DNA of 64,000 nucleotides, taken from Branchiostoma floridae (lineage: Eukaryota; Chordata; Leptocardii; Amphioxiformes; Branchiostomatidae). Under the pieces are notes generated by a model. The model ran no database searches. It was not told the origin of the DNA and was given only the letters and a program-made list of their open reading frames with translations. Position numbers and translations under genes: made by a program. Shown here one piece after another: positions 1 through 64,000 of the stretch (position 1 is the stretch's first letter; every line of letters begins with the position of its first letter). The stretch is taken from assembly GCF_000003815.2 (NCBI RefSeq), contig NC_049981.1, forward strand, positions 20,492,646 through 20,556,645, in the 5' to 3' direction.

Positions 1-1188
1 GAATAGGCCGACATCATGTGTTTGGCATGTAGGGTGACCGTGCAGTGATCACTCATTGTTTCGCCTGTTACATCGTGTCTACTTTTGTTCTCTCGCGGTC
101 TGTGATGATTACAGTTCGGTTGTTTATTGAATGAATAAAACACGTTCATTATCTACGCGGGGCAGTACAAGCAGTGATAGCTGTCTGGCGCATCCTTTAT
201 AATCATTGGTATATCCTATAACACGTTTAAATGTTTAACGGAATAAGTTCCACCCCAATGTTTCGATAACGTTGTACCGAAATAGCAACTGTTAATCATC
301 CGTTTCTCAAAGAAGGCAACCAACAATGTGACACACAGCCTGTCAGATGGAAGTTATACAAAGATGGTGGTGAACCATCTGAAAGTGAAAGTTGTGCTCA
401 AAATACTACATGCTATCCAAGGCTTGGAATCTTTATGCATGGAATAAGAAAAATCGGCTGGCATTTCAGTTCTGTTTCAGTCATGTAAGCAAATGGTAAA
501 TCATTTACAGCTTACTGCTTGCCACTTTTCTACACAGTGTGGTGTTAGCGCCCCCTTCGATGTGCCCGCATAGGGTCTCGCTAAAGACCAAGGGTTAACA
601 GCCTTCCACGGCGTTCATAATGGGAAAGTCGCGTTTCCGTGCCACTCCGGGGCAAAATATGCATGTCAAGTTATCTATCAACACAACTCTTACATGGTGG
701 GGAAATTAAAGCGGTGCGTTGGCAGCTGTGTCGGGGGAACGGCTGACGAGGCCAGATAACGACAGCATGGACCAGCACTTAATGCCAGTTCACCTTTCTC
801 CGCGGGGTAACCTATATCCGTTGTTAAAGACATGGTATTTAGGTATTTCACGGTGGTTTCGAACTGAAATATCTGAAATATTTTTGTCTTTAAAATATTG
901 CAATTTGTTATCCCTAAATACCACGTTTTCCACGACTGATATAGGTTACGCATGCAGTGGATAAAGCTGAACTAGCGTTAACACCTTTACAGAGCTGAAA
1001 ACGTATTGGACTAGGGATGATGCGATAGCTGAAATGATCAGAGAGTTGGGTATTTGTAAATCCATATTGTTTATGCGATGTAGAATAACAGAACAGTATT
1101 ATTCTGAAACATTTTCGAGAAGGCTATACTAAGAATTGGCATCTGTGAATCCATATAGTTCATATGTGATCTGAATATCAGTATAGTA
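1..1188. other. Intergenic region 3' of LAMP gene A
   Basis: No convincing coding sequence is visible. The stretch holds one small inverted-repeat element (about 779-982, listed separately) and, at about 1045-1220, a roughly 90-bp tandem duplication that overlaps the last codons of LAMP gene A. Short open frames near 690-960 lie within the inverted repeat and look like chance. Confidence 0.6.
779..982. mobile_element. MITE-like element, family 2 (full copy)
   Basis: The left end (AGTTCACC, then CCGCGGGGTAACCTATATCCG) and the reverse complement of the right end (AGTTCAGC, then GTAACCTATATC) form imperfect terminal inverted repeats of about 65 bp around a short AT-rich centre. Related sequence recurs at 34407-34512 (one end only) and 48859-49102 (both ends). 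There is no coding capacity, so it is probably a non-autonomous DNA transposon. The target-site duplication is not resolved. Confidence 0.65.
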
Positions 1189-3264
1189 TTATTCTACAAT
1201 ATTCTCGAGACGCTTGTACTTTGACTTCAGAGTCCGTTGTCCAATGACCCCAGTCACTCCAATCCCCACTGCTATCACCAACAGAACAACTCCAACGGTG
1301 ACGATCAGTACTTTATCACTGCCGCCTCCGGAGTCGTCTGCACATTCCTCTGCCGGGGAGAACTGTCCTGATTGGACGTCAAACGGCTGAACCTGAACAT
1401 TGCGGAACGCCACGGAGACGTTTGGGGTTAAATCGACGCCGATATCTTTGGAACACTTGTAAGAATGACCAGCGTCAGTTGGGAATAGATTTAGCGTAGT
1501 GTTGGATATCTTTCGCGCTTTATCCGGTGTTAAGGTGTCTAAAAAGATGACAGGTACTTCCACGAAGGAAAAATAGGCAGTTATACCATGGTACATGGTC
1601 GCGTGATCATCATTGTGTTCTCGCGAGAACGAGAGCGTCAGATTAAACATGGCGTCGTAGAACGTCAAGGTTAGCGTCGAATGTGAGTTTCCACAAACTC
1701 CCGAAGCCTCGGCGTTTGGGGGAACGTCGAAAACGGCAGTCCCGACCATGTCGCTCTCCTTGGTGTAGTTAACATGGAACCTTATGCCCATGTTTGCCAG
1801 TAGGCATTTATCGCCTGACGCGTTGTAAACAACGTAGTGACCTTGTGGCACAGGAGGGTACACAGGTGATGATGACGGCACGTTTGAAGTGGTCATCACC
1901 GGCCTGGTGGTGTGGTTACTGGGTATGGTGGATGCTGGACCAATAGAAGTGAAGTTACCTTCTGTAGTAGTTGGGGTGGTTACTAAGGTGGCATTTTCCA
2001 TAGGGTACATGGTCACTGGATAGTCCTTGTCACACTCATCGGGAACGCTAAAATGCCCATTTATGACACCGAATGGTTGGATTTGGAACTCTATGATTTC
2101 CAGAACTATACCCGACCCTACATGGAACCACTGTTGCGATTTGCACAAGTATGATCTGCCAATGTTTGTTTGCAATAGGTTCGGATTTTTGACAGTCTGT
2201 ATGCGACTTATTCTTGGGTTCCGAGAGCCTGGAAAATAGCTTGGGGTTTGTCCATAGCCGACGGAAACTGTGTCTAGCGAGTACGTCTTACCACTGGAGG
2301 TGAAAATAGCCGTCACGTTAAAAGCGCCGCCAAAGCTGAGGGATATGTTAGCGGCATGCTGACTGCAGGAGCCTGTGATGGTGCAGTTTTCCGGGAGAAC
2401 ATAGGAGGCGTTGCGTACTTTGCCATTCTTCATCTGGTATTCCACGTGAAACATGGCGCCTAGATTTGCCAACAAACAAATTTCACCTTTTTGATCCCGT
2501 AAAATAAAATGGCCGACAGGAATGATCGGAATCTCGGTTATAGCCGGTACGTGTGGTGTCGTGGTGATGGGCGCTTCCGTAGTATAGTGATCACGTGAGC
2601 ATTCTCTAGCTTTCGAAAATTTCCCAAAACGAACTTCGAACGGTTGCACTTGGATGTAATGAACGGTTAGATTTGCCACTGTGCCGCCCGGATTCTGGTT
2701 CAGAAAAAGGTCAAACTCGGTCTTGCAAAGATATGAATGGGGAAGCAGGACGCCAGACGATGTGTTCAGTCGGACGCCCATGCTGTAAGGATAGGCAATC
2801 CCGTTGGGATATTTTGCATCTGGAAACATGTCCGGTGTTAAGGTGTGACTAGACATGACTTCCCACAGGTGGAAATGTTTCATAATGAGTGAGTCCCGTC
2901 CGAAAGTCATGCCCAGTCCAAAGTTACCATGGAACACATGACCTTTAGATTCACAGTTGGTGAAGTTAAGGTGAATGAACGAGTCGGGCCCTAAGCTTGG
3001 ACACTCACCGGTTACACGACTCGTAGGAGGCAAGTCGTACGATACCACAGCGGTGGTGTTGTCCGTCTTCGTGTATTGTACGTGAAACGTAGCAGCCAAG
3101 TCCAGAAGCAAGCATTTTCTTCCGTGCTCTTTGAGCGCGAAGTGTCCTATTGACCTTGATAGTGTGTGGTCAACTGCAACCGCTGACACCCCGAAACAGT
3201 ATTTGAAGAAAATCAGGAAAATAAGACAATCCACAGACATCTTGTACTTTCTGCTCCAATTCAT
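1189..3264 (-). CDS. LAMP1-like: LAMP-like lysosomal membrane glycoprotein, gene A
   Basis: Single-exon gene of about 691 aa starting at the ATG at 3264; a second in-frame ATG at 3240 is also possible. It encodes a type I lysosomal membrane glycoprotein. A hydrophobic signal peptide (about residues 1-30) precedes three LAMP luminal domains (about 35-225, 250-430 and 485-650). Each domain has four cysteines and ends in a QPF-V-x-G-x-FS-x-x-EEC type motif, close to the QAF..GQFG..EEC end of vertebrate LAMP1. Thr/Pro-rich linkers separate the domains and N-glycosylation sequons are numerous. One membrane helix and a short tail follow; the tail contains YKRL, a YxxL lysosomal sorting motif. Vertebrate LAMP1/2 have two luminal domains and several introns, so three domains in one exon is unusual. 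Head to head with gene B, with 198 bp between start codons. The family call is firm; orthology to LAMP1 rather than LAMP2 is not. Confidence 0.9.
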   Translation of the reverse strand: MNWSRKYKMSVDCLIFLIFFKYCFGVSAVAVDHTLSRSIGHFALKEHGRKCLLLDLAATFHVQYTKTDNTTAVVSYDLPPTSRVTGECPSLGPDSFIHLNFTNCESKGHVFHGNFGLGMTFGRDSLIMKHFHLWEVMSSHTLTPDMFPDAKYPNGIAYPYSMGVRLNTSSGVLLPHSYLCKTEFDLFLNQNPGGTVANLTVHYIQVQPFEVRFGKFSKARECSRDHYTTEAPITTTPHVPAITEIPIIPVGHFILRDQKGEICLLANLGAMFHVEYQMKNGKVRNASYVLPENCTITGSCSQHAANISLSFGGAFNVTAIFTSSGKTYSLDTVSVGYGQTPSYFPGSRNPRISRIQTVKNPNLLQTNIGRSYLCKSQQWFHVGSGIVLEIIEFQIQPFGVINGHFSVPDECDKDYPVTMYPMENATLVTTPTTTEGNFTSIGPASTIPSNHTTRPVMTTSNVPSSSPVYPPVPQGHYVVYNASGDKCLLANMGIRFHVNYTKESDMVGTAVFDVPPNAEASGVCGNSHSTLTLTFYDAMFNLTLSFSREHNDDHATMYHGITAYFSFVEVPVIFLDTLTPDKARKISNTTLNLFPTDAGHSYKCSKDIGVDLTPNVSVAFRNVQVQPFDVQSGQFSPAEECADDSGGGSDKVLIVTVGVVLLVIAVGIGVTGVIGQRTLKSKYKRLENIVE

Positions 3265-3462
3265 ATCGCTGTTCGTTGGTCCAGTAGTCCATAGAGAACG
3301 TTCACTGCCTCTCACATACTTTCACTAGAACATTGTGACACAATCAGGGGACTATCGCATCGATGGCAAAGTCCACGTAAATGACAAACACGCTTGTACC
3401 AAAGGTCGAATGACCTCATCCATTGGGTCAACGTACATCGCCTATGGTTGGAAAGAAAGACC
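3265..3462. promoter_or_regulatory. Shared bidirectional 5' region of LAMP genes A and B
   Basis: Only 198 bp separate the start codons of the divergent genes A (minus) and B (plus), so this stretch must hold both 5' UTRs and the core promoters, unless transcription starts inside a gene. Recognisably related sequence lies upstream of gene C (about 6180-6399) and gene D (about 9130-9354), including the stretch TACCAAAGGTC or CACCAAAGGTCACATGG and the ACCATGGCT start context. No canonical TATA box was recognised. Confidence 0.6.
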
Positions 3463-5466
3463 ATGGCTTCTTCATTAACCTTTCCAAATAGGTTGTACAA
3501 CATTATCTTTATTGTTATACTCTGTGTGGGTGCTAAAGCTGTGTCTGTCGATTCATCTCAAACCACGGGACATTTCTCACTCCAGGAAAACGGGAGGCCA
3601 TGCTTTCTTCTCGACCTGTCAGCCACCTGCCACGTACAGTACGAAAAGACAGACGGGACTGTCGCTACAGTGTCCTACCCTGTCCCGACATACAGCCAGG
3701 TTAGCGGATTCTGTGCCACTAATGACGAATTCGACACGCTTTCCTCGATTCAGCTGAATTTCGGTGACCGTGTTCCAGGACATGGTTTTAATGGGACGTT
3801 TGCGTTAATATTAAAGTATCAGAGAGACGTTCCCGTCATGACGCACTTCTGGTTGAACGAAGTGGTCAGCGTTTATACTCTGTCGCCCGGACTGTTTCCT
3901 GACGCAAAGTTTCCCAACGTGCCAGTGCACACGTACAACATTGGAACCTATCTCAACACGAGCGCTTTCTTGTCCCCACGTTCATACCTATGCAGGAGAG
4001 ATAAGGAATTTTCCTTAGATCAGTACGTCGAAGAGCGCCCGACAAACGTCACCATACACTATATTCATGTTCAGCCCTTTCTTGTTCAACATGGAGGGAA
4101 GTTTTCTCAAACAGAAGAATGCCCACAGGACTTCCAAAGTACAACAGAACCACCCTACCCAGTCACTACCGACACGCTGGTTATCCCGGTCGGACATTTT
4201 GTTTTGCACGATGACAAAGGTCAGATTTGTTTGCTAGCAAACTTTGGCGCCATGTTTCGTGTGGAGTATGAACTGATACAGGGAATGACGCGCAATGCCA
4301 CCTACGTTCTTCCAGAAAACTGCGCCATTTCCGGCTCTTGTGAAGAGGGAACTGTTCACGTGACATTTAGTTTTGATACAGCCTTTAATTTGAGTGCGTC
4401 TTTCTCGTCAAACGAAAAGACATTTAAGCTGGTGTCATTATCAGTGGGATACATAAGAAGCGCAGATAACTTCCCACATGCCCTGTACCCCGATACAAGC
4501 GATATTGAAGAATTAACGAACTTGACACTATTGGAAACTGATGCCGGGAAGTCTTATCTTTGCAAGGAGCCAGGAGTGATCAAAGTTGGTCCACATGTTA
4601 CACTCGAAGTTTTGGAGCTACAAATCCAGCCTTTTGACGTCAAGAATGGAACCTTTGGTGAAACGAATGAGTGCAACAAGGATCATTCGTCCACAATTGC
4701 CCCTTTTCCCACCATTGTGCCGGCGTCATCCAATATACCGACCAATCACACACACACTACAACAAACATGCCGACACTACCGCCCCCTGTCGGTCCTACA
4801 GAACCAGTGCAGGGTAACTACACAGTACACGACTCAGAAGGCAAAGTCTGCCTTCTCGCGGACATGGGCCTACAGCTCAGAATCAACTACACAAAACAAA
4901 ATGGACAGATTGCCACAGGTGTTGTCAACGTGCCGGTGAACTCTGAAGTGTCTGGTAAATGCTCCGAATCCCACTCATCGCTGACTCTTACATTCTATGA
5001 TGCAACATTTAACTTGACCATCTCGTTCGCCATGCACAAAAAAGACGGGGACCCAGACACCTATCAGTGGACAGGCCTTTACCTCTCTTATGTAGAAGCG
5101 CCCTCTATCTTTCCGGGAACGCAACATCCAAATGAGCCGAGACTGATATTGAACACTAGCCTCAATTTATTTACCACTGGGGCGGGAAAATCATACAAAT
5201 GTAATGCAGACGTTGATATGACAGTAACAAAGGATATGGCAATACTTGTTCGTCGGGCTCACCTCCAAGCCTTCGGTGTAACATCTGGGCAATTCTCAGC
5301 TCCGGATGAATGCGCTGAAGACTCTAACGGGTCGGTGGATAAAACAGCAATAATCGTTGTTGGATTTGTTTTATTAGTTATAGCCTTGTGTATAGCTGTT
5401 GCTGGTGTTGTCGGTAAGAGGAAAGAGCACATGGTGTACGTTCGCCTGCCATCATTGTTGGATTGA
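3463..5466 (+). CDS. LAMP1-like: LAMP-like lysosomal membrane glycoprotein, gene B
   Basis: Single-exon gene, about 667 aa. I chose the ATG at 3463 (ACCATGGCT, good Kozak context) because it begins directly before the hydrophobic signal peptide and is conserved in genes C and D; the open frame extends further upstream. Three four-cysteine LAMP domains lie at roughly residues 35-225, 245-425 and 465-625. The second linker (about 425-465) is Thr/Pro-rich and mucin-like. The membrane helix is near 630-655 and the tail carries YVRL, a YxxL sorting signal for AP-dependent delivery to lysosomes. Many NxT/NxS sequons fit the heavy glycosylation of the family. Domains 2 and 3 are nearly identical to those of genes C and D, which points to recent duplication or gene conversion. 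Confidence 0.92.
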   Translation: MASSLTFPNRLYNIIFIVILCVGAKAVSVDSSQTTGHFSLQENGRPCFLLDLSATCHVQYEKTDGTVATVSYPVPTYSQVSGFCATNDEFDTLSSIQLNFGDRVPGHGFNGTFALILKYQRDVPVMTHFWLNEVVSVYTLSPGLFPDAKFPNVPVHTYNIGTYLNTSAFLSPRSYLCRRDKEFSLDQYVEERPTNVTIHYIHVQPFLVQHGGKFSQTEECPQDFQSTTEPPYPVTTDTLVIPVGHFVLHDDKGQICLLANFGAMFRVEYELIQGMTRNATYVLPENCAISGSCEEGTVHVTFSFDTAFNLSASFSSNEKTFKLVSLSVGYIRSADNFPHALYPDTSDIEELTNLTLLETDAGKSYLCKEPGVIKVGPHVTLEVLELQIQPFDVKNGTFGETNECNKDHSSTIAPFPTIVPASSNIPTNHTHTTTNMPTLPPPVGPTEPVQGNYTVHDSEGKVCLLADMGLQLRINYTKQNGQIATGVVNVPVNSEVSGKCSESHSSLTLTFYDATFNLTISFAMHKKDGDPDTYQWTGLYLSYVEAPSIFPGTQHPNEPRLILNTSLNLFTTGAGKSYKCNADVDMTVTKDMAILVRRAHLQAFGVTSGQFSAPDECAEDSNGSVDKTAIIVVGFVLLVIALCIAVAGVVGKRKEHMVYVRLPSLLD

Positions 5467-5848
5467 TATGTTTTACTTGACAATCAGGACTGGTAGTAAA
5501 ATTACCTGTACCTACATGACCTACTTTAATAGGTAATACAATGCCCTAGGTGGTTGAAGAACGCAGATAAGGTACATCAAAGGCAGCTCTACTGCGATAT
5601 ATCACATACATGCCTGTGTGGTCATTTGTACTGAGATACCTATCGGGACTTTGTTTCTATATACACAAATACCTCATGTCACATTGATATCATGAAATGT
5701 ATATCGATAGTCATGATTGAAAAAGAAGTAATTTAGCCTCATCATTGAGCAGACAGTGATCATTTGTTCGGGCCGTAGTACATGGCATAAGCCCCCTTAG
5801 CTCAGCATTCCATACACATAGTTCTGCTCGTGACTGTCTAAAATAAGG

Positions 5849-5957
5849 TTAGAGGGAGTCAAACTGTAGTTTAGAACATCAATTTGTTGTTCCAAATCCT
5901 CAAATGCGTTAACATCATCATCACCCGCTCTCGTTCTCTGATTTTCGAGGGATGTTT
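5849..5957 (-). pseudogene. Duplicated fragment of the SLC15 gene 1 last exon
   Basis: This stretch matches the end of the last exon of SLC15 gene 1 (about 11792-11905), sharing for example CAAACTGTAGTTTAGA and CCGCTCTCGTTC. It includes the position of the SLC15 stop codon but only the C-terminal tail, so it cannot be functional. It was carried here by duplication of the LAMP unit. Confidence 0.75.
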
Positions 5958-5984
5958 ATCTTGGTACACTTTATCCGGAACGTA

Positions 5985-6150
5985 GCAGACAGGCAGAGAT
6001 AGAAGCTAAGAAACATTTTCGTCCGTGTTCTTCGAGAGCAAAATGCCATATTGCTATCATGTGTTGTCAACCGTCACAGTCGACACTCCGTAAAAACAGT
6101 TGAAGAACATATCAGGGAAATAAGACAACCCGCAGCCATCTGCGGGTACT
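5985..6150 (-). pseudogene. Dead N-terminal fragment of a minus-strand LAMP gene
   Basis: Read on the minus strand, this matches the signal peptide and first codons of LAMP gene A (about 3085-3250), sharing for example AAGACAA, GTCGACACTCCG-like and GAACGTAGCAG-like segments. The rest of the gene is missing. It directly follows the SLC15 tail fragment, so the junction is a duplication breakpoint. Confidence 0.7.
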
Positions 6151-6179
6151 TTCTGTAGTCTAATACTGAAGTAAAAAAG

Positions 6180-6399
6180 CTCTGATATCATGTTTACAGT
6201 TCGTTCAGTAGCCCACAGAAATTGGTGTCCCCTTACATACTTTTTTTGAAATCTTTATTGGTGTAACACGATGAAGTGATCAAAGCATGGATATCAAAGT
6301 CTCCGTAGATAAGAAGCAAATATACACCAAAGGTCACATGGCTTGCTCGAGTTCTCCATGGGTCAAAGTGCGTCGCCGGTGAATAGAAAAATGACTACC
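6180..6399 (+). promoter_or_regulatory. Putative 5' regulatory region of LAMP gene C
   Basis: Sequence related to the intergenic region of the divergent pair A/B and to the upstream region of gene D. Conserved pieces include a CTTACATACTTT-like stretch and CACCAAAGGTCACATGG shortly before the start codon. Transcription start and core promoter elements are not recognised. Confidence 0.45.
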
Positions 6400-8442
6400 A
6401 TGGCTTCCCCATTCCCTTTTACATCAGATCAGTTGTTCAACATTGTCTTTCTTGTTGGAATCTGTGTGTGTACCACAACTGTGTCTCCCGACTCACCTCC
6501 CCCCACGGGACACTTCACACTCCATGATGAAATCGGTACGCCATGTTTCCTTCTCGACCTGTCGGCTACCTGCCACGTACAGTACGAAAAGACAGACGGG
6601 ACTCTCGCTACAGTGTCCTACCCTGTCCCGATCTACAGCCAGGCTAACGGAGATTGTGCCACTTGGCGTTTCGACACAGAATCCTTCATTGAACTGAATT
6701 TCGGTGACGGTGTTCCGGGGCACATTTTCAATGGGGTTTTTGCGTTGATATTAAAGTTTCAGCGAGACGCTCCCGTCATGACGCACTTCTGGTTGAGTGA
6801 AGTGCACAACATCCATTCTCTGTCACCCGGACTGTTTCCTGACGCAAAGCTTCCCAACCGACTTCCCGTGCGAACGTGCAACACTGGAACCTATTTCAAA
6901 ACGAGTGCCTTCCTTTCCCCACGTTCTTTCCTGTGCACAAGAGACAAAATATTTCATTTGGATCAAGGCGACAAAGAGTTTCCGACAAACGTCACAATAC
7001 ACTATATCCATGTTCAGCCCTTTCATGTTCTACAAGGAGGACAGTTTTCCCAAACAGAGGAATGCCCACAGGACTTCCAAAGTACAACAGAACCTCCATT
7101 AACGACAACCGGACCTTTCCCCGCCACTACCGACACACTGGTTATCCCGGTCGGACATTTTGTTTTGGAAGACGACAAAGGTCAGGCTTGTTTGCTAGCA
7201 AACTTTGGTGCCATGTTTCATGTGGATTATGAACTGATACAGGGAATGACACGAAACGCCACCTACGTTCTTCCAGAAAACTGTTCCGTATCTGGACTTT
7301 GCGAACAGGAAACTGCTGACGTGATATTGAGTTTTGATACAGGTTTTAATTTGAGTGCGTCTTTTTCGTCAGATGAAAAGGCATTTAAGCTAGTGTCATT
7401 ATCAGTGGGATACACAAGAAGCACCGATCACTTCCCACATGCCCTCTACCCCGATACAAGCAGCATTGAAGAATTAACGAACTTGGCACTGTTGGAAACT
7501 GATGCCGGGAAGTCTTATCTTTGCAAGGAGCCAGGAGTGATCAAAGTAGGTCCACATGTTACACTCGAAGTTTTGGAGCTACAAATCCAGCCTTTTGACG
7601 TCAAGAATGGAACCTTCGGTGAAGCAAATGAGTGTAACAAGGATCATTCGTCTACAATCGCCCCTTTTCCCACCAATGCCAGTTTCACCATTGTGCCGGC
7701 GTCATCCATTCTACCGACCAACCGTACACACATTACAACAAACATGCCGACACTACCGCCCCCTATCGGTCCTACAGAACCACTGCAGGGTAACTACACA
7801 GTACACGATTCAGAAGGCAAAGTCTGCCTTCTGGCAGACATGGGCCTACAGCTCAGAATCAACTACACAAAACAAAGCGGACAGATTGCCACAGGTGTTG
7901 TCAACGTGCCCGTGAACTCTGAAGTGTCTGGTAAATGCTCCGAATCCCACTCATCGCTGACTCTTACAATCTATGATGCAACATTTAACTTGACCGTCTC
8001 GTTTGCCATGCACAAGAAAGACGGCGACCCAGACACCTATCAGTGGACAGGCTTTTACCTCTCGTACGTGGAAGTACCCTCAATCTTTCCGGGAACGCAA
8101 CACGCAAGCGAGGCGAGACTGATATCGAACACTAGTCTCCGTCTATTTACAACTAATGTGGGTATGTCGTACAAATGTATAGCAGGCGTCAATGCGACAG
8201 TAACGAAAGACATGACAATACTTGTCCGTCGGGTTCATCTGCAAGCCTTCGGTGTAACATCCGGGCAATTCTCAGCTCCGAAAGAATGCGCTGAAGACTC
8301 TAATGAGACGGTGGATAAAACAGCGATAACTGTTGTTGGGGTAGTTCTATTTATCATAGCCTTGTGTATAACTGCGGTTGGCGTTGTTGGTAAGAGGAAA
8401 AAACACAAGATGTACATTCGTCTGCCATCATTGGTGGAATGA
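6400..8442 (+). CDS. LAMP1-like: LAMP-like lysosomal membrane glycoprotein, gene C
   Basis: Single-exon gene, about 680 aa from the ATG at 6400; in-frame ATGs at 6391 and 6358 would add 3 or 14 residues. Same architecture as gene B: signal peptide, three LAMP domains each closing with QPF/QAF..GxF....EC, two Thr/Pro-rich linkers, membrane helix, and a tail with YIRL. The first linker contains an extra TTEPPLTTTGPFPATT-type stretch compared with gene B. Expected role: lumen-lining glycoprotein of late endosomes and lysosomes. It lies about 0.9 kb downstream of gene B in the same orientation. The gap holds dead fragments of an SLC15 last exon and of a minus-strand LAMP N-terminus, the signature of the duplicated unit. 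Confidence 0.92.
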   Translation: MASPFPFTSDQLFNIVFLVGICVCTTTVSPDSPPPTGHFTLHDEIGTPCFLLDLSATCHVQYEKTDGTLATVSYPVPIYSQANGDCATWRFDTESFIELNFGDGVPGHIFNGVFALILKFQRDAPVMTHFWLSEVHNIHSLSPGLFPDAKLPNRLPVRTCNTGTYFKTSAFLSPRSFLCTRDKIFHLDQGDKEFPTNVTIHYIHVQPFHVLQGGQFSQTEECPQDFQSTTEPPLTTTGPFPATTDTLVIPVGHFVLEDDKGQACLLANFGAMFHVDYELIQGMTRNATYVLPENCSVSGLCEQETADVILSFDTGFNLSASFSSDEKAFKLVSLSVGYTRSTDHFPHALYPDTSSIEELTNLALLETDAGKSYLCKEPGVIKVGPHVTLEVLELQIQPFDVKNGTFGEANECNKDHSSTIAPFPTNASFTIVPASSILPTNRTHITTNMPTLPPPIGPTEPLQGNYTVHDSEGKVCLLADMGLQLRINYTKQSGQIATGVVNVPVNSEVSGKCSESHSSLTLTIYDATFNLTVSFAMHKKDGDPDTYQWTGFYLSYVEVPSIFPGTQHASEARLISNTSLRLFTTNVGMSYKCIAGVNATVTKDMTILVRRVHLQAFGVTSGQFSAPKECAEDSNETVDKTAITVVGVVLFIIALCITAVGVVGKRKKHKMYIRLPSLVE

Positions 8443-8817
8443 GATATTTTACTTGGCGATCTTGACTTGTAACAAAGTTACCAAACATAATACATGTACT
8501 TATAAATAAGACATGGACCTTTGGTGCTTGACAAACACTCATAAGGCACAGTGCTGACGGATTCACTGCGATATGTTATAGATAATGCTATATACAAGTC
8601 TGTGTCGTCGCCATTTACTGAGATATGTACAATATCGGCATTTTACTTGTCCATGCACAAATTTCTCATGCCACATTGATATTAAACATGTTATTTGAAT
8701 GCATTCGTAGTAGAAAAAGAATAGATTAGACGTAATCATTGAAAAGACATTTATTTGTTCTGGCCGTAGTACCAGCATTCCATGCATATTGTGTTGGTCA
8801 TGACTGACTACAATAAC

Positions 8818-8932
8818 TTAAGAGGAAGGATGCAGTCAAGTTGTAGTTTAGAGCATCAATTTGTCGTTCCCCGATCCTCAAATGGGTCGTCATCATCCGC
8901 TCTCGTCCCCTGCTTCTCGAGGGATAATCTTT
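8818..8932 (-). pseudogene. Second duplicated fragment of the SLC15 gene 1 last exon
   Basis: Same kind of fragment as at 5849-5957, matching about 11792-11905: GTTGTAGTTTAGAGCATCAA and CATCCGCTCTCGT are shared. It holds only the tail end of the transporter exon and lies between LAMP genes C and D. Confidence 0.72.
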
Positions 8933-8974
8933 TCAGTCTTGGTATACTGTATTCGGGACGTGTCAGGTAGGCCA

Positions 8975-9118
8975 GAAAGCTAGGAAACATTTTCTGTCGT
9001 GTTCTTGGAGAGCGAAATGACCTCTTGCTGTCAATCCTATGTTGTCAACTACTTCAGTCGACACTCCGTAACAACAGTTGAAGGAAATCAGGAAAAAAAG
9101 ACAATCCATAGACATCTT
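8975..9118 (-). pseudogene. Second dead N-terminal LAMP fragment
   Basis: Minus-strand match to the N-terminus of LAMP gene A, for example AAGACAATCCATAGACATCTT against AAGACAATCCACAGACATCTT at about 3224-3244, and GGAAACATTTTC-like sequence further in. The remainder of the gene is absent. It repeats the junction seen at 5957/5985. Confidence 0.72.
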
Positions 9119-9129
9119 CGGGTACTGTC

Positions 9130-9354
9130 TGCGGTCTAACGCCGAAATAACATACCTCTAATATCATGTTTACAGTTTGTTCAGTAACCCTAAGGGAATG
9201 ATGTCTCCTCACATACTTTGATTGGCACCCCAGTGATAAAGTGGTCAGCGCACGGATGATAGAATCCATGTAGATAAACAAATTGACACCAAAGGTCACA
9301 TGGCCTTCTTCAGCAGGTCAAAGTACGTCACCGATGGATGAAAAAATGACTACC
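9130..9354 (+). promoter_or_regulatory. Putative 5' regulatory region of LAMP gene D
   Basis: Homologous to the upstream regions of genes B and C: a CTCACATACTTTGA stretch, then CACCAAAGGTCACATGG just before the coding start. Defined only by this similarity. Confidence 0.45.
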
Positions 9355-11393
9355 ATGGCTTTTCCATTCCCTTTTACACCCGATCGGTTATTCACCATTG
9401 TCTTTATTGTTGTACTCTGTGTGGGTACCACAACTGTTTTTGCCGACTCATCTGCAACCACGGGACACTTCTTGCTCCAAAAGAACGGCAGACCATGTTT
9501 CCTTCTCGACCTGTCGGCTACCTGTCACGTACAGTACAAAAAGACAGACGGGACTCTCGCTACAGTGTCCTACCCTGTCCCGACCTACAGCCTGGCTGAC
9601 GGATATTGCAGCACTAAGCAAGACGAAAAGCTATCCGCGATTCAACTGAGTTTCGGTGACCGAGTACCGGGGCATGGTTTCAATGGGACTTTTGCGCTGA
9701 TATTAAGGTTTCAGCGGGACGCTCCCGTCATGACGCACTTCTGGTTGAATGAAGTGTACAGCATCCATACTCTGTCACCAGGACTGTTTCCTGACGCAAA
9801 GTTTCCCAACCTGCTCGAACACAGGTACGACTTTGGAACCTATCTCAAAACGACTGCCTTCTTGTCTCCACGTTCCTACCTGTGCAAGAGAGACAATGTA
9901 TTTTTCTTAGATCGAAACGCCGAAGAGTTTCCGTTAAACGTTACCATACACTACATTCATGTTCACCGTTCGAGGTTCATGATCGGGGAGGAAAGTTCGC
10001 CCAAACAGAGGAATGTCCACAGGACTTTCAAAGTACAACAGAACCACCATTAACGACAACCGGACCCTACCCGGTCACTACCAACACACTGGTCATCCCA
10101 GTCGGCCATTTTGTTTTGGAAGACGACAAAGGTCAGGCTTGTTTGTTAGCAAACTTTGGTGCCATGTTTCGTGTGGAGTATGAACTGATTCAGGGAATGA
10201 CGCGCAACACCACCTACGTGCTTCCAGAAAACTGTACCGTATCTGGCTTTTGCGAAGAGGAAACTGCTACCGTGACATTGAGTTTTGATACAGCTTTCAA
10301 TTTAAGCGCGTCTTTCTCGTCAGATGACAAGACATTTAAGCTGGTGTCATTATCAGTGGGATACACAAGAAGCGCAGCTCACTTCCCACATGCCCTCTAC
10401 CCAGATACAAGCAATATTGAAGAATTAACGAACTTGACACTATTGGAAACTAATGCCGGGAAGTCGTATCTTTGCAAGGAGCCAGAAGTGATCAAAGTAG
10501 GTCCACATGTTACACTCGAAGTTTTGGAGCTACAAATCCAGCCTTTTGACGTCAAAAATGGAACCTTTGGTGAAGCAAATGAGTGCAACAAGGATCATTC
10601 GTCTACAATCGCCCCTTTTCCCACCAATGCCAGTTTCACCATTGTGCCGGCGTCATCCATTCTACCGACCAACCGTACAAACACTACAACAAACATGCCG
10701 ACACTACCGCCCCCTATCGGTCCTACAGAACCACTGCAGGGTAACTACACAGTGCACGATTCTGAAGGGAAAGTCTGCCTTCTGGCAGACATGGGCCTAC
10801 AGCTCAGAATCAACTACACAAAACAAAACGGACAGATTGCTACAGGTGTTGTCAACGTGCCCGTGAACTCTGAAGTGTCTGGTAAATGTTCCGAATCCCA
10901 CTCATCGCTGACTCTTGCATTCTATGATGCAACATTTAACTTGACCATCTCGTTTGCCATGCACAAAAAAGACGGGGACCCAGACACCTATCAGTGGACA
11001 GGCCTTTACCTCTCATATGTAGAAGCGCCCTCTATCTTTCCGGGAACGCAACATCCAAACAAGCCGAGACTGATATCTAATACCAGTGTCCATCTGTTTA
11101 CCACTGGCGTCGGTAAGTCATACAAATGTAAGGCAGACGTCAATGCGACAGTAACGAAGGACATGACAATACTTGTCCGTCGGGTTCATCTGCAATCTTT
11201 TGGTGTAAAGTATGGGCAGTTTTCAGCTCCAGAAGAATGCGTTGAGGACTCCAGTGGGTCAGTGGATAAAACAGTAATAATAGTTGTTGGGATTGTTCTG
11301 TTTATCATAGCTCTATGTGTAGCTGTTGCTGGTGTTGTTGGTAAGAGGAAAGAACACAAGATGTACATTCGTCTGCCATCATTGTTGGATTAA
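9355..11393 (+). CDS. LAMP1-like: LAMP-like gene D, interrupted by a one-base frameshift
   Basis: Same single-exon, three-domain LAMP architecture as genes B and C, starting at the ATG at 9355 (an in-frame ATG at 9334 is possible). The frame is lost near 9965: where gene C reads GTTCAGCCCTTTC, gene D reads GTTCACCGTTCG, one base short, just before the QPF motif that ends domain 1. Upstream, the frame ends at about 10053 in unrelated residues. Downstream, the correct frame stays open for about 1.4 kb through domains 2 and 3, the membrane helix and the YIRL tail. An otherwise intact frame implies a very young mutation, an allele, or a sequencing/assembly error. As assembled it would yield a secreted, truncated first domain. 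Confidence 0.85.
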
Positions 11394-11791
11394 TATGTTT
11401 TACCTGGCGATCTTGAATTATAGTAATGTTACCTAACGTTATACCTGATACAATAGGTAACACAATGCCTTTGCATATTGGTAACACAGACAAGGCATGC
11501 ACACCAAAAACAAGTTCACTGCGATCTATCATGTATGTGTCGACCAGCTGAGATACCTGGGTACAATATTTGTACTTTGCTTGTCCATACAGAAATAATT
11601 CATGCCACATGGATAATTATAATATATATAAAATTATATGAATACAGTCATGATGGAAAAAGAAGTAAGTCATTGTCATCCTTGAACAGAAAGTAGGTAA
11701 ACCCGCATTATAGTAGCCTTATCTCAGAATCCTATATAGTCTATATAGTCTATATAAAAAAATAACTTCCATATGGCTGAATACAATAGTC

Positions 11792-14700
11792 TTAGAGGGA
11801 CGCAGTCAAACTGTAGTTTAGAGCATCAAGTTGTCGTTCCCAATCCTCCAATTCGTCATCGTAATCATAATCATCCGCTCTCGTTCCTTGATTTTCGAAA
11901 TACGTCACCAGGCGGAGTGTGTCTCGTTCCCGTTCTTCCTCCTCCTGTGCCACGTACTTGTACCGTGACGCCACCCCGCAAAACGCCACGAAGTTCAGCA
12001 GCCCCAGAGCGGCCAGTAGGAAGAGGTACGCCTCCAGGTATCCTTCGTTTGGTTCGTCCGGATACCACTCTGTGCCTGATGGGAACATGTACTACATATG
12101 AGCCAAGTGTTACAATGTATAGCATAGTCAAACGTGGATTACACGTTACATTGCATAAAGACAGTCAAACTCCACATTTACTGTGCAACTAGTGGCAGCC
12201 GTGAGGGCTCACACAGTGTCGGATTTACATATTGCCTGATATGTTAGCTAATGTATGTAAATGCTGCCCTGCCTGAGTCGCTTTTGCTATTGTGCAACTG
12301 TTCTTGCCCACTCCGATTCCCCAAATTTTATCTTTCATTTCTGTTTACCTACTTTGTTTCATTATTGTGAATTTATATTTAATTCAATACTAAGTTACAG
12401 TTAGTAATCATTTTTGTGTATCTTGATTTGGATTTTGTAAAAGATCCCCTGGAATTCAGTTACCAAGTTAACTGAAAGGACAACTCTTTCATGAATAAAA
12501 TCTATATATTGTACGAGACCCATGTGGCATAAGTCGATTGATGCTTTTGCTATCCTAACTTATAGTTTCATTAGAAAAGTTCCAAATCTAAAATGATTGG
12601 TATAAGACTGCTAAAGACATAATACAAGGACAATCAAAAATTGTTGAGCGTGTTAGGCTGGCTCTGCAGACTCCTGAGGCTCACCTGGTGTGGCAGCATT
12701 CACCACGTTGATAAGTACTGCGCCTGTGAGACTGCCCAGCCCCATGGTGATCCCGACCAGGCCCATAACCACGGTGCTGAGAGGGGCGGGGGCCTCCGTG
12801 TAGGCGAACTCGATACCTGGGGAAGGGGGGGGAGTTATATTAGGTAAAAATTTTACATTCCTGCAATGTTTTAGATCTTACTTTTTATAAAATATTTGCA
12901 TGGATCACGTGAGGTTTAATTTGTTATGTGCAAAAGTGGTTTCATCTATAGGAAGCACAAAAATGTCCTCTTTTGTCTGTATAGTTACTACATTTAGTAG
13001 GGTAATATTTTGTACTGGTTGTGAAATAGAGCCTGTCCTTGGTGCTGAATGACCTTCATACCAGTATCGCGACTCCCCTATCCTTGGTGCTGATCCGTCT
13101 TCATGGCAGTAAAATACCTGGTTTCTAGTGCAAAGTGAAAGGGATATAGAAACAACAACTCTGAGCTGAATATTTTACCTGACGACATGACGAACACCTC
13201 CCCCGTCCCGACTAACAGGTACTGTGGACCCAGCCATAGGGCGTTGATAGAAGAGGCGTTGAAGGGGACGCCGCCCAGCCACTGCCTCACGACTCCGCCC
13301 TCCTCTATGACGTTTTTACGTGCGATCTCCATCCCCGCTGCGACCAAGATAGCCAGCAACCCAAGGAAGTGACCAGCACCTTCAGAGGAATGTAAAGATA
13401 GATTAGATACCTCAGCAGTGAAAGCTACGAGCAAATATTATCAGATATAGCGTGTTTGTTTGTTTGTTTGAAACTTTATTTATTCATAAGAAGTAGGTCA
13501 CTTGTCATTGAGGTCAAGATGAAAGAGGGAAGGGTAAGGGTAAGACAAAATATAACAAGGAAATAGATACATCATCTAAAGCCCTAATAAATCTATAAAC
13601 ATTATCATTATACATGCATTGTAGAAACATATTAAGGATGAAAGCTGGTATATGTCTTGAATCCGTTCGTTTGTGTCATTATGATCACCATGATACGGCG
13701 TACCTGCTATCTGGAATATAACACTGAAATTCATGTTGATATGTTGTTATAGGTGAATCGATTCTAAAATTCACACAGAGGTAAGGAGATGACAGTTCTT
13801 TCATACACGCTCATGACTAAATGGAGGTAAGAACTTACCCATTCTCTTTAGTGGACTCGGCCTAATATTGCACATCTCAAGCATGGGATATACCACTCTA
13901 TCCATGAGGGGGACCAGCAACAGTATGGGGATGATAGCAAACAGGTTCAGCGCGGCGATAGGAAGGACTATCCCGGTCGAACCCACGTCCAAGTTCAACC
14001 GCATGGCCTGTAGGAAGAATGTCGTCGGTATCTGTTGGGAAAATTGAAGAGATTTATAATTTACCTTCACGGATGTTCCATTTCTTCTTCCGTTCCAAAA
14101 AATAAGGCCAATATCTTGGACCACACTGCTGTCACCATGTTAAGTTACATTACGTAGCAAGTGGCAGGACAAAGCTGAAAAGGAGCTTATTACTATTACT
14201 ATTACTAAGCATATGAATATGTTTCAGAAAGAATAAACAGACCAGGAGTTTGTTAGACTACACTATGTGAAGGTAAATATTATGTATTTGCTTGCAAATT
14301 TGACCTTTCTAGTTGATATCACATTGACGTTGTGGTAAAGGGAATTAAATCTACGTAGCACGCTCAAACAATGGAAAAATAAAAATATTCGTTGCGTAGA
14401 TAATAGATATCCTACCTGATAGAAGACAGTTCTGTTTAAGACTTGCACCAGGAAGACGGGAAAGATTCTCTCCAGTTTCTTCACCATCTCCACGTGTGTG
14501 TCTGAATAGGACCCCCCGCAACTTTCCTTGGCTCGGTCTAGCCAGGAGTCCACGTGACCACCCAGTCTGCCCCTCCATCTCACGGTGTTCTTCGTCGCTT
14601 GGAAGACGATTCGGAGAGTCGTGGCTAGAGGGCTTACTGTAAAACAAACATCCGTTACAGCCAGGCGCTATCACATGAGCGACACATCGGGTATATTGCA

Positions 14701-17140
14701 AAGCCCTGCACAGCTCGTACGAAAATTATACGTCGTGCAATTTTCATCGTGATAACACCACATGAAAGTTTTCCCAAGACAGTACATCCATAATTATCCC
14801 GAGCTGTCAACAACAGATGTCACGCAGGGACCTTGACCTTGACACTTTGACCTTTTTGAATGGAAGGTGACCTTGAAACATTGACCTTTTCATTTGAGGG
14901 GCGGTATGTGGTTTCATGAAAACCTTGACACATTGACTTTTGCCGGGCGGCAGGTGGACCTAATTTGACATTGAACTTCTGACCTTTGCTGGGCGGTAGA
15001 TGGACGTAAGACTTCCTCCCCAGGTACAGGGCGAGCAGAGCTACCAGCATGGCGACTGCCGGGATCAGGTAGCCGATGTAGAAGTCCACCTCCTGCTGGA
15101 TGTAGGAGATGGCCAGACACGCCATGGCTGACGCCACGTTCATCAACCAAATCCACCTGCACGTAGGGGAAAGTGTGGTGTATGCATGTTTTTCAAGGGA
15201 TTACTATTAGAGTGATAATAACCGGTGATGAGGTGCTGAGGGCTTCTATAATCATCGCAAAAAGAAGCATAAAACACAGGATGACACAATGATAATGACC
15301 GGTGATTAGTGGTAAATGGAGCTTTCTCATTGGTCAACGTCATCTGGCTATGTGTTACTGTCCCATGGTTTGCAATTTAAGAGTTGCATTCGGATGTTGG
15401 GACGAAGAAGAACTTGTCCTGAATAGAGCTAAGGTTTGTTTGATCGTACTAGTTTCTGCCTTTTCACTCACCAGTTAAAAAACGACTGTAACTCTTGCTC
15501 CCCTAGATCCCTGAGTTGGTACGCTCCAAAGGCGCTGACGTTCGCTTTGATGCCGCCGATACCAACTGAGATGAAGAGGAGGGCGAGGAGGAAGATCCCC
15601 TCCTTTTGTGAATCAGTCAGGCTGTAAGGCGGGCTTCTGTGGTGTTCCAACAACTCATCAAACGGAAACGCCATAACAGGGAGTAGAGCAGAACCTGGAA
15701 AGTGTCAGGTCATAGAAATTAATAAACACACAAACCCAATATGACTGTATTCTGACTAAAGAGAAATAAGGAGTTCAAGAGGAGCGGTTTCAACTGAAGT
15801 GAGACTTCTGCCTAACCGAAGAATTCTACTCTACTCATAACTGCATCATCCAAATCGTTTTTAATCTAGGGGCGTGGTTAAATTCGTCGTCGGTCGTCCT
15901 TTCCAGATTTCGATGCCATAGAATATTGAAGCATAGCCTGGGTATCATTCGATTACTACGAGTACTCCTATACTCGCTTCCCTGGAAACCATTTTTAAGG
16001 GAATAGAGCAGAGAAGCCACGGCAGTAATCGAATAACACACATGCTTAGGTTAGTTCAAGCAGGCTGTGACACTAACAACCGCCGAAAAGGATCTAATAC
16101 AGAATTCTCCATTAAGTGACTTTTGTAGGACACATGCACGACTATCCCAAGAATGCCTTCTGATCGCAGTCGTACGAAGATTACGTATTTCTAAGCCATG
16201 TGCAAGTTTCAATATGGACTGTACCAACACAGATGAGCTTTCGTGCTAATAATGCCAACCCATATTTAGGTCAAAACAATAGCAAAGATGCCTAAAAAGT
16301 ACTCAATATAACGAAATTAAAATCTTATCTTAGTCCATGGATTATTTCTGAACAATATTGACGCCCTTACGTTTTCCCTGTGTGGTGCTAAAATGACGAA
16401 GTCTATCCTGTGACGTGTGTCTATATGATCAAATGTAATCTGACGCCAACACCACAAATCTTAAATACTGTAAAGGGGGAAATGTGGCTTTAATATTTGC
16501 AGTTTAGTACGTAGTGACGTATAAACAGCGAACTTCAATAGGTAGCGAAAATTGTTATTCTGTCCTTTGCCCCCTCGATTCAACCACGAACTTAAAATCA
16601 ACTCAAACACTCCATTTTTTCCTACAGTGAAATTAGATTTCCAGAAAATTTCCGTTTCTACAGTATATCATGCTCTTTATTCTTAGCAACAGCGTAAGTG
16701 TACTCACCCAAGAAGTGAATTATTGCACTTATGACGATAGCCTTGCACTTGCCCAGGTAGGAATCCGCGACCCAAATCCCGACCAAAGGCACGATCAAGC
16801 TCATCCCGATAAACACATGACTGATACTGACCGCCGTGGCGCTGGTGTAGTCAAGTTCAACTGTACAAAACAGCACCATGTTGGCAATAACACTGAAGAA
16901 CGTGACTCTCTCAGCCAGTTCTACCAGAAGGATACAAATCGTCACTTGAAGCTTAGAAGGTGCCCCGGTTGAGACAGAGCGTTCCAGTTTTTTCGTCCCC
17001 CCTCCCCATGGAAGGAGTGGAATTTCCTCCAAAGCCGAGCCTTCGCGGTCTAATGTAGTAGCCATGTCCAAGGATTGGCGATATTTTCTGTACGTTTCTG
17101 AGCTTGCGAGAAACCCCGCCGACAAACCGGAGCGAGCCAT
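11792..17140 (-). CDS. SLC15A4-like: SLC15 (POT) proton-coupled peptide/histidine transporter, gene 1, 8 exons
   Basis: Inferred exons in transcript order: 17140-16708, 15694-15472, 15156-14984, 14636-14416, 14031-13839, 13379-13179, 12816-12685, 12075-11792; all introns GT-AG, total 619 aa. POT/PTR family, about 12 membrane helices, closest in type to SLC15A3/A4, which export histidine and small peptides from the lysosome or endosome with protons. The family's ExxER motif is present as ELAER in helix 1, and the EFAYTEAP motif at the start of exon 7 is typical. The long N-terminus has EEIPLL, an acidic dileucine lysosomal sorting signal. Odd points: the usual YYWCIN motif is replaced by FNWWIWLMN, the intron after WLDR found in genes 2-4 is absent, and the C-terminal tail is long and acidic. 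The last exon is partly copied twice into the LAMP array. Confidence 0.88.
13441..13700. other. Intron 5 of SLC15 gene 1, low-complexity
   Basis: Contains a short (TTTG)n run at about 13455-13470 followed by unremarkable AT-rich sequence; no gene is seen. Confidence 0.4.
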
Positions 17141-17226
17141 GTTTGCTGCGACCCGTTAACCAGTTTTACCGCGGATTAGCGGTCAATTGTCTTCCTCCGG
17201 TGCTCTGCATGCAAAGTACTAACATG

Positions 17227-17250
17227 CAAGGACGTTATATAACGTCCTTG
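17227..17250. promoter_or_regulatory. 24-bp perfect palindrome upstream of SLC15 gene 1
   Basis: The sequence reads CAAGGACGTTAT and then its exact reverse complement. It contains a central TTATATAA (TATA-like) core and two ACGT half sites, and lies 87-110 bp upstream of the gene 1 start codon. A core promoter or a dimeric factor site is plausible but unproven. Confidence 0.45.
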
Positions 17251-19005
17251 TTACATGTAGGGGGACTTTCAAACAGGAGGGCAACAACAGTAGTCTATGA
17301 ATGGTCTTCCTGTTTATCAAAGTCGCCGGTTAAGAGTCACGTTTTCCGTTGCACCTGTTTCGATGTTAACAGCAGAACTTTGCATTCAACCGTTTCGACT
17401 ACACAGCTCACCGCACCATGAGTCCTGCCAGCATTCCAGCACGGGAGAGACCATCCGAATGACAACATGCGACATCCGCTCGACGAAAAGGCAAGAAAAT
17501 CGCAAAAACGTCCAAAGCGTGTTAAGTCTTCCTCTTGCTGCTGCCTTTTAGTCTGTTTTGGATCAGTGAGGCCTCGGTCTACAACGTTTTTGGCTCACAA
17601 ACATGGCTATCCGTGTCCGGGACACACGTACGTGTACATCAGCGAACACAGACGAGCCAGTATGTACGAAGACGTGTTAGGTTTTCCCAAGGAGGGTTGG
17701 AAGGATCAAGTTGGTGTTTTCTTCGCACTCAGACGATGTTTGCCTAAGCGGGGACACGGGGTGTAATAACTTGCGCACACCCAGTTTTTAAGCAAGTAAG
17801 TTTTTACAAGGGGTGCGGGCCTTAACGTAGGGACTTCGCAGTGCAGCATCACTTCGTTGTGGCGACTTAAGAAAGAATTATAGATAGCACGAACGATGTC
17901 TTGTTTCGCTAGTGCGTGTGTGTAATGAGTAAAGTTTGTTAAAGGTTCTCCCTAACGCGTCGCTCCAATGGTAAAGGCTTGTGTACACTTCCTGTGTGCG
18001 CTCACGTTACGCCGAGCTCGGGTTTCCGTGCCACAAGATAGACTGCGCATTGTACCCTGGATCCCAAAATGTACTCCAAGCAGACGCCTGGCTCTGCCTG
18101 GTTTTTCACCTCTGTTCGTGGCGTCTATTTGGTGATACGCATTTTGTTAGTGATCGCGGGGTCTGTAAATGTACAGGTAGTCCCATACCTATTATTGAGT
18201 CCCTACGGGCAGAGGGTTGTCAATGACACATTTAATATTGAAAAGTGGAGCTCATTCATTTCCTCCAACCGCCTTTTATCCGCCCTCCAAATTCTGACAA
18301 AATTTGATGGCGTCGTTTGTCCCTCTTATTTTAGATATTGTAGCCATGATTCATCCACTCACTCATTTGCAGCGTTTATAAATATCCCACCCATCCAATG
18401 TACAGGTGGACTCTGTACAATAAAAGCTATTTAACGTCGTAAAGTGACAGCATAACCTAATCTGTTGCGCTTCTATGCTAATCCACAAGACGGCGCTGGA
18501 GACCCGCTCGTCTCCAATATCTAGTTCGAAAAAAGATGCAGTTGGCTTCGACGTAGAATCACCATGAGTTTTGCCAATGATTCTGAACCATGTCCGTCTG
18601 ACAGCTTACTTTCAAAAAGCAAATCCTGTCCTTCCAGTGAATAATTTTGGTTCTTCCCTAACCCTGCTATTGATTAATTATCGGTGTTCATTTATCGGCG
18701 TCAATGTCGTCGTTTTTCCAAGCACGTAAGCCACCAGGGGTGATGTCATGGATCCAAAACCTTAAAGAGGAGAGGCTGTTCTATTCTTTGTTAGGCGAAT
18801 CCCAACTTAATAAATCAAACTCTCCAAATGGTAAGTATTTCACCTTGCGTGCCTTACGCAAAAGGTAAATATACCCTTACCGTAATAATACCGTGTGTAA
18901 AGCGTTTATCAATGTTTTACAGATGAACGTTAAGTCAAAACGTTCTCGGATTGGAGTTTCTTTCCGGAGGGAGGGAGTCCGCTGTCTCCATACGCCACAG
19001 GACAG
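17251..19005. other. Intergenic region between SLC15 gene 1 and ferritin
   Basis: About 1.75 kb between divergent genes. Several short open frames occur (for example 17467-17766 and 18069-18434) but none resembles a known protein or has supporting structure. No repeat family was recognised. Confidence 0.5.
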
Positions 19006-19013
19006 TATATATA
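19006..19013 (+). promoter_or_regulatory. TATA box of the ferritin gene
   Basis: TATATATA lies about 42 bp upstream of the iron-responsive element. A start site about 25-32 bp downstream of this box would put the IRE within roughly 15 nt of the cap, the position needed for translational control. Confidence 0.65.
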
Positions 19014-19047
19014 CCAGGGTTCCGTCTGCGAACCTCAGATGCAGAGG

Positions 19048-19081
19048 TTGTTACCGCTTCTTCAGTGTAGGAACGTAACGA
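19048..19081 (+). promoter_or_regulatory. Iron-responsive element (IRE) in the ferritin 5' UTR
   Basis: The hairpin has a CAGTGT loop (19063-19068), a five-pair upper stem (TTCTT with AGGAA, one G-U pair) and an unpaired C at 19057. The lower stem pairs TTGTTACCG with CGTAACGA if one C bulges. This is the canonical IRE layout (CAGUGN loop, five pairs, C bulge). Known role: iron-regulatory proteins bind it when iron is low and block ferritin translation. Confidence 0.9.
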
Positions 19082-19160
19082 CTTCGTCTGTCCCATTTCC
19101 CACATTTTTGCCCACCAAATTTGTCTGCTAACTCGTGCGACTAAATCCAAGCTGTTCGAA

Positions 19161-22100
19161 ATGGCGCAGGATTCCCCGTCCCAGATCCGACAGAACTTCC
19201 ACGAGGAGAGCGAAGCGGGCATCAACAAGCAAGTCAACATGGAGTACTACGCCAGCTATGTCTACCGCTCCATGGTAGGTACACTGCTAACACATGCATA
19301 TTAAGCTGCTCGCTCTTATAGGAGCAATCATCAGGTTTCATTGTACGGTTTTACTGCGACTGCATTGCCATAAGGCCACATTATACATCACTAGCTGTCT
19401 GTGCCTTTTCATGAATAAGTGGCAAATTCAGATTTCCACTGACATGACTGAATACTGCTTACTGTTGACCGTATTTGTATTTGTTTTGACCAACATTTTC
19501 ATGGTGAGATTTTCCACCAACCATAAAAGCTGCAATGAATTGCTTTCAAGTCATATTTGTAGGAAAGATCCAGGCTAACCATTAGTGGCAATGGCATATG
19601 GTACGAACAGGATATCTTATTAAATGTTTCAGTGATCAAAATAAGGCCACTTGTTATACTAGAAGGCAGGTTTTAATGATATTGTAACCTACGCATATAT
19701 GTTCATGTGAATTCTAAGAAGCACTATCAGATGTTGTGAAGGACATAGTTTTTAGCGACGCCTGATGGGCGAGCTTAATAGTATAGTGTGGAACCGTTTC
19801 GAAAGTATTCTAAAAACTGTACAGGAATGTCAGGAATGTCAAAAGTCCGCGCGTGCGTAGTTTCATCATGCCGGACTGTACCATTACCTCCACGGGTAAG
19901 CTTTCCAGTCGCAGGACACATACCGCGGTACCAATATACGTGTGCACAGCAGTGTTTTCCGTATTCGCGCAAGGCGATTTTTGATTGATAGCCGTGCAAA
20001 ATTGAGAAAAGCCTAGGACTTCAGACGTACCCGAATTGTAGTATGTAGTATGGTGGTCATGGAAATGTAAACATTTGAAATAGGGGATAAAAGATTGTTG
20101 AAATATGTTTCTCGAAAAATGACCTGTGAGTCGTGGAAATCACTTCCGGGTTCGTTCGTGGTTTATGTGTCCAGGAGTTTGGAAAGTTTGGTGGCCTTCT
20201 TCACCCTTAATATCTTTGCTTCAAAAATACAAACTGATGTGTGAAACAGGCATTGTTTGAGCTTAAAACATGTGGGGGTTGTGAGATAGCGATGTGATAG
20301 TTACCTTACCCAAGAAAGTTATATTTTGGGTAGCGTTTGTATGTGTGTGCCGGTTGTAGAAGACCACCATAGCTTAAGAACGCCTGGATGGATTGTATTG
20401 ATATTCGGTATGTGGGTAGGTCTTGTTGAGACCTGGAAACGATAAGATTTTTGGCTTCCTATTGGCCTGCTACGGTACTGCAGCAGAACTTCCTGGTTTG
20501 ATACCTCGAGTTCTGGACATGCTGCGGCTATGAATCTTAAGTGGTTGACAGCTCTTGATGCTGTAAGTAAGTGGTATAGGTTTGGGCCCCCTAGCGGCTT
20601 ATTTTGGAACTGCAGGACAGGTGACTTAGGTGTCAGACTATTAAAGGGAATAGCCAAAGAAGGGGTTGACGGATTGTTATGGTTTTTGATATGTGGATAG
20701 GTTACGTGATGGTTAATATAATTGCATATTAATTATGAAGAATTATGCAGAGTGGAAGCTAATTTGCATAATAAATTGGGAAATTGTCTAAACATGCTCA
20801 GCTCAATTAAAGGACCATTACAACATGTGACCTTTGTAACTGAGAAAGAGAAGAATATTGATAGATAAATACCTTATTTGCATAATTAATGAGAAAATGC
20901 TAACATATATTGCGCATGTCTGTTTGTTGGAGATGATCAAGTTATATAGTTTATGCAAATGAGGGCCTTATTTGCATAATTCATGACAAACACAATTAAT
21001 TCAGTAGAAAAATATTTTTATATATCTATATTGTATCGATACTGGTCGAAACCCTTTTTTTTAGCATATTGTTATTTAGCTAGAGTAAGATGATGCCCTG
21101 ATTTGTAAAATCGAAGCATTTACATTAGTTCACACTTCACTCACAAGGGACCCCCTTTGACAGCAATGCTCTATGAACATCCATCGCCAGACGAATGGAA
21201 TACGACTATTAAAACCCATTAACAACAACAATCTATAAAACTTATAAACATTAAAACCGTCGCTATGGCAATAATTTTAATTGCCACACTTTTTGTGTTT
21301 GGGTAATACCGATACCGCACATAAAACAGCAGGGTCAAGGCCAGGAGGCCATTGACAATCGTTTCTGCTTGTCATTCTACTTGCTGCGTCATCCCTACTG
21401 GCTGTTACGTTAGGCGCGGCACGTACACTGGATACATGCCGGGTCAACGACCGGGCGTCGATCCAAATCTCATTTTGGCGAGCTTCCGTTCGAATCAAAA
21501 CATATTGATTTGAGACGTGTAGAACGAGAACCCCTTGTTTTTCTTGTCATTATACCAGTTAAGTCCTCCGTTTAGAATGGGGTACGGATAAGGATTTTGA
21601 ATGGCTCCAACACAGATAGATATAATGTTAAAAGCTGTGAACGGTACATGTACGTATGACATGCATGTGGATAGGCCCTTGTACCTAAAACTGGTGGGGG
21701 TAAAATACTTCGATACTTCACAATCTACATAACGTTAGATATAGAGAGAAATAAAACACAATCTCTTTATACTGATACCAATAATGATATTGAAACACCT
21801 TCTACTCCATACCATGCGTTCTGTGAAGCGTTTGCTATAAGAAATCGCTACAGGATTGCAACGCTGTTGTATTGTGTATATGGCTAAGGTCAGGTTATGA
21901 TTTGAGTGTACACTTTTTTCACTTACTTGGGCCCTTTGTTCCGGTCGGAACATAGGCCACCGATGATGGTCCTCCATTGTACCCTCCTCTGGGCTTTCTT
22001 CCTCAGATCCTGCCAGCTGTTGCAGATACTTTTCATCTCTTCCTCCGTGTCTCTCCTCCAACTATTCCTGGGCCTCCCCCTCTTCCGCTTGCCCTGAGGG

Positions 22101-25100
22101 TTCCAAGTCAGAGCCTGGTGTGTAATGCTGGATGTTGGCTTCCGGAGGGTGTGGCCTATCCAGGACCACTTTCTCTTGAGGATCTGACTGACCACTGGTT
22201 CTTGTCCTGCTCTGTCCCACAGCTCCAGGTTGCTGATCCTGTCTGACCACTTGATTTTAAAAATCCTTCTCAGGCAGGTGTTAATGAAGGTTTGTATCCT
22301 GTGCTGCGTTGCCTTCGTTGTTCTCCAGGTCTCGGATCCATAGAGTAGTACTGACTTAACGTTGGAGTTGAAGATTCGGAGTTTGGTGGCTACACGTATC
22401 ACCCTGGAGGCCCAGACGTTCTTCAGCATGATGAAAGCTGCCCTTGCTTTCCCTATCCTGGCTGTAACATCCTTATCCGTGCCCCCGTGGTGGTCTACCA
22501 CACTTCCCAGGTATACAAAGGACTCTGTCTCCTTCACTTCTTCCCCTCCCATTGTGACTGGTATACTGTTTGTAGTGTTGATTTTCATGAGTTCTGTCTT
22601 CTTTCTACTGATCTTGAGCCCTGTACTGAGTGATGTTGCATCCAGGTGGGCTGTTTTATCCTGCATCTGTTTGTGGTTGTGTGAGAGAAGTGCCAGGTCG
22701 TCGGCAAAGTCCAGGTCTTCTAGCTGTGACCAGAGCGTCCACTGGATACCATTACTCTTCCCCTTTGTAGTTGTCCTCATAATCCAGTCAATACTCAGGA
22801 GGAAAAGAAGCGGTGATAGTAAGCATCCCTGCCTTACTCCTGTGTTCACCTCAAAGCTTTCTGTCAGCTGTCCTGCATGTGTTACCTTGCACTTCATGTC
22901 CTTGTATGTGCTCTGGATTAAAGATATGATCTTCCGTGGTACGCCGTAGTGTTTTAGCAACTTCCACAAGGTGGCTCTGTCTATGCTGTCGAAGGCCTTT
23001 TCGTAGTCTATGAAGTTGATGTATAGAGGGGAGTTCCATTCCAGTGACTGTTCTATTATGATGCGTAAGGTGGCAATCTGATCGGCACAGGACCTGTTCT
23101 TGCGGAAGCCTGCCTGCTCATCCCGCAACTTTGCATCCACTGCATCCCTCATTCTCCACAGGAGAATTCTGTTAAAGACTTTCCCTGCTGTTGATAGCAG
23201 CATGATCCCCCTGTAGTTGCTACAGTTGCTCAGATCCCCCTTCTTTGGTAGTTTGACAAGAATGCCTTCTCTCCACTCAGAGGGAACTTGCTCCTCCTCC
23301 CATATCCTACCAAAAAGACTATGTAGCATGTTGACTGAGCCTGCTATGTCTGCTTTGAGGGCTTCTGCCGGCACTTCATCTGGTCCTGCTGACTTTCCGT
23401 TCTTTAGGGACATGATGGCTTTCTTTATCTCTATCTTTGTAGGACCTTGTAGGTTTACCAGTGTTGATGGGTAGCTCTGAGTCTGCCGGTGGGATGTCTG
23501 GTGGTGCTTCAGGTGCTGGTCTGTTTAACAGTTCTTTGAAATGCTCTGCCCATCTTCTCAGTTGTTCTTCTGTTGTTGTGAGTGGGTTACCCTCTTTGTC
23601 CTTCACAGGCTTGTCTACTTGTTGGAATTTACCTGCTAGTTTCTTTGTTGTCATGTAGAGGTCTCTCAGGTTTCGCTTCCCTGCTGCTTCCTCTGCCTGT
23701 CTAGCTAGGTCCTCAAAATGGTCCCTCTTATCCTTCTTGATGCTCTTTTTGACCTCCTTGTCAGCAGCTGTGTACGCTTCCTGTGCCTTCATCTTCTCTG
23801 ATCGTGTCCGGCTTGTGTTCAGTACAGTTTTCTTTTGCTTCCTTGTTTCCAGCTTCTGTAGAGTGCTGAAGGAGATCCACTCCTTGTGTTCTGGTTTCTT
23901 CTTACCTAAGACCTCTTCACATGTGTCCAGCCACCCCTTCTTAACCTGTTGCCACTGGTTCTCAATGTCTGTATCCTCTTTTTTAAAGAGTTCCTGCAGG
24001 GGTTGGAACCTGTTAGACAGGTTTAGCTTGAAAGATGTCTGGATATATACTTTTTTCACTGCAGGCAAGCTATTTCGGCCGCGAAGACGTGGCTCTGAAG
24101 GGGTTTGCAAAGTTCTTCAAGAACATGTCTGAGGAGGAGGTCGGACACGCGCAGAAGCTGATGACGTATCAGAACATGCGGGGTGGACGTGTGGTGCTCC
24201 AAAACATCAAGGTGAAAAAAACTATATAATATAACTTGAAATCAAATAGCTCTATATTATTAAATAGGTTAAGTATGACCTAGTATATCAGAAAGGAAAG
24301 AATGACTTGCAAATGCGTTATTACAAGGACATACAGTATGCGCGGCTAATATTTGTCCTCTGCTTTAGAAACCGGAGCGTGACGACTGGGGGAGCGGGCT
24401 GGACGCCATGCAGGCCGCCCTGGCGCTGGAACGGAACGTCAATCAGGCCCTGCTGGACCTGCACAAGACTGCCCAGCGTCACAACGACCCTCAGGTCAGG
24501 GCTCATAATGTCGTTTTATATTCTCATACAACAGGCTTGGGGAAAGTGGAACTGAAGCAGGCGTAGAGGAGTAGCTATATCACATGACTTGAATTGATTC
24601 TAGCAGAATACATACCACAAGGGCAGGTGATGGCGTATGTGTATAACAAACCAGGGACCAACCAAAACCTGTACTCAATATCATGTAAAAATGCTAAAAT
24701 AGCAAATTTCAGGGTGCCATACTCTCATCCGTAAACATTCCAGGATGTAACAGCTTACCTTACACGGTAGCTTGCTATGCCAAGTGTCCTAAAAGTTCAA
24801 TTTCAACTAATACGACGGGCGATTTCGACGTTTCAAACAATGCCGCCATATTGAGCTAATGACGTCAAGTTAGGGAATGACCACGTCAAATTAGGGGTCT
24901 GCAAAGAACTTATAAATGGAGCAGTATTTTGTTTTAGAACCAAATCTGAAAGTCTACACCTTGAACTGTCTCATCAATCTAAAAGTTCCCCCATCTTTTT
25001 TTATCTTCCAAGAAAAATTTCCTTATTTATCATATTCTCCCCTATTCTTTTAGTTTTATATTCTATCTTTGAATTTCCCTTATTTTACATTTTCCTTTTA

Positions 25101-25379
25101 AAAGGCTTGAATAAGCTAGAACACTGGAAACTGAGTGCATGCCTATTTTAGTGACCTTTGCCATGGCAAAATCAGTCGTAAGGAGGAGGGCTAGTCACTG
25201 ATCTTGACCTCTGCCCTTTGACCTAGATGATGGACTTCCTGGAGGAGGAGTACCTGGAGGAGCAGGTCAGGTCCATCAAGGAGTTTGCCGATCACGTGAC
25301 CAACCTGAAGCGTGTTGGGACGGGCCAGGGCGAGTACCTGTACGACAAGTTCACTCTGGGGGGCGGAGAGGAAGCTTAA
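19161..25379 (+). CDS. FTH1: Ferritin heavy-chain subunit, 4 exons
   Basis: Exons 19161-19274, 24065-24211, 24369-24494 and 25227-25379, all GT-AG and all breaking between codons; product 179 aa against 183 for human FTH1. Cytosolic 24-mer iron-storage protein that oxidises Fe(II). The heavy-chain ferroxidase ligands are present: the Glu of NMEYYASY (human E27), the second Glu of the SEEE.GHAQ motif (E62) with its His (H65), the Glu of LALERNVNQ (E107) and the Gln of [10 protein letters not shown] (Q141). It is therefore an active H-type subunit, not a light chain; there is no signal peptide. Upstream lie a TATA box and an IRE, so translational control by iron is expected. Intron 1 (4.8 kb) is enlarged by an antisense LINE ending about 30 bp before exon 2. 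Confidence 0.96.
20762..20977. repeat. AT-rich intronic segment with four octamer motifs
   Basis: ATTTGCAT or its complement occurs at 20762-20769, 20876-20883, 20953-20960 and 20970-20977. Three of them sit in a (T)TTGCATAAT context, twice followed by an ATGA-type string. Similar TTGCATAATCAACGAGG or TACATAATCAATGAGG strings occur at about 61385 and 32873, so this is more likely part of a dispersed repeat than a POU-factor enhancer. Confidence 0.35.
21730..24040 (-). mobile_element. 5'-truncated LINE (non-LTR retrotransposon) in ferritin intron 1
   Basis: On the minus strand a 496-residue frame (23413-21923) encodes a reverse transcriptase. It has the N-terminal [15 protein letters not shown] motif, the NYRGI motif, [11 protein letters not shown] and the catalytic FADD (about 22700). 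A basic C-terminal region ([28 protein letters not shown]) follows, typical of invertebrate LINEs. The preceding 220 residues lie in another frame (about 24035-23460), so one frameshift near 23455 breaks the protein. The N-terminal endonuclease is absent. The 3' limit is estimated; no poly(A) tail or target duplication was identified. It is antisense to ferritin. Confidence 0.88.
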
Positions 25380-26050
25380 GCGCAGGCGCACTCCGCCGAA
25401 GTTCATCATGTAGAACGTCATTATCTCCAAGCAGATGTTGGGAGAAAATCAATTCCTTTTCTTGTTCCCCCATTTATCAAACACGCATCTCTACCGTGTC
25501 AAGAACATGTGACAGCCAGAAAAAGTTTTGAGTTTCCCTCCTAATATCTGTGAGGTTACGTACAGCATACCACCTACTATCACCTGGCTATAAACACACC
25601 GCAACGTTCCTAGCATACACAACCTATCACTACATACAGCACTAAACACATTTCCGGCCTAGAACAGTCAGAAGATCATGTGAAAAGCTGCATTCACCAT
25701 TTTCTTTGTCAGCAAGGAGAAATGAAATGGATACTTATCATTTCTCTCTTCTTAATGACATTCCTGTTTCAGTATGTCATTACATCCGTGGCAAAGATTC
25801 TATCTTAAGGTGCACACTTTCTTAGACATTTTCACCAACATCATGCAGTGTGAACATTAGTGACCTGACAGATGTATACTGTAAGTATATACACTCAAAC
25901 GACTAATACTTATGTATTGATCATGTATTGCCTGCCATGGAAACAATGTTGTTGTGAAACGGAAAAGTTATTATTGATGTTAAAGCTGAGAGCCTGTATA
26001 TTAGGAACGTTGCCAACTTAACAAAGCAATAAAGAACAAATACTCAACAA
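25380..26050 (+). other. Ferritin 3' UTR with poly(A) signal at 26028-26033
   Basis: AATAAA lies about 650 bp after the stop codon in the context GCAATAAAGAAC. Near 25425 the UTR contains one isolated end of MITE family 1 (TATCTCCAAGCAGATGTTGG). Nothing else is recognised. Confidence 0.7.
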
Positions 26051-26335
26051 GGATCTTGCATATTATGTCGTTTTGTTTTAATCTTTGCATTTGACAACAT
26101 GGGAATCATGGTGCAAGAAAAGACAATGTTTGCTTTTGATTTGATCTCCATTAGTGCTACATCAGCATTACCCCTGGTGTCCATGAATTAGAATAAAACT
26201 AGAGTTCGGGGACCTCATACCTCCATGAAATATTTATTGCTTTTTTTGTGGATGGTATGTATGTTTATAGTTGGTTGTATTTGAGAGTAAAAGTTATATA
26301 TGTTATGGGAAAGAAGTGGTGTAATCATTTAAATA

Positions 26336-28700
26336 TCGCAAACGGGAACAAAATATAGGTGCGAATACCACAGACAGTAACCACTCATTTTCCAAGACAG
26401 GCATTATGTTCTACATACTGGGTAAAATCGCAACTGTATGCTTTGTCATAATATGACATATGACAAATTCAATAATGAAATACAAGAAATACAATACAGG
26501 ATACAAACACATCATCAACACAACCAAAAGGACATGAAATATCCGTCAACCAATACCTACATGTAGGATACGGGGACAAGTTGATGCCCGATGTATAATA
26601 ATGCAAGTACTTACCAACACAACATCAGCATAAGCCACGCGGAGCACAAAATCTAACAGCGCAAACGAAGTATAACACACCAGGTCCCCAAAGGCACAAG
26701 TGGCTAATACAAAGTTATTTATCATATTCAAATTGTCCAGCATCGGGAAACAGTTGCCCAGCATCGGGAAACAGTTGCTTTAAGGAGTTAAATGTTACAT
26801 TACCTCAACCAGTTGCTATACGCAACAACTTTTCAGATAAGGGATTACCTAACACATCCACATATTAGATATGTCATACATCCAATTACATACTAACGAA
26901 ACGTCCGCGTAACGCAAGGCGCACCACAAAACATCTAACAACACAAACGAAATATAACATACTGTGTCCCCAAACGCACAAGTACATACATGCAATTTAT
27001 TATCACAATCAAAATTGTCCGCCTCCCAAAACAGATGTTCTAAAATGTTGGGCTGGGCAAACAGCGGGTCTAATGTGCCAACTGTTACAAATATTTCAAA
27101 CAGTCCTAAGCAGACATAAATAAAACTTCTGGGGGTTCCCCAAACAGCTGTCATAGAAATCACCTCACTATCTGCTTGCAGCTAACAAACACATAAAGCA
27201 CGATGCTTGTTCCAATATATCTCAAATATAGGGGTGATTTCTGATATTATTACATCAATTATAACGACGGATACGGCTCCCAAAATCTCATCGATTCGAG
27301 CTTTTATCACACCCCACCAACACAACAAGTATGAAACCAATCCATCCAGCCGTTCTTGAGTAATCTTGTACACAGACAGAGACACATAACACACCCCACC
27401 AACACAACAAGTATGAAACCAATCCACCCAGCCGTTTTTGAGTAATCTTGTACACAGACAGCCAAAACTCGGGATTCCCCAAACAGCTGTCATAGAAATG
27501 ACCTCACTATCTGCTTGGAGCTAAGCCCATTAACAAACACTTAAAGCACGATGCCTGTTCCAGTATATTACAATTATAGGGGTGATTTCTGATACGTGCA
27601 TCGTTTCACGACTGTGTGCAGGCACACCAAACCGTATGCGAATATCGCAAACGGAACATCAACTATAGTTGCGATAATCACAGACAGTAACGACTCATTT
27701 TCCAGGACAAGCAATATGTCATACATATTATGTAAAACCGCAACTGTATGCTTTGTCATAATATCACATACGAGAAAACCAAGGAACCAACGTGCATCGT
27801 AGGACGACTGTGAACACCGGGCACACCAAACCATATATCAATAATTATATCGCAAACGGGAACAAAATATAGGTGCGAAAACCACAGACAGTAACCACTC
27901 ATTTTCCAAGACAGGCATTATGTTCTACATACTGGGATAAATCGCAACTGTATGATTTGTCATAATATGACATATGACAAAAACACTACTGCAATATAAG
28001 AAATACAATACAGGATACAAACACATCATCAACACAACCAAAAGGACATGAAATATCCGACAACCAATACCTACATGTAGGATACGGGGACAAGTTGATG
28101 CCCGATATATAATAATGCAAGTACTTACCAACACAACATCAGCATAAGCCACACGGACCACAAAATCTAACAGCGCAAACAAAGTATAACACACCAGGTC
28201 CCCAAAGGCACAAGTGGCTAAATACAAAGTTATTTATCATATTCAAATTGTCCAGCATCGGGAAACAGTTGCCCAGCATCGGGAAACAGTTGCCCAGCAT
28301 ACTAACGAAACTTCCGGGTTACGCAGCCCAAAACAGATGTTCTAGAATGTTGGGCTGGGCAAACAGGGCAACTGTTACAAATATTTGAAACGGTCCTAAG
28401 CAGACATAAATAAAACTAATGGGGGTTCCCCATACAGCTGTCATAGAAATCACCTCACCATCTGCTTGCAGCTAAGCCCATTAACAAACACATAAAGCAC
28501 GATGCCTGTACCAATATATCTCAAATATAGGGGTGATTTCTGACATTATTACATCGATTATAACGACAGATACGGCTTCCAAAATCTCATCGTTTCAAGC
28601 TTTCATCACACCGCACCAACACAACAAGTATGAAACCAATCCATCCAGCCGTTCTTGAGTAAACATCTACACAGACAGAGATACCTAACAGAAAATATAA
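26336..28700. repeat. Duplicated repeat block downstream of ferritin
   Basis: About 440 bp at 26336-26775 recur almost unchanged at about 27847-28290, with a third partial copy at 27640-27790. A second module (about 27040-27180) recurs at 28340-28480 and partly at 27475-27600. A third (27190-27375) recurs at 28490-28665. Within it, a stretch of about 80 bp ending ATCCATCCAGCCGTTCTTGAGTA is tandemly doubled (27311-27461). On the minus strand three copies keep a related open frame around CAFGDxVCY (26546-26764, 26849-27163, 27925-28227). No known transposon protein is recognised. Confidence 0.7.
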
Positions 28701-29286
28701 CCTCCATTCCATGACATTTCATGGAGGTAATAATACAAATATAGTCATAAATTGTACAGCCAAATAATGTCGTCTCGAACATAACCTGATCATTGAATTC
28801 ATGAAAGTACACACAACTAGAAACCTTGCTCTAGCATACATGGTGCTACAAGAAGGTCACCTCACGTCTTGTAAAACATAAACGTCACAACAACTCATGG
28901 CCGATACGACGTCGACACCGTACCTGTACTGTGACCTGCATTGGGTCTCGTGTGACATCAGAATTCTACTGAACAAAGTTATATAATAATATTTCGCTAA
29001 CATACGTATATACGCACAGTTCTGTTGCCATGCTAGCTATGCGGTCATGGTTTTATTTGATGTTTCTGCGCTAACATACGCACTAGTATGGTATATAAAG
29101 AGTTGTATGACTATTCCATGAAAATACAACAAGGAACATCAAAATGATCTCTATTGAGCTTAGGTGCAACTTTTCGGGCGGAAATCAATCCAAATGGACG
29201 TCATGTATGTACATGTTTCTAACGCCAAGCTGATAATAAGCCCAATAGCGATATAACGTGAGCGTTCTTCTAAAACCTCCTCATAG

Positions 29287-32200
29287 TCAGGTGCGAACAG
29301 AATTCTCAGCTGGAGTTCCAATGTCGGCCATGAGGCGGCGATATCTGTATGTCTTATATTTGTACCGCTGGGCGAGGAAAACAAAGAATACGGTGTTGAG
29401 GAGCATGAAGATGGCCAAGAAGATGAAGAACCATTCCGCGCGACCGTCATTTAGTTCCACTGGGAACCACCGCTTACCGGTCATTTTGTCTGAAAAAAAA
29501 AAAAAGAAAACAGAGATAAGACTCGATTTCTTCCAAGTTTCCATCCAACACTAGATAAACTACGACTTAACTTCATTGGTTTGCCTGGCCCAATAGCTTT
29601 GAACACGTTACATTTCGAATGCGGTACTGTAGCAATGAAGCACAGGTGAGTGTCAGTTTACCTTAGCCTACTTACAGCTGATAGCGTTGAAGAGAGCGGA
29701 GAGCCCCAGGCTGGCGTAACTCCCCAGGCCCCACATCAGCAGCAATAGTCCCATCACGGTACCTCTGGCCCGCAAAGGAGCCTGGGTATAAGCAAAGTAG
29801 TACCCTGTCGGAAAAGGGATGAGAAAAATGAATCTCCAAGCAGATCCTATGGTGCCATAAGATAGTATCAAAGCTGGCCAAGGAGTATAGCCGGCAAAGG
29901 GAGTCTAACGGGCACCGGTCGCGTACACACTCCTAAGCCGGCTTCACTCCTCTGCCAGCTTTTGATCTTTAATATGCTACCGTAGGATCTGCTTGGAGAT
30001 TAGAGAAAAAATGGCGGTAATACCGACGTTTCGGTGGTCGTCTGTCACCTTCCTCTTGGCAATACGCTAGGTGCAGTGCTATAAATGCGGTTCCAAATGT
30101 AAATTATGGCCACGTTTAGATATACATTCATCAAGAATACTACGAGACTTTGTAAGATGCTTCTTAAACGTCGGCTCAGGTAAATATTGCACTTGGTTTT
30201 AGAATAAAGTACTTTGTTACACAGTCATTTACCAACCTGGTGGAATTATTCCTGGACAAAATGACTACAACCCGTATTTGTCTTACTCTCCAAGCAGAGG
30301 TTAGGCTCCGGCTGTTTTTTAACGTTATTTTTAGTCGTTTTTATCGGGCTTTCAATTTTTTATTTTATCTTCCGTTAGGCCGGACACAACGAAAAAAAAA
30401 TGACAAAATAGAAAGCCCGATAAAAACGACTAAAAAAACGATAAAACTAAGAGCCTAACCTCTGCTTGGAGAGTATATTTGTCTGTCCAGGGCGTGCCGG
30501 AATTGTGATTTGTTTCCTACAGCTTTGACTTTGGAAGATTACTTCGGGCTCAGAAATAATCACAAGACCTAAGTATTCAAACACACAAATTCATAGATAC
30601 CCGTAACCATCGTCATGACTTCGCTCATGCCACTGAGCAGGAACTGCGGGATCTGCACGAACACCGTCATGTCAGCAGCCCGCATGGTGTTCCTGCTGAT
30701 GTTCTGGGTAACATAGTTCCCTTCCTGGACTTTGTCACGCCTGTAGACCTCCACCAGAGCAGCCGCGAGGATCGAACCTACCGACAGGAGCATGCCGATC
30801 CCTGTTGGGTGTACAATCAGAAAAAAACTCACACTTGTTCTTGACAAAATATAACACAACCATGCCCATCATGCACCTTACGTATACTACTCTCATATGC
30901 TATTTTCGGGTTCCTGCAGGCTGGCTTCATCAAGAGCAACTTTCATCTGTTGCATAAACAAATTTGGACCCCCGCAAATCATTTGGACACGGACCAGGGC
31001 GGACGAACACACAGAGAAAACAATACCTCCTTTCCACAGAGGTAAATATTTGGCCGTGATTAGATAGTTTGGTCGGATAACACAATTAACGTCGACTCAT
31101 GCGCTCCACACCTACCCCTGCGCTCCACACATACCCATTCGCTCCACAACTACCCATGCGCTCCACACCTACACAGGGCATGCACTTCACACTGCAAATG
31201 TAGTACATATTGCCCATGCGCTCCACACCTACCCATTCGCTCCAAAGAAGTAAGATCACGTCCCATCCGTGCCATCCAGGGGTACACCAGCCAGTGCATG
31301 ACGGGAATCATCAGCAGAACGGTGGCGGCGTTGAAGACGTTTAAGAAGACGCCATCTACACCTTCAGTACCGCCGAATTTCGGTAGGCGAAGCCTTTGGC
31401 TCTGGAACAGGAAGGTGGTGCGCATCTACAATAAAAAAAAAAAAAAAAAAAAAACAGATCATGAACATGTAGGCATTGTCCAGTGAATAGTACGATGCAA
31501 ATACTGCTGCGAAGCAAACCACCAACAAAAAGCAATATCAACATTTCTAACATTTAACGTATTAAAATCCCCTAGCTCTTAACAGACAAATAGTCACCGG
31601 CAGCAAAAGATTGTGTAAAACTGTGGACAGACTGTACTGGTAATGTCGGGCTGTACACGAATGAATCGGTCGATAGGGTAGAAAATCCACTTAGCTAACC
31701 TGTGAGTACAGTGTGAAGTACAGGATGAGGCACAGGAAGATCCACAGCAGACTGAAGAGTTGTTTGACGTCGTCAACTTCTTCTACAGCACGACTTTCGT
31801 TCGCCCTGAAACGTCAGAGACATACATTTATTTTTTTTTCTTTGTAGTAGGTACTGACGCAACTTAGCGGCCTGTTTGGAACTACGTATACAGTAGGCGT
31901 TTTTGTTGTTACTCTGTGACTGGAGGGTAACCTCCAGCAACAGAGTCTTGTAATTACTTTGTTCGTTGAGTGTTCGCACCTATATCTCTATGTTCCGGAA
32001 GCCGCAATCGCATGTGTATTGGCATGTCGTCTGTACTCCATTGGGAAATGATGCACGTTATTTTTTTTCGCCATAGCTGTTTTTATTATGGATGTAATAA
32101 TTTCAGTTTTCACCCCTACGCCGTCCGGTATAGTGGTTCAGGTCTTCCTTATGATTGAGCCTTAAGCCTTGTGGTAATTTGATACCGTCAAGCAGATGTT

Positions 32201-35200
32201 GTCCTCGTCGGAATATGCCATCTCGTTCGGGCATTGCGTTTCCAGTATTGAGGTTGGTTTGACATAGCATACTGACATACATACATTTTGCGCGGCTGAT
32301 AGTCATATGCATTGTATGGTTAGAACGTGTTTGATCCTTGGGACCTTGTTTTTCGCGGTAGCTGTTTTCATTATCGATGTAATAATTTGAGAAATCACCC
32401 CTATTCCCTGGTATTGTGGACCAGCTTGCCCATATACGATGGGGTTTGACAATTACTTATCTCCAAGCATATATGGGGTTATGTTATGTCCACAGCTGTC
32501 ATTGACCCACTTTTTAAAGTGGTGTGCGTCTCAAGTATCCATTGTGAAGCTGTGTTGTTGTTTCCATTTGGTGTCGATTGAGACGCTGATTTCACTGTGT
32601 TTTAAATTTGGTAGTGATAGGTATGTTAGCTTTTAAGTAAGTTTTTGGTATAAGCTAATGTCATGTGTTCTGTATACGATATAAACACCGAGTCATACCC
32701 CACAGAAAAATCACAACCGACATAAACCATAATTAGGTCACAGAGTATGTTACCTACGGTCACTTGTTACCTTTGGAAGGGAATAACTCGAGCAGAGGTT
32801 GATGAATTTTGGCATACCTTATGATGATAAACATAATGAAATACACATTATGCAAAAAATGATATATATTTTACATAATCAATGAGGAAAACTGGCACTG
32901 CTCCATCACATACTGTAGCATGCAGTCTTCTCCGAATCTAGTTGTTTTGTTCTGGAAACAGAAAATGTACCGTATTGATGATCTTACAACGTTGTTAGTC
33001 TGATAGACTGTACCTGTCGAGCCAGCGTTCCATGCAGCCACCGGGAGCCCGCTGTACCGGGCGCTGGGCCCGCCTGGAGGCACGGAGGATCCCCGTCACT
33101 ATAGACAGTACTTCCTCTGTCAAAGGTAAACCAAAATAGAAAGGATACACTCAGTAAGGCTACTCCTCTTTATTGCTTGGAGGAAAAACGAAGAAAATAG
33201 AATACAATTGATGGTATTCCTTCAACAGTTTTCACAAAGTGGGTATAAAATAACCTTGATCGATTTCTGAAAAGTTACAGATTTTCTCAAAGCAAACCAT
33301 CGCAGAAACCCTATTCCTTTAATCAATCCTTTGCAGATATGATGACATGTCATGAGAGCATACCTTTCTCTTCATCCGGTTCGTACCAGCGCTTCCCAAC
33401 CACAAACACGACCCCAGCTAGGAATACGGCGACACAGATAACCACATATCCGAGCAGAGGATTAATTTCCTGCAGGTAAGCCACCCCTAAAACAGCAATG
33501 GCACCTCCCACGTTGATGCACCAATAATACCTGACAATAACGGAATGTAATATTACTTGTATTGTATCCTTCAACTTTCTCACTGAGAAATGGTTTCTAA
33601 CGTTTCCATGGATATGATAAATTGATTCGCGTTTTAGTGTAATATATGTCGTATAAGATTGTAATAGTTGACATAATAGGTATGAGTGAATTTTAGTATC
33701 ATGTATTATGTAATTGAGTACTTTTTGTGTCAGGAAGTTAGGTTTTCTGAATTCTGCAACATGGCCTGAAACAAGCCTGAAGAAAGACGACTGGAAGATT
33801 GGACGGGAGTCAAAGCGCACGAGTGTAAAGTACGTTTCGCTGTCGCGAACCTGTAGATATCAATACGCGCGCTCACGGTTCCTAGTACGCATGTGCAGCA
33901 ACGACATTGCGAGTACCCGTGGAACATAAACTACGTCTGGACAGTGTTATGTCAATCGATACATTGTTCGAGACGAGTACTGTTACAAGTTAGGGGCGCT
34001 CACCTTTGAGATAACGTTATTACCTACAACTTCTGTCGCTGCACATGCGTACTCGGAACGATGAACGTGTTATAACAAACCTCAAGATTCACACTAATAG
34101 CATGATAACATTGAGAAATTGGTATTACACAACAGATCTTGAAGGGAAGAAGCACTGATATTTTACCAGTGAAAATACGTCTTGAGCTGTTGGTCCAAGT
34201 TCTCGCTGTATTCTCCGTACTGCCCTGCGCCGTACAGACCTAAGTTGGACTTGCTCCCCCCTGTGCCCACGGCCACCAGACACAGACCCGTCACGTACAG
34301 GGACACCGGCACACGACTGTCGGTCGTCTCGTGATGTACACAGAAGAACGACGATAGAATCAAGAAAACCGTACCTAAAAAACATCACAAGGCGTGTGTA
34401 AGGCTAGTTTACCCTATCCGCGGGATAACCTATATCCGTTGTTTTTAAAAACGGGATATTAAGAAGTGGACGGACGATGATTTCAAATTGCGATATTTAA
34501 GTTCTGCTGCAGTACCAAGGCCACACACCAGGGGGCCCAAAATAGACCCTCACCCTTATCTTTCTAACACATACCCACATATCAAATATCATTACAATCC
34601 ATCCAGAGGTTCTAGAGTTTTGATGATCATAAATATCCGGAAACACAAACAAACACACACACAGACACACGCACAGATATACCAAAAACTATACCACCAT
34701 TTTTCATGGAGGTAATAACATGGAGGTAAAGATGTCCACTGTGCTAATCTCAGTCACTTAGCTCGCTATCATACAACGGGTATAACACACTGAAGGTGCC
34801 CGCACGTTGGCGACGTCGCTGCGTCCTAAATTGGGGAGTGTGTTACCCTGACATTATAATGGTAATATCAAGCAAAATATCCAAATATGACTAAGAAGAC
34901 AGCAAAGCACACAAAGCGTAAAAAGAGTTGTTTTTTTATCGATGAAACCCATTAAGTGCTCTGTCAGATCGCTTTGTCGCAGCGACGCGACTAACGTGCC
35001 GCAGCTTCAATGCGATGTTTAGAATTAACCACACATGGGTCCTTCGCTTGTCCGCCCACGAGCGACGGAAAGCCTATACTTTGGAGTGGGTGGAGGGAAA
35101 TTCTTCAAACACCCAGGAACAATTATACATGTAGTCCCTATACAGTGACGCAGATCGTTATAAAGTGTGTTTGGATCACTCTTACTCCCTTACCCACTGT

Positions 35201-35914
35201 TTTAGGGAAGATTCCGATAAACATTTTGTTGAGGAATAGTCATACGCAAACATTTGTGAATGCGGGGAGCAGTTCAGATTGTTAACCCGGGTGCGAATAT
35301 AACATGGTGGACAAAATACCTAAAAGTGAAAGCAGTCTGAGGTACCGTTCTGAGAGAAATGACAAAATTTCTAAGCCACATGTTGTGAAATGTAATAGCC
35401 CATCGTCTACAGTATAGACGCCCACGCACCCAGGTTTGTCGTAATTACTCTCCAAGCAGATGTTAGTTGGGAAGATGAAACTTTCTTTCCCACCAACATC
35501 TGCTTGGAGAGTACGTCACAATGTTTGGATATGAAACTGTACGATGAATCAATGACATCCCCCTAACCGTCAATACATCTCCTTACGAATCATGTCCTGT
35601 CATGAAAATGTACACTTACCCACAAGATATACTCCCAGGCTCCCTAGGATGGTCCAGAAACGACTAAGCACGGCGTCAGCCAGCCACCCACCGACGATCG
35701 TCAACACATAGGCGAACCCTGTGAAGATGTAGGTAAAGCTTGTCGGCTCGTGGTACAGGCGGGGGAAGCAATGGGAGGTTGTAAACAGTGCCATGTTGGA
35801 CACGATCCCGTAGTACGCCACCCGCTCACACAGTTCACTCAGCCCGATGATCAGACTTGTCTTGTAAACACGGGGAAAACGCCCGGCACTTTGCTGATCT
35901 TGTTGTAGCGCCAT
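29287..35914 (-). CDS. SLC15A4-like: SLC15 (POT) proton-coupled peptide/histidine transporter, gene 2, 9 exons
   Basis: Inferred exons: 35914-35620, 34374-34167, 33530-33364, 33116-33014, 31805-31700, 31425-31233, 30801-30601, 29804-29676, 29489-29287; 534 aa, all introns GT-AG. The start is the ATG at 35914 (MALQQDQQ); the open frame extends six codons upstream without another ATG. POT family: ELCER (ExxER proton-coupling motif) in helix 1, GGWLAD after helix 2, GTGGSKSNLG in exon 2, YYWCIN at the exon 2/3 junction, FAYTQAP in exon 8. The C-terminal tail has YRRL, a possible YxxL endosomal sorting signal. Predicted role: proton-driven export of histidine or oligopeptides across an endolysosomal membrane. 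The exon 6 acceptor is preceded by a T-tract of over 20 nt. Introns host several MITEs. Head to head with gene 3. Confidence 0.9.
29833..29999. mobile_element. MITE family 1 copy, intron 8 of SLC15 gene 2
   Basis: Terminal inverted repeats of about 24 bp: TCTCCAAGCAGATCCTATGG at the left and its near-perfect complement (CCGTAGGATCTGCTTGGAGA) at the right, about 167 bp overall, with no coding capacity. It shares CTCCAAGCAGA ends with copies at 30286 and 35448. Confidence 0.7.
30286..30473. mobile_element. MITE family 1 copy forming a 188-bp hairpin
   Basis: The ends CTCTCCAAGCAGAGGTTAGG and their complement flank an interior that is itself inverted (TAGTCGTTTTTATCGGGCTTTC against GAAAGCCCGATAAAAACGACTA), so nearly the whole 188 bp can fold on itself. 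TA lies directly outside both ends (30284-30285 and 30474-30475), consistent with a TA target duplication as in Tc1/mariner-type elements. Confidence 0.8.
34407..34512. mobile_element. Partial MITE family 2 copy, intron 1 of SLC15 gene 2
   Basis: TATCCGCGGGATAACCTATATCCGTTG matches the end of the element at 779-982, followed by the shared GTGGACGGACGATGATTTCAAA-like stretch also seen at about 48940. No opposite end is found. Confidence 0.6.
34594..34730. repeat. Dispersed repeat tail with CA-rich stretch
   Basis: ACAATCCATCCAGAGGTTCTAGAG, then ACACAAACAAACACACACACAG and a terminal CATGGAGGTAATAA. The same elements (AATCCATCCAGCCGTTCTTGAGTA, ACACAGACAGA, ATGGAGGTAATAAT) occur in order at about 28630-28735. 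Probably the end of one retroelement family. Confidence 0.5.
34792..35017. mobile_element. MITE family 3 copy, intron 1 of SLC15 gene 2
   Basis: GCACGTTGGCGACGTCGCTG at the left and GCGACGCGACTAACGTGCCG at the right are roughly inverted. The whole ~225 bp matches a second copy at 41157-41393, including the interior ATATGACTAA and TTTTTATCGATG-type stretches. No coding capacity. Confidence 0.65.
35448..35511. mobile_element. 64-bp hairpin, MITE family 1, intron 1 of SLC15 gene 2
   Basis: CTCTCCAAGCAGATGTTAGT with a facing ACCAACATCTGCTTGGAGAG, flanked on both sides by TA. It is an almost loop-free inverted repeat, probably an internally deleted copy of the element at 30286-30473. Confidence 0.75.
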
Positions 35915-37226
35915 ATTGACGTTTGTCGCCACTTCCCCGAATACGAAACTGTAACGAAAGTGAAGTGCCGGTTTCGAACGTTAGCTCTGTGTCGCTGCTT
36001 GGCGTCTTTTACTTCCGGAGCGCACGCCCGACGTGCTGATGAGATTTGTCTGTCCGTACACGATCGTACACGCAAGGGAACTGAACAAAACAGGAGGCGA
36101 CCTTGCCCTTGGGCGGGGGAAGTCAGGACTTACAGCACAGTTATCTCGATGACACTGCTTAATGACTGTGTTTTAAGGAATGTAGTTTCTCATGATGTAA
36201 CAAGGACAAAGGTAACAAACACATATCACTCGATAATAGATTCATAATAATTTTTGAAGTTATATTGATTCGGAACTTTGCCCACAAGCATATCGACCGG
36301 ACATTGTTCACAATGAAATACATCGTCAGCTATTCTGCAGACCCTGCGCAGTGATTAAAAATCATCCAGAGGAGATGGAAACAACCGCGCAATTCATAAG
36401 AAGTTAACGTTATAGATAAAAGTGAAAAGAAAATGGTCAGGTCAGAAAATGTTTTCAATGAAAGAGTATAGAGGTTGGGAATATTTTACATCGGAAAATA
36501 GACTCCGGAGGGGGGAGAATTAGAAACACTTTTCATGACCCTCTCGTCTCAGTATATTTTTTGCTGTCGGGACTGCTACTATAACTGATGAGTTTTATGC
36601 GGTTATGGCAGATTGAGGGAATAAAATCAAATCAATACAGTAATACACCTTTTTTAAAAAAAAATCCAACCCTTCCCCGAATGCACAGTTATTTAATTCC
36701 ATGACATAGCTAGCGTTAATCATCACGTACGCAAGGGTAACGCCGAACACAGGCCAGGAAAGGTCCGGCGGCTGAGTAGGCACACGGTTGTCATGTGACT
36801 CCTACTCACGTAGGCAGGGGGAGGCAGGGGGCGTTACCTAATGAGACCGCCTATGGTGTTTTTGTCCATAGCACGTTCCGTTTGCGCTCTCAGAATGCTG
36901 TACGATTATAAAGGGCGAACGAATACCTTACCTTGGCTTCAAATCAGATCATCTAGAAACCACAGTATTTAATTGCCATACAAGAAGAAGAAAGACAGCA
37001 TCCACTCCATCCCCAGTATGCACTACGTACCATCCCTAGCGTGAGGTCAAGGGTCACAAACCCGGAAGTCTGCGGTGCACTGTTCCTGCCACCAACGCAC
37101 CCTGTCCATGCGTTTAATGGTCGAACCATGGCTTTAAAGGAGAAAACATAACTTTGAAGCACTTCACAGGTGTGCAAAGTTTCGTGTGCAACTTCTTTGC
37201 CCTCGCTGCGAGGTTCGAATCGACGC
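35915..37226. promoter_or_regulatory. Head-to-head intergenic region of SLC15 genes 2 and 3
   Basis: About 1.3 kb separate the start codons of the divergent genes 2 and 3, so both promoters should lie here. No TATA box, repeat family or coding sequence was recognised. Confidence 0.4.
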
Positions 37227-40200
37227 ATGGAAAGCCACGAGCGTCTCCTACAACTACCCCCAGCAGCCGTCCAGACGGTCACTTCGGCCTCGCGATGGGC
37301 GGTCACTTGTGTCATGCTGACCGAACTGTTCGAAAGGGCCGCCTTCTTCGGCATCTCGGACAACCTGCAGATATTCTGCGAGTTAAAGTGTTTCCCGGAC
37401 AAGTACCACGATCCCCTCACGTTCACATGGATCTTCTCCGGGTTCGCCTACGCAATGAACATCTTCGGGGGGTGGCTGGCCGACACCGCGCTCAGAAGGT
37501 TCACAGCTATCCTGTCCAGTCTTCTTATTTACACCGCAGGTATGAGTTTTCATGTGTCGTTTTCTTTCCTCTGTGTGTATTGCACCTATGTACTCACCTC
37601 GAGCGTCTAAATGTTGTGACATCTGTATATATCGCCTGGTGTCACAGTGGCAAAAAAATCACAGTTAAGAAAAAACAACTTTGATATCACATCGAAAATT
37701 AGTACAAAATTGTCAGTTCAAGCCCAACTGTATTCAAGCCCAACCTTTCTTCTCAGCGTGAAATGGTCGCTGGCGACAGGTGGTTGCTCAGGGTGTGGTT
37801 AACTTTGTAAAAATGGACGGCACTGTTTCAGTATGGCTTGTGACTGGAAGTGGTTGCCTGTGCCAGGTGGTTGGCTGACCAAATTTGACCATTATATTAG
37901 AAGAACCAAACTCCTTGGAAGAACTCAGAAGAAAGCATGTTTTTGTATCATAAATATATTTGTCCTCTTTGAACCTAGGTACCCTGTTCCTGGTCGGGTC
38001 GGCACAAGCGTGTGACAACACCAGTCGTGTAGATAACACAGTCCCAGCTCTGTACGTCACCGGGCTGTGCCTCGTAGTCCTGGGAACGGCAGGCAGCCAG
38101 TCCAACCTGGGCCTGTATGGTGCCGAGCAGTTCAGGGACACTGGAGACGAGAGCGAGCAGGAAAGAAAAGTCCATCGATACTTCCTTTGGTAAGAAAATG
38201 ACCGCGTTTGTTTCCCACCCCTCCCCTTTCTCCCATCTAATCCTTATATATAGTATGGTGGTTGAACACACACCCCTACCAGTGGACTAGCCCCCCGTTG
38301 TAGTAATTGCAGAATGCTGTGTGGCTCAAGGGCTACAGTACATGTAGTAGAGATGGACTCCGTCCAATACACCATATACTAGTATGATGTGGGAAAGACT
38401 TGCAAATATAGAATTGGATATGGGTGCCGCCATATGATGTGGTTAGTACTTAGACACCACATAGACATTGCTGAACCAATTTTCTCGTGTGTGTTTGTAG
38501 GTACTACTGGTGTAGAAACTTTGGCTCCGTCGTTGCTTACACATTAGTGACGTACTTCCTGTACCAAACCGACCACCACGTCTACGGGTACGCCGCTATC
38601 AGCGCCGCGGTGACATTGGCCGCCATTTTCTTTGCGACAGGATACAAGCGTTACCGACAGGAGCCCCAGAAAGGTACGTCTACACTTTGTCGTGCCGTGA
38701 TTTACTACTGAGTGCTTAGCTTTTATAGAGTCCTATGTAGCGCCATATGATGTATATGACTGAAACGCAATATACTATTATACAGAATTTGAGAGACAGA
38801 TACATTCACTGTTTTTCATGACTAGTCGACTATATCTTGATAGACGTCACATTGTGGGTGTAGTTTCTTTTTTTTGTATATTCCGGATCCAGCAGGCTCA
38901 AAAAATTATTTTGTTCTCTTTCAGAACAACTGTTTAAGATCTTGATAGGGATAGTTAGCAACCGAACCGACACCACCCAACCAAATAGAAACGTCTCCAG
39001 CAATAGGGAAGTGTCCTACAGCTCTTCAGTTGATAACAGCACTCAGGACAGGGATGTTCTGAGATGGTTGGACAGGTACATAAATGGAACAAAGCTCTTT
39101 CCAGCAATACCAAGTACACGTACAAGGGTTTTCCTTGGTGCTTATGATCTTGACCAAGAAGGTTACTGACTTTTGGGTGCGTATGTCTGTGTGTCTGTGA
39201 ATAGTATCACTCGAAAAGTCACGGGTGGATCATGATGACATTTGGTATGTTGCTTTGCGGCTGTGTTAGCAAAATAAAGGCACAGTTAGATTTCAACCCC
39301 CTATTGGCTTTCCCTTGTATTGCAATGGAATTTCCGCTTTTGATCTGTCACTTCTTTATACACTCCATTCTATAATCTAATATTCTGTCTGGGTTAATAA
39401 AAAAGATCCACACTTGCTATCGAATGTATACTATTTACAGATTAGCTTAAACTCATCACATCACTATGTTGCCTTTTTTCAGGGCTAAACGTAGTAAAGG
39501 GGGAAGGTACCCGGATGAGGAAGTTGACGACATAAAACAGCTGCTAAGCATCCTGGGTATATTTCTTACAATGCTCGTGTACTTCACCCTTTACTGTCAG
39601 GTAAGAAAAATAATTTTTGATTTCTTTATTTCCGTCTCAACGGCTGTGCTCAGTTTTGAACTGTATACTCTGCCTTGCGGAGTAAACAATGTCTCACTTT
39701 TTGGCGAGTAATCTACATGACATTTTTCTTTAGATATCAACAACATACCGGATTCAGAGCCGTTACCTTAGGCTCCCAGTGCTCGACAAAGACGACTTCT
39801 TCTTCTCGACCATCATCGTGTCTCTGATTAACCCCGTCAGTATCCTGCTGATGGTACCGCTCATGGACCTGGTGGTGTACCCCTGTCTCAGCAAGATCGG
39901 CTGGCGCCCCACCTACCTACAGCGCATAGGTAACATAACCTTTTCATTACAGTTGGAACTTTAGAAGCAACAATAGGACTCACCAAAACGAATTTCACTT
40001 ATACTGAAGCGTTGGTTTTCCCCAGGTTGTAATAACTCAAAACACCTGACATGTCAACGTCATCGATAGATCCAAGGTGGCCGAAAGTCTGTATAGGCCC
40101 CCGCCCCGATTGATGGATAGTCTAGTCTGCATTCATGTGAATATTTTTTGCCCACTTGTAGGCATTGAATTCAGGAATTGGTTACGGGAATTTAAAGAAA

Positions 40201-41762
40201 TTAGAATTTATATTCGTATCTAGAAATCACTTATATGATATCAAACTGTATAGAATATATGTCCCTTAGGTGCTGGGATGTTCCTGTCCATGCTTTCTGT
40301 GACGGCAGCTGGTGTCCTGGAAGTGTATCGCGGGGAGGTTCATCAGCATCACGTGCATCCCCAGAACATCAGCGGCCAGGTGTACAACGCCACGGACCTG
40401 TCCGTCTTCATGCAGGTCCCACAGTTCTTCCTCAGCGGCGTCAGCGAAATCATGGCGGTCGTCACAGGTGGGAGTTTGTGACCATTCCATTTCAAGTTAA
40501 CTAGTTGGCAACTATCTTGTCTTCAGAGTGGCCCATTCTTCAGTGATTGCCAGTCACCCCTAGACCACAGTTTGTCGATGTGATTGGTTGAGAGCGATGC
40601 ACCAATAGATTTTGACCCATCAATGATGTCACATGGTCACGAGCTCACAGCACAAAATTAGTGCGTCAACGTTGGGGAAGAAAGCATTAGAATCGGCCAA
40701 AAGGGGAAACATTAAGTGTAACAAATAGGGACACAAAAGATAGTGAATTTTGCCATGTCTTCATCCAATCAGCATCTAAAGGTTCCAGGGGATACAGACA
40801 AGAAATTATGCTTCTTACATAATTTGTATCTTGTCCCTAGGGTTCCACTTCGCGTACACGCAGGCTCCCAGGAGAATGAAGGGAACCGTGATGGGGTTGT
40901 TCCTGTTGATGTTCGGTCTCGGCAGCTACCTAAGCATCGGGATCTCATCAGCTTTTAACAGTAAGTACTTATCACCTACATTGTATTTCGAAAGCGTTAA
41001 TTAACTCAAACTCAACAAGTATCATACATGTAGGAGTTACGCAACAAACTTGATACATGAATGATATCGTTAAATACATATCATACATTTTACTTTTGTC
41101 ATTAGACTTTCGTTATGCTATTATTCTATTCTTTCTTGTTTGATTTGCTTGCTAAAGCGGGTATCTCACTGGACAATGGCACGTTGGTGACCTCGCTGCG
41201 TCCTAAATTGGATTTGTGTTTACAAGGGGATACATGCATTATGCGAAACATACAAATATGACTAAAAATATAGAATAACTCAAAAAGCGTAGAAACATTA
41301 TTTTTTCATCGATGGAATTCGTTGAGCACTCTGTCAATTCGCTCGGCCGCATCAATATCATCAACGTGCCGCAGCTTCAATGAGATACCCACTTAAGTTC
41401 TTACAGCAGTATTATCTCATAGTTGCACAGTGTAATGCACCTAGAGAGTACTCGAACTCGTCGGTCCATATTTCTGCAACAATGTGCCGTCTAATTCCTC
41501 TCCTTCCCTCCTTTTAGTCACAGTTGAAGGCATAGACAGTCCCAGCGGCCTCAATATCAACCTGAACAACAGCCACGCCGAGAGGTTCCACTTCTTCCTG
41601 GCTGGACTCATGTTTCTGGACATGGGACTGTTCTGGCTATTGGCCAGGCGGTACAAATACAAGACCTACTTAACAAAAGCCAAAGATTTTGAAAGAAGCA
41701 CGAGCTGTAGCTCACCTAGAGACTATGGTTCAACAAGTCAGATATTCAGTTCTATACAGTAA
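37227..41762 (+). CDS. SLC15A4-like: SLC15 (POT) proton-coupled peptide/histidine transporter, gene 3, 9 exons
   Basis: Inferred exons: 37227-37539, 37979-38189, 38501-38673, 38925-39075, 39483-39600, 39734-39929, 40270-40467, 40841-40960, 41518-41762; 574 aa, all GT-AG, with the same intron phases as genes 2 and 4. The start is the first in-frame ATG, 37227 (MESHERLL). POT motifs: ELFER in helix 1 (ExxER kept), GGWLAD, GSQSNLG, YYWCRN, FAYTQAP. Exon 4 is the longest of the three paralogues and encodes a polar, Asn/Ser-rich loop (NRNVSSNREVSYSSS) before the conserved RWLDR, a divergent central loop. A long C-terminal tail follows the last helix (RRYKYKTY). Poly(A) signal AATAAA at 41928-41933. 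It is 1.3 kb from the divergent gene 2. Confidence 0.9.
41157..41393. mobile_element. MITE family 3 copy, intron 8 of SLC15 gene 3
   Basis: The ends GGGTATCTCACTGG and CAATGAGATACCC are inverted. The interior CACGTTGGTGACCTCGCTGC and AACGTGCCGCAGCTTCAATG match the copy at 34792-35017. This copy shows the outer ends best. Confidence 0.7.
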
Positions 41763-41927
41763 TAAGAAGTGTTGCACTTGCAATTCATTTGCGAGACATG
41801 TGCATTCACTCAATGTTTTGCAATTTATTCATACCTATAGATATCCATACATGTGTGTTTAGTTGTACTGTAAGTAGCTGTTATACATGTAGACCTTACG
41901 AAAGTCGCTGTACTTTTGTCGTGTCTT

Positions 41928-41933
41928 AATAAA
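41928..41933 (+). terminator. Poly(A) signal of SLC15 gene 3
   Basis: AATAAA about 165 bp after the stop codon, in the context CTTAATAAAGATTC. Confidence 0.7.
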
Positions 41934-41939
41934 GATTCA

Positions 41940-43824
41940 TATAATTCATTCAGTGCAATACTATTTTCCTAGTGCCAAGTTCCAAAGGTATAAGATGAGG
42001 TTTCTAGATTGTTGTGTGGGGTAACTGCAGGGTGTTTGGTCCAGAACGTTAACCAAAAGGTCACGGGTTCAAATCCAGTCATGCTCCAGATCTTTACACG
42101 ACTTTCTTCACCCAGGTGTTAAAATGGGTGTCTGACTTCGGTTGGGGAGATAAATGCGGCGGGAAGAGAGGCTTAGGCTCCGACATACTTGATAACAATC
42201 CACTGCCCCTATGGTTTTGAAAAGAGGCTTTACCTGTACCTTTTTGTTAGATACCCATCTTCATTAAAAAGCAAATCGTCTCTGAATTGTAATGTTTTCA
42301 ATTGTATAATTTGCGCTATTTCCTATTGCTGGAATAGTACCTATCATTACCTCCGTGAAATGGAGGTGTTGCAGACACTTGTTTCCTTTGCTGTTTCCAC
42401 AATGTGTACAATATACACGTACCTATGTGACATGTATACGTTAGGACTCAACGCTCTCGATCCGTATTCCCCTGTACGTATTAGACGATAAAAAAAATAA
42501 AAATGGAAATCAAAAGCTTGAATCACAATGTCAGTTGTGTTATTTTGTGTAATAAAGAATTGTGAATATCATAATAGTATCATTCTGTGTTGACAGTAAC
42601 TACTCAGTGGCAGTGCGGTATATAAATTAAGTGGTTCTTATTCTCACGGCAATTATACCTTATCAACTGTATAAACAAAGTGAAAGGGCGATTGCAAACA
42701 TCGTCTGGTGATGACGCCATAAGGCCAAAGTTCGACTGAAAATACGGAAGTCACGATGTGACCGGTCTTCTAAGAAGCCAGTTTCTGTGTGAACGTGAGT
42801 GGACATGCTTTCTCTATTACACATGCAGGTCAGGGAGGAAAGCACGACAGACTTAGAGGTAAGCAATGGTCTGATTCACTGGTATTCAAGCAGAGTGTGA
42901 GGGGACTAGTCAATACCAGAACTCATGGGTCGCTGCAGAAATAGTAGAAACTGGCCTTATGGACAGAATGACAGAGGAGCTAGCTACTTGGAGTACAGTT
43001 ACCGACCTCAGAATTGTACTCCAAGGACGGCTATCACTTCTGGAATCGGTCTATTATCTATCTCATTTCTTCTATTTTGTCAGCGACCAGTGGAGTCTGG
43101 TAGAAAGTACTAAAGATACATCACGAGGCTCTCTCTCCTGACCGTCACCGGTCGAGGTCGTTGAGCGCCTCAGTGGCAGGATCAGATCAGTCTTTTGTAT
43201 CCATCATCAGGATCAGATGAAGTATAAAATATTGATTATTCCACAACATGTCTGGTGTTCGTACATATCGATATCGATATGCATGGACTATCTAATCTCC
43301 AAGCAGATGCGTGGTTCTATTTTGCATGTCTCCCATTAGCTTGTGGAAGAGGGATGGAGAATCAATGTACAGTGTATAGACATCATATCTGAAAGAAAAC
43401 GTATTTGACTTCCCATTTATTTCTGCAAAAGAGCGGCCAACAAAATCCTAGATTCTGGCTTGGGCCGGGGAGGGAGTTCTTTTGTATTTTTTGGGCTAGC
43501 GATAGGGGTCCGGGGGCATGCACTCACGGTGAGAATTCAACCCTATAAAATTGTATTTTCTGCGTTATGAGAGTATTTAAACGTAAACAACACGAGACTG
43601 TCGATAACAGCGCTCTCAAGAGAGGACTCATTGATAATCCATTTTGGGTACCTCTTAGTGTGTGTGTGTGTGGGGGGGGGGCTGCCTACGGGCATGAAAA
43701 GAGAAGTGAAAATGAAATAATACAATTGATTTGGGGGATAAATGTGTGTCTGAATGGTGCTGCACTGAGCTTGTAAGGAAAACGGTTCCCCTTTTCCACT
43801 TTTGTTCACAAACATACAGGCAAA
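41940..43824. other. Intergenic region between SLC15 genes 3 and 4
   Basis: Contains a tRNA-derived SINE (42011-42175), an isolated MITE family 1 end near 43295 (TCTCCAAGCAGATGCG) and a short GT/G-rich run near 43660. No credible gene is seen; open frames at 42925-43141 have no recognisable similarity. Confidence 0.5.
42011..42175 (+). mobile_element. tRNA-derived SINE
   Basis: A tRNA-like head with a B box (GGTTCAAATCC, 42066-42076) is followed by a body containing CACCCAGGTGTTAAAATGGG and TGTCTGACTTC. The SINE at 62797-63040 has the same order (B box, CACCCAGGTGCTATAATAGG, CTGACTTC). Confidence 0.7.
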
Positions 43825-46800
43825 ATGAAAAGTGAAAGTGAAGATGTGGCGCGGGAAGAAGAAGACCACGTGGTCTCCCCCTCCGACCGAAACAGCCGAG
43901 TCATGATGAGCAGCCTCCTGGTCTGGCTGAGCGAACTGTGCGAGCGCGTGACGTATTATGGGATAGTTGCCAACATGGCGGACTACGTGACGTCACCATG
44001 TTTCCCCGAACGATACCATTTGCGATTTTTGCACACGGGAGCCACTCCTCCTCGCTCCTCCTCCTCCTCCCATTGGCTCCCGGCTGTTCTGGTCACACGG
44101 GAGCCAATCCTCCTCCTCCTCCTCGCAACAAAACAACTCTTTCGCTACCCTGATTCAATGTATTTCTTCTTAATTTACTTCCTTTGCCAAGAAACAAGAA
44201 AGCTCCTCTGAGCTTTGACGTTATACTTCCCACATGATCTTGATCGTAAGGGACTAGTTAATTAACACAATGCACATTGACTACTTCCGTAATATCAGCA
44301 CGTGGAATAGCGGCCAATAATGTGAGGTATCGGCCTCCTCCTTACTTAGAATTTTGTCCGGTGATGTGTATCTGCCTTTTATTTTGCTGGGAAGCAAGGT
44401 TGTGAATGAAAAGTAACCTGGTATCTCTATGTTTATCAATCTCTATGTTATATTGACCTATCAATAGTTTGTTCAATATAAATGTCTTCATTCTTTCAAT
44501 ATAAAGACTTACTGTAACCTTTTCCAATGATTTAAGTTATGTAATATCCACAGATAGATTAGAAGAGTTGTGAGAGGCTACCCACCTGTATTGAAATGAA
44601 TAAATAGATAAATAAATAAAGAGACTTTCTTTTAAATGTTTTTTTATACATTATAACTTGAAATTTTGACGGTTCGACAAATATATCCCTTCTTGTCCAT
44701 CGGTGGGACATCCGCTGTGCTGGTAAACAAAGAACCTCTTTGGGTAAACTGAAATCCCTCAGACGGTTTTTCTCCTCCACGGGAAAATTTACGACATCCC
44801 GTGGGACGGGTCTTCACCAGGGGTCGAAGCGCGGTCATTCACTTCAAGCACCGTCTGCCCTGACACGACAGGTACAGGTGGATAAGTGTGTTTACATAGC
44901 CTAGGGGCCAGGTGAGACATTGTACAGGTGAGATAGGTGTGTTTACATAGCCTAGGGGCCAGGTGAGACATTGAACAGATGGATAGGCGTGATTCCTTTG
45001 ATAAGGGGCCAGGTGGGACATTGAACAGGTGAGATAGGTGTTTACTTTGCCTAGGGGCCAGGTGAGACATTGAACAGGTGAGATAGGTGTGTTTACTTTG
45101 CCTAGGGGCCAGGTGAGACATTGTACAGGTGGAAAGGTGTGTTTACATAGCCTAGGGGCCAGGTGAGACATTGTACAGGTGGATAGGTGTGTTTACATAG
45201 CCTAGGGGCCAGGTGAGACATTGTACAGGTGAGACAGGTGTGTTTACTTTGCCTAGGGGCCAGGTGGGACATTGTACAGGTGAGATAGGTGTCTTTACTT
45301 TGCCTAGGGGCCAGGTGAGACATTGAACAGGTGAGATAGGTGTGTTTTCTTTGAGTAGGGACCAGGTGAGACATTGTACAGATGGATAGGTGTGATTCCT
45401 TTGATAAGGGGCCAGGTGGGACATTGTACAGGTGAGATAGGTGTCTTTACTTTGCCTAGGGGCCAGGTGAGACATTGAACAGGTGAGATAGGTGTGTTTT
45501 CTTTGAGTAGGGACCAGGTGAGACATTGTACAGATAGATAGGTGTGATTCCTTTGATAAGGGGCCAGGTGGGACATTGTACAGGTGAGATAGGTGTCTTT
45601 ACTTTGCCTAGGGGCCAGGTGAGACATTGAACAGGTGAGATAGGTGTGTTTTCTTTGAGTAGGGACCAGGTGAGACATTGTACAGGTGGATAGGTGTGTA
45701 TACATAGCCTAGGGGCCAGGTGAGACATTGTACATGTGAGATAGTTGTGTTTACTTTGCCTAGGGGCCAGGTGAGACATTTTACAGGTGAGATNNNNNNN
45801 NNNNNNNNNNNNNNNNNNNNNNNNNNNNNNNNNNNNNNNNNNNNNNNNNNNNNNNNNNNNNNNNNNNNNNNNNNNNNNNNNNNNNNNNNNNNNAGGAAAA
45901 AACCCCTATTTGGCCCTGTTCAATATTTCACCTGGGCCCTTAGAAAAGGAAAAAAACCTATTTGCCCTGGTTAAAAATTCACCAGGTGCCTAGACAAAGA
46001 AAAAAAACCCATCTCACCTGTTCAAAGTCTCACCTGGCCCCTAGGCAAAGTAAACACACCTATCTCACCTGTTCAATGTCCCACCTGGCCTCTTATCAAA
46101 GAAATCACACCTATCTCACCTGTACAATGTCTCACCTGGCCCCTATTCAAAGTAAACACACCTATCTCACCTGCACAATATCCCACCTGATCCCTATTCA
46201 AAGTAAACAAACCTATCTCACCTGTACAATGTCTCACCTGACCCCTAGTCAAGTAAACAGAACTATCTCACCTGCACAATGTCCCACCTGGGCCCTAGGC
46301 AAAGAAACACACACCAATTTTACCTTTAGAATGTCTCACCTGGTCCCTTCTCAAAGAAAACACACCTACGTGTAAGGTGTTTCTTAATAGAGGTAATATT
46401 TAAACACACTACATACACTTATATTGTGTCTTATTTGGAGCAGCATTATTGAAATAACTGTAACTGTGGGGTTTAAGAGCTGCCAGACTGACCACGCCAG
46501 TACGTGGCTCTAGAGCTTATGGTGTTGTGGTTTGCACGTTGGATTTGTAATCTGCCGACCCGGCTTCGATCCCGGGTATCGGCATGTTTGTTTCTTTCTG
46601 TTCTTACTCGCCCCTCTTAATTTCTACATAACATTCCATGGTTTTATATCATAACACATATACCCTAGATACAGAAGTGTCACACGACATCCACTTGTAA
46701 GCTAAACGTTTCTTACCTGGACCATAATTTAAACGAAAAAACATCCCAGCAACCAGCTACCCATTTTGATAGAAGTCGGATTCAGAAACACTGGGTGAAG

Positions 46801-49800
46801 TTGTAATGTGCCTCATCAGAAAGCTTGTTTTGCAGACAGAGCAACCGTAACCGAACGATAAACTAAGAAGTTGCCTGACAAAACAACACAAAAATATATA
46901 CAACGTGTCAAAACGCGCTGCTATGCTAAAAAGCACTGCTACTAATGTATCTCAGAGTGCCACATGTTTACATTTTTGCATAATTAGCAGTTTTAATCAA
47001 CCTTATCACCCCTTATCACCCCTGCCGATGCAATGCGATCGTCCATTTTTGCGAGGAGGAGGAGGATTGGCTCCCGTGTGCCGTGAACAGACGGGAGCCA
47101 ATGGGAGGAGGAGGAGGAGGAGGAGGAATGGCTCCCGTCTGACCGATTCTACCATTTGCCATGGGTGGTCACGTGGGTTTTCACGGGTTGCGCCTACACA
47201 CTGACATTTTTCGGGGGTTGGCTCGCCGATACTGTCGGCAACCGCTTCTGGACAATCCTGGTCAGCATGTGGATCTATCTCGTCGGTGAGATGAATGAAT
47301 GAACGAATGAATTAAGAAAGGAATGCACACCTACCCCGGCGAGATGATATGAGTCGATGATTGTCAATAAATGATATCAATTACTAACTTTTATCAATCA
47401 TGATAGTATGTGATATAGTCTATTACGCTTGAAGTTTTGTATTTTGATTAACTTCGTGAAAACGAACGTATTGGTTTCGGTCTATGTGTTTGTTTGTATC
47501 CGTGTGTGTTCACTCTTATTTGAATATTGTGTATTGAGAGGATGTGAGGCGGAAGATGGTGCAGAAGGTGAAGGCAAGATGGGAAAGTTAACTTAGCTCG
47601 GGTCCAAAGTTGCAGAGGCAGGAACATGAATAAGCAGAATTGGAGAAACTCACAATTATTAAGTATATAAGAAATTCCCCAAACTCTTACTGTTTTACTG
47701 AAGTGCGAAGTCTTCGATTTCTCTTTGTAACGCTGTACATTTGACTCTTGCCAATCTTGAACAATATTATATCATAAGCTCTTGTATTGCATGTAATGTG
47801 TTTGCACACTTCGGAGCATAGATGTTTCACTGCACCCACTCCAGGGACAGCCCTACTCGTCGCTTCCTCCAGTTTGTGTGGCTCACATCCGGACGGACGC
47901 GTCTCCGGGCTTTACTTTGCCGGCCTGACTCTCGTTGCCATAGGAACGGGAGGCAGCAAATCCAACCTCGGTCTGTTCGGCGCACAGCAGTACAAAGGTT
48001 TAGGAGAGGACGCGAAAGTCCAGCTGCAACATTTCTTCCACTGGTAACGTTCTTTGTTTAATCATCTTTAATTATCATTTAGCTTTAAGACAGACAAGGA
48101 CAATGTGGCACTTGACTCAAGTCAGTCACTTATTTCAACAGTGCCACATACAAATGACAGACGGAAGATAAAAGTAGTCACATAGCCTTTTTTGGGCTGT
48201 AACTGGGTTGTTATCAACTGTGTCTATTGAATGGTATTGAAAGGTGAGCCTATCCCTCACCTTGGAGAGAGTAAAGTCGTGTTGAATGCCTTTAACAGGG
48301 ACACAAGTTCGGTAGCATGACAGCATTGGCGGAGGTTATGGGTCAAGTAACCTGTAATTTATACACCACATGACCCAGTCTGTCAATTAAAAATTGTTTG
48401 CCGTTGTTTCGACCACTACTCTCGCGTCACATAATCAGATGCAAACACTCGTCCATTGCCTATAATAAATCAATTGGTCCTGAGTGCGGAACAACCAATA
48501 GTTAGATGGAAAGGGGTTTGTTGGATCAATATAGGTGAAGTGAAACCAAAAGTGAAACCTTCAACTTCGTAACTAAAGAAAGGAACGATTGATTGCTACA
48601 GGTACTACTGGTGTATTAACCTGGGCGCTACCATTGGCGTGGTAGGGGTGCCGACTCTACAAAAGCACGTCAGTGTGCTGAGTGGGTACGTGGTGACCTG
48701 TGTCTGCGTCGTGCTTTCTGCTCTTGTCTTCGTCTTAGGCCGCATTGGAAGCTTCTACAGTCAAGAAAACAGCACACATGGTTGGTTCTTTATTCAATTT
48801 TTAGTCTACTTAAAATCCATTTTTCTCTTTTGTTGATTATTTATTCCCTTGCAGTTGGGCCACTTCACCATTATCCGCGGGGCAACCTATTAGACTAAGT
48901 ATATGTTGTTAAAAATGTATTTATAGGGATATCAAATAGACGGACGGTGGTTTCAAATGTGGTTACAATATTTTAATATAATAATAAATTACAACATTAC
49001 AGTTTGAAACAACCGTCAACCTGGTATCCTTGAACACTCTGTTTTTTAAAACATCGGATATAAGTGACATGTACCTCGCGGATAAAGGTGAACTAGCATT
49101 ACTTCCACTATGATATTACAGAGATCCGGAGCAGAATCGTTGCTGGCCTACTTGATCCGAGCAGAAAAACGCGACGTAGAGAGCTGCAAGGAAGGTGCGA
49201 TATTGATAACAATTACTTACATGTTCTGTTGCTAATGTCTTCTTTCCATCCGGTTTTTAGAGACAAAAACGTGTACACCCCTTAACGTGCATGCCCCTTA
49301 ACTGTGGTCTGATAGATAGAAGCTCTTCGACAATGAGACAGGGGTATAACAGACAGGGTTTCGGGAAGGCGACAACTGAAGACACCTGGCTTTTTTTAAT
49401 TTCCTTTTAACGTTGCAGACTGTGGAGTTCGACCATCCCGAAGGAGGTGTGGAAACTGATGCAAATATTCGCAACTCTGATCCCATACTACGCCATCTAC
49501 TCACAGGTAATGGGAATAACAACAATTAATTGAATCTTGAGAAACGAGTACCGATTCAGTAGCATTGCGTCTCTTCTTTTACCATGTTTTGCCAAGCTTA
49601 GAGTGTCTGGCTTGACGTTGCACAGTTTGATTTCCTTCGAATTCAGTCACCCGATCATGATTGTTTCCCAGTTTACCTCCCAGAAGAAAATGCCCTTACA
49701 AAGTTCCTTTGTTGATTGGAAGTCAAGTTAAATGATGTTGGTCGCAGATGCTCGTAAACATTTACCAAGCAAATGTAGCTAGGTCAGACAGCATAACAAG

Positions 49801-51540
49801 GCTAAGATTACATTGAATGAATAACATTATCCATTCCAACAGACAAGAACAACCTACCTGTTCCAAAGCGAACGTCTGCGCATGCCTGCGGGGTCAGAGG
49901 CCACGTACTTCAGCGCCATTAACAACCTGACTATCCTCCTGATGATCCCACTCATGGTCCGGTTTGTGTATCCCCGCCTGACGAACAAGGAAGTACAATT
50001 TACACCGCTGACTGTCATGGGTATGTTCGACTAGATATGAATAGTTCTATGTACTAATAGTCACACGACGATGGCTGATCAAGAAAATCATTTCAGTACA
50101 TGAACTCGCATTCATTGAAACGCTATGGTTTGGATACTTGAATGCATAGATACTTTATTCAGTCCATTAACTAATAACATACATTTATTTGGTAAGAATC
50201 TAGTCTTCCTGGACATAGGGACATACACATTAGCTAAAAGTTTAACATACCTATTTACAGATAATACACAGTCAAGTTGAATGGCTACTAGTATATGAAT
50301 GTGGCAAAATAATCTATACAGGTGTCGGAATCCTGCTGTCTACGCTGTCGGTGCTATCCGCAGAGGTGGTGGAAGTTGGCCGCCGACAGCTTGTCCACAG
50401 CGGCCACTTCTTTCAGCAGGCGGTAGGGAACCGCACTCTTCGCGCTGCAGAGCTGAGTGTGGCGGTACAGATCCCACAGTTAGTCCTGTCAGGCGTCAGT
50501 GAAGTGTTCACCCTCGCCGTCGGTAAGCCCTGCCACTTTCGTTTTGTGTGTTTTCTTTTTGTGGCATCGGTAACGTTATATTGTATCCGTAGCTCATGTT
50601 TTCCGTTGTAGCCGTTAACGTTACATGCTGCACAAGCGTTGTGTATGTGTACTTTTCCCGCGCTTTCCCGACGTTGTTTTCAGACTATTGTATGAGTGGC
50701 TGTGCTGTCTTCACCGTGCTAACTGGCTTGAATTGAATGTACATTAATCGTCAGGTTACTACTTTGCCTACACGGAAGCTCCGCCTGGTTACGAGGGGAC
50801 CATCATGGGGGCCTTTCTACTAATGTGGGGACTCGGCAGCGGTCTCAGCGTACTTCTAACCGAGATAGTCAACGCCATATGTTGTGAGGAAACGAATATC
50901 AATAATATTCCATTCTTAAGAAACAAGATGTAAAAACATACACATCAACATAAGTTTGAATACTAGTATTGAACTTAGGGAGCTTCAACACAAAATAATA
51001 AGAGACCTTCATACGTTATCGCATTGCCATAGACATTTGTCATATGAAAGAGAATTTAAGATAGCATTGGAACATTTGGCAAATTGTGTTCTTCTCTGCG
51101 TCTATCCTCTGTTACATTTGACTGTACAGTTGTTAACTGTTTATAATGTGTTCTCCGCAACTTTATACTTTATAGTAATTTGAATGTCCATGTTTATATG
51201 TCAACTTGTTAGAAATGACACAATTCATTATGTAACTAACAATATTCGATGATAACTGTAATTATGTATTTTGTATATATTTTCAGATGGCGTGTCTGGT
51301 GCCGCCTGCTTCCCACTAGAGTTAAATGACGGCCATGTAGAGTATTTCTTCCTGACCCTTGCCGTCCTCCTGATGGCGACATTCGGCGTCTTTTGGTACC
51401 TGGAGCGCCATTACGTGTACAGGTCAGAGGTCACCACGCAGACGCAAGACGCTGAATATCCGCTCCTGGAGAGTAAAGAGACTAGTGGTACTGGTACCGC
51501 TTACGGCACAACTGGACATACGGAAAACATTCATACATAA
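43825..51540 (+). CDS. SLC15A4-like: SLC15 (POT) transporter gene 4, first coding exon split by a foldback-type insertion
   Basis: Inferred pieces: exon 1 as 43825-44023 plus 47160-47285, then 47845-48043, 48602-48780, 49122-49194, 49419-49506, 49843-50020, 50322-50522, 50755-50883, 51287-51540. Ignoring the insertion they encode 541 aa with the same intron phases as genes 2 and 3. POT motifs: ELCER in helix 1, GGWLAD, GTGGSKSNLG, YYWCIN, FAYTEAP. The tail has EYPLL, a YxxL-type signal. An element of at least 3.1 kb interrupts exon 1 just after ERYH; removing it with one copy of the 10-bp duplication gives YHLPWVVTWVF, which lines up without a gap with YHDPLTFTWIF of gene 3. As assembled the protein would stop after about 128 residues. 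Either a disrupted allele or a young loss of function; all other exons look intact. Confidence 0.85.
44014..44023 (+). repeat. Target-site duplication, left copy
   Basis: TACCATTTGC, identical to 47150-47159; the two copies bracket the insertion in SLC15 gene 4. Confidence 0.85.
44870..45793 (+). repeat. Minisatellite, left arm
   Basis: About 19 units of 46-50 bp, each close to GCCTAGGGGCCAGGTGAGAC, then ATTGTACAGGTGAGATAGG, then TGTGTTTACTTT. Units differ at a few positions (GTAGGGACC, TGATAAGG). Each unit carries up to two CAGGTGAGA strings. Open frames across the array repeat MSHLAPRQSK on the minus strand and are an effect of the repeat, not genes. Confidence 0.9.
45794..45893. other. 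Assembly gap of 100 N
   Basis: Exactly 100 N, the usual placeholder for a gap of unknown length. It falls between the two oppositely oriented minisatellite arms, where a palindrome would defeat assembly. Confidence 0.95.
45894..46376 (-). repeat. Minisatellite, right arm (inverted)
   Basis: About ten units that are the reverse complement of the left arm, for example CTCACCTGGCCCCTAGGCAA followed by AGTAAACACACCTATCTCAC. Units next to the gap (45894-46010) are more degenerate and A-rich, which may be true divergence or poor base quality at the contig end. Confidence 0.88.
46506..46590 (+). repeat. tRNA-like sequence inside the foldback element
   Basis: TGGTTTGCACGTTGGATTTGTAATC resembles a tRNA D-arm to anticodon-arm stretch (TGT in the loop position). 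CCCGGCTTCGATCCCGGG is a well-formed T arm with B box. The 5' acceptor strand does not pair with the 3' strand TATCGGC, so it is a pseudo-tRNA or SINE head rather than a functional tRNA. Confidence 0.55.
47150..47159 (+). repeat. Target-site duplication, right copy
   Basis: TACCATTTGC, identical to 44014-44023. The coding sequence of SLC15 gene 4 exon 1 resumes directly after it. Confidence 0.85.
48859..49102. mobile_element. MITE family 2 copy ending about 19 bp before exon 4 of SLC15 gene 4
   Basis: TTCACCATTATCCGCGGGGC at the left and CGCGGATAAAGGTGAAC at the right are inverted and match the element at 779-982; the interior is AT-rich. The right end almost reaches the exon 4 acceptor (AG at 49120-49121), so the branch-point region may come from the element. 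Confidence 0.7.
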
Positions 51541-53725
51541 ACAAGATTAACAAGATCATTTGCCTTCAAAAGGAATGTCCACAAATATTTTATTTTTGTT
51601 TCAAGTTGTTTCATCAGGGACAGAACTTGAAACGGTCATGAACAGTGTCATGAAAGATACTACATGTAGTATCTTTTTTTCCAGAAACTATCTTACGATC
51701 TCAATATTTATCATGAACTAGATTTCCACGACGTCATAGCTTCCGATAATGGCAGTTGTCACGGTTGATCATCTTCTGAACCTAAACAACATAAGTTGTT
51801 CAAAGAATGAAAGTCATATCTTAGCAAAGAATATTATTTTACTGCTTCCTCATAACTTATGTAGATATGACGCTGCTTTGCATGATTTATGCCTAATAAT
51901 GTTCATCTTCACACCGAGCCTTATAACGTTGACGCTCCGCTGCAGTACCACAACTCGCCACTAGAAGGCCAATTATCGAACTTTCTTTTCCTTTTTACAG
52001 CCCCTCCTCATCCACCAAATATCACGCACAACCATCCACATTGTCTCGGGTTATGCCGTACACACGCGCGCTGCTGACTGTATCAAACCAAGGAGCTTTT
52101 CCTTGGTCAAACGGGCAATAAGTTAATAAACCACATGTTCAAAACGAAAGCGCCTTTTTTTCGTAATCATTTGATGACTATGGTAAGGGCAATGGCCAAT
52201 CAGGTAGAATTACACACAGACACGCCTAATTGAATTCTGATAGTCCTTGGGGAGCGAAGCACTACAAATGACCTCAGGCGTCCAGAAGACACGGATTGTA
52301 CCGTCACCAGTGCGCATGTGCGTCAGATCAAGAACCGGTTAGACCGGATTGGTGACGTCCTTAGTTTACGTCACAAAGGTTACAAAGGGCTATTCCGTGG
52401 CGTCTAAACACCATGGTTATCAACAGTATGATCTATGCTGTGAATTGAAACTTTGTACGTGAGGAATTCACCCTGTATGGTCTTCAACTGTGATTATACA
52501 ATATCACAAGTTGTTGGCAGATTCGTCAGAGGAGCGCCGACCCACTAGCAGCGACCAAGACTCTGGCTTCGTGACAGTATCCAGGTCAGTTCCATGATGT
52601 CTACTCTAATCTTAGACGCAGGTTTAAAGATTTAGCTATGACAGAAAGAGGGACTGGCCCTTATACACAGGTAGTCGCCATAATATACATATAACTTCGC
52701 ACAAGTCGTACTGATGTGTATGTGGTTTCTGAATATATCTTGGGTAAATATAAAGTCCTTGGCTGATGTATGAAAAACCCTTCAGCATTGATGCCATCAA
52801 CTTGCCCCTCCCACCCTGACTCCTTTTCTACCACTTCCCGTAAATCACAGCGAACGATAACCGGTACGACAGGTGACATTGATAGCCTGAACTGTAGGAA
52901 TAAGTCGCGATACCACAGCCTTCCAGTAGCCAGGCTCTTAGGCTGGGAGAGGGTGTAGACACAATTTCTCCGGCGTCGGAAACTAGCCCCTGTGTTGAAC
53001 ATGGGAATCAGCGCTCCTACCGACAATTAACCATATTTAGAACATTTTAATGCAACGGATGAATTTCTATTTTTGATGCGCCTAGATAAACCCTGTTTAT
53101 CAAACATTATCTGTTCCTATATTTACATGTACAAAGAAGCGAGAACATGTCAACCAACATGTTAGCTTAGCAGCTTGAAATAGTTAAATTGTACCTTGTT
53201 GTCTCTGCATATGTCTGTTATGTCTATTATCAGTGACCTTACCTAGCCTGTCGAGGCATGGATGTACAATAAACCCAGTTCATTAACCCCAGCGTCCCAA
53301 GAAGGCTAAGGAGGCTACAATGGACACAACACAAACAAAAATGGCGTATCTAACGTTACATTAGCGAGAACTATTTGACCCAAAATAAGTGGCAAAAAAC
53401 AAAGAAACAAGCTTGAGGGCAAAACCTGAAGGACGTTTTTCGTAATCATCCTTTTCACTCATGATTTCAAATTGTGTCTAATTGATAATAAATCAACACA
53501 ATGTCAAACGCCTTTCCCATTCGAGGACCATGGTAAAACACACACACACAATCTACTTTCTCCGTACCCTTTTTGTTCTGCATTAACGAAGGTCGCTAAT
53601 TTAGTACAAGTATTTTTGTTCAAGAGTCAAAGTATAATTAAAAATATATAATTGTCTTGACCATGGGTGTTCTTGTGTTACAGGTACAGCCGTTCATTTT
53701 TCCTGAACGCTCCGAGTAGCCAGCA
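51541..53725. other. Intergenic region between SLC15 gene 4 and B3GALT6
   Basis: Holds the 24-bp palindrome at 51653-51676 and, near 52087-52105, a small hairpin (CCAAGGAGCTTTTCCTTGG). A TTACAG/GTACAGCC string at about 53678-53688 could be the acceptor of a non-coding 5' exon of B3GALT6. No other gene is recognised. Confidence 0.45.
51653..51676. repeat. 24-bp perfect palindrome followed by a T run, 3' of SLC15 gene 4
   Basis: AAAGATACTACA followed by its exact complement and then more T residues, about 113 bp past the stop codon. In RNA it would be a strong hairpin in the likely 3' UTR. Confidence 0.5.
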
Positions 53726-55309
53726 ATGTTGTGCCGCCGATTTCGTCGACATTCCTCCACCATTTTTGTCTTCTTGTTGTTCCTTCTTCCGATGTACCTT
53801 GGCATTTTGTACATTCTAAATTGCGGCGACCCCATCATTGATAGCTACATCGTGCAGAGAGATCGAGAGCCAGTGGAGAAGTATCAGACATTTCTAGCGG
53901 TTCTGGTCACGACTTCGTCGAATAACATCGAAAGAAGAGACGCCGTCAGAGAGACGTGGTTAACATACGGTAACAGTAGTATGTTCAAACGCTTTGTGAT
54001 CGGCACAGCGTCCGCAGACCCCAATGAGATCGCTAGACTAGACAGGGAAAACTGGGGGAAGGGAGACCTGCTGCTTCTGCCGGATGTACACGACTCTTAC
54101 GCCACGCTGTCGTTAAAGGTACTTCACATGTTGACGTGGCTGGACAGACATGTGGATTTTAAGTACGTCCTGAAAGTAGACGACGATTCGTTTGCAAGGT
54201 TAGACGTCATGGAGAAGGAACTGAGACAGAGGAACGAGGAGGCACTGTACTGGGGATTTTTCCACGGGGACGCGAAGGTTCCGAAGGAAGGACCACTGGA
54301 AGACCACGACTGGGTGCTGTGTGACCGGTACGTCCCGTACGCGCTCGGGGGAGGTTATGTGCTGTCCGCAGACCTGGTGCACTACATCGCCACTAATGTA
54401 GACTCGCTAAAACTCTACCGTAGCGAGGATGTCACAGTGGGGGCCTGGCTGGGGCCGCTGAACATCAAGAGAGAACACGACGTTCGGTAAGTGAACAGAT
54501 CTTTTCATATGATATAGCTAGAATACTAATGTCAGGTTTCCACTTTGCCATAACCACCGATTGCCATCACTACACATCGACCACTGTTTGCATGGTTATC
54601 TATTTCCATCGCATCATTTTACTCTAAATTGTCATTGCATGAGAGGGTGCCTTTTCAGTTTTAAGGATCTTTATGATACAGACAGACATATGTAAGTGCA
54701 GCTGCACATGTATAACTAATATGGTAAAAAGCAAATACAACGTGGGCAAACTCTGTCAATATCTGTTAGTTTGATATATGATGCTCAAATGATGATACCA
54801 TTAGAACTCTGCTTTCCTTCGGTGTACACTAGTGCTATAGATCATGGTAGGCTCCTATGTCCGCCTAATAAAAACGTCGTTCGCTTCGTTCACTTGGTGG
54901 TTTCTGTAGGAATCACCCATACCTTGGCACATAAACCCTATATCAATCAGTGAGAGCAAGTCATAATTCCTTGCCTAGGCCTAAACTTAAGAAAAAAAAG
55001 GGATTTGAGGCTGTGAGAGTTGCGGTCAAACCCTATTAAACGTTGCAATTGATGTACACATCAAATAACGTTAGAAACATATCACTTTTTCCTCACCGTA
55101 GGTTCGACACGATGAATCATTCTCGCGGATGCAGCAACCAGTACCTGGTGACCCATAAACAGTCGGAGAATGAGATGAGGAAAAAGCACCACCAGTTACA
55201 GACGAAGGGAAGACTGTGTGAGACGGAGTACAGGAAGGCCAAATCTTACATCTACGACTGGGCCGTGCTGCCGTCACAGTGTTGCAAGAAAAAATCCGGG
55301 ATCATCTAG
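53726..55309 (+). CDS. B3GALT6: Beta-1,3-galactosyltransferase 6, 2 exons
   Basis: Exons 53726-54486 and 55102-55309 (GT-AG, phase 2); 322 aa, close to the 329 aa of human B3GALT6. A Golgi type II enzyme (galactosyltransferase II) that adds the second galactose of the glycosaminoglycan-protein linkage tetrasaccharide, needed for heparan and chondroitin sulfate. Visible features: a short basic cytoplasmic N-terminus, a signal anchor (about residues 12-30), the GT31 ERRDAVRETWL motif, the metal-binding DDD in LKVDDDSFARLD, YALGGGYVLSADLVHYI and the C-terminal RGCSNQYLVTHKQS, all hallmarks of this enzyme rather than other beta-3-galactosyltransferases. The human gene has a single coding exon; here an intron splits EHDVR from FDT. 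No neighbour is functionally linked. Confidence 0.95.
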
Positions 55310-56886
55310 CCACAAGTTACTCATCCACATTGACTTTTCTTATGTAATGCTGCGGGTACTTTCTTCAACTTGTTTGAATGGACCTTCCTGAAGAAATAGA
55401 TTTCTCATGTGGAATGATGCATTAGCACGTAACTAAGATCATTACATGTATGACCAGTTCTACTACATCCAACATGGCTGACAATATGTATGTCGTAGTC
55501 ATGGGTGCATCATATACGGCTAATGAGACGACGAGAATTCGAAGGAGTAATACTAGTGTTTTAACCATTGCATGTCAGTTATCTAGATTGTGTGAGAAAG
55601 AGGTTAAAGGTTAAATGGCGATACAGTAGAATTCTGTGACAGTACTTTGGCAGATTATGAATTTTGCCTCCACTGAGAATTTGAGAATGATGACTGAGAG
55701 ATAGGGTCATAGAAGATACATGTAAAGTACGGTAGAGACGTACTGAATGAGGTTGTATTTTTTTTCCTGTCTTTAAATTCAGGATAGTGAACAGGGATGG
55801 ACCGACCAGCTTTAAACAGCAACTGTGAAAGGGAAACTATGAGCACTTTTGAAATAGGAATAGAAATGTGACCTATAGAAATATGTTTTATAATACAACA
55901 ATAACTGAAACCGGTTGAAAGGCCATCTTTATTTTGAACACCCTAGTTCGAGCAGTGGTAACAACTGAGACAGCCAATCCGTGCATTTATCTAAAGAATC
56001 TAAGGTCTCATTGATGTTTTATTTCACATGCATCGAAACAAGGAGCGTTGATAAAAGCTCCTTGATCGAAAGCAAGGTAAAATACGTGTCTTACACGGGG
56101 CCATTCACAATGAACTTACTTGAAATATATTGACATTGTTAATTCCTTGTTGAGCACAGTTACCCTTCATCAGGTGAAAAAATCCCAACAACCTCTAAAC
56201 ATACAGTCTTTTTATGACAATTACTAAACGTAGTTAGTCACGCACCGCTAAAGAAGCAATTTCCCGCTGACATTTCCGCCCGGTCGACCGCACAACTCAG
56301 AACCCAGGACTGTGTACCTCCGCCCTATCCCGCGACTATCAAACTTTGCCTGCTAATGTCTTTAGTTACAAAAATACTTTCACCAATATGAAGTTTGAGA
56401 TCAGTTGGGGTCAGCATGGAATTTCTCGCCGCTAAAACACCCGTCCATGCAGCTGTTTACTTTTTGTGTCGGAACTCTATTACACTGGTAGTAATATATC
56501 AAAAAGACCTTAAGAAATAAAAACGTTAGTGCTGTATCTTTCAGGTAACAAATAGTATGAATTTCATATAAGATAAATATTTGATATAAAACAACAGATG
56601 GGCAAAACAAGCTTAAGACGGAACCACACATCTGCTTGAAGTTTACGAAGGTGCCAATCATTGCAGACGTCACGACGTACCACTGCTCTGTCACGTGCCA
56701 ACAACCCGCCCCAACTTGTGATTATACATCATGTTTTCTTCGAATAATAAGTAATTGTCTGGAGAGGAAAAAGTAGCTGGAACACACCTTTCGGGCAGGT
56801 GTTTTTGCTACCTGCGATTGTTTCATTATTTCGCAATGACCGCGGTCTTAAATACGGGATAGACAAACTCTATTCTCAACTGCAAG
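55310..56886. other. Intergenic region between B3GALT6 and the LRR gene
   Basis: No gene is recognised. A hairpin CAAGGAGC/GCTCCTTG lies near 56040-56064, and an isolated ATCTGCTTG end, related to MITE family 1, is near 56630. Confidence 0.45.
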
Positions 56887-59640
56887 ATGGCTTCTTTCCG
56901 TACGCGAGTGTTCCGCGCTTTGCCTTTGGTTGTTTTCGTGTGGCTGGCCGCCATGGTCGGGCTGGGTCTGCCGTTGTCTTGCCCAGACCGGTGCAATTGT
57001 GAGCCGGAGGCGGCAGATTGTAGCGGCAAGGGTCTCACCGGAATCCCCGAGGGCTTCGCAGAGTCCACACAGACCGTGTAAGTACATTCTACCGGACATT
57101 TCTTCATTTCAATTGTAGTTATCAGTCAACTTCTGTTGTTATTGTTCCTCTTTTGTTATTTTCTGAGTCCTATAAGCACCTGTATTCTAGATGCAACGTA
57201 ATGTGAATAAATAATAGATAAAATTAACAGATCTCCAAAGTAGCGAGACATTGTGGTGAACCTTTTCTTCTTATAATTTCTGCAACTCATATAATTCACA
57301 GTCAGAAAATGTGTAATGTCATAAGTTGGGAAATTTTTCAAGATTATTTGCTGATCTGCTAATTTTGGTCGTTAGCCCCCGGCCATTAGACATTGCATTC
57401 GTTTTTTTAGAAGAATCATTATCGAAAGTCGGCCAAAATAATTCACGGCTTCATCTAATCTGTCAAAATTCATATCCAACCAATGTTTTACTATAAAACA
57501 AAAAGCTAAGAAGAACGACTGGTAAGGATGTTGGGGTGGGGTCAAATGCAGGCCGGAAGTGTTGTAACAGAATGGCCAAAAAGGCTCACAGACAAAGACA
57601 AAAACTACGTGTTGAAAATACACGAACGAAATTAGCACTCACATAGCCCAAAATCCTTCTCGCCATTGGTTGTGGGTTAGTTCGTGAATGGAATACCCCA
57701 TCTTTGCCCAAAAGGAAAAATAATTCAGTTTTGGGGTCAGACATACATGTTCAGGTATTATTGCAATGACTATTGCATGTATTGCATGTGTTTGCCCATA
57801 AGGTATTTTGTAAGTCAACATTGTTCCAACACAAAGATATGAGTCCAGTCGTCTGGCCTTTATCTGTTTCAGAATAAAGTTGAAATTGTTCATATGTCCT
57901 GTTTTATTTCGTTGCCTATTGGATGATGGCGGAAACAGAGGCATGATTAAAAGCGTAGTTTGACGCGTTGCCGTTGCCAGACAAAACAACAACCCAAGGA
58001 CATGAATCATGCGTGCTAGGAGTTATGGCTGATGAGTCATTTTTGAACACCCACTGAAGATTGAGTTGGGAACTGTTTCTACTTGAGAACATCGCATTGA
58101 TGCCCTCCGGTGTTTCTAACGTTAAATCCACCGGGAGAGGTCGACGCATCCATAAAACATGTAACCCGGCAGTTCTGCAGACTAATCTTTACGCTAAATT
58201 TGACGACAATCGTACATGTTTGGAATGGACCACTAGGGATCGTGAGGGGTAGGTAAGATACGGTACATTGGCGGGGAAGTGACAAATGTAGGACGCGCAG
58301 TGTATACTATACTTCACAACAAGGGATGTGTTCGCGCCCAGCTTGTTTCTCAGGATCATTTCCGATACTCGCGTAGAAATGAGGATGTTAGTAAAGGATT
58401 GACATAAAACCCTACGTCATTGCAAGCCTAGAGCTCACCACGCCCAAGCACGTGATGAAATTCTTGCTTGTCACGTCAATGAAGGTCAGACATCCAGATG
58501 ATAAGATACGTCATATAGCCATTTGCTTGTCAGTCTATGAGGACTTTGAGACTTTATTTAAGGGTCAGATGGATATCCGTAATCCGTATTTATCTTTACG
58601 AGAAATATGATGTAGAGTGCAACTGATATTAAAGGGCAAGAGGTGCCACCCTCTTTAGGGTTTCAAACAACATTTGCTTCGACTTTGATGTGTAGGAATG
58701 AATTCGACATTTTACATGGCTAATGCTAGGGACACATTTCCAACCCGGGGCCTTGGCGAACGAAAAAAAAAAACAACAACGTTTAATGACTTAAAAGGCA
58801 AAAAAAACTGCCAAAACTAACTTGGCGGCATAAATAGTACATACTAGTATTTATTAACATCAACTCAGATTTTTCGTTTCTGACATAACTGGGCCGAGCT
58901 CCGGTTTGGAAATCTGCATAGCATCAGGGAGGGGCGGCTGCATCAACGTTCATTTTTTAGGGTGGGGGTGGGGGCATTAGCCCTGATTGGCGATTTCAAC
59001 ATGGACCATGGGCAATAGGCCTCGGAATTGTTGTTGTTGTTGTTTTGCAACAAAGAGGAAATACAGTACAGTGGTGCCACAATCAACGAAACTGGCACTC
59101 AAGCCAATTCAAAGGCACCGATCCAATGGCACCCCGCTGCGCTCATAAAAGGCCCCCGTCAGCCCTTCCGGTCATCCTTAGAGCAGAGCTAACCCTCCTT
59201 ACGCTGTGATCCCGAGTACATGTACTTCATTTAGAGCCACACTCGTAACATCATCCAGGTAGTATAAAAGCATGGGAGATTCGAGAACAATTCCTTGGCC
59301 TACCGCCTATGCATGGACAAGACACCAAGCGCACAAAAACGATCTCCTGGCATTAGAGAACCTTGCCTATATTGAAAATCAAGATTTACAATGTCGTTCT
59401 TTTTCAGCTACTTATCCGGTGTCTTAGATTCTTGAAATAAGTGGATTGTTATGCGTTCACACAGGGACCTGTCCCGTAACAAGATCAGCCGCATACGGAA
59501 AGGGAACTTCATGGGGATGGATCACCTTGTGTCCATGTATGTATAAAGTATACCTGGCTTATACTCATAATATAAACACACTTTAACTCGCACATACACA
59601 AACCCACATAAACCCACACAGATAGACTCACACACATAGA

Positions 59641-59730
<90 letters not shown>

Positions 59731-62700
59731 CACACACACACACACAACGCACACCGTGACATACGCACAAACATACATACATAAGAACACGTAGTGTAGA
59801 AGAACCTTTTGTAACACTGCAAAAGTAAGAACAATGACAGGGACAGTCGTTAGCGCACACACTGAAAGAAATATGAAGAGTTGCTAAATCTCAGGACAAA
59901 TCTGTTATTTGCTTCTTTCATGTCGTTATTGTAACCTTTGTTATTTAGTCTTATCTTTATCGTCTGTGTTATTACTTTTGCATACTTGTTCGAGGAGAAG
60001 ACCGAGATAAGCAATTGTTACCTTTGTCTCCTGTTCGTTAAATAAATGGGAATAGAAAAAACATATCTCAGGACCAGGAACGTCGCAATGTGCACAGTCA
60101 TCACATACGACCACTGCCTTGTGCTACAAGCAGGTTTTATTTTGGAACGTCTCCTACAAAACAAAAAGGACAAAACATATCTGAAGCCGCACATCTGCTT
60201 GAATATTCAAGTTTTCCACTTCCCTCTCTGCTAGTTCGCTGTCAAAACAGGAACGTCTGATCGCTCTGACATCGAAAGGCACTTTCCAGGGACTGTCCGA
60301 CCTAAGGATGCTGTAAGTGTCTTTTGTGCTGTGCATGCTTGTCAATGATAAAAACACCCTTTGCTTAAGGTTAAGTTATTCTTGAATTTGTCTGTTGCTA
60401 CTTATCGTTTATTCAGATTTCTATGCCGTAAATGAAATGTAACACAAACTTGTTCAAATGACAAAATTTCAGACGATATAAGCAGAGACTAACTCAGAGA
60501 CCATTATTCACAACACACGAAACCTTTGCAATAAATGTATACAACCTTAGGACTGATAATTTTTGCAAAGACTACACCAGAATCAAATACGAAATAGACC
60601 GAAATAGCACAGCAATTTTGTGCAGGATTACTGTAAAGCCTTCAAAAGGATACGCTTCCCAGACAATCTGTAGCAAATAGCCTACATCTATGATTAATGT
60701 CTCTTACTATGTCTGACTATGCAACACTCAGTACTGCCCAGTCCGACTCCTTCGTGTTATTACTTTTACACAGAAATCTGTCTGCCAATAAGCTGAACGA
60801 CATTTCAGTCGGCGTGTTTGACGGCTTGGAGAACCTGCGTACACTGTGAGCATTTCTTCTGTACTTTCTGAGATTCCCTGACACCCTTACTATAAGAGAT
60901 CACTCCTTTTCCTCCCCGCACAACCCCTTGATTGAACGTCCTGTAGAGATACGGACCCCACTGTCGAGTAATTCCGAGTCAGCTCTGGTGTACGGCAGTA
61001 ACAGTTGTAGAAGTGTCGTGTTGTGATGCAGAAGTAAACTGTACTGAGTGCACACAGCTCATAGATAACGGTTGCTGTTGTTGGCGTGCAGGTACCTGAA
61101 TGACAACAGTCTCCGCCATCTGAAGCCTGGCCTGTTCGTGCCGCTCAAGAAGCTACAGGAAATGTTAGTACTAGTATACGCTCGTAACTGTTACAGCTAC
61201 AACGCTTCAACATCAAAATGTTTTTGGCAGCGCTCGTGTGTTCATGTAGCTTAACTGCAGATTGCGCTCAAGTTTCAGACTTTGAAACGGCATGTCAAGA
61301 CGGAATGGATGGATTTTCATGATTTTTGCCATATAGGTAACGTTAAGAAAGATCGACATAATAAAATATAAATCAGGATTCGGTTTGCATAATCAACGAG
61401 GAAATTCTATCTTTCGGTTGTGCTAAATGGCAGGAACTTCATACTCAGTACATTCGAGAGGAGCGTCATTAGATATGTACTACAGTATGAAGATCATGAT
61501 GACCTAATTTGATTAATGTTAAAAATGTATAATAACTTAGTGATTAATGATAACATATGCATACCAGTTTGTTTATCATTTCTATTTTTGCCGTTTGTGC
61601 TTAACTTGTATCATTTCTGCCTTGAGTTCAGTGTTTTCTGTCTATAACACATTAGATCCCTGGAGAACAACCACATGGCCACCCTAACGGAGGACGTCTT
61701 CACCAAGCCGCTCGGAGGTCAACTGCTCATGTAAGACGCTTCTAACAAGCTAACATGGAAACAAACATTGGCATTTCTTAATTGTGCTTGTAACTTGGAA
61801 ACCATGAAAGAAAACTTCTGGAGTCAAATTCGTTTGTATCTTCGTTCTTTGTCTTTTTTTTACTAACAATCTTCAATATGAAAGCAGACCGGTGCCCATA
61901 ACCCCATGTCTGTATCTCTCCCTCCCTCTCTCCCATCCCTCCTTTTTCCATTGGCGCCTTCTCAGTAGTCCGTGTTACACAATTTGTGTTGACCATGAAG
62001 CTTTTAGGGGCATTGCCAGTGTATGGGCTGATGAAAGCGCGATTACTCAGGTTACTTTCTCACCATATTTTCCCACGTTGTTGTCACCTTTCCAGGTTTT
62101 TGAAAGGGAACGAGTGGGTGTGCGACTGCGCCATCAAGTGGCTGCTGTCGCACACTGCAGCTGGCGGGCTGTCCCAGACGGCCTACTGCGTGGAACCTCC
62201 GCAGTTCCGCGGGAAGGAGATGAACAGCCACCTCCATGCCATCGTCAAATGTGGTCAGTACAGGGGAAATTATAGCCTCCAAATAATAACCAGGCTAAAT
62301 TATAACCAGGCTAAATTATAACCAGGCTCCACACGTAGGTGACAAAGGTGCAGAAATTGACCAAATAGACAGATAGCGTGCTAGAGGAGTTAGCTGGCCA
62401 AAAACTACTGTACTGTAGTCTTTGGACGGATAACTCTTCTGGTGTGTTATCTGTCTATTTAAATATTTCCTACTATTTGAAGTGACATGTGGACGCTGGT
62501 AGATGCTAGAGAAATACTGGCGAACATATTATTTCGCGGTAGTGAATATCATAATGGAGCATCCGCGTGAAACTGCAATGTGGTTTACCGTAAAAAAAGA
62601 ATGTTTGCAGTGTTTTTAAGTTCACGTTGAAGAGATCACATTGAGAAACGTGAAACCTTCTCCTTTTACAGTCAGTCATGTTGAATGGTTAAGCCTAAAA

Positions 62701-64000
62701 GGTAGATTTTAATGTGTAACGTTACATGCAGATGCAGTCACGTATTTATTACATTACACACATTCAAGTTCATGGGTATGACTCTGGCAGATACAACCAC
62801 TCAACTGGCTATTTGTAAGGCTAGCGGTCACGAGATTTAGGGGCCACGGGTTCGATTCCTGGCTAGTTGTTGTGTCCTTGGGAAAAACACTTGACCAAGA
62901 CCATGGAGGTCTCTTTTCAACCTCCTTGACAAGACTTATCTCACTCCACCCAGGTGCTATAATAGGTACCTGACTTCAAGTGGACAGTGGTAGGAGTGGG
63001 ATCATCTATGGGGCTGCATTTCCCTTTAGCTTACCTTTATCCTACATTTGTAAATATTTGTTCTCTAGATTCTAGTTTCTTTTCTCTTCTCTCTGACTGC
63101 AGACGAGAACGGGCAGCTGCTCCAGGAAGGCAGCGTGTTTGAGATGTACGACATGCGGCTGGTTCTGGTGTCTGCAGCCGGAGCTGGGATCAGCGTGTTG
63201 GGCGGGGTCCTGTTCTGGGTGCGCCTGCGCAGAAGGTAAGCCTCAGGACAGGCTGATCAAGACCTCACGGTTGTGAAAATGCCTCATCATTTCATTGTTC
63301 CTAGGAAAACAGCCACGATCACCAAAAAATAACCTGTCAGATACTCTGAACAGAGATAATCAAAGTCACGCTTGGAACTGCTCTGTTCCATACATATAAC
63401 GTCACTAGTAATGTGGCCCAGAAGTACAAAGTTATTTTGGTGACGGATCAGTGGCGAGGCTTATGGTATTGTGCTCAGTTTGTTAGGATTATAGGAATAG
63501 TACAGGAATGTGTCCACAGGAATGCTTGAGTCCGCAGTACTGTTCGGCATGTTACTGGTAGTCCACAGGAAAATCTCTACAAGAGTACTATAAATAACCT
63601 CAGGTATTGTGATGGTAGAAAAGGATAATGCAAGCTCCCTCGAGGCATTCGTCCTAGAAACTGGGACAGTCAGTCAGAGGTTCAGACAAAAGTTAGCCTG
63701 GTATCCAGCTGTATTATATAGCTCCCGAGTCTCTTTGTTCTCTCCGCAAATTTTCATTTTCTGTGGCCACTTTCATTTTATGCGTGCATTTCGACACAAC
63801 CACCTGTTACACACCGAAATGAGCAGTAAGATCCTCACGGATACAAAACGGGTTAGTACAGTTACAATAGCAAGGCATGACTGTGTTGTAGTAAGAAATG
63901 TTATATTTATTTTCAATAAGTAACATATATAACACCCGGTTCTGTATTGTAACATCAACATCTTTCTTGTTTTCTGTAGAAAGAAGTCTATGACCCAAAT
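56887..64000 (+). CDS. Leucine-rich-repeat type I membrane protein, 3' end beyond the window
   Basis: Inferred exons: 56887-57077, 59465-59536, 60235-60312, 60774-60845, 61092-61163, 61656-61730, 62096-62253, 63103-63235 and 63980 onward; GT-AG throughout and in frame. A signal peptide (about residues 1-30) precedes an LRR N-terminal cap (CPDRCNCEPEAADCSGKGL). Five leucine-rich repeats follow, each on its own exon of 72, 78 or 75 nt, all with phase-2 borders. Then come an LRR C-terminal cap (WVCDCAIKWLL, with further Cys) and one membrane helix (LVLVSAAGAGISVLGGVLFW) followed by RLRRR. The cytoplasmic part begins with RKKSMTQ and runs off the window, so the family (adhesion, signalling or Toll-like) cannot be told. 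Cell-surface protein; ligand unknown. Confidence 0.85.
57078..59464. other. Intron 1 of the LRR gene
   Basis: About 2.4 kb without a recognisable gene. It contains A-rich runs near 58767 and 58801 and a short GTTGTT run near 59030. Confidence 0.5.
59640..59757. repeat. Compound (CT)n-(CA)n microsatellite
   Basis: An interrupted CT run followed directly by a long CA run within intron 2 of the LRR gene. It creates meaningless Cys/Val open frames on the minus strand. Confidence 0.95.
62797..63040 (+). mobile_element. tRNA-derived SINE, intron 7 of the LRR gene
   Basis: The tRNA-like head has a B box GGTTCGATTCC (62849-62859). The body contains TGTCCTTGGGAAAAACACTT, CTCACTCCACCCAGGTGC and GGTACCTGACTTC, a core seen in SINEs of several deuterostomes and related to the element at 42011-42175. 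Confidence 0.75.

Follow-up and report, generated by a model that had tools for sequence, protein, structure and literature searches.

In this study, we analysed a 64,000-nucleotide window of the Branchiostoma floridae genome (C3:20492646-20556645) and found a mobile insertion of recent origin and foldback anatomy, hereafter W, in the first coding exon of an SLC15-like gene (gene 4). The reading that we favour, to which we assign a probability of roughly 85%, is that W is a recent non-autonomous foldback DNA transposon that was probably mobilised by a Mutator-like transposase and that would have created a null allele of its host gene. All genome searches were performed on the 513-Mb assembly (431 contigs), in which C1, C2, C14 and so on denote contigs other than that of W.

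W occupies positions 44024-47149 of the window (3,126 bp, 100 of which are N; this length is inexact because the N form an assembly gap inside the element). A 10-bp stretch of the exon, TACCATTTGC, is perfectly duplicated on its two sides, the left copy lying at 44014-44023 and the right copy at 47150-47159, both exact matches on the plus strand. This is the sole exact 10-mer common to the starts 43974-44073 and 47100-47199, and an exact 10-mer was common to two random 30-bp stretches of the window in 17 of 20,000 control draws, which include a few skipped pairs (too close or holding N). The duplication had already been described in an earlier note made from the sequence alone, as had the position of the insert within a coding exon and the restoration of the frame with a single duplication copy, and each of these points was borne out by the comparisons that follow. 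The first coding exon of gene 4 (43825-47284, plus strand), recognised by homology to genes 2 and 3, is split into 43825-44023 and 47160-47284. Joining the flanks with one copy of the duplication gives an open exon of 108 amino acids, which matches gene 2 at 55 of 102 positions with no gap at the junction (gaps occur only near the start) and gene 3 at 36 of 74 positions, ungapped across the junction. The alignment with SLC15A4 in PDB (8cni_B, residues 34-110; E 3.8e-11) is likewise ungapped at the junction. A paralogue on C1, which lacks the insert, matches the joined exon at 167 of 227 bases (three gaps, none at the junction) and, as protein, at 51 of 86 positions with one gap, away from the junction. 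The exons of genes 2, 3 and 4 also end in the same intron phase by eye, in agreement with the earlier note. Six more open stretches of gene 4 (47778-51537, plus strand) are homologous to genes 2 and 3; in Pfam searches with five of these, PTR2 was found in four (one below cut-off) and no match in the fifth, and neither the joined exon nor the corresponding gene-2 exon matched a Pfam family. One gene-4 exon was left unaligned by BLAST and is readable by eye in the translations just upstream of a donor site.

The original reading frame continues into W and meets a stop codon ending at 44211, 188 bases inside the element. Because the insert shifts the frame and this stop is met inside it, the W-carrying allele of gene 4 should be null. 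The insertion is plausibly polymorphic among individuals; a genome search with the left flank for an allelic empty site recovered nothing besides the insertion locus itself and the paralogue on C1. If W were instead a new intron (an introner-like insertion) that is spliced out, gene 4 would be functional, and the gene is indeed otherwise open in the stretches examined. Moreover, 45 frame-keeping, stop-free GT/GC-AG pairs are available (donors at 43990-44199, acceptors at 47000-47239). However, all 45 would add at least 30 bases, and inspection by eye showed no full-consensus donor among them. In addition, no intron interrupts this site in gene 2, gene 3 or the C1 paralogue. We rejected W as an intron, since GT-AG is absent from all 11 cut positions that would restore the exon exactly, which makes precise splicing unlikely; overall, this explanation is very improbable.

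The structure of W is that of a foldback element (terminal sequences GATTTTTGCACACGGGAGCC/GAATCGGTCAGACGGGAGCC). Inverted alignment of the 110 outermost bases of each end, which defines the left (44024-44130, plus strand) and right (47048-47149, minus strand) terminal inverted repeats (TIRs), yielded 93 matches, 11 mismatches and 12 gap columns; by eye, 5 of the outermost 10 bases are identical (GATTTTTGCA versus GAATCGGTCA), a poor match that counts against the favoured reading. In each end of about 100 bp, ACGGGAGCCA is present three times, exactly or nearly so: twice in direct orientation and once inverted, the inverted copy of the left TIR having one mismatch. Runs of TCC are also present, so that the earlier description of inverted ends of this length with TCC triplets holds. 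As a single strand, the left TIR had a better fold than every one of 200 shuffles (z -3.8).

Inward of the TIRs lie two arms, of 741 bp on the left (44131-44871, plus strand) and 679 bp on the right (46369-47047, plus strand). Full-length matches to the left arm occur only in the copies on C14 and C32 at the search sensitivity used, and its segment 44563-44624 has further matches at 11 other loci. The right arm, common to the C14 copy, contains an abundant interspersed repeat of about 170 bp (46459-46629, plus strand; 774 first-look candidates, 40 scored), which is probably a tRNA-derived SINE. A tRNA-like match within this repeat (46515-46584) is weak, at 17 bits (E 0.6) versus the Rfam cut-off of 29, and Rfam (gathering threshold) and tRNA scans of the entire window gave no matches. 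No recognisable transposase gene lies inside W, the longest stop-free stretches being 84 amino acids in the left arm and 65 in the right.

The core of W, absent from the earlier note, consists of two head-to-head arrays of a 51-bp minisatellite that lie about 780-850 bp inward of the ends. Tandem repeat analysis gave 18.3 units for the left array (44872-45793, plus strand). The assembly gap (100 N, 45794-45893) lies at the centre of the palindrome, and the right array (45896-46368, minus strand) carries the reverse complement of the left unit. W thus has the long, internally repetitive inverted ends of foldback elements, both as TIRs of about 100 bp with ACGGGAGCCA and TCC and as facing 51-bp arrays. 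Together with the 10-bp duplications, these features fit the foldback label proposed previously.

The 107-bp left end has six genome matches at four loci, which represent two complete copies, one partial copy and one fragment; this copy number is very low, which also counts against the favoured reading. The second complete copy, on C14, is 2,180 bp long and gap-free, agrees with W in its ends, its arms and the plan of its palindrome, and is flanked on both sides by its own perfect 10-bp duplication, CTCCTCTCAC (in the orientation of the element). The terminal repeat therefore occurs elsewhere with an independent duplication, as the earlier note had suggested looking for, and both complete copies have 10-bp duplications, within the 8-10 bp of foldback elements. 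Outside the minisatellite, W and the C14 copy differ at only 19 of 1,604 aligned sites, or 1.2% (11 of 842 on the left and 8 of 762 on the right; 63 gap columns left out), which is below the amphioxus heterozygosity of 3.2-4.2% given in PMC12500494. The existence of this copy and the low divergence of the arms indicate that W was recently mobile, as previously claimed; W is a recent exon-breaking foldback insertion caught together with a sibling copy. The centre of the C14 copy is sequenced and holds one left unit opposite eight right units, as compared with 18 and 7 in W at the same threshold; the palindrome is thus real and variable in length. The N gap at the centre of W, with its uncertain size, could raise the suspicion of an assembly artefact. 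However, the sequence is free of gaps at the two junctions, where the duplication is perfect, and the C14 copy shows the same plan without a gap, which leaves an artefact extremely improbable. The partial copy, on the 3,443-base contig C32, shows 94% identity to W in the left end and 77-79% in the arm; its sequence diverges where the array of W begins and holds another TIR element with a 9-bp repeat (by eye). The fragment, on C6, is an end with 74 bases matched. A one-mismatch terminal motif at C1:25267305 was rejected as a further copy because the match is just 16 bases long.

Since W has a duplication length and a minisatellite in common with MULE/Rehavkus-type elements, we infer that it was most likely mobilised in trans by a Mutator-like transposase. 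Its 10-bp duplication falls within the 8-11 bp given for MULEs in PMC6446971. The ends of about 100 bp, with their threefold ACGGGAGCCA, are likely transposase recognition sites; a Mutator-like transposase made elsewhere would have bound them and moved W by cut-and-paste into exon 1 of the SLC15-family gene, where, as the anatomy shows, insertion at a 10-bp staggered cut duplicated TACCATTTGC. By homology, the palindrome of 51-bp arrays is of a kind carried by a MULE/Rehavkus-type transposon of the same genome.

A transposase bearing the ends of W was not found in the assembly by a search for the MULE family. The 17-base terminal motif has nine exact genome matches, at four loci (C3, C14, C32 and C6), and none of the 27 matches to PF10551, the one family searched for, lies near them. 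With up to two mismatches allowed, the motif gave 27 and 34 matches versus 31 and 23 for a reversed-pattern control. Comparison of the arms of W with 54 loci fetched from outside the family gave no match other than through the multicopy motif at 44563-44624. The Mutator-like link drawn in the earlier note is thus supported by the 10-bp duplications and by a minisatellite common to MULE/Rehavkus-type elements, but not by a MULE transposase with the ends of W. According to PMC4079207, more than one superfamily can give rise to foldback structure, and our search for a partner, which found none for W, covered the MULE family; W might accordingly be a foldback of another superfamily, such as a Galileo-type P element, a hAT element or the like. 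Against this stand the 10-bp duplications in two of two complete copies and the occurrence of the minisatellite in a MULE/Rehavkus-type element as well. The duplications of Galileo/P and hAT elements are shorter (7-8 bp), which also counts against this alternative, and we consider it improbable.

The affiliation of W with Mutator-like elements depends in part on the distribution of the minisatellite. When four units of the left array were used as queries against the genome, 176 matches were recorded (40 scored out of 122 first-look candidates). Taking at least one representative from each place among the matches listed, we recognised 33 genomic clusters of homologous 51-bp units. At least 6 of these 33 clusters, W and C14 among them, contain units of opposite orientation no more than 5 kb apart, mostly head-to-head. 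A PF10551 (MULE) profile search of the genome yielded 27 matches from 71 candidates, 3 of which lie within 10 kb of a listed 51-bp cluster, versus 0.035 expected; the C7 and C17 loci belong to one family, so that these represent at least two independent pairs. The consensus units of C2, C12 and C7 agree with that of W at 39-42 of 50-51 positions, and four units scored 26.6-31 in alignment, whereas 200 plain shuffles of each never exceeded 11.9.

At the C7 locus, ALS2CR8-like, MULE/RNaseH, SWIM and PHD domains are distributed over separate open stretches. The locus is bounded by 55-bp TIRs (96% identical), which are unlike those of W, with a 9-bp duplication, AGAGAGCGG. Two arrays of 51-62-bp units in equal orientation lie within the TIRs, as do the transposase pieces. 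Because this is the layout given for Rehavkus in PMC6446971, C7 is apparently a full-length Rehavkus-type element (TIR, 9-bp duplication, MULE-SWIM-PHD) in a chordate. A table in the same source records that Phantom elements of aphids have minisatellites following the transposase, and a Phantom-like reading of C7 is therefore also possible. C17 is a copy of the C7 family (90% over 5.4 kb), and no exact duplication was seen flanking it. The C2 locus contains a 1,384-aa MULE ORF and, downstream of it, a C48-like piece (19.3 bits, below the cut-off of 20.7); arrays in head-to-head arrangement lie some 6 kb away from the MULE domain. A search around these arrays gave a 131-bp inverted repeat that lacks an exact adjacent duplication of 9-10 bp, and no TIR or duplication uniting the arrays with the C2 transposase was found; nor did a search around the C12a arrays give a duplication of 9-10 bp.

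These data bear on whether the arrays represent an unrelated host minisatellite that entered W and the MULEs by chance and is uninformative on affiliation. In favour of such chance entry, 30 of the 33 clusters listed have no MULE match within 10 kb, and the divergent C32 copy has the left arm and other sequence where the array would start. In contrast, the three MULE-cluster pairs (among the matches listed) versus 0.035 expected, the position of both C7 arrays inside a TIR-bounded element and the close pairing (within 5 kb) of the two orientations in no fewer than 6 of the 33 clusters listed argue against it, and we regard chance entry as unlikely. A further and slightly less likely idea is that the minisatellite might be a working cis-module, either a binding platform or an amplification-promoting hairpin, passed between unrelated TIR families of Mutator-like elements. 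It is suggested by the consensus, 76-82% of which is kept, by the lack of similarity among the TIRs and arms compared, and by the two-orientation arrays in at least 6 of the 33 clusters listed. If this is true, foldbacks would arise repeatedly by inverted doubling of a common array and not by slow lengthening of TIRs.

The FB elements of Drosophila and the TU elements of sea urchin have a foldback plan, as W does. A published description of the foldback family of W was not found in literature searches, and Repbase may hold it under another name. Because a 2015 table counts 265 B. floridae families there (PMC4455052), the W family, or the Rehavkus-type elements of the host, may already be named in that database. 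Like W, the foldback Tetris of Drosophila virilis is described in PMC4079207 as non-autonomous, with few complete copies (three) and no partner transposase found in that account; it has 8-10-bp duplications and tandem repeats inside its TIRs and was assigned to Mutator on duplication length. In W, by contrast, the 51-bp tandem unit lies inside two low-copy arms and not in the TIR proper, and the two are likened by description. Tm1, a Mutator/Foldback element of root-knot nematodes (PMC3169594), resembles W in its composite inverted ends, with two terminal motifs (A1 and A2), in its 8-10-bp duplications (mostly 9) and in its non-autonomous members; transposase-coding members are reported for Tm1, whereas none was found for W. 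In the passages concerned of a 2019 survey (PMC6446971), Rehavkus is given only from arthropods and annelids, and MULE transposases as undetected in B. floridae. In Rehavkus-1_TC, from a beetle, the inverted termini contain tandem arrays (PMC6446971, PMC10218199), and W resembles Rehavkus in having minisatellite arrays next to its termini, which are homologous to those of the C7 element. The 9-bp duplication and PHD-finger transposase of Rehavkus are found in C7, whereas W has a 10-bp duplication, other TIRs and no transposase; the minisatellite common to the two provides a concrete handle on the origin of foldback elements.

An apparently full-length Rehavkus-type element lies on the reverse strand of contig C7, where it spans ~10.8 kb (loci L065, L066, L067 and L074). 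This element contains MULE, SWIM and PHD domains and ends in 55-bp terminal inverted repeats (TIRs) that are flanked by a 9-bp duplication, AGAGAGCGG, and a second copy is present on C17. In a 2019 survey, MULE transposases could not be detected in B. floridae (PMC6446971). An additional MULE ORF of 1,384 aa was identified on C2 (L062:2294-6445); it contains a long run of acidic tandem repeats of 32-33 residues each (96/99-bp units) and is followed by a C48-protease-like piece. The MULE match on C13 has a score equal to that of this locus, to which it is 100% identical across 2,621 bp.

The foldback element itself carries an abundant, weakly tRNA-like repeat (window 46459-46629), probably a SINE, which was found in both complete copies of the family. 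A short motif whose tail is (AAAT)-like (window 44563-44624), and which also occurs at 11 other loci among those scored, is perhaps a retroposon tail. In the divergent partial copy on C32, a different TIR element is nested directly past the left arm (L008, about 865-1862 of the contig read in reverse orientation), with GGGTTTACGGAAAAGCCTGGGCCC as its ends and GCTGGTGTA as a 9-bp direct repeat read by eye.

The window also contains a cluster of four long, mutually related coding stretches (about 40-86% identity), three on the plus strand (3385-5463, 6313-8439 and 9274-11390) and one on the minus strand (1192-3321). The third of the four is apparently split across two frames.
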